From contig CANFIH010000023.1 in assembly GCA_947446855.1 (NCBI GenBank), positions 1 through 35,529 on the forward strand: a stretch of DNA of 35,529 nt, in the 5' to 3' direction. Of this stretch, positions 1 through 35,529 are shown piece by piece; positions within the stretch are counted from its first letter, which is position 1; the number at the start of each line of letters is the position of its first letter. This DNA comes from Burkholderiales bacterium (lineage in GTDB: Bacteria > Pseudomonadota > Gammaproteobacteria > Burkholderiales > Burkholderiaceae_C). The notes under the pieces were generated by a model. The model saw only the letters and a program-made list of their open reading frames with translations. It searched no databases and was not told the origin of the DNA. The position numbers were made by a program, and so were the translations under genes.

Positions 1-688
1 CCAGCGCCAGCGGGTCGTGCCCATCGACCACAGCAATCACATTCCAGCCGTAGGCCTCGAATCGCTTGGGCGTATCGTCGGTAAACCAGCCCTGCACATG
101 CCCGTCAATGGAGATGCCGTTGTCGTCGTACAGGGCAATTAATTTGGACAAACGCAGCGTACCCGCCAGGGAGCAAACCTCGTGGCTGATGCCTTCCATC
201 AGGCAGCCGTCACCCAAAAAGGTGTAGGTGAAATGGTCCACTACGGCGTGCGCATCGCGGTTGAATTCGGCCGCCAGCAGTTTCTCGGCCAGGGCCATAC
301 CCACCGCATTGGCAATGCCCTGCCCCAGCGGCCCGGTGGTGGTCTCCACACCCGGTGTGACGCCGACTTCCGGATGGCCTGCGGTCTTGCTGTGCAATTG
401 GCGGAAGTTTTTGATCTCGGCCATCGACAAGTCGTATCCGGTCAGGTGCAGCAGCGCATAGATCAGCATGGAGCCGTGGCCGTTGGACAGCACAAAGCGG
501 TCACGGTTGGCCCACTGCGGGTTGCGCGGGTTATGCAGCAGATGGCGATTCCACAGCACTTCTGCCATGTCGGCCATGCCCATCGGTGCTCCCGGGTGGC
601 CGGACTTGGCTTTTTCAATGGCATCAACGGACAGAATACGAATGGCATTGGCCATCTGGCGGGCCATCGCCGGGGTAGGGGTATTCAT
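1..688 (-). CDS. tkt: Transketolase, N-terminal part (runs off the window edge)
   Basis: Thiamine-diphosphate enzyme of the pentose phosphate and Calvin pathways that moves two-carbon ketol units between sugar phosphates. About 229 residues are visible, reading [17 protein letters not shown] at the start. Family motifs appear in order: SGHPGAPMG near residue 30 (His31 belongs to the active site), the [12 protein letters not shown] segment, [14 protein letters not shown], and the cofactor/Mg-binding stretch LGDGCLMEG followed by [10 protein letters not shown]. The start at 688 is supported by AGGAG about nine bases upstream. The family is usually about 660-680 residues, so two thirds lie outside the window. 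The 65 bases upstream (689-753) show no clear promoter. Confidence 0.95.
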
Positions 689-753
689 AAGGCTTCTCCT
701 GAATGAACGATGTGCACACGGACCGTCTGGCAGATACGCCGCACGCAGGGTGA

Positions 754-2991
754 TTAGGATTGTTGCGGGCCAGGGCCCACGGCAAACTGCTCCTGTAACA
801 GCGCGATGAACCGGTTTTGGGACATGGGCCTGTGACACAGGTAGCCTTGGATTATTTTGCAGTCCGCAGCGGCGAGGTAGCGGGCCTGCACAAGCGTTTC
901 AACTCCTTCGGCCACCAAATTGAGCCCCAGACCCTTGGCAATGGCCACAATGGCGAGCACGACCGGGTACTGCGCATCCGGATCCTGTATTTCCATGACG
1001 AATGACCGGTCAATCTTGATCGTGTGGATCGGAAACCGGTGCAAATAGGACAGCGATGAGTAGCCGGTTCCGAAGTCATCAATCGCGACACTGACACCGA
1101 GCTGGCACAGCTTTTCGAGTTGCTCGATGGCACTCTGGGGGTTGCGGATGCAGATGTTTTCGGTGACTTCAACTTCAATCTGACGGGGAGGAACCTTGTA
1201 CCGCTGCAAAGCTTGTTTAAGCCTTTCAAAAATCTCCCCCCGGTCCAGGTATTGCGGCGAGATGTTGATTGACAGTCGCAAAGCGTCGCCGCTGCAGATG
1301 CGCCACTCCAGCAGGTCCCGAAAAATGGCCTCCAACATCCAGTTGCTGATGGGAATGATCAAGCCACTTTCTTCCGCAAAAGGCAGAAACTCACCCGCGC
1401 TCAAAAACCCACGCTGCGGATGGTTCCAACGCATCAGCGCTTCGGCGCCAATGATTTTTTGCGTGGAAATGTCAACTTGCGGCTGGTAGTACATTTCCAG
1501 TTCACCGTGCTCCAATGCCAGGTGCAAGTCGTGTTCCAGCGCAATTTTTTGAACAGATCCATCCAAAAAACCAGCTTCAAAAAAGGCATAGCCGTTTTTG
1601 CCCTTGGACTTCATGTGGTACACGGCCACATCGGCGTTGCGCAGCAACTCCTCGATCGACAGGCCATCGTCCGGGTACAAGGTGACGCCAATGCTTGCCG
1701 ATACGTGCACGGTTTGCCCTGCCAGTTCAAAGGGCTCACTCATACAGGCCACAAACTTCTCACCGATCAGAGCCGCATCCTGGCGATTGCCCAGTTCAGG
1801 AAGAATCGCCGTGAATTCATCCCCACCAATACGTGACAGGGTGTCACAGCGACGCAGGCAGCCTTTCAGGCGCAGCGCCACATGCTGCAGCAGGACGTCG
1901 CCAACGCCATGTCCGAAGGTATCGTTGACGACCTTGAATCGGTCCAGGTCGATGAACAACACCGCCAGCAGGCTCTGGTTACGCCTGGCCTGCAACAAGG
2001 CCAGTCCCAGGCGGTCGTTGAACAAGGCCCGGTTCGGCAAATCCGTCAGGATGTCGTGGTACGCCTGGTAGGCGATCTGCTCATCGGCCCGCTTGCGCTC
2101 CGTGATATCCCGGGCTACGCAATAAGTTCCCATATTCTTGCGTTGATCCGGCCCGAGCTCGCCGGCGCCCTGCGCCGCGAAGGCGCCGAGGTCCGTCAAG
2201 GCCAACTCGATGCTAAATATTCGGACTTGGTGATCATCTCGCCTCGACTTCAGGCGCAATTCGACACTGCGCGAGCGCACAAAATCACCACGGCCTTCAT
2301 TGAGAACGTAATTGGCTCGCTCCATATCCCCTTCATGCACCAGAAGCGAGTAGTGTTGTCCGATCAACTCGGTGCGCTCAAAGCCCAACAGTTGCTGAAC
2401 ACGGCTATTGATGAAGGTGAAATGTCCCTTGGCATCCAGCGTGTAAATGATGTCAGGAGAACTGTCCACCAAATAGCGGTACATCCGCTCCGAACGCTCC
2501 AGCCGCAATGCAATGCGCTGGTTTTCAGATTCCAGCTTGCACTGCTGCAATGCGTTTTCGGCGGTTTTGAAGAGCTCTGCGCCCGAATAGGGTTTGCGCA
2601 AATAGCCAAAGGCGCCGCTGCGAATGGCACCAATCGCAGCGTCAATTTCGCTGGCACCGCTGGTAACGATGACATTGACCCGCCGTTTGCTCCGGTTGAT
2701 GAACTCCATGACGTCGTGGCCCGTCACATGCGGCATGTTCAGGTCAAGAATCACCAAATCAAAGCGGGCTTCGCTCAGCAGATCGATGGCTTCCTGTCCA
2801 CCAGTGGCAACCGTCAATACGTAGCCCTTGCCCTGCAACAAACTCTTCAAGCTGGCGAGCATTCTGGCATCGTCGTCCACCAGCAGCACCCTGGGTTTGA
2901 ACTCCTGATCTTCATGGAGCAACTCAACAATCTCCTGGCCACGCAAGGCACCCGTTGCTGCCGCATGGGAATCCGACACGTTCATCAGCAT
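754..2991 (-). CDS. Receiver-PAS-GGDEF-EAL cyclic-di-GMP signalling protein
   Basis: A 745-residue response regulator predicted to make and/or degrade cyclic di-GMP. The receiver domain (about 33-150) has the acidic pair Asp39-Asp40, phospho-acceptor Asp83 (VILDLNMP), Thr110 and Lys133. A PAS domain follows (about 168-300, ending in the typical [11 protein letters not shown] linker). The GGDEF domain (about 305-465) has an intact GGDEF and an intact upstream RxxD inhibitory site (RRCD). The EAL domain (about 480-730) has [15 protein letters not shown] and VAEGVET. Both catalytic signatures look complete, so either activity is possible. It is the last gene of a three-gene set, 73 bp after the HDOD-kinase, its likely phosphodonor. 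GGGGGG lies about 13 bases before ATG 2991; a second in-frame ATG follows two codons later. It is cytoplasmic, with no membrane segment seen. Confidence 0.93.
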
Positions 2992-3064
2992 ATTTTGACG
3001 CCCCCCTGTTTCACGCCGGGCGTTGAGGGAGGCGATGCGAAGGTCGGAAAGCGGTACGTAGTTC

Positions 3065-5215
3065 TCACACTAAATCCTGTGCATAAAAGGTTGGTGCCAC
3101 GGATTTCGACGGCTCGGCTGCTGGAAGATAAATTTTGAATTCGGTTCCACTGACGGAGCTCACGCATTCAATGTCTCCGCCCAGTTTCTTGACCAGGCCA
3201 TGGACAATGCTCAAGCCAATCCCACGATTGGTCCCGGCTTTGGCACTTTGCAGAGGCTTGAATAAGCTGTCGCGCTGCCCGCCGGGAATGCCGGGCCCGT
3301 TGTCCTTCACGGTCAGCAAGAAATGGGCGGCGGCGTTGCGGCGGCAGCGTCCGCTGTTGACGATTTCAATGAGACCGCCTTTGGGCATAGCCTCCACGGA
3401 ATTTTTGATCAAATTGACGAGGATTTGCTTGAGTGCGTCAGCGGATCCTTCGATGATGCAATCCTGATCCGGCAGGCGGACAATGATCTCGACGCTCTGA
3501 GGCAAGAACTTGCTTTCACGAAACAGACGAATCAGGTTGTTGGCAACGCCGTTCAGTTCAATGCTGGCCGGTGCAGCCTTGGATGCGTCACCCACAAACT
3601 CGGTGAGTATGTTGCCGACCCGGTCAATCTCTTCATTCAGCAGGGTGAGCGTCCCGTCCACCGGTTGTTGCGTCGCCAACTTGTCATCCAGCACCCCCAG
3701 ATAATTTTTGATGATGGCCAAGGGATTGTTGACCTCGTGCAGGACGCGCCGGGAACTTTCGCGGTGCTCTTCCCGCAGGGCTGCAATGCGCCGGTCGATC
3801 TCGCCTCGGTCGCGCGCTGACGCATTCAAGGCGTTTGCAGCCTGCACGCCAAAGGATTGCAAAAACCTTTCGCAGCCCTGCAACGCGTCCAGGAGTCGCA
3901 CAGGAACGCCGGCCACCAGCACGCCAAGACACTTCGATCCAACTGTCAGGGGAATACTGACGAGATGGGCCACGTCAAATACACGGCACAGCTGCTCTTC
4001 TGCCAGGCCCAGGCCTGAGCTACGGCGCTGGAGGAAGGAAACACGCCCACTGAGTGCGCTGCCGGCAACCCCACCGCCTCCGGCAAGGGGAATGGAAAAC
4101 TCAACCAAGCGCTGACGCTGCTCGCCAACCGAGACGCCAATCAAAGACTGGCCACTGCCATTCATCATCAAAATGATGGAATCTTCCAGCTCGTAGAGCG
4201 CATGCGCACTTTGCCGGATCACCGTTAGCAGCTGGGTGTCACTCTTTTGGCGGGCATACGACTTCCCGATTTCCGCCGCCATGGTCATGTGGCGAATCTC
4301 GTCGTTGAGCCGCTGCTGAATGGCATTCACCTGCGGCACGGCGACGGTCGCAACGTCAGGTGCATGCCAGTGACCCACGCCCGAAAGATCGATGCCAAGG
4401 AAGGCTGCAGCCCGGACGACTTGCTCCTCCGCGCTCTGGCAAATGCTCTGCAGGCTCTCGCCCGAGAGCTGGCACATGTATCCCGCATCCTCCGCAATAG
4501 GGAGCAAGGTGCCGTGGCAAGCAAGCTGATGGGACAAGTGAACGATTCGAATCAACGGATGACTGGCTTCTATGCGTTGGGCCGGCTCGTGGTGGTAGAG
4601 AACGGCATCCGCTATGAAGGAGTCCAACTTCCAGCGTTCAACCAACCAGGCGCCAGCCTCCGCGTGGGTAATGCTCAAGGAGCGGAGTTCGATGCCACAC
4701 AGGCCTTCGTTGTCCTCCAGGTGGAAGTTCGCAGCGTACTCCTGGGGCACCGCTGCATACAACGCCAGCCGTCCAACGTCGTGCAACAAGCCCGCAAGGT
4801 AAGCCTCTTCCAGTTGCGGGTAGTCCATGGCTTTGGCAATTTCGCGTGATATCACGGCGGTGGTCAGCCCGTGCATCCAAAACAAACGCAAATCGCTGTT
4901 GTTGGAGTATGGAAATCCGTTCAGGGTGTTGTGCACACAGTCACTGATGACCATGGTCTTGATCATGTCCGACCCCAGCGCGGAGAGCGCCTGCATCAAA
5001 CTCGCCTTTTGCCCCCCCCTACCGTAAGCAGCACTGTTGGCGACGTTCAAAATCCTGACCGTCATCGCCGGGTCATTGGCGATCAATTTGGCAATTTCGG
5101 CCATGCCAGCGCGGTCAGCCTGGCACAGCTCCAGCAGCTTCAGCAATATCTGCGGTAACGCAGGCAAGCGCGCGACCAAAAGTCGACTCCGGATGTCGTG
5201 ATCAGGCGCATTCAT
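3065..5215 (-). CDS. HDOD-GAF-histidine kinase hybrid
   Basis: A 716-residue soluble sensor kinase. The HDOD domain (about 14-280) keeps HD-type residues: H145-D146 (LLHDVGR), H184 (THAEAGAWL) and H208-H209 (YHHEP). A GAF-like region covers about 320-465. The kinase core has an H-box with His493 (LHEVNNPLAIIKNYL), an N-box (NLIKNSVEAM, 601-610), a G1 box (VKDNGPGIPG) and a G2 box (GTNRGIGLSIVHGL). No membrane segment is visible, so it should sense an internal signal. HDOD domains are often found in signalling proteins, with unclear biochemical activity. It sits between two receiver-containing genes (79 and 73 bp gaps), which are its likely phosphotransfer partners. The GAF call is by position and general character; the HDOD and kinase calls are firm. 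Confidence 0.92.
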   Translation of the reverse strand: MNAPDHDIRSRLLVARLPALPQILLKLLELCQADRAGMAEIAKLIANDPAMTVRILNVANSAAYGRGGQKASLMQALSALGSDMIKTMVISDCVHNTLNGFPYSNNSDLRLFWMHGLTTAVISREIAKAMDYPQLEEAYLAGLLHDVGRLALYAAVPQEYAANFHLEDNEGLCGIELRSLSITHAEAGAWLVERWKLDSFIADAVLYHHEPAQRIEASHPLIRIVHLSHQLACHGTLLPIAEDAGYMCQLSGESLQSICQSAEEQVVRAAAFLGIDLSGVGHWHAPDVATVAVPQVNAIQQRLNDEIRHMTMAAEIGKSYARQKSDTQLLTVIRQSAHALYELEDSIILMMNGSGQSLIGVSVGEQRQRLVEFSIPLAGGGGVAGSALSGRVSFLQRRSSGLGLAEEQLCRVFDVAHLVSIPLTVGSKCLGVLVAGVPVRLLDALQGCERFLQSFGVQAANALNASARDRGEIDRRIAALREEHRESSRRVLHEVNNPLAIIKNYLGVLDDKLATQQPVDGTLTLLNEEIDRVGNILTEFVGDASKAAPASIELNGVANNLIRLFRESKFLPQSVEIIVRLPDQDCIIEGSADALKQILVNLIKNSVEAMPKGGLIEIVNSGRCRRNAAAHFLLTVKDNGPGIPGGQRDSLFKPLQSAKAGTNRGIGLSIVHGLVKKLGGDIECVSSVSGTEFKIYLPAAEPSKSVAPTFYAQDLV

Positions 5216-5294
5216 ATTGGCAAAAAAATATTCCTCTTTCTATTGGCCGCAAGGCTAACATCAAAAAGGCAAGTTCGCACTTTTTACTGATTTA

Positions 5295-5690
5295 CTACCA
5301 GTTCAACCAACGGCGCCAGCCGGTCTTGTAGCCTTGGTACCAGTCATGCAAATCTTGTTTATTGAAGGGCTTGGTGATGTAGGCGTCGGCGTGGAGCACA
5401 TCTTTTTGATCCAGGCTTCTGGGATGGCGGCCTGAGACGATGACGACATGCGTGCTCTTGAGTCGCGGGTCCCGGCGCAGTTCCCGCAATACGGCAATTC
5501 CGTCCAGTTTGCCGGGGAGCCCGATATCCAGAAACACGATGTCAGGCCGTTGCAACTGAATCATCTCGAGCGCAGAAACGCCATCGTGTGCTTCCGTAAA
5601 CTTGGCTCGGTTGCCAAGATAGGCCTTCCAGAGGCGGCAAATATCGAGATCATCTTCCGCCACAAGAACGGTCAGGTTTGCGTCCAACAT
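5295..5690 (-). CDS. Stand-alone response regulator receiver (CheY-like)
   Basis: A 131-residue single-domain receiver with no output domain. It has the acidic pair Asp13-Asp14 (VAEDDLD), phospho-acceptor Asp55 (VFLDIGLPG), Ser86 at the switch position (VIVSGRHP) and Lys107 (ITKPFN). The C-terminus ends in a Trp/Arg-rich tail (GYKTGWRRWLNW). It is the first gene of the signalling operon and 79 bp before the HDOD-histidine kinase. A receiver without output domain usually acts by protein-protein contact or as a phosphate sink or relay. Either is plausible here, because the operon holds one kinase and two receivers. I saw no convincing promoter in the 73 bases between it and the downstream end of deoA. 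Confidence 0.93.
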   Translation of the reverse strand: MLDANLTVLVAEDDLDICRLWKAYLGNRAKFTEAHDGVSALEMIQLQRPDIVFLDIGLPGKLDGIAVLRELRRDPRLKSTHVVIVSGRHPRSLDQKDVLHADAYITKPFNKQDLHDWYQGYKTGWRRWLNW

Positions 5691-5763
5691 CCGCGTATTC
5701 CATCGATTTATGTAGACCCCATGGTACCCCTACGACACCTCAAAAGCTGCAATTTATCCGGCC

Positions 5764-7089
5764 TTAAGCCTGCGCTCCCAGCCGCTCGACCAACGCACTT
5801 TGTACCGGCATGGGCACTTCCCCCACGGTGAACAGCTGCAGCAATTGCGCGGCGGCTGCGTCGGCCGCGGCCTGATCGGCGGCGTGCACCACAGCCAGCA
5901 CGGCGCCGGGCTCCACGCGCTGCCCCAGCGGCATTACCTGAGAAAAGCCGACACGGGCATCGACGCTATCGCTGGCACGGTGTCGCCCGCCCCCCAGGGC
6001 GATGGTCTGCAGCCCCAGTTCGCGCGTCGCCATTGCGTGGAGCCAGCCTGCACGCGGCGCCAACACCGGCTTTTGCACCGGCGCACTGGCCAGGTAATGC
6101 GTGGGCCGCTGGCAGAAATCGGCAGGTCCGCCCAGTGCATGCACCATGCCGGCAAAACGCTCCAATGCCCGGCCGCTGGCAAGCGCTGCATCCACCAACT
6201 GCAGACCCTGCCCCATGTCGCCGGCCAGCCCTCCCAATTGCAGCAGCTCGGCACTCAAGGTGCGTGTTACCTCCAGCAGGCGCGGCTCCTGGCGTGTGCC
6301 TTGCAGGAACCGGACGGCTTCCAGCACTTCCAAGGCGTTGCCACAGTTGTCACCCAACACCTGGTTCATATCGGTGATCCAGGCACGCGTAGGCAGCCCT
6401 GCCCCGTTGGCCACGCTGACCAGGGATTGGGCCAGGGTTCGGGCATCTGCCATGGACGCAGCAAAGGCGCCATTGCCGGTCTTCACATCCATCACCAACC
6501 CTTGCAGACCGGCTGCAAGCTTCTTGGACAAAATGCTGGCGGTGATCAGGGCGGTGGACTCCACGGTGGCGGTGACATCGCGGATGGCGTACAGGCGCCG
6601 GTCGGCCGGGGCCAAGGTGCTGCTGGCTCCGACGATGGCACAGCCGGCTGACTGGAGCGCGCGGCGAAACTGCTGCGCATCGGGAGCGATGCGATAGCCG
6701 GGGATGCTTTCCAGCTTGTCCAAGGTGCCGCCGGTGTGGCCAAGGCCGCGTCCCGAGAGCATGGGGACAAAGCCGCCGCAGGCCGCAACAATAGGCGCCA
6801 GCATCAGGCTGACCTTGTCTCCCACACCGCCACTGCTGTGTTTGTCCAGCACCGGGCCGGGCAAGGCAGCACTGATCCAGTCCATGACGGCACCGGAACG
6901 CGTCATGGCGCGCGTGAGGGCAACTGTCTCGGCATCGGACATCCCATTGAGCAGCATGGCCATGGCCATGGCGGCGGATTGCCCTTCACTCCAGGCGCCG
7001 CTCACCAGGCCACTGACAAACGCGACGATTTCGACCTCGCTCAGGGCATGGCCATCGCGCTTGCGGCGAATCACTTCTTGCGCCAGCAT
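5764..7089 (-). CDS. deoA: Thymidine phosphorylase
   Basis: Phosphorolyses thymidine or deoxyuridine to the base and 2-deoxyribose-1-phosphate. The 441 residues match the family's usual length of about 440. The signature KHSSGGVGDKVSLMLAP and the phosphate/nucleoside-binding stretch SGRGLGHTGGTLDKLES are clear, as is the N-terminal helical region beginning LAQEVIRRKRDGHALS. ATG 7089 has GGAG eight bases upstream. It is the last gene of the cdd-punA-deoC-deoA operon and starts 13 bp after deoC. Deoxyribose-1-phosphate made here needs a phosphopentomutase before DeoC can use it; none lies in this window. Confidence 0.96.
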   Translation of the reverse strand: MLAQEVIRRKRDGHALSEVEIVAFVSGLVSGAWSEGQSAAMAMAMLLNGMSDAETVALTRAMTRSGAVMDWISAALPGPVLDKHSSGGVGDKVSLMLAPIVAACGGFVPMLSGRGLGHTGGTLDKLESIPGYRIAPDAQQFRRALQSAGCAIVGASSTLAPADRRLYAIRDVTATVESTALITASILSKKLAAGLQGLVMDVKTGNGAFAASMADARTLAQSLVSVANGAGLPTRAWITDMNQVLGDNCGNALEVLEAVRFLQGTRQEPRLLEVTRTLSAELLQLGGLAGDMGQGLQLVDAALASGRALERFAGMVHALGGPADFCQRPTHYLASAPVQKPVLAPRAGWLHAMATRELGLQTIALGGGRHRASDSVDARVGFSQVMPLGQRVEPGAVLAVVHAADQAAADAAAAQLLQLFTVGEVPMPVQSALVERLGAQA

Positions 7090-7102
7090 CTGTTGCTCCG
7101 AT

Positions 7103-7924
7103 CTAGTAGCTGCCTGCAGGACCTGCGACGTCCACCGTCTGACCGGACAGCACGGCCTCGATGTCGGTCAAGATGCTGCTGGCACCAATGCGAAAGCGCT
7201 GCGGCCTCAATGCGGCGGCACCTAATATTTCTTCCACCAGCGCGATGTAAACGGCGGCATCGCCCACAGTGCGGATGCCGCCCGAGGGCTTAAAGCCCAC
7301 CCGTTGCGCAGCATCCGGGTTGGTCGCAATGGCACCAAGCATGATCCGCGCAGCCTCCGCTGTCGCACTGATCTTGGTCTTGCCCGTGCTGGTCTTGAGA
7401 AAATCAGCCCCCGCATCCAGGCTCATCCGGGATGCCCGCAGGATGTGGGCACCGCCCGCCAGGCTTCCCGTCTCCAGAATCACCTTCAACCGCAGACCCT
7501 GGCTGGCCTTGCGCACCGCCGCCAGCAAACTGGCAGCCAGGGCATCGTTGCCCGACAGCAGTTGGGCATAGGGCATCACCAGATCCACTTCCTGCGCGCC
7601 GCTTTGCACAATTTCTCCCGTCTCACGCACAGCACGCTCTATGTCGGTGCCGCCATCCGGGAAATTCGCCACCGCCGCGACAGCTATGTGGTCGGGCAGT
7701 TGCTTGCGGGCATGGGCGGCCAGACGCGGCCATACGCAAACCGCAGCCACTGGACCAAATGGACCCTGGGCGCGTGCACAAAGGGCATCGATATCGGCTT
7801 GCGTGTCCTGCGCATTCAGGCTGGTCAGGTCCAGGCACGCCAGCGCCAGGCGGGCAGTCGCCAACGGATTGCCCTGCCATTTATTCATCTGGGCGTGGGT
7901 TGCGAGTGAGGTGGATGTGTTCAT
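7103..7924 (-). CDS. deoC: Deoxyribose-phosphate aldolase
   Basis: Class I aldolase that splits 2-deoxyribose-5-phosphate into acetaldehyde and glyceraldehyde-3-phosphate. The predicted protein is 273 residues. The Schiff-base lysine lies in AGADFLKTSTGKT and the second active-site lysine in FKPSGGIRTV; both are intact. I chose ATG 7924 (MNTSTSLATHAQ), four bases after the punA stop; the frame stays open upstream to 7951 inside punA, but that start would overlap it. The ribosome-binding site is weak, which fits coupling to punA. It is the third gene of the nucleoside operon and converts the sugar left by DeoA and by PNP acting on deoxynucleosides. Confidence 0.95.
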   Translation of the reverse strand: MNTSTSLATHAQMNKWQGNPLATARLALACLDLTSLNAQDTQADIDALCARAQGPFGPVAAVCVWPRLAAHARKQLPDHIAVAAVANFPDGGTDIERAVRETGEIVQSGAQEVDLVMPYAQLLSGNDALAASLLAAVRKASQGLRLKVILETGSLAGGAHILRASRMSLDAGADFLKTSTGKTKISATAEAARIMLGAIATNPDAAQRVGFKPSGGIRTVGDAAVYIALVEEILGAAALRPQRFRIGASSILTDIEAVLSGQTVDVAGPAGSY

Positions 7925-7928
7925 GTTT

Positions 7929-8735
7929 TCAATCCAGGGCGAGGGTGCCAATGATGTGGGCCAGCAAGGCGCTGGCGCTCTGACTGGCTGTCGCGGCCTG
8001 GCTCAGGGTATGGGCGTGGCTCAAATGTTCTTGCGACATCCCGGCCCCCATATTGGTGATCAGGGACAGGGCCAGCACGCGCAGGCCCAAATGGCGCGCA
8101 ATGATGGTTTCGGGCACGGTACTCATGCCCACTGCGTCGGCCCCCATAAGGGACAGCATGCGAATCTCAGCCGGCGTTTCAAATTGCGGGCCAAATGCCC
8201 AGGCGTAGACACCGGTATGTAACTTGCAGCCCTGTTCCGCAGCGCGCGCATGCGCATGCGCCAACAAGCCGGGGTCGTAGGCATCAACCATATTGACGAA
8301 ACGTGCGGAGCCGGCCTCACCCACCAGCGGCGAACGCTGTGGCAGGTTGAGATGGTCACCAATGGCCATCAGGCTTTGCGGCGGCAAGTCAGCGCGCAGG
8401 CTGCCGGCAGCATTGGTTTGAACCAGTATTTGGCAGCCCATTGCCTGGAGCACCTGGAGGGGAAGCTTCATGCCATCCACAGCTCCGGTTTCATAACCAT
8501 GCTTACGCCCACTCATTACCGCTACCGCTTGCACGCCAATGTGCCCCAGCCACAGTTCGCCGCCGTGACCGGCAACGCCGGCAGCAGGAAAACCCTGCAA
8601 TTCGGCATAAGGGATGCGTATCGGGTTTTGCACGTGCGCAGTCAGTCCTCCCCAGCCGCTGCCAAGTACCACGGCAACACGTGGTGCGAAGCCCGGCGCC
8701 CAGGCCGCCAATGCTTTTTGTGCAGTAGTGTTCAT
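7929..8735 (-). CDS. punA: Purine nucleoside phosphorylase (PNP/MTAP family, trimeric type)
   Basis: Phosphorolyses purine (deoxy)nucleosides to the free base and (deoxy)ribose-1-phosphate. The protein is 268 residues from ATG 8735 (MNTTAQKALAAWAPGF). Family features are the phosphate-binding VVLGSGWGGL, the GRKHGYETG segment, TNAAGSL, and the base-binding region GPQFETPAEIRML followed by GADAVGMSTVPE. This is the trimeric PNP/MTAP type, not the hexameric DeoD type. Its ATG overlaps the cdd stop in an ATGA arrangement, so the two are probably translationally coupled. The frame is open upstream to 8879, but that part lies antiparallel in function to nothing known and overlaps cdd, so I excluded it. 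Confidence 0.92.
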   Translation of the reverse strand: MNTTAQKALAAWAPGFAPRVAVVLGSGWGGLTAHVQNPIRIPYAELQGFPAAGVAGHGGELWLGHIGVQAVAVMSGRKHGYETGAVDGMKLPLQVLQAMGCQILVQTNAAGSLRADLPPQSLMAIGDHLNLPQRSPLVGEAGSARFVNMVDAYDPGLLAHAHARAAEQGCKLHTGVYAWAFGPQFETPAEIRMLSLMGADAVGMSTVPETIIARHLGLRVLALSLITNMGAGMSQEHLSHAHTLSQAATASQSASALLAHIIGTLALD

Positions 8736-9178
8736 GACTGCTTTAAATGGTCGGGGCCAAAGCTGTGCGGCAACAATTGATCCATGCTGTGTATCGGACC
8801 CAAGCTGTCTTGGTTGGCCGAGACGATGGCGCAATCGGGATCGCAAAACTCCCGTAGCTTCTGGCGGCAACCGCCGCAAGGCGTAATCCAGGCACCGCCG
8901 GTGCCAACCACCAACACGCCACGCACCCGCCTGGCGCCCGACATGACCAGTGCACTGAGTGCACTGGCCTCAGCACACCAGCCCTGCGGGTAGGCCGCGT
9001 TTTCCACATTGCAGCCAGCGTGAATGACACCGTGCTCATCGACTACGGCCGCCCCTACGGCATAGCGGGAATAGGGCGCATAGGCCTTGGTCTGGGCAGC
9101 AAGGGCCGCCTGCCACAGCTGTTGCAACAGTGCCGGCTCCATAGCCGGGTCTTTGTCTTGAGAAGTCTGGCTTGCCAC
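8732..9178 (-). CDS. cdd: Cytidine deaminase
   Basis: Zinc enzyme that deaminates cytidine and deoxycytidine to uridine and deoxyuridine, feeding the phosphorylases downstream. Zinc ligands and the catalytic glutamate are seen in CAEASAL and TPCGGCRQ; the N-terminal YAPYSRYAVGAAV and CNVENAAYPQG are also typical. The length of 148 residues is that of the short tetrameric form, usually about 130-140. The start is uncertain: GTG 9178 has only a weak ribosome-binding site, and ATG 9142 (MEPALLQQLW) would give 136 residues. It is the first gene of the nucleoside operon and diverges from the acyl-CoA dehydrogenase; the 131-bp gap 9179-9309 must hold both promoters, though I see no strong -35/-10 pair. 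Confidence 0.94.
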   Translation of the reverse strand: MASQTSQDKDPAMEPALLQQLWQAALAAQTKAYAPYSRYAVGAAVVDEHGVIHAGCNVENAAYPQGWCAEASALSALVMSGARRVRGVLVVGTGGAWITPCGGCRQKLREFCDPDCAIVSANQDSLGPIHSMDQLLPHSFGPDHLKQS

Positions 9179-9309
9179 AGGAGCACCTTTGTCGTTGTCG
9201 GCGGATGTTTACCAAGCCCGAGTTTAATGATGTGCGAAAGGTCTCCCACGTGACGCCCAATGCAGCGGTTTGACGCTATGTTCACACCCCGCATTAGAAG
9301 GAGCGTAAA

Positions 9310-10527
9310 TTGGATTTCGAACATTCCCCCCGCGTCAGACAACTGCAAAAAGAATTGAGCGCGTTTATGCAGGACCATGTGCTCCCCAACGAACACTTGT
9401 TCAAGCAGCAAGTGGCGCTCAACCGCTGGAGCACACCACCAATTGTGCACAGCCTGAAGGCCAAGGCTCAGGCGCAGGGCCTGTGGAACCTGTTCATGCC
9501 AGGCTACGCGCATGGTGGACAGGGTCTAAGCAACGCCGAATACGCACCGCTGGCCGAAATCATGGGCCGCGTCTTCTGGGCCGCGGAGGTATTTAACTGC
9601 AGCGCCCCGGACACCGGCAACATGGAAGTGTTTGCGCGTTACGGCACAGCCCAGCAGCAAGAAGAGTGGCTCAGACCCTTGTTGTCAGGTGAAATCCGAT
9701 CAGCCTACCTGATGACCGAGCCCGATGTAGGGTCCAGCGATGCTACCAACGTGGAACTGTCCATCCGCGCCCAGGGAGACCACTACCTCATAAATGGGCG
9801 CAAATGGTTTGCCACTGGCGCTATGTTGGATGCGTGCAAGATCTTCATTGTGATGGGCAAGACGGATGCGAATAACCCGAACCGCCACATCCAGCAGTCG
9901 CAGGTGCTGGTGCCACGAGACACGGCCGGCGTAACGATCGTGCGCCCCCTGAGCACCATGGGCTACTGGGAAGAGCCACACGGCCACGCCGAGGTGGTGT
10001 TTAACAACGTACGGGTCCCGAAATCCAACATCCTTTTGGGCGAAGGTCGTGGTTTCGAAATCGCCCAGGGGCGCTTGGGGCCGGGGCGCATACACCATTG
10101 CATGCGCGTCATTGGCGCCGCCCAGCGTGCCCTGGAGTTGGCCTGCAAGCGCGTCGATAACCGCGTGGTGTTTGGCAAGAAACTGAGTGAACAGGGCTCC
10201 GTGCGCGAGAGCATTGCCTTGATGGCATCCAAAGTGGAAATGTGCCGCCTACTCACCCTGCGCGCGGCCGACAAAATGGATCGATTGGGCAACAAGGCCG
10301 CCATGGATCTGATCGGAATGGCAAAGATTATGGTGCCGCAACTTGGAGCCGAAGTCATCGACATGGCGATTCAGATGCATGGTGCCGGCGGGCTGACCGA
10401 CGATTACTTTCTGGCCGAAGCGTTCAACTACGCGCGCTGGTGCCGCATTGCCGATGGTCCGGACCAGGTGCATATGATGGCGCTGGGTAAGCAGGTCATA
10501 CGCGAACTCTCTGCATCCGCCCCATAG
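9310..10527 (+). CDS. Acyl-CoA dehydrogenase (ACAD10/11-like)
   Basis: A 405-residue FAD-dependent flavoprotein expected to oxidise an acyl-CoA at the alpha-beta bond. Family signatures are LMTEPDVGSSDATN, the NGRKWFATGA strand, the helical GPGRIHHCMRVIGAAQRALE, and near the C-terminus HGAGGLTDDYFLAEAFNYARWCRIADGPDQVH (seen as separate blocks). The C-terminal DGPDQVH resembles the ACAD10/11 subgroup, often linked to unusual or hydroxylated acyl chains; the substrate cannot be told here. The start is TTG: AAGGAG lies eight bases upstream of 9310 and no ATG of the frame is near. It stands alone on the plus strand, between the nucleoside operon and the DUF1499 gene. Confidence 0.9.
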   Translation: MDFEHSPRVRQLQKELSAFMQDHVLPNEHLFKQQVALNRWSTPPIVHSLKAKAQAQGLWNLFMPGYAHGGQGLSNAEYAPLAEIMGRVFWAAEVFNCSAPDTGNMEVFARYGTAQQQEEWLRPLLSGEIRSAYLMTEPDVGSSDATNVELSIRAQGDHYLINGRKWFATGAMLDACKIFIVMGKTDANNPNRHIQQSQVLVPRDTAGVTIVRPLSTMGYWEEPHGHAEVVFNNVRVPKSNILLGEGRGFEIAQGRLGPGRIHHCMRVIGAAQRALELACKRVDNRVVFGKKLSEQGSVRESIALMASKVEMCRLLTLRAADKMDRLGNKAAMDLIGMAKIMVPQLGAEVIDMAIQMHGAGGLTDDYFLAEAFNYARWCRIADGPDQVHMMALGKQVIRELSASAP

Positions 10528-10566
10528 CGGACAAGGATTGGTACAGGCGCCCGAGACGGGTGGGGA

Positions 10567-11340
10567 TCAGGGATACTGCAAACGCAACTTGTGCAGATAG
10601 CTGCGTATGCGCCCGGCATTGACACCAAAGTCACTGGTACCCACACGCGAAACAGAACGCATGTCCACGCGACTGGCGTTGCCTTGCGGCGTTACCCGTA
10701 TGACCACATCATCCTTGAAGCCAAACAACAAACTGGTTGCAGTGGCTTCAATGGTTCGTTCCTGCGGCGCGATCGATACGATGTCCCAGTCCATGCTCTG
10801 AGCCACTGCGACAGCATGGGCAAAAGCCTGATCCGCCGGTACCGGCAGGACAAGGGGAGCGATGTCAGGGTACCCCTGCTGCTGCAAACGACTGCTTTCA
10901 AGGGGATAACGCGTGACCTTGCGGGTAAACGTCGACTGTGCAGGCACCGCTAGCAGGTCGGGCGGGTTTTCGGTATCGGTGCTGATGTCATGGAGGTAAG
11001 GCAAGCTTTTCATGCGCGCGTACAACATCAGCGGCGGCAGCGCCACAGCTGCGGCCAGACACAGACCCAACAACGCCAGAAGCTGCCACTCAGGCAAACG
11101 CTTGCCCCACAACTGCAACAAGGCGAGACTTTGTAGGGCAGCAGCCAGCCATGCAATCAGTGCAGCCGCGACCACGATTTTTAGCGCCACCTCCAGGGGC
11201 AGCCAGCCCATACGGTATGCGGGGCCAGCCAAGAGAAGCGCGAAAGCGCAAGCGAGCGCCAGCAGCAAGCCGCACTGCACCAACCTGTTTGCTCGTGTCG
11301 CCCCTTTGACTGGAGGCTCAAGATCTTGCGTATTCTGCAT
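10567..11340 (-). CDS. DUF1499 family membrane protein
   Basis: A 257-residue protein of unknown function. The N-terminal 110 residues hold three hydrophobic, probably membrane-spanning segments (about 22-42, 50-76 and 86-107). The C-terminal half (about 115-257) matches the DUF1499 pattern: TENPPDLLAVPAQ, later MDWDIVSIAPQERTIEATA, LLFGFKDDVVIRV, and the end SRVGTSDFGVNAGRIRSYL. DUF1499 domains have no settled function. It is convergent with the acyl-CoA dehydrogenase (39 bp gap, no terminator hairpin seen) and divergent from the DUF5710 mini-protein. Confidence 0.83.
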   Translation of the reverse strand: MQNTQDLEPPVKGATRANRLVQCGLLLALACAFALLLAGPAYRMGWLPLEVALKIVVAAALIAWLAAALQSLALLQLWGKRLPEWQLLALLGLCLAAAVALPPLMLYARMKSLPYLHDISTDTENPPDLLAVPAQSTFTRKVTRYPLESSRLQQQGYPDIAPLVLPVPADQAFAHAVAVAQSMDWDIVSIAPQERTIEATATSLLFGFKDDVVIRVTPQGNASRVDMRSVSRVGTSDFGVNAGRIRSYLHKLRLQYP

Positions 11341-11524
11341 TTACCAACCTTCACCCGATGCAGGCCGTTACGTACGAAGGACCACAGCCTGTGACGCCAA
11401 CCTCAGCAAGCACCACCTCCACAATTGAACGCGCTCAGTCAGCATAGTTTCGATATGTGTCCAGGCGCATCGACACTCACAGTGTCCGCTATTGGCAAGT
11501 GGATATAGGTCGATAATTGATCCC

Positions 11525-11836
11525 ATGAGAATCAATTTAGTCACCTCGTTTGCAGAGAAAGACCAAGCCAAGGCACTCGGCGCACGCTGGGATGCAGTGC
11601 GCAAACAGTGGTACATCGTCGACGTTGCCGACCTCGCACCGTTTATGCGTTGGATTCCCGATTTGGTCGCCGCTAGCCAGAATGTATTGGATGCGCCCTC
11701 TGCTCGCGCGGTGCCGCCGATGAAAGCTGTTGACGAAAAGTCACGAGCTGGCACGATCACCAAGCCCTTGATATCGATAGTGCCTTGTACTTGCGCCGCA
11801 CTGCCATGGGAACATTGCGTTCACAGCGCAGGCTGA
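11525..11836 (+). CDS. DUF5710-domain mini-protein with a C-terminal Cys/His cluster
   Basis: A 103-residue protein. Residues 1-45 match the DUF5710 pattern (INLVTSFAEKDQAKALGARW, then KQWYIVDVADLAPFMRWIP), a small domain also found next to nucleic-acid enzymes and of unknown role. A low-complexity linker follows. The C-terminus carries CTCAALPWEHCVH, a C-x-C-x7-C-x-H arrangement that could bind a metal. I took ATG 11525 because the domain starts there; an upstream in-frame TTG (11492) would add 11 residues. No strong ribosome-binding site is visible. It is followed by a good terminator shared with phasin 1. Confidence 0.75.
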   Translation: MRINLVTSFAEKDQAKALGARWDAVRKQWYIVDVADLAPFMRWIPDLVAASQNVLDAPSARAVPPMKAVDEKSRAGTITKPLISIVPCTCAALPWEHCVHSAG

Positions 11837-11866
11837 ACCCAGGCGGCCGCATGGAGCACAAGGCAC

Positions 11867-11896
11867 AAAAAAACCCGGCAACGCCGGGTTTTTTTT
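11867..11896. terminator. Bidirectional intrinsic terminator between the DUF5710 gene and phasin 1
   Basis: A-run, stem CCCGGC with a three-base AAC loop and GCCGGG, then a run of eight T. The A-run on the other flank makes it work for both converging genes. Confidence 0.9.
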
Positions 11897-11909
11897 CCGT
11901 CAGTGCGAA

Positions 11910-12383
11910 TTAGCGTGACTTTTTGCTCTTGCTCACTGCGGCAACGGCAGAAGCACCTTTTTCCAGAGCCGTGTCCAGGGTGGACTCGGCTGTGGTTGCG
12001 GCGGCTTTCAGGTTCTTGGCAACAGAAGCAAAAGCTTCCGGAGCGGGATGAGCCTTTTCAATAGCATCCACACCGCTATGGAACTGTTCCACGCTCAACG
12101 AAGTGGCAGTCTTCAGGTTCTTGGCGAACATGGCCATACCGGCTTCAGCCGAGGCCTTCATCACTTCAAATGCGGTCTGCGGGTCCTTGGCGCCCTTGAT
12201 CGACTCCACGGTTTCAGTGATGGCGGCTTGCGCTTCCTTGGCTTGCACTTGTGCCAGATCGGCCCAGGCCTTGATGTTGTCTTGTACGGGCTTGATAGCC
12301 TCTTGAACTGCGGCAGGATTCATTTTCGGAGCAGCGTCCGACATGGTTTTTGCGATGGCTTCGAAGGGAGTGTTCTTGAACAT
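11910..12383 (-). CDS. phaP: Phasin family protein (phasin 1)
   Basis: A 157-residue, Ala/Lys/Glu-rich, almost wholly helical protein of the phasin family, which coats polyhydroxybutyrate granules. It begins MFKNTPFEAIAKTM and has the typical pattern of amphipathic helices (KPVQDNIKAWADLAQVQAKE, then AFEVMKASAEAGMAMFAKNL). It ends in a basic tail, SKSKKSR. There is no membrane segment or signal peptide. It is monocistronic, with its own promoter, an operator-like palindrome just after the -10 element and a terminator right after the stop. The second phasin at 34786-35337 shares the operator but little sequence. A scaffold or stress-related phasin-like role cannot be excluded. Confidence 0.88.
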   Translation of the reverse strand: MFKNTPFEAIAKTMSDAAPKMNPAAVQEAIKPVQDNIKAWADLAQVQAKEAQAAITETVESIKGAKDPQTAFEVMKASAEAGMAMFAKNLKTATSLSVEQFHSGVDAIEKAHPAPEAFASVAKNLKAAATTAESTLDTALEKGASAVAAVSKSKKSR

Positions 12384-12403
12384 GGTGGACCTTTATATAA
12401 AAA

Positions 12404-12419
12404 TGTTGCAGTGCAGCAA
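12404..12419 (-). promoter_or_regulatory. Putative PhaR-type operator of phasin 1
   Basis: TTGCTGCACTGCAACA on the minus strand, a near-palindrome. It directly follows the -10 element and so overlaps the expected transcription start. The same motif occurs twice before phasin 2. PhaR repressors are known to bind TGC-rich palindromes in phasin promoters; the match here is by pattern only. Confidence 0.65.
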
Positions 12420-12448
12420 TTATCAATCAGATTCCCGACTTGTGCCAA
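12419..12448 (-). promoter_or_regulatory. Predicted sigma70 promoter of phasin 1
   Basis: On the minus strand TTGGCA (12448-12443), an 18-bp spacer and GATAAT (12424-12419). The start would fall about 28 bases upstream of the ATG, inside the operator-like palindrome. Confidence 0.6.
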
Positions 12449-12530
12449 CTTCCTGAACGATTAGCTCGCATTTAGTTGCGTACACCTACAAACGCCATTG
12501 AGAGACGTTGCAGGCTTTTTCGCCCATAAA

Positions 12531-12561
12531 AAAAGCCTGCTATTTTTAATAGCAGGCTTTT
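12531..12561. terminator. Terminator downstream of tRNA-His
   Basis: Perfect 14-bp stem (AAAAGCCTGCTATT and its complement) with a three-base loop, followed by a T-run on the minus strand (A-run 12528-12534). A second copy of the arm (GCAGGCTTTTT, 12510-12520) lies just beyond and could pair with the same central strand. Confidence 0.85.
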
Positions 12562-12571
12562 CATCAAGAAC

Positions 12572-12647
12572 TGGGGTGGCTGATGGGGCTCGAACCCACG
12601 ACAACAGGAATCACAATCCTGGACTCTACCAACTGAGCTACAGCCAC
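12572..12647 (-). tRNA. tRNA-His (anticodon GTG)
   Basis: A 76-nt cloverleaf with encoded CCA. The acceptor stem pairs GTGGCTG with CAGCCAC, and the D-loop TAGCTCAGTTGGTAGAG and T-arm GGTTCGAGCC are standard. The anticodon GTG lies at 12612-12614. The base before the 5' end (12648) reads G, as expected for the extra G-1 of tRNA-His. Confidence 0.97.
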
Positions 12648-12678
12648 CGTAGACCCAAATTATAACCTGTCAGAACGC

Positions 12679-14610
12679 CTATTCTGTAACCGGGAGCAGA
12701 TTTGCGGCTGGAACCGGTTTGGATACTTTGATCTGAGCCTTGTAGCGGTTCTTCAAAAGCTCGAAGTAGGCCTGACTTTCTGCGCTAGCGATCCATTGGC
12801 CATATTGGCTACGCTCCTGCTGAGCCTGAGCATCGGTGGCCGCGCTGCGCTCCATCACCTTGTTCACACGCACCACGGTGTAGCCCAGATTACCAAGATC
12901 CACGCCCAACCACACGGGCAGTTTGGAGGCATCGGCATGCATGACCTTGTCCAGCACTGCAGCAGAAAAATTCTGGGCTTTATCCCGAGAAACCTCAACC
13001 GCTGCTGCAAGTTTGGCCGCATCCGGTTGGGCTTTCCAGGCTTCCAGTTTTGCGGCGCCATCCTTCCTGGCCAACTCGGCAGCACGACTATTGACCAGGC
13101 GCTCACGCACGTCATTACGAACATCATTCAGTGGAAGTACCCGGGCAGGGGCGTATTGGGTTATGCGTGCAGAGACCATTTGATTGGCCCCAACTTCGAC
13201 AGCTTCGGTATTGCGCTTCTTTTCAACCGAGTCCGGACTGAAGATCGCGGTCAACAACTTAGCGCTGGCAAGCACGCCTTTGACATCGGCAGCTGGTTTA
13301 CGTTGCACATTACTGGCCGTCTTCACTTCAAGCTTCAGTTTGTCCGCAATCTGCTTGTAGTTGTCGGACTGCTCATACACGGCGTTCGTGAAAGTCTCTG
13401 CAATTTCAGCATACTTGCGTTGTGCCTGCTGGGTGCGCAAATCGGCTTCGATGGTAGGCTTGACTTCCTCGAACGTCTTTTGCTTGGGCGACTTGATATC
13501 CACCAGTTTGATGATGTGGAAGCCAAAATCGGACTCCACCACATCGCTGATGTCACCCTTCTTCATGGAAAAGGCTGCGTCTTCAAACGGCTTGACCATG
13601 GCACCACGTCCAAAAAAATCCAGATCGCCGCCAGAGGCAGCAGAGCCTGCATCTTGCGAATTCTTGCGCGCCACGTCGGCGAAGCTGTCAGGCGCCTTGC
13701 GTACCTGCACCAGCAAGGCAGTCGCTTTTTCCTTGGCCTTGGCCTTGTCAGCAGCAGACATGTCTTTAGGTGCATTGATCAGGATGTGGCTGGCACGGCG
13801 CTCTTCTTTGCCGCTCAGCCGCCCAATATTTTGATCGTAGTAAGACTTCAGTTCTTCCTCATTCAGAGTGATGGATTTCTTCACGCTGTCAAGATCCAAA
13901 ATCACGTACTCCACAGTCGCGGATTCAGGTGCCTGAAACATCTTTTGGTTGGCCTGGTAAAAGGCGTCCATCTCGGCTTCGGTCGGATTGACCTGAGACT
14001 TGTATTCAGCGGGCTGGAAATTCGCCACTTGCACTTCGCGGCGTTCAAAAAAGGCGTTAAGAGCTACCGATGCTTGGGCAGCGGAGGCCAGCGCCGAGGA
14101 GGCAATTCCACTCTCCACCTGACGCAAGGCCAGATCTTTTCGCACTCGGGCCTCAAAGCCCTCGGGCGTCAGACCTTGAGAGGCTGCCAACTGACGATAG
14201 CGTTCCATGTCGAGCGATCCATCCGCTTTGCGCAGGGAGGCGATGGTTGGATTTTGCTGCAACTCACGTGCCAAACGCGCATCCGTACTGGACAGGTGCG
14301 CGTCAGCCGCGGCATCCGCCAAAACATGCTCACGCACCATCCGCTCAAGTGTGCCGTAACGGGCCTGCGGGCTATCAAGTAGTTTCACATCGAGCGTGGG
14401 CTGTGAACTGCGAGCACGATCCACTTCATTTTTGTGCGCGGCGTCCCACTCTTCCTGCTTCACGGAAAAACTGCCCACCTTTGCGACCGTTTCACCACCA
14501 CCGGTAAAACTGCGGAAGCCGTTGATACCCACAAGCACAAACGCCGGGATGATCAACAAGAACATGAGGGACATCATGATTTTTGTGTGCTTGCGAACAA
14601 AATCAAACAT
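12679..14610 (-). CDS. ppiD: SurA-N/PpiD-type peptidyl-prolyl cis-trans isomerase
   Basis: A 643-residue inner-membrane-anchored periplasmic folding factor. A single N-terminal membrane anchor (about 11-30, MMSLMFLLIIPAFVLVGING) leads into a SurA-like chaperone region with the usual GTLERMVREHVLADAA motif. The parvulin domain is at about 270-372 and has RRASHILI (His275), GGDLDFFGRGAMVKPFEDAAF and ESDFGFHIIKL. A long helical C-terminal part follows, as in PpiD, whose usual length is about 620-640. PpiD helps newly secreted outer-membrane proteins fold near the Sec translocon. It lies between tRNA-Val (upstream) and tRNA-His (31 bp downstream). An intrinsic terminator separates it from tRNA-Val, so its promoter should lie in 14611-14635 or be read-through. 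Confidence 0.94.
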   Translation of the reverse strand: MFDFVRKHTKIMMSLMFLLIIPAFVLVGINGFRSFTGGGETVAKVGSFSVKQEEWDAAHKNEVDRARSSQPTLDVKLLDSPQARYGTLERMVREHVLADAAADAHLSSTDARLARELQQNPTIASLRKADGSLDMERYRQLAASQGLTPEGFEARVRKDLALRQVESGIASSALASAAQASVALNAFFERREVQVANFQPAEYKSQVNPTEAEMDAFYQANQKMFQAPESATVEYVILDLDSVKKSITLNEEELKSYYDQNIGRLSGKEERRASHILINAPKDMSAADKAKAKEKATALLVQVRKAPDSFADVARKNSQDAGSAASGGDLDFFGRGAMVKPFEDAAFSMKKGDISDVVESDFGFHIIKLVDIKSPKQKTFEEVKPTIEADLRTQQAQRKYAEIAETFTNAVYEQSDNYKQIADKLKLEVKTASNVQRKPAADVKGVLASAKLLTAIFSPDSVEKKRNTEAVEVGANQMVSARITQYAPARVLPLNDVRNDVRERLVNSRAAELARKDGAAKLEAWKAQPDAAKLAAAVEVSRDKAQNFSAAVLDKVMHADASKLPVWLGVDLGNLGYTVVRVNKVMERSAATDAQAQQERSQYGQWIASAESQAYFELLKNRYKAQIKVSKPVPAANLLPVTE

Positions 14611-14632
14611 GCGCGTTACTCTCCATCAAATC

Positions 14633-14664
14633 AAAAAAAAAGGCGAACAACATTGTTCGCCTTT
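14633..14664 (-). terminator. Terminator after tRNA-Val
   Basis: On the minus strand the stem AAAGGCGAACAA pairs with TTGTTCGCCTTT over a very short loop and is followed by eight T. It ends just 22 bases before the ppiD start codon. Confidence 0.85.
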
Positions 14665-14671
14665 GCTTGGG

Positions 14672-14747
14672 TGGTGGGTGATGACGGGCTCGAACCGCCG
14701 ACCTACGCCGTGTAAAGGCGCTGCTCTACCAACTGAGCTAATCACCC
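14672..14747 (-). tRNA. tRNA-Val (anticodon TAC)
   Basis: A 76-nt cloverleaf with encoded CCA. The acceptor stem pairs GGGTGAT with ATCACCC, with D-loop TAGCTCAGTTGGTAGAGCA, anticodon loop TTTACAC and T-arm GGTTCGAGCC. It lies 17 bp downstream of the HU gene and may be co-transcribed with it. Confidence 0.97.
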
Positions 14748-14764
14748 CACCTGAAAACCTGGGC

Positions 14765-15037
14765 TCAGTTCAATGCATCTTTCAATGCCTTGCCTGGGCG
14801 AAACTTAGGAACTTTTGCAGCCTTGATCTTAATCGCTTCGCCGGTACGGGGATTACGTCCTGTTCGGGCTGCGCGTTTGCCAACCGCAAATGTACCAAAA
14901 CCAACGAGTGAAACAGAGCCACCCTTTTTCAGGGTCGTCTTCACCGCACCAATGGTCGATTCCAGCGCGCGCGTCGCAGCAGCCTTGGAAATATCTGCAT
15001 GTTTTGCGATATGTTCAATCAATTCAGTTTTATTCAC
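14765..15037 (-). CDS. hupB: HU-family DNA-binding protein
   Basis: A 90-residue nucleoid protein that bends DNA as a dimer. It starts with [20 protein letters not shown] and has the signature [22 protein letters not shown], the arm that inserts into the minor groove, followed by [16 protein letters not shown]. The length is exactly that of the HU family. The start codon is GTG (15037): the second codon is the family's Asn, and AAGGGG lies about ten bases upstream. No ATG of the frame fits. A 167-bp gap separates it from pgsA, so it probably has its own promoter. Confidence 0.97.
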
Positions 15038-15098
15038 AAAGACCCCTTATGCAAGGCAAAGTTGTTGAAATTATTGTTCTACGACGGATGGAGAAACA

Positions 15099-15128
15099 TT
15101 CATAACTGCCTCGTTCCACTAAAGCCAA
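15099..15128 (-). promoter_or_regulatory. Candidate promoter of the HU gene
   Basis: On the minus strand TTGGCT (15128-15123), an 18-bp spacer and TATGAA (15104-15099), 62 bases before the GTG start. The -10 match is moderate. Confidence 0.35.
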
Positions 15129-15204
15129 CGTGCTTTACCGTGTCTATACGCCATGCATCATTAAGTACAGTGCGGGTAGGAATTCTAATGGCTTTTTTGC
15201 AGCT

Positions 15205-15780
15205 TCAGTGTGCACGGGCACGAATTTCTGGAAGTGCCTTCTGCAGGTAGTACACCATGGACCAAACTGTTAGCACGGCTGCCCCCCAGATCAATGCAAC
15301 ACCCCATACATGGGTGTTGATCAGGCCGAACAACATGCCGTCAAACAACAGGAATGGAATGGCAAGCATCTGCACCACCGTTTTGATTTTGCCAATCATG
15401 TGAACGGCCACACTCTTGGAAGCACCGATTTGCGCCATCCACTCGCGCAAGGCCGAGATCGCGATCTCGCGCCCGATGATGATGAGCGCGACAAACACAT
15501 CCGTGCGCTGCAAATGAACCAGCACCAGCACACAGGCACAGACCAAAAATTTGTCGGCAACCGGATCCAGAAAAGCCCCGAAAGAGGAAGCCTGATTCAG
15601 CTTGCGTGCCAAGTAACCGTCCAGCCAATCGGTCGCAGCAAACAGCACAAACATCACGGTAGCCGCCAAATTTCTTTCGGCCGCGCTCATGATCGCATCG
15701 GGCAGATAAAAGACCCCAACAATGAAGGGAATTGCGGCAATGCGCGCCCAAGTCATGATGGTGGGAATGGTCAAAAACAT
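15205..15780 (-). CDS. pgsA: CDP-diacylglycerol-glycerol-3-phosphate 3-phosphatidyltransferase
   Basis: An inner-membrane enzyme that joins CDP-diacylglycerol and glycerol-3-phosphate to phosphatidylglycerol-phosphate, the committed step to phosphatidylglycerol. The 191 residues match the family length. The CDP-alcohol phosphotransferase motif D-G-x2-A-R-x8-G-x3-D-x3-D is complete: DWLDGYLARKL followed by GAFLDPVADK. Four to five hydrophobic segments are visible, beginning with IPTIMTWARIAAIPFIVG. It is 93 bp downstream of uvrC on the same strand, an order common in proteobacteria, and the two are probably co-transcribed. Confidence 0.96.
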   Translation of the reverse strand: MFLTIPTIMTWARIAAIPFIVGVFYLPDAIMSAAERNLAATVMFVLFAATDWLDGYLARKLNQASSFGAFLDPVADKFLVCACVLVLVHLQRTDVFVALIIIGREIAISALREWMAQIGASKSVAVHMIGKIKTVVQMLAIPFLLFDGMLFGLINTHVWGVALIWGAAVLTVWSMVYYLQKALPEIRARAH

Positions 15781-15873
15781 ACCGACATTGTGGCATGCCG
15801 ATCAAGTCACTCGCAGGGCAAACCCGAGAACAACGCCCACCCTGGTGCGCCGAGAGACGCCAGGGCGAGAGCG

Positions 15874-17853
15874 CTAATGCAAAGCTCTGTAGATATCTTC
15901 AGCCAGTTCGCGCGAGATGCCTTCCACCGACGCAATATCCTCGGCACTGGCCAAAGCCACGCCGCGCACCCCGCCAAAGCGTTGCAACAATTTGGCGCGG
16001 CGCTTGGGCCCAATACCGGCAATCTCCTCTAACTTGCCCCCACCTACGCGCACCTTGGCGCGTTGCGCACGCATCCCGGTGATGGCGAAGCGATGTGCCT
16101 CGTCGCGAATCTGCGCAACCAGCATCAACGCCGCCGAATCGGCACCCAGGTAGACCTTGTCGCGGCCATCGGCAAACACCAGTTCTTCCAGCCCGACCTT
16201 GCGGCCCTCGCCCTTTTCCACGCCAACGATCAGCGACAAGTCCAACCCGAGAGACTCAAACACCTCACGCGCCATAGCCACCTGCCCCTTGCCGCCATCC
16301 ACCAGCACCAGATCAGGCAGACGCCCCGTACCTGCTGGTAGCACGCCGCTGTGCTTGGCTTCGCTCAATGCCTCTGCCAGCTTGCTGTAGCGCCTTGTCA
16401 ACACCTGGCGCATGGCGGCATAGTCATCTCCCCCGGTAATGCCGTCAATGTTGTAGCGCCGGTACTCTGCGTTCTGCATTTTGTGGTGATGAAACACCAC
16501 ACAGGATGCCTGCGTGTTTTCTCCGGCGGTATGCGAAATATCGAAGCACTCGATACGCAAGTCTTCCAGATTGTCGATTGCCAGGTCCAGAGCCTCGGCC
16601 AGGGCGCGCGTGCGCGCCTGCTGCGAGCCCTCCTCCGCCAGCAAACGTGCGAGTTGCAGGGCCGCGTTGGTCTGCGCCATATCCAGCCAGGCGCGCCGCT
16701 GTTCCCGCGGCTGGTGCACGGCCGTCACTTTCATGCCGCCTTGCTGCGACAAGGCCGACAACAAGTTCTTGCTGACCGGCTCGCTCACAACCAGCACCGA
16801 CGGCATGGGCACACCGGTGTAATGCTGGGCCAAAAAGGCTTCCAGCACTTGCGCTTCCACAGACGGGCGTTGGGCCTCATCTGCATCTTCCAGGCCCGCC
16901 GCCTCTTCCACATGCACGGGAAAATACGGTCGATCTCCCAAGTGCCGTCCGCCGCGCACCATCGCCAGATTGACACAGGCTTTGCCGCCCTGCACTTTCA
17001 CAGCCACGATGTCGACGTCCCGGTCCGACACGTTGTCCACCGACTGCTGATGCAGCACATTGGACAGCGCCGCCACCTGGTTGCGGATTTCTGCAGCCTG
17101 CTCAAACTCCAGCCGATCGGCATAGGCCATCATGCGGGTCTCCAACTCCTGCATCACCTCACGTGCATCACCACGCAAGAAGCGCTCTGCATTGGCCACA
17201 TCCTCTGCGTAATCCGCCGCGTTGATGTGGCCCACACAAGGGGCTGAACAGCGCTTGATCTGGTAGAGCAAACAGGGTCGCGTGCGGTTGCTAAACACCG
17301 GGTCTTCGCAGGTGCGTAAACGAAACACCTTTTGCATTAACAAAATGGCTTCCTTGACCGCCCAAGCGCTCGGGTAGGGCCCGAAGTACCGGTGTTTTTT
17401 TTCCACCCCGCCGCGGTAGTACGACACACGGGCAAACACTGCTGGATTGGGAACCATGCGCGCGCCGGTCGGCGCGTCCTTGGGTACTTCCATCGCCAGT
17501 TGCTTGGCCGCAGGCGCCTGTCCCGACATCTTCAAATAGGGGTAGCTCTTGTCATCCCGAAACAGAATGTTGTACTTCGGGTTGAGCGTCTTGATCAGGT
17601 TGTTTTCCAGCAGCAAGGCCTCGGCCTCGCTGCGCACCACCGTGGTTTCCAGGCGCACGATCTTGCTCACCATATGGCCTATGCGCGTGCCGCCATGGTT
17701 CTTCTGGAAGTAGCTCGACACCCGCTTCTTGAGGTTGATGGCCTTGCCAACGTAGAGCACCTGGCCCTGGGCGTCGAAGTAACGGTACACGCCCGGCAGC
17801 GACGGCAGGGAGGCCACCTCGCGCAGCAGGTCTTCGGAATGCTCTGAAATCAT
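15874..17853 (-). CDS. uvrC: UvrABC system protein C (excinuclease subunit)
   Basis: Makes both incisions around DNA damage in nucleotide excision repair. From ATG 17853 the protein has 659 residues. The N-terminal GIY-YIG nuclease has GVYRYF and VLYVGKA, with its glutamate in [15 protein letters not shown]. The UVR domain ([16 protein letters not shown]) contacts UvrB. The C-terminal nuclease has [16 protein letters not shown] and [10 protein letters not shown], and a double helix-hairpin-helix ends the protein ([18 protein letters not shown]). The open frame runs upstream to 18045 but would overlap earP and lacks homology character. An in-frame ATG at 17862 would add MQP. The 30 bases between this start and the earP start are a perfect palindrome. 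Confidence 0.95.
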
Positions 17854-17886
17854 GGGCTGCATTGTCCATGGACAATGCAGCCCATG
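17851..17886. repeat. Perfect 36-bp palindrome containing the start codons of uvrC and earP
   Basis: Arm CATGGGCTGCATTGTCCA (17851-17868) is followed with no spacer by its exact complement (17869-17886). The outermost CAT/ATG triplets are the start codons of the two divergent genes. Symmetry ends at this boundary (T 17850 against C 17887). As a result both genes carry the same 30 bases upstream of their ATG, and both open frames can begin with Met-Gln-Pro-Met. Confidence 0.97.
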
Positions 17887-19023
17887 CTCTGGGATATTTT
17901 TTGCCGCGTAATCGACAACTTTGGCGACATCGGTGTGTGCTGGCGCCTGAGTGCCGACCTGGCCAGCCGGGGACACAGCGTGCGCCTGTGGGTAGACGAC
18001 GCCAGTGCCTTGCAATGGATGGCGCCGGGCGCTTTGGAGGGACACTGGCCTGGCGTTCAGGTACTGCCCTGGCAGCGCAGCAGCGAACCCGAACCCTTAC
18101 AACCATTGGCCCTTGCCGATGTCTGGATTGAAGCCTTTGGCTGCGACCTTCCCCACACCTTTGTCGCCCATTTCGTGCAGCTTGTGTCCGGCGGAGGTGG
18201 CCCAGCAACCAAGGCGTGCAAGTCCCAACCGGTATGGATCAATCTTGAATACCTCTCGGCCGAGCCCTATGTCGAGCGCTCCCATGGCCTGCCCTCCCCC
18301 CTCATGCAGGGGCCGGCAAAGGGCTGGACGAAGTTCTTTTTCTACCCCGGCTTGAGTGACAAAACCGGCGGCCTGTTGCGCGAGCCCACAATCCCCGCCG
18401 CAGGGCAGGCCCCTACGCCTGCCCTGCGCTCGGAATTTTTCTCGCGGTTTGGCATTCCATGGCAAGGGGAACGCGTTTGCTCTCTGTTTTGTTATGAACC
18501 GCCCTTGCTCCAGGCCTTGCTGGACCAGTTCAGCGACGGCGCAGAGCCGGTCCTGTTGCTGGTCACCCCGGGACGGGCCAGTAATGCAGTCCAAGCCCTG
18601 GCCGGGCAGAAAAGCAGCATAGGCATGCTCCAAATCCACTACCTGCCTACGCTCACGCAAGCCGACTACGACAAGCTCCTGGCGAATTGCGATGTCAACT
18701 TTGTGCGGGGCGAGGACTCGGTGCTGCGTGCGTTGTGGGCGGGGCGCCCCTTTGTCTGGCAAATTTACCCGCAGGACGATCAGGCACACGCCACCAAGCT
18801 GGAGGCCTTCATGGGACAACTGCAATTTGGCACCTCTGTGCGCGCCTTGCACCGGGCTTGGAATGGACTGACCACGGCGGCTCAACAAGCTGGTGCACTG
18901 GAAGCTTTGCAGGTCCAGGCAAGCCCTGAATGGCAGGCGCAAGCACTTGCGGCGCGTCAACGCCTATTCAAATTGCCGGACCTGACCACCGGCCTGCTCC
19001 AATTCGTCCAGAAAAACCGTTAA
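17884..19023 (+). CDS. earP: Elongation factor P arginine rhamnosyltransferase EarP
   Basis: Inverting glycosyltransferase (GT104, DUF2331) that moves rhamnose from dTDP-rhamnose to an arginine of EF-P. From ATG 17884 it has 379 residues and starts [20 protein letters not shown]. The motif DNFGDIG supplies the two aspartates (Asp11 and Asp15 here) that match the catalytic pair known in the family. The donor-binding C-terminal half has [26 protein letters not shown], read here in pieces. A start at 17875 (adding MQP) is equally open; neither has a good ribosome-binding site, since the upstream bases are the palindrome. efp follows 124 bp downstream on the same strand, the usual earP-efp arrangement. 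Confidence 0.95.
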
Positions 19024-19147
19024 AATTCAAGGCTTTGCTGATCTTGCCTCCGAAAAACCGGGGACGCAGATCACGCCCCGCCGCCGAACGCGGCATAACT
19101 CAAGCTGATGGCCTGTGGCCTGCAGCTGCAACTGCTACCAGACATTT

Positions 19148-19702
19148 ATGAAAATCGCTCAAGAAATCCGCGCCGGCAACGTCATCATGCACGGCAAGGA
19201 CCCGATGGTCGTGCTGAAAACCGAATACAGCCGCGGCGGCCGTAACTCCGCCACCGTGCGCATGAAGCTCAAAAGCCTGATCGCCAACTTCGGTACCGAA
19301 GTCGTGTTCAAGGCCGACGACAAGATGGACCAGGTCATTCTGGACAAGAAGGATTGCACCTACTCGTACTTTGCCGACCCCATGTACGTGTGCATGGACA
19401 GCGATTACAACCAGTACGAAGTCGAAGCCGAGAACATGGGCGACGCGCTGAACTACCTGGAAGACGGCATGGAACTCGAAGTCGTGTTCTATGACGGCAA
19501 GGCCATCTCGGTCGAGTTGCCCACCGGCGTAGTGCGCGAGATCACCTGGACCGAACCCGCCGTCAAGGGCGATACCTCCGGCAAGGTGCTCAAGCCCGCC
19601 AAGATCGCCACCGGCTTTGAAATCGGCGTGCCAATCTTTGTGGCCCAGGGCGACAAGGTGGAAATCGACACCCGCACCGGCGAATACCGCAAGCGCGTGT
19701 AA
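19148..19702 (+). CDS. efp: Translation elongation factor P
   Basis: Relieves ribosomes stalled on polyproline stretches. The 184 residues start [20 protein letters not shown] and hold the three OB/KOW-like domains of the family. The loop tip reads SRGGRNSA with Arg32 in place of the lysine that other bacteria modify with beta-lysine; Arg32 is the residue rhamnosylated by EarP, encoded just upstream. ATG 19148 is chosen over the upstream frame extension (from 19115) because the family starts at MKIAQEIR. The 124-base gap after earP may hold its own promoter or leader; it contains a CTGCAGCTGCAACTGC stretch but no clear Shine-Dalgarno. A terminator follows the stop. Confidence 0.97.
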
Positions 19703-19737
19703 TTTTCCTCAAAGGGGCTTACCCCTGGAAAATCATC

Positions 19738-19763
19738 AGCCCCACCCCGGTGGGGCTTTTTTT
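19738..19763 (+). terminator. Intrinsic terminator after efp
   Basis: Stem AGCCCCAC/GTGGGGCT with a four-base loop, followed by seven T. It lies 35 bases after the efp stop and before the convergent HDOD gene. Confidence 0.92.
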
Positions 19764-19786
19764 CGCTCAGCCCCTTTGCAAAGGCT

Positions 19787-20599
19787 TTAGGAGGCGTCAA
19801 TAAAGTCAGCATTGCTGGGGAAATGCTCGCGCAACCAGTCCGCTTCCAGCGACAGCGCAGCCAACACACCGGCGGGCAATCCTTCCACATGCTCAGGGCC
19901 GGCGTTAGCTGTGTCGGCCAGCAGGCCGGCCAAGTGAACAATCGCGCCCAGCCTTGAAAAGGCCTGATCAACCAGTGGCTCCGCACTCACGCGCAAGGCT
20001 TGCACCATCTGCATCGGAAAATTCCAGCGAAGCGCCAACTCAGCGGTCAGTTGCCCTTCGGTAAAACCGATCAGCCTCTTCTCGCGCTCCCAGCGCACGC
20101 CCGGTGCCAGAGGGTGCTTTTCTATTTGCAACAGCGTCTTGGGCTCAGTCTGGGCAATCAGCAACTCACCCAGTCGCACCATCATCCCGGTCAGCCAGGC
20201 CATTTGGGTGTCCACCCCCAGCTTGCGCGCCAACCACTCGGCGTAGCCGGCACAGGCCATGGAAGTTTTCCAGAAGGTATGCGCATCCAGCCCGGCCACC
20301 TGAGAGAATGAGCCGCTGAGGCAGGCGCCCAGGGCCAGCGTGCGCACCTTGTTCATGCCCACCATGGCGATAGCGTCCTCAACATTGCCGACGCCACGTG
20401 GCAAACCAAATTGCGCACTATTGGCCAGCCGTAGCAGCTTGGCGGAGATGGCCGGATCACGCGTGATCAAGTCCCCTACTTCTTCGACCGACACTGCATC
20501 GTCGTTCAAGGTTTTGATCAGCGAATGGGCCAGGTCAGGAATCGACGGAAGCTTCACGGACTCGAAAAATGAATCGATGTTTGACACAGCGGGCTCCAA
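19787..20599 (-). CDS. HDOD domain protein
   Basis: A 270-residue protein made almost only of one HDOD domain (about 12-215), starting at LPSIPDLAHSLIKTLNDDA and containing LITRDPAISAKLLRLANSAQFG and MVGMNKVRTLALG. The HD dipeptide seen in the HDOD-kinase of this window (H145-D146 there) is not retained: the matching place reads LTGMMVRLGEL. The THAE-like element is replaced by IGFTEGQLTAELALRWNFP. It is therefore likely a non-catalytic signalling or scaffold version. It is divergent from the TPR-like secreted protein (64 bp gap) and convergent with efp. Confidence 0.88.
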   Translation of the reverse strand: MEPAVSNIDSFFESVKLPSIPDLAHSLIKTLNDDAVSVEEVGDLITRDPAISAKLLRLANSAQFGLPRGVGNVEDAIAMVGMNKVRTLALGACLSGSFSQVAGLDAHTFWKTSMACAGYAEWLARKLGVDTQMAWLTGMMVRLGELLIAQTEPKTLLQIEKHPLAPGVRWEREKRLIGFTEGQLTAELALRWNFPMQMVQALRVSAEPLVDQAFSRLGAIVHLAGLLADTANAGPEHVEGLPAGVLAALSLEADWLREHFPSNADFIDAS

Positions 20600-20663
20600 T
20601 TCCTGAAAATGATTTTGCTGACAATTTAACCCAAAGATCGGCCCTCACTCATTTACAGACAAC

Positions 20664-21332
20664 ATGTTGCGAAAAATCTGCTTGGCATTGCTTTTGTCAA
20701 ATGCATTTTTGTATTCCTCAGCCCATGCACAAAGGCCGGACCAGCAACCCAAGTACGGGCGGACTTCAGGCGACAGTGCGTTAAGCGCCGGCGATGAAAA
20801 GTTTCTGACAGAGACGGACGCCCGCTTTCAGGGTGATCGCAACAAGGCATCCGCCGAATTTGCCAGCAGAGGCTGGACCACCTTGCGCCAGGGGAAAGGC
20901 GAAGAGGCCATGCGGCGCTTCAACCAGGCCTGGCTGCTGCAGAACAACAATGGCAATGCGCTCTGGGGCATGGGTCAAATCGAGGCCAACCGGGGCAATG
21001 CCAGCGAATCCCTGAAGTTGTTTGGCGAAGCCAACCGAATGATCGGCTTTGAGCAGGACTTTGCGGTGGACTATGCGCGTGCCCTGTCACTGGCGGGAGT
21101 CAAGCTCGGCGACAAAAAATTGTTGGATGAAGCCTTCAAGCGCTTTGCACAGCTCCAGATGCGCGCACCCAAAAACACCCTCAACCTGCAAAACTGGGCT
21201 ATCGCGCTGTATTACACCGGCCAGTACGCCACGGCCTGGGACAAGATCAAAGCAGCACAGGCCACTCCCCACGGTGCCGAAGTGGACAAGAAGTTCATCG
21301 CGGACTTGCAGCGCAAAATGCCGCGCCCTTAA
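20664..21332 (+). CDS. Secreted or periplasmic TPR-like protein
   Basis: A 222-residue protein of unknown function. It begins with a clear signal peptide (MLRKICLALLLSNAFLYSSA, likely cleaved after AHA at about residue 23). The mature part has tetratricopeptide-like helices: ASRGWTTLRQGKGEEAMRRFNQAWLL, then NALWGMGQIEANRGNASESLKLFGEA, read as two blocks, and a third near LNLQNWAIALYYTGQYATAW. Such proteins act as protein-binding scaffolds. It is transcribed away from the HDOD gene and its stop codon overlaps the stop of tdh on the other strand (TTAA at 21329-21332). Confidence 0.78.
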   Translation: MLRKICLALLLSNAFLYSSAHAQRPDQQPKYGRTSGDSALSAGDEKFLTETDARFQGDRNKASAEFASRGWTTLRQGKGEEAMRRFNQAWLLQNNNGNALWGMGQIEANRGNASESLKLFGEANRMIGFEQDFAVDYARALSLAGVKLGDKKLLDEAFKRFAQLQMRAPKNTLNLQNWAIALYYTGQYATAWDKIKAAQATPHGAEVDKKFIADLQRKMPRP

Positions 21333-22279
21333 CGGATGGTCAGCGTGCGGCTAAGGTTTTGCAGCATATCGGCGGCGATGGCATCCAGATCAAACTGTGC
21401 GCGCCATCCCCATTGCGCTTGCGCCACGCTGTCGTCAATCGAGCACGGCCAACTGTCGGCTATGGACTGCCTGAAATCCGGCGCGTAGTCGATCACAAAG
21501 CCGGGAATGTGCTTGCGGATGGCTGCAGCGATTTCTTCCGGCGTAAAGCTCACTGCTGCCAGGTTGTAAGAGCCGCGCTCCTTGATCTGTTTCGCCGGAG
21601 CCTCCATCAACTCCAGCGTAGCGCGAATGGCGTCGGGCATGTACATCATGGGCAAGCGCGTGTCGGGCCCCAGAAAGCTGGTGTAACGGCCGGACTGCAA
21701 AGCCGCGTGGAAGATGTCAATGGCGTAGTCCGTGGTGCCGCCGCCGGGCAGCGTCTTCCAACTGATCAGGCCCGGATAGCGCAGGCTGCGCACATCGACG
21801 CCGTGGTTGCGGTGGTACCAGGCGCACCAACCCTCACCGGCCAGCTTGGAGATGCCGTACACCGTGCTCGGCTCCATGATGGTTTTTTGCGGCGTGGCAT
21901 CGCGCGGTGTACTCGGGCCAAAGGCCGCTATGGAACTCGGCCAAAACACCCGCTCCAGCTTGTGGCTACGGGCCAGCTCCAGCACATTGAGCAGCCCCTT
22001 CATATTCAGGTCCCAGGCCCATTGCGGATGCTGCTCGCCGCGTGCCGACAGGGCTGCGGCCAGCAGGTAGATTTGCGTAATGCCATTGCGTTCCACGATT
22101 GCCGTCAGAGCGGATGCCTCGGTGGCGTCCAGCGTCTCATGGTGCACACCGACCACACGGCCGGCCGGAGCCAGGTCGCTGGTGACCACGGCTGCATTGC
22201 CATAGCGCGCGGCGAGTGCCACTGTCAGCTCGGTACCAATCTGGCCATTGGCGCCGATGACCAGAATTTTGGGGCTCAT
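21329..22279 (-). CDS. tdh: L-threonine 3-dehydrogenase, short-chain (epimerase-like) type
   Basis: A 316-residue NAD-dependent enzyme of the epimerase/dehydratase fold. The N-terminal nucleotide-binding motif is [12 protein letters not shown] and the catalytic Tyr/Lys lie in [13 protein letters not shown]. The pattern matches the short-chain L-threonine dehydrogenases that oxidise threonine to 2-amino-3-ketobutyrate, and not the zinc-dependent Tdh of E. coli. Assignment is strongly helped by the gene in front: kbl overlaps it by four bases (ATGA), and Kbl consumes exactly this product. A sugar-nucleotide epimerase would be the alternative but does not fit the context. Confidence 0.88.
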
Positions 22280-23502
22280 GGTTTGCGGCCCCCGATCAGG
22301 CCCAGCTCACGCCCGGCCAGCGTGAAGGCGGCCACGGCCTGCTCCAAGTCGGCTCGCGTATGCACCGCACTCATCTGCACCCGGATACGCGCCTGGCCCT
22401 TGGGCACCACCGGGAAGAAAAAGCCAACCACGTAAATACCCAGCTCCAGCATGCGCGCCGCCAGCCGCTGGGCCAGCTCTGCGTCATACACCATGATCGG
22501 CACGATGGCGTGCTCACCCGGCTTGATGTCAAAGCCGGCTGCGGCAATCGCCTGGCGGAAATAACCCGTGTTCTCCTCCAACTGGTCGCGCAGCGCGGTA
22601 GAGCCTTCCAGCAAATCCAACACGGCCAGCGAGGCTCCGACGATGACTGGTGCCACGGTATTGGAGAACAGGTAGGGACGCGAGCGCTGGCGCAGCAGCT
22701 CCACCACCTCCCGACGCGCACTGGTAAAGCCGCCGGACGCGCCACCCAGCGCCTTGCCCAGGGTGCCGGTGATGATGTCCACCTTGCCGAATACGCCCCG
22801 GAATTCGTGCGTGCCGCGCCCGGTCTTGCCCATAAAGCCGCTGGCATGGCATTCATCCACGCCCAGCAGCGCGTCAAAGCGATCGCACAGCGCACGCATG
22901 GCATCGAGTTGCGCCACCGTGCCGTCCATGGAAAACACGCCGTCGGTAAACACCAACACATGGCGCGCGCCGCCGGCGCGGGCCTCCGTCAGGCAACGCT
23001 CCAGATCGGCCATGTCGTTGTGCGCATAGCGGAACTTGCGCGCCTTGCACAGGCGGATGCCGTCGATGATGGAGGCGTGGTTGAGTGCGTCGCTGATGAT
23101 GGCGTCCTCTTCACCCAGCAGCGGTTCGAACAGACCGCCATTGGCATCAAACGCCGCCGCATAGAGGATGGTGTCTTCCATGCCCAGAAAGCGAGAAAGA
23201 CGCGCCTCCAGCGTCTTGTGCAGATCCTGGGTGCCACAGATAAATCGCACCGAACTCAGGCCATAGCCATGCGTGCGCAGCGCCTCATGCGCGGCTTCCA
23301 CCACGCCCGGGTGCGACGACAAGCCCAGATAGTTGTTGGCGCAGAAGTTCAGCACCGCGCGCTCGCTGCCATCGGCCGTCTTGATGCGGATGTGTGCGCC
23401 CTGCGGCGTGGCGATGATGCGCTCGGACTTGTACAGACCCGCGGCGCGTATGCCGTTAAGTTCGCTGGCCAGGTGGGCGTAAAAAGAAGGGTTGGCATTC
23501 AT
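22276..23502 (-). CDS. kbl: 2-amino-3-ketobutyrate CoA ligase (glycine C-acetyltransferase)
   Basis: PLP enzyme that cleaves 2-amino-3-ketobutyrate with CoA to glycine and acetyl-CoA. From ATG 23502 ([19 protein letters not shown]) it has 408 residues, close to the family's usual 398. The PLP lysine lies in [13 protein letters not shown]; other family elements are [30 protein letters not shown] and [22 protein letters not shown] lies seven bases before the ATG. It is the first gene of the kbl-tdh operon and is divergent from the XRE-cupin regulator across a 117-bp gap. Confidence 0.96.
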
Positions 23503-23561
23503 GAAGGCACCTCGGCGTTGGGGGTCTGGCACAATGGTTTAACGTTCATCAAGAATTTCAG

Positions 23562-23590
23562 TATATCGAATTCTATTCCCCTATATCGAA
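23562..23590. promoter_or_regulatory. Direct repeat TATATCGAA (x2, 20-bp period) between kbl and its presumed regulator
   Basis: Identical nonamers at 23562-23570 and 23582-23590, two helical turns apart so on the same face of the DNA. Read on the minus strand, the two TTCGATATA copies could overlap -35 and -10 elements of the kbl promoter. They are the best operator candidates for the XRE-cupin protein encoded 30 bp away. Confidence 0.55.
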
Positions 23591-23619
23591 CAAAACAATC
23601 CTCTCACGGAAGCGCACCC

Positions 23620-24213
23620 ATGGCCAGCAAAAAAAACGACCCCGCCCCGAACGAGCCACCGCGTGTGGGCGATACCCTGGCTGCACTGCGCCAAACCCAG
23701 GCCCTGTCGCTTGATGAACTCTCGCGCAAGGCAGGCGTCTCAAAATCCATGCTGTCGCAAATCGAGCGTGCCCAGGCCAACCCCACGGTGGCGGTGGTCT
23801 GGCGTCTGGCCAATGCGCTGGGTGTGCCGATTGCCGAGCTATTAGGGAGCGCACCAGCCACGCCGGCGGCGCCCTCCATCACGTGGGTACCCACGCAGGC
23901 GACCCCGTCGCTGCGCAGCCCCGACGGCCTGTGTGAGTTGCGCATCCTGGGGCCGGTGGAAATGGCCGGGCAGTTTGAGTGGTACGAACTGCGGCTGCAG
24001 CCTGGCGGCGTGCTGGACTCGCAACCGCACGAACCCGGCACCCGCGAACATCTGACCGTGACTTCTGGCAGCATGGACCTGCAGGCGGGCGATGCCAGCC
24101 AAAAGCTCAAGAGCAATGAAACCGCGCGCTATCCCGCCGATTGCAGCCACAGCATTCGCAACAACGCCAAGAGCGCAGCCAGCGCCTGGCTGGTCGTGAT
24201 CCACCCGATCTGA
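23620..24213 (+). CDS. XRE-family regulator with C-terminal cupin domain
   Basis: A 197-residue transcription factor. An N-terminal helix-turn-helix (about 16-72) reads LAALRQTQALSLDELSRKAG, then KSMLSQIERAQANPTVAVVW, the usual XRE form. The cupin (about 100-195) has EWYELRLQPGGVLDSQPHEP and HLTVTSGSMDLQAGD and should bind a small ligand. The frame is open far upstream, but that part lies antisense to kbl; ATG 23620 with GGAAG upstream is where homology starts. Divergent placement suggests it controls kbl-tdh, perhaps sensing threonine or glycine; that is inference. The LOG-family gene starts 16 bp after its stop. Confidence 0.9.
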   Translation: MASKKNDPAPNEPPRVGDTLAALRQTQALSLDELSRKAGVSKSMLSQIERAQANPTVAVVWRLANALGVPIAELLGSAPATPAAPSITWVPTQATPSLRSPDGLCELRILGPVEMAGQFEWYELRLQPGGVLDSQPHEPGTREHLTVTSGSMDLQAGDASQKLKSNETARYPADCSHSIRNNAKSAASAWLVVIHPI

Positions 24214-24228
24214 GGGCACAATGCATCC

Positions 24229-25101
24229 ATGAAAAATACTCGCAAACTAGCCAAGGGAGGCCTGCGCAACGGAACTGCCCTGCTGCAGGAAACCGCCAAC
24301 GCAGCCGAAGAACTGCAGGCTGACGCCTACCGCCTGGCCTTTTCTGACACCGAATTTTTGCTGCGCCGTGAAACCCGCGGCATCCGCATCCAACTCGAGA
24401 TGCTCAAACCCGATCTGGACCAGACCACCCAAGGCATCAATGACACGGTGGTCGTTTTCGGCAGCGCACGCTTTATGGCGCCCGAAGATGCGCAGGCCAT
24501 GCTGATGGCGGCAGAAGCCGCAGCAGACAGCCAGCAGATCGCCCTGGCGCAACGTCAGGTGCGCAACGCCAAACACTATGACAACGCCCGTCTGTTTGCC
24601 CGTCTGGTGGCCGCCCATAGCCTGAAAAGCGCACCCGAAAACCGCCTGTTTATCTGCACCGGCGGCGGCCCCGGCATCATGGAGGCAGCCAACCGCGGCG
24701 CCTTTGAGATGGGTGCCCCCACACCCGGCCTGAACATTACGCTGCCGCATGAGCAGCACGCCAATCCCTACGTCACGCCGTCGCTGAGTTTCAAGTTCCA
24801 TTACTTTGCCATCCGCAAAATGCATTTCATGATGCGGGCCAAGGCGCTGGTGGCTTTCCCCGGCGGCTTTGGCACGCTGGACGAACTGTTCGAGGTGATC
24901 ACCCTGGTGCAAACGCAAAAGGCCAAGCCGGTGCCCATCATCTTGTTCGGCACCGACTACTGGAAGCGGCTGATCAATCTGGAGGTGCTGGTGGAAGACG
25001 GCACCATCTCGCCGCAGGACATGGATCTGATTCAGTACACGGATGATCCGCATGAGGCATGGCAGATGATTCGGGCCTTTTACGATTTGCCGGAGACTTG
25101 A
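24229..25101 (+). CDS. LOG-family protein (TIGR00730-like, lysine decarboxylase fold)
   Basis: A 290-residue Rossmann-fold protein. The LOG signature is complete: CTGGGPGIMEAANRGAFE and later AFPGGFGTLDELFEVITLVQ. LOG proteins are phosphoribohydrolases that cleave nucleoside monophosphates such as cytokinin ribotides or AMP; the long N-terminal extension of about 70 residues (MKNTRKLAKGG onward) puts it in the longer subgroup whose substrate is less settled. Despite old annotations it should not decarboxylate lysine. It may be co-transcribed with the regulator (16 bp gap). Confidence 0.9.
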   Translation: MKNTRKLAKGGLRNGTALLQETANAAEELQADAYRLAFSDTEFLLRRETRGIRIQLEMLKPDLDQTTQGINDTVVVFGSARFMAPEDAQAMLMAAEAAADSQQIALAQRQVRNAKHYDNARLFARLVAAHSLKSAPENRLFICTGGGPGIMEAANRGAFEMGAPTPGLNITLPHEQHANPYVTPSLSFKFHYFAIRKMHFMMRAKALVAFPGGFGTLDELFEVITLVQTQKAKPVPIILFGTDYWKRLINLEVLVEDGTISPQDMDLIQYTDDPHEAWQMIRAFYDLPET

Positions 25102-25118
25102 CTTGTAGCTCCACCACC

Positions 25119-25171
25119 TTTGTAACCCCCCATCCCCTTACCCCGGCGGGGGAAGATGGGAGAGTTACAAA
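25119..25171. repeat. Long imperfect inverted repeat between convergent genes
   Basis: Outer arms TTTGTAAC (25119-25126) and GTTACAAA (25164-25171), middle arms CCCATC/GATGGG, and an inner C-rich/G-rich pairing. It includes the stop codon of the MFS gene. There is no T-run, so it is not a classic terminator; the look is that of a REP-like intergenic palindrome. Confidence 0.6.
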
Positions 25172-26376
25172 CCAGCAGGCCGCAAATACCACGCCGCCCG
25201 CGACCCCAGCCCAACAGCAACCCCAACAGTCCAAAACACCACCGACACCCCCACCACCATCCCCGCAGTACCAAACAACATCGGCATCAGCACGCTGGAT
25301 AAGTTAATGCTCATCAGCCGCAACCCCAGCGCCTGACCATGCAAGGCATGGGGCGTGATCTGGTGCAGGGTGCTCATGATCATGGGCTGCACCGAGCCCA
25401 GGACCAAGCCCAGCAACACCGAGCAGCAACCCATGGCCACAGGCGTGTGCATCAGCGGGTAAATGCCAAACAGCAGGCCAGTGACCAGCATGGCGCAGCT
25501 CACCACCACCCACTCTCGCAAATGTGCCGCCAGCATAGGCATGACCACGCGCACGCAGGCAGCAGCGATGGCAAAGCTGCCGAGAATAGCGCCGATCACA
25601 GAGGCGCTGAAGGCGCGCTCGTGGCCCAGCACCGGCACGACAAAGGTGTGCACATCCCAGCAACTCGACAGCAACCAGTTCACCAGCAGCAGGCGGCGCA
25701 TGGCGGGTTCGCGTAGCAGGTGCCAGACCTGGGGTTTGGGCACGCCTTCGGGGTGCCGCACCGGTGGCAGTTCTTGGGTCTTGCGAATCCAGAGCCAGCT
25801 CAGCAAGGGCAGCAACGCCATCAACAAAAATGCCGCCCGGAATCCGTTGGTATCTGCTGCGGTGCCGCCCAACCAGACGCCCGCATGGTCAATCAGCAGG
25901 CCGGCCAACACCGGGCCGAAGAAATTGGAAACCGCCGGGCCTATGGCCAACCAGCTGAACACGCGCTTGAGTTCGGTGGCGTCGTGGGCGGCGCGGCCTA
26001 CGTGGCGCTGCAGCGCGATGGAGGCTGAACCGGTAGCGCCCCCCATACACAGGGCCGTGAGACACAATACCTCAAAGCGCGGCCACAGCACCGCAGCCAG
26101 GGCACCGGCCACTGCAAACAATAGCGCGAATCCAACCGGACGCTTGAGCCCATGCTGGTCCGCGTAGCGCCCAGCCGGAATCGCCAAAAAAACCTGCATC
26201 AGGGAAAACAGCGCCAGCAAACTACCCACCGCCAGCGCGCCATAGCCCAGCTTGAGCGCCAGCAGCGGCGAGGCCATGCGCGTTCCCGCCATGGCCGCGT
26301 GCAGGCAGATCTGTCCCCCTATGAGGCGGACCAGGGCCCAGGCTGAAGTCTTGGGCAGTGCCGTGGGCGCGCTCAT
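25165..26376 (-). CDS. Major facilitator superfamily transporter
   Basis: A 403-residue inner-membrane protein with about twelve hydrophobic segments, the MFS norm. The loop between helices 2 and 3 reads GRYADQHGLKRPVG, the typical MFS signature in the form G-R-x-A-D-x2-G-x-K/R. A charged central loop near WIRKTQELPPVRHPEGVPK divides the two halves. The substrate cannot be told from sequence. Its ATG overlaps the stop of rmuC (ATGA), and it is the last gene of the nine-gene run. Confidence 0.9.
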   Translation of the reverse strand: MSAPTALPKTSAWALVRLIGGQICLHAAMAGTRMASPLLALKLGYGALAVGSLLALFSLMQVFLAIPAGRYADQHGLKRPVGFALLFAVAGALAAVLWPRFEVLCLTALCMGGATGSASIALQRHVGRAAHDATELKRVFSWLAIGPAVSNFFGPVLAGLLIDHAGVWLGGTAADTNGFRAAFLLMALLPLLSWLWIRKTQELPPVRHPEGVPKPQVWHLLREPAMRRLLLVNWLLSSCWDVHTFVVPVLGHERAFSASVIGAILGSFAIAAACVRVVMPMLAAHLREWVVVSCAMLVTGLLFGIYPLMHTPVAMGCCSVLLGLVLGSVQPMIMSTLHQITPHALHGQALGLRLMSINLSSVLMPMLFGTAGMVVGVSVVFWTVGVAVGLGSRAAWYLRPAGL

Positions 26377-27800
26377 CTGCCGCTGCCAGACTCCGTGCCC
26401 GCATCGGGCTCGAGGTCCAGGTCGCGGTCCACGGCTATCAAGGCCTGCGCCTGGGTGTCCGGCAAGGACTCCACTTTTTTCAGGGCCCGGTCCATGGCGC
26501 GGCTGCGCACCTGGGCGTTGTCCAGGCTCTTGAGCACGGTCTCGGTCTGCGCCTTCACCTTGGCCAGCACATCGCCGAACTTGGCAAACTCGTTCTTCAC
26601 CGCGCCCAGCACCTGCCAGACCTCGGAACTGCGCTTTTCCAGCGCCAGGGTTCTGAAGCCCATTTGCAGCGAACTCAGAATCGCCAGCAGCGTGGTGGGG
26701 CCGGCAAGCGTGACACGGTGGTCGCGCTGCAGGCTTTCCATCAGGCCGGGGCGGCGCAGCACCTCGGCGTACAGGCCTTCGGTGGGCAGGAACAGGATGG
26801 CGAAGTCGGTCGTATGGGGCGGCTCCACATACTTTTCGTTCAGGCTCCTGGCTTCCAGGCGGATGCGCAACTCCAGCGCCTTGCCCGCAGCCTCGGCCGC
26901 ACCCGCGTCCGCCCTGCCCTGTGCGTCCAACAGGCGCTCGTAATCCTCATTGGGAAATTTGGCGTCAATCGGCAGCCACAACGGCGCACCGCTGTCGGAG
27001 CGGCCCGGCAGGCGGATGGCAAAGTCCACCACATTCTTGCTGCCGGGAATGGTGGCCACCTGCGCGGCGTACTGGTCGGGCACGAACACCTGCTCCAGCA
27101 GGGCCTCCAATTGGGCCTCACCGAACATGCCGCGGGTCTTGACGTTGGTCAGCAGATGCTTGAGGTCACCCACGCCTTGCGCCAGCGTCTGCATTTCGCC
27201 CAGACCCTTGTGCACCTGCTCCAGGCGCTCGGCCACCTGCTTGAAGCTCTCGCCCAGGCGGGCCTGCAGCGTGGACTGCAGCTTCTCGTCCACAGTGGCG
27301 CGCATCTCATCGAGCTTGGCGGCATTGGTGGATTGCAGCTGTGCCAGTTGCGCCTCCAGCGTCTGGCGGATCTCGGCCATGCGGCGGGCATTGGATTCGC
27401 TTAAGGCTCCGAGTTGCAGCGTCAGCGTGTCAGACAGGGACTTTTGCAGCAAGGCCAATTGCTGACCAAAAGCGTCGATCTGGCTGTTTTGGGTGCGTGT
27501 GGCTTCCGCGCCCTGCTGGGTCAGGGTCTGCTGGAAGGTGGCCAGGTTTTGCGCCAGTTCCTGGCGGCCACTGCGGGAGGACTCGGCAATCTCCTGGCGC
27601 ATCGCGCGCTCCAGGGCCAGGGTGTTTGCGGCCATGGCAGCCAGCAGGTTGCGTTGGGCTGCATCTTGCTGCTGTTGCAGCGCCTCTGCGTCCTGCCCGT
27701 CACGCTTGCGCGCGGCCAGCCAGAGCAGCACGGCGCTGTTCACCAGCCCCAGCGCCAAGAGCAGCCACAGCGGCAAAGAACCGAATGCCTGGCCGTCCAT
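26373..27800 (-). CDS. rmuC: DNA recombination protein RmuC
   Basis: A 475-residue protein linked to limiting DNA inversion or rearrangement. An N-terminal membrane-like segment (LWLLLALGLVNSAVLLWLAA) precedes a long coiled coil (about 40-225, Gln/Ala/Leu-rich). The RmuC domain (about 235-420) has GMFGEAQLEALLEQVF, IPGSKNVVDFAIRLPG, LPIDAKFPNEDYERL and TDFAILFLPTEGLYAEV, which carry nuclease-like acidic and lysine residues. The start ATG follows directly on the stop of the upstream dehydrogenase (no gap). Confidence 0.94.
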   Translation of the reverse strand: MDGQAFGSLPLWLLLALGLVNSAVLLWLAARKRDGQDAEALQQQQDAAQRNLLAAMAANTLALERAMRQEIAESSRSGRQELAQNLATFQQTLTQQGAEATRTQNSQIDAFGQQLALLQKSLSDTLTLQLGALSESNARRMAEIRQTLEAQLAQLQSTNAAKLDEMRATVDEKLQSTLQARLGESFKQVAERLEQVHKGLGEMQTLAQGVGDLKHLLTNVKTRGMFGEAQLEALLEQVFVPDQYAAQVATIPGSKNVVDFAIRLPGRSDSGAPLWLPIDAKFPNEDYERLLDAQGRADAGAAEAAGKALELRIRLEARSLNEKYVEPPHTTDFAILFLPTEGLYAEVLRRPGLMESLQRDHRVTLAGPTTLLAILSSLQMGFRTLALEKRSSEVWQVLGAVKNEFAKFGDVLAKVKAQTETVLKSLDNAQVRSRAMDRALKKVESLPDTQAQALIAVDRDLDLEPDAGTESGSGR

Positions 27801-28793
27801 TTACAGGGCCGGCTGCTTGAGCACTTCCGGGTTCAGCGGTGTGACGGCCTTGCCATTGAGCAAAAAGCCCATCAGATTGTCCACCGCCAACGCGGCCATG
27901 GCGCGACGCGTACCCTCGGTGGCGCTGGCAATATGCGGCGTGAGTACCACGTTGGGCACTGTCAGCAAAGCCGGGGTGACCGCGGGCTCGCCCTCAAACA
28001 CATCCAGCCCGGCCGCAGCGATGCGCTTGTCGCGCAGCGCTTGGGCCAACGCCGCATCGTCCACAATGCCGCCGCGCGCGAGGTTGATCAGGGTGGCAGT
28101 CGGCTTCATCAGCGCCAGCTCGGCCGCGCCAATGGTGTGGTGCGCGCTGGCCGAGTACGGCAGCACCAGCATCACATGGTCTGCGGTCTGAAGCAGCTCT
28201 TCCTTGCCCACGTAACGGGCGTTGAAGCTGGCCTCGGTGGCGGCGTCCAGGCGCGAGCGGTTGTGGTAGATCACCTGCATGCCAAAACCCAGTGCGGCAC
28301 GGCGGGCAATGGCCTGGCCAATGCGGCCCATGCCAACAATGCCCAGCGTGGTGCCATGCACCTCGGCACCGGAGAACATGTCGTAGCTCCAGCGGGTCCA
28401 TTTGCCAGCACGCAAAAAATGCTCGCTCTCTGTCACGCGGCGGGCGGTGGCCATCAAGAGCGCAAAGCCGAAGTCGGCCGTGGTTTCCGTCAGCACATCG
28501 GGCGCATTGGTGCCCAACACACCGGCAGCCGTCATGGCGGCCAGGTCAAAGTTGTTGTAGCCCACCGTCATGTTGGCGCAAAGCTTGAGTTGCGGGCATT
28601 GCGCCAGCAGTTCGGCGTTGACCTTTTCGGTACCGGTCATGAACGTGCCAACCTTGCCCTGCAAGCGTTGCACCAACTCCTGTGGCGACCAGATGACGTC
28701 GTTCTGGTTGGACTCCACTTCGAAGTGCTGGCTGAGCTGCTCCAGCACTTCGGGGAAGATGGCGCGGGTGATGAGGATGGCGGGCTTGGTCAT
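27801..28793 (-). CDS. ghrB: D-2-hydroxyacid dehydrogenase (glyoxylate/hydroxypyruvate reductase type)
   Basis: A 330-residue NAD(P)-dependent reductase. The nucleotide-binding motif is TTLGIVGMGRIGQAIARRA. The catalytic arginine, glutamate and histidine are seen in NLARGGIVDDAALAQAL, GLDVFEGEP and LTPHIASATEGTR. Similarity is greatest to GhrB-like glyoxylate/hydroxypyruvate or 2-ketogluconate reductases; which substrate it uses is open, so the symbol is tentative. ATG 28793 (MTKPAILITRAIFPEVLE) is chosen over the frame extension to 28838. It lies 69 bp after pncB and abuts rmuC. Confidence 0.85.
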   Translation of the reverse strand: MTKPAILITRAIFPEVLEQLSQHFEVESNQNDVIWSPQELVQRLQGKVGTFMTGTEKVNAELLAQCPQLKLCANMTVGYNNFDLAAMTAAGVLGTNAPDVLTETTADFGFALLMATARRVTESEHFLRAGKWTRWSYDMFSGAEVHGTTLGIVGMGRIGQAIARRAALGFGMQVIYHNRSRLDAATEASFNARYVGKEELLQTADHVMLVLPYSASAHHTIGAAELALMKPTATLINLARGGIVDDAALAQALRDKRIAAAGLDVFEGEPAVTPALLTVPNVVLTPHIASATEGTRRAMAALAVDNLMGFLLNGKAVTPLNPEVLKQPAL

Positions 28794-28862
28794 GGTGTGG
28801 GTGGCTTTGCAGGTGCATGCACGGCATTTGCCGGGCAAATGGTCAATAAGGGGGACTGGCGT

Positions 28863-30071
28863 TCAAGCCGGCTGGGCAATTTCAAAAACCTGGCGCAGAT
28901 AAGCCAGGTACCGCTCGTCATCGCACATGTTCTTGGACGGCGTGTCCGACAACTTGGCCACCGGTTGGCCATTGCACTTCACCATCTTGATGACGATTTG
29001 CAAGGGCACATAGCCCAGGTCATTGGTCAGGTTGGTGCCAATGCCAAAGGCCAGCTGGCAGCGGCCGCGAAACTGCTGGTACAGCTCGATGGTGCGCGGA
29101 ATGGTCAGGCCGTCGCTGAAGATCAGGGTCTTGGTGCGCGGGTCCACGCGGTTGCGGGCGTAGTGGTCCAGCATGCGCTCGCCCCATTCAAACGGGTCGC
29201 CGCTGTCGTGGCGCGCGCCATCAAACAGCTTGCAGAAGAACATATCGAAGTCACGCAAAAAGGCGCTCATGCCGTACACGTCACTCAGCGCAATGCCCAG
29301 GTCGCCCCGGTACTCACGTGCCCAGCTCTCAAAAGCGTAAATCTGACTGTCGCGCAGCCGCGGCCCCAGCGCCTGGCAGGCCTGCAGGTACTCGTGCGCC
29401 ATGGTGCCCAGCGGAGTCAGGCCCAGCTTCATGGCCAGCCAGACATTGCTGGTGCCGGCCAACTGGCCGGGCACACCGGGCGCGTTGCCGGGGCTGTGGT
29501 GGGTCCCAAGGCGCGCGGCCAGCACACGCATCACCTCTTCGTGCCAGGCGCGCGAAAAGCGGCGGCGTGTGCCGTAGTCGGCAATCTTCAGGTCGCTCAG
29601 GCCTTCGGCGCGCAACTGACCGATCTTGACGTCCAGCCGTTTGCGCCCTTCGACAAAGTCCGGCACCACCTGGGTGTTGCGGAAGTACACCTCATTCACG
29701 ATGGCCAGCACCGGAATCTCAAACAGGATGGTGTGCAGCCAGGGGCCGACGATGTCGATGCTGATGTCGCCCGAAGGCAGCGGTGTGACCGTGATGTATT
29801 TTTCGTTGAGCTTGAACAGGCCCAAAAAGTCCACAAAATCGCTTTTGATAAAGCGCATGGAGCGCAGATAGGCCAGCTCGCTTTCCTGAAAATGCAGGCT
29901 GCACAGCGAGCGGATTTCCTCGCGGATCTCGTCCACAAACGGCGCCAGCTGCGCCCCCGGGTTACGGCACTTGAAGCGGTACTCCACCTGAGCGCCGGGG
30001 AACTGGTGCAGCACGACCTGCATCATGGTGAACTTGTACAGGTCGGTGTCCAGAAGGCTGGTAATGATCAT
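28863..30071 (-). CDS. pncB: Nicotinate phosphoribosyltransferase
   Basis: Salvages nicotinate to nicotinate mononucleotide with PRPP and ATP, feeding NAD synthesis. From ATG 30071 ([18 protein letters not shown]) it has 402 residues, the usual PncB length. Typical elements are [46 protein letters not shown] followed by MAHEYLQA (the histidine that is phosphorylated in the enteric enzyme), and [13 protein letters not shown]. Its ATG overlaps the livF stop (ATGA), so it is translationally coupled to a Liv-type ABC transporter. That hints that the transporter may bring in a pyridine or related precursor. Confidence 0.95.
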
Positions 30072-30739
30072 GGTGTGAGGTGTGCGCCGGTTTGCCCGGC
30101 CACCAGTGTAATGACTCGGTCCGCATGCGCAGCCAGCAGGGCATTTTGCTCCGCGATCAGGAAGGACATTCCCTGACTTTTGAGTTGCAGCAATGCATCC
30201 ACGATGGACTCCACCAGCACCGGCGCAATGCCCTCGCAAGGCTCATCCAACAGCATCATGGTCGGCGCAGTCATCAAGGTGCGTGCGATGCTCAGCATCT
30301 GTTGCTCGCCGCCGCTCATTTCGAGCGCGCGGCGCTTTTGCATGGTTTGCAACACCGGGAACAGTGCAAACACCTGATCCAGCTGCTGTGCGGCAGAACG
30401 TTGCACCCCGCCCCGGACGGGAGAAACAGGTGTGCGCGCCGCCACCAACAGGTTTTCACGCACGGTCAACTCGGCAAAGAGGCGCCGGTCTTCCGGCACA
30501 AACCCCAAACCCAGGCGGGCCCGTTGGTGCACGGGCCAGGCGGCAATGGCCTGCCCCTGAAACAGCACACGGCCCGTCACCCGGGGTCCCAGGCCGATGA
30601 TGGACTGCAGCAGCGTGGACTTGCCGGCACCGTTCAAGCCCTCCAACACCACCAACTCGCCTTGCCCGACCTGCAGGGTCACATCGAACAAGGCCTGCGC
30701 GGCGCCGTACCACGCACTCAGATTTCGCACCTCAAGCAT
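30068..30739 (-). CDS. livF: Branched-chain amino acid-type ABC transporter ATPase (LivF-like)
   Basis: A 223-residue ABC ATPase. The Walker A motif is GLNGAGKST, the signature [15 protein letters not shown], Walker [14 protein letters not shown], and a Q-loop lies near [15 protein letters not shown]. It matches the LivF branch (family length about 235). ATG 30739 ([19 protein letters not shown]) lies 8 bases inside the end of livG; the frame extension upstream is spurious. With LivG it would power the fused permease encoded upstream. No substrate-binding protein gene is in this operon, so the name gives the family, not the cargo. Confidence 0.92.
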
Positions 30740-31553
30740 GGTGAACCCCGGGCCTGTGGTGAAAGGCTCGCCCCAGGTAATGGCTGCGCACCATCTCATT
30801 GGCGGCAACGGCTTCGGCCGTGCCGGACGCGGCGATACGCCCTTCCATCAGCACCAGCACCCGATCGGCCACGCCAAAGACGGCATCCATATTGTGTTCG
30901 GTATAGAGCACGGCCAGCTGCGCCTTTGCGCTTGCGTCGTGCGTGAGCGAGCGCACCAAATGCATCAATGCCGCGCGCTCCGAGGGTGCCAGCCCCGCGG
31001 CGGGCTCATCCAGCAATAACAAACCGGGCCGCCGAACCCCTGTCTGCGGCTCCAGCCCGGCCAAAGCCATGGCCAGCTCCAATCGTTTCTTGGCACCATA
31101 GGGCAAGCTGCGCGCGTCGAGTGCGGCTTGCTCCTGCAAGCCCACGCGCGCCAGCAAATCACGGGCAAGCTGCTGCGCTTGTGGGTCCAGCACTTGCAAC
31201 GGGCTCAAAACAGAGACGCCCGGCAGCACCAATTGCACGTTCTGCAAAACTGTCAGGGCCTCAAACGTCTGTGCGACCTGAAAAGTGCGGGCGATGCCAC
31301 GGCGCAAGCGCTGCGCCGGCAGCAAGGCGTTCAGTAGCTCGCCCTGCCACAGCACCTGTCCGGCGCTGGGCGCCTGCTGTCCGGCAATGCAGGCAAATGT
31401 AGTCGACTTGCCAGCGCCATTGGGACCGATCAAAGCCACACATTCGCCCGCTTGCACTGCAAAGCCCACGCCCCGAACAGCTTGGACGCCACCAAAATGT
31501 TTGGTCAGATCGCGCACTTCCAGACCCGGCAATGGCCCCTGCTCCTCAGACAT
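30732..31553 (-). CDS. livG: Branched-chain amino acid-type ABC transporter ATPase (LivG-like)
   Basis: A 273-residue ABC ATPase with Walker A GPNGAGKST, Walker B LLLLDEPAAGLAPSE and the extended IARTFQVAQTFEALTVLQNV segment typical of LivG. The signature reads LPYGAKKRLELAMAL where most relatives have LSYG, so the serine is a proline. ATG 31553 (MSEEQGPLPGLEVRDL) overlaps the end of the permease gene by 8 bases. The frame stays open upstream within the permease gene, which I ignored. Confidence 0.92.
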   Translation of the reverse strand: MSEEQGPLPGLEVRDLTKHFGGVQAVRGVGFAVQAGECVALIGPNGAGKSTTFACIAGQQAPSAGQVLWQGELLNALLPAQRLRRGIARTFQVAQTFEALTVLQNVQLVLPGVSVLSPLQVLDPQAQQLARDLLARVGLQEQAALDARSLPYGAKKRLELAMALAGLEPQTGVRRPGLLLLDEPAAGLAPSERAALMHLVRSLTHDASAKAQLAVLYTEHNMDAVFGVADRVLVLMEGRIAASGTAEAVAANEMVRSHYLGRAFHHRPGVHHA

Positions 31554-33396
31554 GCATGTTTCCCCGACCGGCAAGGCGCCGAATACCCAAAACCCCGGAA
31601 GGCGCCCAGACCATGATGCACATGACCAGCACACCGAGCGCTCCGCGCCAGTAGTCAAAACCGCGTCCCAATTCACTTCCGGCCAGCACCAGCACCAGGG
31701 CTCCGGCCAGCGTGCCCCAGAGCTGGTGCAAGCCGCCCAGCAGCACAACCAGCAGGAAATCAACCGAGGTGGATACCGAGAGTACCGACGGAAAGACCGC
31801 GCCCTTGTGCGCCGCGAACAGGCCACCGGCCAGCCCTGCCAGCGTGGCGCTTTGCACCAGGACCTGCCATTTGATGCGTTGCAGCGGCAGCCCGCTAGCC
31901 ACCGCGCGCAGGGGCGCATCACGCAGCGCCTGCAAGGAAGCGCCCAGGCCGGAGCGCGTCAAGCGGCGCAATGCCGCAATCGACCCCAGCGCCAAGAACA
32001 GCAGCGTGACAAAAAACCAGGGGCGGTTGGCATCGCTCACCAATTGCAAACCGATCAGCCCGTTGTCACCGCCGCTGACCGCCACCCATTGGCTGGCGGT
32101 CGCCCACAGCACCTGCGCCAACGCGAGCGACAGCATGGCCAGATAAACGCCGCTGCTACGCACCAGCACGAGACCTGACAGCGCGGCCAGCAGTGCACTG
32201 GCAGCACCAGCCGCAAACAACGCGAAAAAAAGACCCCAGCCCCACGCCCCATGGACCCAGGCGGCGGCGTACGCCCCCAGTCCGAAAAACGCGGCATGGC
32301 CGAAGCTGACCAATGCGCCCAAAGCCATCATGGACTGCAGGCTTACGCCGACGATGACCAGGATCAGCACATCACTCACCAGTGCCTGCCAGTAGGCGCC
32401 AGCCCAAGCACTGGCGGCCGCGGAAAGGGCAAGCAGCAGGCACAGAGGCACAAAGCGGTCGCCGGCCAGCGGCCAGAGCACAAAACGCTGACCATGTTCC
32501 TGCGGCAACGGTGCCAGTGCGCGACCCAACAGCCCTTGGGGTTTGACCGCCAGCACCAGACCCATGGTGACAAAGACCAGCACCAGCGTGGCCTGCGGAA
32601 ACAGCAGCACACCAAAAGAATGCACCTGTCCGAACAGCATGGCCGCCAGGAAAGCCCCGCCGATGCTGCCCAGTCCACCGGTCACCACCACAACAAAGGT
32701 CTCCACAACAATGTTCAAATCCATTTGCAGGTTGGCGGGCTCTCGTGGCAGCTGCAAGGCACCGCCCAGCCCGGCCAGAGCACAGCCCAGCGCGACGGAA
32801 ATCAACATCAGCGGCTTGGCATTCACACCCAACGCAGACAACATGCCACGGTCGGCGGTAGCGGCGCGCAAACGCACTCCCCAGCGCGTATGGCGCAGCA
32901 AACCGTGCAGGCCCAACCAGACCAGCGGGCCCAACAGGATCGTGAGCAACTGGTACTCGGGGAAGAACTCGTCCCCGACGGCCAAAGCGCCTTTGAGACC
33001 GGGAAAGCGCGGCGCAAATACTTCGTCCGGACCGAACACCCAGCGCATGGCGTCGTGCAAGGCCAGGCTCAGGCCAAAGGTGGCGACCAGTTGGTACAAC
33101 TCGGGCACGCCATACAGGCGACGCAGCAGCAGCGACTCAGCCAGTGCCCCCAGCAGCGCCGCACACAAGGCGCCCAACGCCATCGCAGCGGCATACAGCC
33201 AGGCGCTGTCGGCCCAGGCGGGAAACCAGTTCACCAGCCAGTGCGCCGAGAACAGCGCACCCAGCATGAAAAAGCTGCCGTGGGCAAAATTGACGATGCG
33301 GGTGACGCCAAAGATCAGCGTCAGCCCGGCCGCCATCAGAAACAAGGTACTGGCGTAGCTCAGGCCGTCAAGCAGCGCGATCGCAAGTGCTGCCAT
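31546..33396 (-). CDS. Fused LivH-LivM permease of a branched-chain amino acid-type ABC transporter
   Basis: A 616-residue inner-membrane protein that joins both permease halves in one chain. Residues about 1-290 are LivH-like (LTLIFGVTRIVNFAHGSFFMLGA near the N-terminus, in pieces; GLGSIGGAFLAAML later). Residues about 310-600 are LivM-like (GVSLQSMMALGALVSFGHAA, FFGLGAYAAAWVHG, and near the end LLGGLHQLWGTLAGA). The usual systems encode the halves as two proteins of about 300 residues each. It starts 9 bases after the nitroreductase stop and overlaps livG. Substrates of such systems include amino acids, amides, urea and aromatic acids; which applies is unknown. Confidence 0.92.
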   Translation of the reverse strand: MAALAIALLDGLSYASTLFLMAAGLTLIFGVTRIVNFAHGSFFMLGALFSAHWLVNWFPAWADSAWLYAAAMALGALCAALLGALAESLLLRRLYGVPELYQLVATFGLSLALHDAMRWVFGPDEVFAPRFPGLKGALAVGDEFFPEYQLLTILLGPLVWLGLHGLLRHTRWGVRLRAATADRGMLSALGVNAKPLMLISVALGCALAGLGGALQLPREPANLQMDLNIVVETFVVVVTGGLGSIGGAFLAAMLFGQVHSFGVLLFPQATLVLVFVTMGLVLAVKPQGLLGRALAPLPQEHGQRFVLWPLAGDRFVPLCLLLALSAAASAWAGAYWQALVSDVLILVIVGVSLQSMMALGALVSFGHAAFFGLGAYAAAWVHGAWGWGLFFALFAAGAASALLAALSGLVLVRSSGVYLAMLSLALAQVLWATASQWVAVSGGDNGLIGLQLVSDANRPWFFVTLLFLALGSIAALRRLTRSGLGASLQALRDAPLRAVASGLPLQRIKWQVLVQSATLAGLAGGLFAAHKGAVFPSVLSVSTSVDFLLVVLLGGLHQLWGTLAGALVLVLAGSELGRGFDYWRGALGVLVMCIMVWAPSGVLGIRRLAGRGNMHV

Positions 33397-33405
33397 TACC
33401 CGCGT

Positions 33406-34101
33406 TCAATCGAGCCAATGGGTGAACTCGTTCACCGGCACGCGTGGCGTGTGCAGGGTATTGACCACCGCCGTCTCGTCTGCATAGCCGAGGGACATGC
33501 CGCAGACCAGCATTTCTTGCGGCCCGGCACCTATTAGCGGCAGGATGATGCTGGAAAAACCGTTCCATGCCGCCTGCGGGCAGGTGTGCAGTCCCTTGCC
33601 GCGCGCAGCCACCATGATGCTTTGCAGAAAGCCTCCGTAGTCCACCAATGAGCCACGGCCCATGACACGGTCCACTGTAAACATCAGGCCCACCGGCGCA
33701 TCAAAAAAGCGGAAGTTGCGCTGGTGCTGCAGGTGCATTTGCTCCCGGTCTGCCTTGCCTATGCCCAGCAAGCCATACAGACTCCAGCCGTTTTCGCGGC
33801 GGCGGTCGATATAGGGGCTGACCCATTTTTGCGGATAGTAGTCGTACTCTTCCTTGTACTGCTCGGCCAAGCCAGGATCGGTGCGCATGGCGTCATGGGC
33901 TGCGCAAGCCTGTGCCACCAAGGCGTTTCGACTAGCACCTTGCAATACATATACCTTCCAGGGCTGGCAATTGGTGCCGGACGGTGCGCGACTGGCGACT
34001 TCCAGAATGTGTTCAATATCAGCTCGGGCCACCTCTTGCGATGCAAAGGCGCGCATAGAACGGCGGGAACAGATGGCTTCGTCAATCGCGGACAGGGTCA
34101 T
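33406..34101 (-). CDS. Nitroreductase-family FMN oxidoreductase
   Basis: A 231-residue flavoprotein of the nitroreductase fold. It starts [20 protein letters not shown], where SRRSxRxF is the N-terminal FMN phosphate contact; [16 protein letters not shown] is the second FMN-binding element; [20 protein letters not shown] and [20 protein letters not shown] complete the family pattern. The physiological substrate is unknown. ATG 34101 overlaps the thioesterase stop (ATGA). The frame extension to 34203 lies within the thioesterase gene and is rejected. Confidence 0.9.
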
Positions 34102-34541
34102 ACAAGAGTCTCCAAAAGTGTTTTGAGTGAGGATGGCACGGCCGCAGGGCGGTGGGTTCGGGCGTCCACATAGACGTGGACAAAATGCCCCTTGGCGGCG
34201 CACAGAGCGCCCTCGCCAAACACCGCCAGTTCATAGCGCACGCTGCTGGCACCGATGTGGGCCACGCGCAGCCCCACCTGCACGGTTTGGGGAAAAGCCA
34301 GGGGAGCAAAGTAGTTGCAATGCGTTTCCACCACCAAGCCGACGGTGGGACTGCTCTGAATATCGAGCACACCCTTTTCAATCAACCAGGCGTTGACAGC
34401 GGTATCGAACCAGCTGTAATACACCACGTTATTGACGTGGCCGTAGGCATCGTTGTCCATCCAGCGGGTCGGAATGCTGCGCAGTACCGGATAGGCACTG
34501 CGTGGCTCGGGCTCGGGGCGAATAGGTGGCTTATTGGACAT
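34098..34541 (-). CDS. Acyl-CoA thioesterase, 4-hydroxybenzoyl-CoA thioesterase/YbgC hot-dog type
   Basis: A 147-residue hot-dog-fold protein. The active-site segment is [22 protein letters not shown], seen as [12 protein letters not shown] followed by a Tyr-rich helix start; the aspartate and the HVNN stretch match the family. ATG 34541 ([19 protein letters not shown]) is favoured over the frame extension to 34604. It is the first gene of the nine-gene run and lies divergent from phasin 2 across 244 bp. The acyl substrate cannot be told. Confidence 0.88.
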
Positions 34542-34638
34542 CGGTCGATTTTGCCAGCCGCGCGGGCCTTGCACTTCGCAGGTGTCTTCTGCGTGACCCG
34601 GCAAGGCTGTCTTTCGTGTTTAGTAAAACATCTCTAAG

Positions 34639-34654
34639 TTGCTGCATTGCAACA
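34639..34654 (+). promoter_or_regulatory. Putative PhaR-type operator, distal copy before phasin 2
   Basis: TTGCTGCATTGCAACA. It differs by one base from the copy at the phasin 1 promoter and lies just upstream of the predicted -35 element. Confidence 0.65.
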
Positions 34655-34662
34655 AAACCCCC

Positions 34663-34690
34663 TTGCATTCGTTCCAAGGCTCAGTACAAT
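34663..34690 (+). promoter_or_regulatory. Predicted sigma70 promoter of phasin 2
   Basis: TTGCAT (34663-34668), a 16-bp spacer and TACAAT (34685-34690). The start would fall near 34697, leaving a leader of about 90 bases before the ATG, which has GGAG eight bases upstream. Confidence 0.55.
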
Positions 34691-34698
34691 TCACTCCA

Positions 34699-34713
34699 TG
34701 CTGCGGTGCAACA
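34699..34713 (+). promoter_or_regulatory. Putative PhaR-type operator, proximal copy before phasin 2
   Basis: TGCTGCGGTGCAACA, 13 of 15 bases as in the other phasin sites. Like the site of phasin 1 it lies right behind the -10 element and overlaps the expected transcription start. Confidence 0.6.
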
Positions 34714-34785
34714 TAGACGTCCTGAAGGCCACTGACAACGCAGATAGCACAGTTCCAATCACTAACTCTTATTTGGAGAATCAAA

Positions 34786-35337
34786 ATGTCCGTACTCACC
34801 GTTGAACAAATCGTCGCAGCACAAAAAGCCAACATCGAAACCCTGTTTGGTTTGACCAACAAGGCATTCGAAGGTGTGGAAAAAATTGTTGAACTGAACA
34901 TGACTGCTTCCAAAGCAGCCCTGTCCGAAGTCGCCGGCCACAGCCAGTCCGTATTGAGCGTGAAAGACGTGCAAGAGCTGATCGCTTTGCAGTCCAACCT
35001 GCTGCAGCCTTTGGCTGAAAAGACTGCTGCTTACAGCCGTCATCTGTATGACATCGCCACCAGCACCAGCGCTGAATTCACCAAGGCCGTTGAAGGCCAG
35101 GCCGCTGATGCACAAGCCAAGTTCGCCAACCTGGTAGACACCGCGGCAAAGAATGCACCCGCAGGTTCTGAAGCTGCTGTTGCCATCCTGAAGAGCTCGG
35201 TCTCTGCTGCCAACAACGCAATGGAATCCGTGCAAAAGGCTGTCAAGCAGGCCACCGAAGTGGCTGAAGCCAATTTCAGCTCGGTTGCTGCGACTGCCAC
35301 CGGCGCTGCCAAACCGGCTGCTGCCAAGAAGCGTTAA
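34786..35337 (+). CDS. phaP: Phasin family protein (phasin 2)
   Basis: A 183-residue helical protein of the PhaP phasin type that covers polyhydroxybutyrate granules. It starts [20 protein letters not shown] and has the family's central helices ([40 protein letters not shown]). The length is close to the family's usual 180-190. It ends in an Ala/Lys tail, [10 protein letters not shown], like the tails of granule proteins that touch DNA. It is probably the main phasin: strong ribosome-binding site, own promoter and two operator-like sites. It is transcribed alone; the next terminator hairpin is about 150 bp past its stop. Confidence 0.93.
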
Positions 35338-35489
35338 TTTGAAGAAGCACACAAAAATTTCATGCTTTTGTGCGCTGAAACAAGGAGCCAAGGGAAAACC
35401 CTGAGATAATCTAAATCATCAGGAACCTTTTGTTTCTACCAGTTGTCTCCTCGGGTCCTTTCGAAACCTTCAGGTTCAGGGATCCCTTC
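35338..35489 (+). other. Intergenic stretch after phasin 2: 3' UTR or start of a small RNA
   Basis: No open frame of interest. It holds two small hairpins (CACAAAA/TTTTGTG at 35350-35372 and AGGG-AAAA-CCCT at 35391-35402) and a GATAAT (35405-35410) without a good -35. The stretch leads straight into a strong terminator. Confidence 0.4.
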
Positions 35490-35521
35490 AAGGCCTCGTT
35501 GCAAAACGGGGCCTTTTTTTT
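35490..35521 (+). terminator. Intrinsic terminator near the window end
   Basis: An 11-bp stem (AAGGCCTCGTT with one G-T pair) closed by a GCAA tetraloop, followed by eight T. It ends the phasin 2 transcript or a short separate RNA. Confidence 0.88.
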
Positions 35522-35529
35522 GGCTCCGC

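Follow-up and report, generated by a model that had tools for sequence, protein, structure and literature searches.

A perfect 36-bp palindrome lies between the divergent genes uvrC and earP of a Burkholderiales bacterium and takes in the start codons of both. Very probably it is composed of two sigma70-type -10 boxes facing away from each other, from which uvrC and earP would be read divergently as leaderless messages, with the perfect symmetry a by-product that arose in few lineages. Comparison across relatives points this way: the boxes keep their distance to the start codons, the gap between them varies widely, Shine-Dalgarno sequences are rare at both genes, and the symmetry itself is mostly absent.

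A perfect palindrome spanning two start codons

The palindrome (positions 17851..17886, no strand assigned) was located in a 35,529-nt stretch of contig CANFIH010000023.1, the whole of which is referred to as the window. As the preliminary description had reported, it has no spacer: two 18-nt arms are 100% complementary and stand 0 nt apart, and the symmetry ends at the adjoining base on either side, T at 17850 and C at 17887. Its outer triplets are the in-frame start codons of uvrC, on the minus strand at 15874..17853 (start codon 17853-17851), and of earP, which encodes the EF-P rhamnosyltransferase, on the plus strand at 17884..19023 (start codon 17884-17886). The position of the uvrC start is kept in the loci that share the palindrome's core, and that of earP was placed by conservation. 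Both genes are well identified by Pfam, earP by PF10093 (EarP) with an E value of 2.4e-119 on 17884-19020, and uvrC by UvrC RNase H, GIY-YIG, UVR and HHH domains on 15877-17853 (minus strand). From their sequences, we take the open frame after earP (19115-19702) to be an EF-P look-alike and that after uvrC (15205-15780) to be a PgsA look-alike.

The palindrome is real and is unusual as raw sequence. Other loop-free palindromes in the window reach arms of 8 bp at most, and in 1.6 Mb of a relative (G061) the maximum is 11 bp (n = 3). Because the identical 36 bp also occurs in a separately named MAG contig, CANCER010000014.1 (locus L033), it is not an assembly artefact of the window's genome alone. 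Its 16-bp core, ATTGTCCATGGACAAT, turned up in 10 of the 103 genus genomes searched for the exact 16-mer, with a single site in each, always at uvrC/earP. Elsewhere in the window, a perfect 14-bp inverted repeat with a 3-nt loop (AAAAGCCTGCTATT/AATAGCAGGCTTTT, 12531-12561) adjoins tRNA-His (12572-12647, minus strand) and looks like its terminator.

Within the palindrome we propose two GACAAT -10 elements, mirror images lying 4 bp apart and each 7 nt 5' of its own gene's ATG. The candidate element for earP occupies 17871..17876 on the plus strand (with A at -11 and T at -7), and that for uvrC occupies 17861..17866 on the minus strand. Between them is the centre of symmetry, CATG (17867..17870, no strand); its identity across the 10 core-bearing genomes is a consequence of how they were searched for, and other relatives have other gaps in its place. 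The stretches from box to ATG form the outer arms; the right one (17877..17883, plus strand, 7 nt) varies in sequence among relatives, and the left one (17854..17860, minus strand, 7 nt) varies in both sequence and length (7 or 8 nt). A polymerase positioned at 17871-17876 would start transcription near 17884, at or adjoining the A of the earP ATG, and one positioned at 17866-17861 would do so near 17853, at or adjoining the A of the uvrC ATG, so that each start codon would also be the expected transcription start. Messages without a leader would need no Shine-Dalgarno sequence.

Boxes at a conserved distance from both starts

Searching for EarP turned up matches in 123 of 149 genomes (the window's own among them), from which 30 loci were kept, one of them the window; among named stretches the best 80 of 283 were kept, and the sample is therefore one of nearest relatives. 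After counting the window once and merging eight duplicate pairs, there were 102 distinct loci, in 84 of which uvrC is divergent within 200 nt, our criterion for a divergent locus. When all in-frame ATG and GTG candidates are admitted, ACAAT occurs 4-10 nt 5' of an in-frame start in 77 of these 84 at earP, in 71 at uvrC, and in 66 at both. Restricting the count to ATG and to distances of 5-9 nt, the box precedes earP in 78 of 102 loci and uvrC in 76 of 95, against 0, 0 and 0 of 102 (earP) and 1, 5 and 1 of 95 (uvrC) in control windows placed 15-19, 25-29 and 35-39 nt before the start.

At earP the box mostly stands 6 nt (32 loci) or 7 nt (44 loci) from the start, and at uvrC 7 nt (25 loci) or 8 nt (37 loci). 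The earP ATG lies anywhere from 2 to 37 codons ahead of a conserved Trp, yet the box spacing is 6 or 7 in 76 of 77 loci (spacings of 5-9 being admitted and the ATG chosen being the one with the box); the earP box thus appears to be tied to the ATG and not to the protein. Nor does a box appear to be tied to its mirror partner: over 66 loci the gap from ATTGT to ACAAT ranges from 2 to 111 nt; the window's 6-nt class has nine loci, and a 2-nt class, exemplified by TATTGTGGACAATC, has 12. Neither gene of the window has a Shine-Dalgarno element visible by eye, in agreement with the preliminary description, and sequences resembling one occur in just 2 of 78 earP and 4 of 76 uvrC loci. The earlier suggestions that the promoters may lie within the palindrome and that both messages would then be nearly leaderless are supported by the comparison of relatives. 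It is also literally true, as had been pointed out, that both genes can start Met-Gln-Pro-Met, at an ATG at 17875 and at its mirror image. That upstream ATG overlaps the proposed earP promoter box; on the earP side, it is lacking from six of the nine other distinct core-bearing sequences (L004-L009) and kept in three (L016, L033 and L215).

Where the earP box differs, two of its positions tend to stay. GACAAT keeps the A(-11) and T(-7) of the TANNNT consensus and lacks its T(-12), and -7T and -11A are given as the best conserved promoter positions in the part of PMC10268837 available to us. Of the 24 earP loci without ACAAT before the ATG, 17 retain the A and the T of positions 2 and 6 (-11 and -7); 12 have TANNNT at that place and five have CACACT. 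The 12 comprise TAGAGT in ten and TAGTAT and TAAAGT in one each, and since all ten TAGAGT loci are in Variovorax-titled records or a VARIO8X scaffold, that is, in one related group, they represent few independent events. In five loci (L080, L085, L087, L102 and L112) uvrC lies about 530-540 nt from earP, a distance at which something may be inserted between the two, and earP keeps a TAGAGT box 8 nt before its ATG. On the uvrC side the box is absent from the 5-9 nt place in 19 of 95 loci, two of which have TANNNT there; these 19 include Polaromonas records in which the box is farther upstream. Eight Polaromonas records (L051, L053, L054, L062, L063, L073, L098 and L101) have TATTGTGGACAATC upstream of earP, with two ACAAT boxes 2 bp apart. 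The Polaromonas uvrC start being farther from its box, uvrC may have a short leader there.

Leaderless genes with a box of this general kind are known from related bacteria. TA-like signals about 10-12 bp 5' of the start mark leaderless genes and were detected in 9 of 71 beta-proteobacterial genomes (Zheng et al. 2011, PMC3160421), and Burkholderia cenocepacia has leaderless transcripts with a TA-rich motif directly upstream (PMC4603805). As far as the portions of these two sources at hand describe them, such genes resemble uvrC and earP in having a -10-like box 6-8 nt before the ATG, a conserved spacing to the start and few Shine-Dalgarno sequences. They differ in that the box at uvrC/earP is [GC]ACAAT and not TANNNT in most relatives, in that this pair is divergent with 4 bp between hexamers, and in that the starts here are deduced from sequence (PMC3160421, PMC4603805, both in part). 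The genus seems to possess a leaderless minority class beside a Shine-Dalgarno majority. In a survey of G061 (1.6 Mb, with 1731 candidate ATGs for 1218 long open frames), most of the start signal is Shine-Dalgarno, with a GGAG peak. TA.AAT was counted 5, 1 and 4 times at distances of 6, 7 and 8 nt ahead of the ATG, where the mean background is 0.5 per position; the corresponding counts for TA..AT are 10, 2 and 7, over a background of 2.2.

Several observations fit a standard promoter less well. No conserved -35 was seen in box-anchored upstream alignments of 79 earP and 71 uvrC loci, and a promoter scan of 17600-18150 called neither box and paired no -35-like hexamer with either. Position -12 of the boxes is G or C, not T. 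On the earP side alone, [GC]ACAAT is immediately preceded by a TG conserved at 81-82% (17869-17870 in the window, and in relatives), and the TG of a textbook extended -10 stands one base farther from its box than this one. Across all loci TANNNT is hardly commoner at 5-9 nt than in three farther windows, with 14 of 102 against 11, 8 and 8 at earP and 3 of 95 against 7, 2 and 0 at uvrC; such a pattern is expected if ACAAT is the main form, but gives no support by itself. In G061, ACAAT is weakly enriched (5, 2 and 1 at 6, 7 and 8 nt against a background of 1.9, sd 1.3), and no TG.ACAAT was seen at 6-8 nt before ATG in its 1.6 Mb. The first 400 kb of G061, a sample too small to decide, showed no clear peak of ACAAT-N7-ATG (eight seen, with 0-11 at other distances). 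Nor would a generic -10 require ACAAT to be preserved so strictly, letter for letter.

Origin of the mirror symmetry

If the palindrome is treated as random sequence, the chance of 5e-7 that the preliminary description assigned to it stands, although real genomes exceed random ones (in G061, 13 palindromes with 9-bp arms against about 4.6 expected). As the chance of the symmetry it does not: given two promoters with equal spacing, that chance is about 0.002-0.006 per locus. The symmetry results from having the same box on both strands, the same distance from box to ATG, and C-rich 7-nt leaders that resemble each other. Proposed promoter sequence common to the 10 core-bearing genomes makes up the 8-bp inner half-arms, and the outer 3 bp of each arm match because two ATGs stand at equal distance. 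For the remaining 7 bp, the probability of a full match is about 0.002 from site frequencies (the window and L033 left out), and among 953 cross-locus pairings of leaders, pooled from all groups with 7-nt spacing, six agree at all seven positions. Besides the two perfect loci, those with 7-nt spacing on both sides (15 in all) match at one to five of the seven.

Among the 10 core-bearing genomes the full 36 bp is present in two, the window's and G160, whose sequence here is L033. The preliminary description had looked to compensatory changes in both arms as proof of selection on the palindrome, but as read in the alignment the outer arms of the eight other core-bearing genomes vary without matching changes. 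In the three of these that space both boxes 7 nt from the start, 4, 3 and 2 of the 7 pairs match; L004 nearly keeps the left arm and not the right, and L215 nearly keeps the right arm but has an extra base in the left. A nucleotide tree of the 5' part of uvrC does not place the two perfect species as sisters (support about 0.92), and in uvrC codons 31-200 they are 82% identical (419 of 510 nt). The window and L033 agree at 89 of 90 positions in a stretch that begins 30 bp ahead of the core's first base and runs 60 bp beyond it, compared with 498 of 600 in the uvrC flank and 218 of 300 (ungapped) in the earP flank. The full arms of the two species may reflect shared ancestry followed by loss in other lineages, a local transfer, or constraint.

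The last seven matching pairs are probably due to chance, perhaps aided by template switching on a pre-existing 16-bp palindrome. A stronger version, which we regard as possible though rather doubtful, holds that template-switch (quasipalindrome) correction of this kind perfected the outer arms, which would have no function of their own. The route is an established source of mutation, as part of PMC7202029 attests, and a 16-bp core able to seed a hairpin is present in all 10 core genomes. Each outer arm is, however, one base off in some relative, the left in L004 and the right in L215 and L009, so that ordinary drift also suffices; moreover, a 7/7 match by chance at about 0.002-0.006 per locus is to be set against the sample's 15 loci in which both spacings are 7 nt, the two perfect ones among them. 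This explanation concerns origin and is compatible with that of two promoters.

It is improbable that the full mirror symmetry is itself kept as functional, with an identical 30 bp upstream giving two leaderless promoters of equal strength that exclude each other. If true, one polymerase binding event would pick between a DNA-repair gene and an EF-P-modifying gene, in a fixed ratio. In keeping with this, the two full-palindrome species retain the entire 36 bp although their uvrC has diverged to the 82% given above.

About as improbable is an operator, by which a dimeric regulator binding the 16-bp core or the whole palindrome would control uvrC and earP together, a coupling also suggested by the preliminary description. 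The perfect two-fold symmetry is what such a site would show, the core is intact in the 10 of 103 genomes, and both full outer arms persist in two species that differ as much in uvrC as noted above. Against this, the symmetry is mostly absent in relatives, and all but one of the further copies of the core that were found lie in coding frames. The window's genome has two more 16-mer sites at up to two mismatches, both inside long open frames that presumably encode MlaD-like and MsrP-like proteins. An exact 14-mer has 15 sites in 11 of the 91 genomes searched, six of them the uvrC/earP site; eight of the other nine are in frames reading as conserved proteins with Leu-Ser-Met-Asp at the site, which we take to be MlaD-like in four, FabH-like in two and ABC permease-like in two. 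The ninth, in G101 of a different family, is the only one of the nine not placed in a coding frame. No further promoter copy of the core was found with the 16-mer at up to two mismatches in the window's own genome, the exact 14-mer in 91 genomes or the exact 16-mer in 103, and hence no regulon; a regulator having uvrC/earP as its single site would be compatible with this. Where relatives lack the core, uvrC/earP shows nothing comparable in symmetry, yet both boxes are mostly kept: from 150 nt before to 60 nt after the earP start, these relatives contain no loop-free perfect palindrome with arms longer than 6 bp. Relatives of the same gene order without symmetry, which the preliminary description had named as evidence against its reading, are thus found in part, among loci without the core.

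That the palindrome acts as RNA, with transcripts from farther upstream folding so that a 16-bp hairpin conceals the start codons, is very unlikely. The hairpin predicted for the window is strong (-29.1 kcal/mol, z -6.6), and the equivalents in L037 (z -2.4) and L035 (z -3.1) fold better than most shuffles, but at -13.5 and -15.1 kcal/mol these have about half the window's strength; the stretch folded for L034 gave -7 with part of the 5' arm missing and so says little. The outer arms are not kept among relatives and show no compensatory changes, the box keeps its distance to the ATG and not to the other arm, and a message starting at the ATG would not contain the hairpin, all of which tells against the hiding of start codons that had been suggested. 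The least plausible proposal makes TGGACA the -35 of a promoter whose -10 (GATATT) sits in the first earP codons, the only sigma70-like site called by the scan on 17600-18150, but one that would start transcription inside earP, past its start codon, and from whose position in the first codons the box varies widely in distance among relatives while its distance to the ATG is fixed.

In the 2-nt-gap class, TGTGGACAA is one base off what we take to be the complement of the DnaA box, TGTGGATAA; a DnaA box reading was rejected, as the window's core does not fit it and boxes without TGTGGACAA are, by eye, common.

Proposed divergent promoters at close quarters

Under the explanation of two outward-facing -10 boxes, the start points of uvrC and earP would be 31 bp apart. 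The footprint of RNA polymerase is larger than such a spacing allows, so that two polymerases should not fit together and the genes would take turns. Among relatives the distance from start to start runs from 24 to 136 bp (66 loci), and exclusion would therefore not be a constant property of uvrC/earP. Warman et al. (2021), cited in PMC12825309 and PMC10268837, reportedly described bidirectional promoters with symmetrical -10 elements. The uvrC/earP arrangement resembles that class in its near-symmetric candidate -10 sequence, which would give transcription both ways, and in that polymerases are expected to exclude each other. Bidirectional promoters are defined, in the part of PMC10268837 at hand, by starts 7-25 bp apart, mostly 18 bp, and overlapping -10 elements; the boxes at uvrC/earP are instead separate, with 31 bp from ATG to ATG when the ATG is taken as the start, which places the window's candidate promoters outside the shared -10 class in both respects. 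Four relatives (L043, L067, L077 and L078) have 24-25 bp from start to start. Exclusion has been described for closer promoters that share a box, and separate divergent promoters are set apart as free of direct clashes, in what we have of PMC12825309; at 31 bp, mutual exclusion is our inference from the spacing.

In a limited literature collection, no paper contained both 'earP' and 'uvrC' as whole words and none combined 'leaderless' with 'Comamonadaceae'; judged by title and the start of the abstract, none of those joining 'leaderless' with 'bidirectional promoter', and none among the matches listed for leaderless divergent palindromes, concerned uvrC/earP.

To judge from the spacing of the boxes, then, many Comamonadaceae probably transcribe uvrC and earP from back-to-back promoters as two leaderless messages, and in some lineages the gap between these promoters would have shrunk until the two -10 boxes nearly touch. 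With gaps of 2 to 111 nt over 66 loci, the family would offer a natural series in which to ask how close divergent promoters may come before polymerases exclude each other. The case also cautions against taking every long palindrome at divergent starts for an operator, and it turns an improbable-looking palindrome into a testable statement about leaderless divergent promoters.
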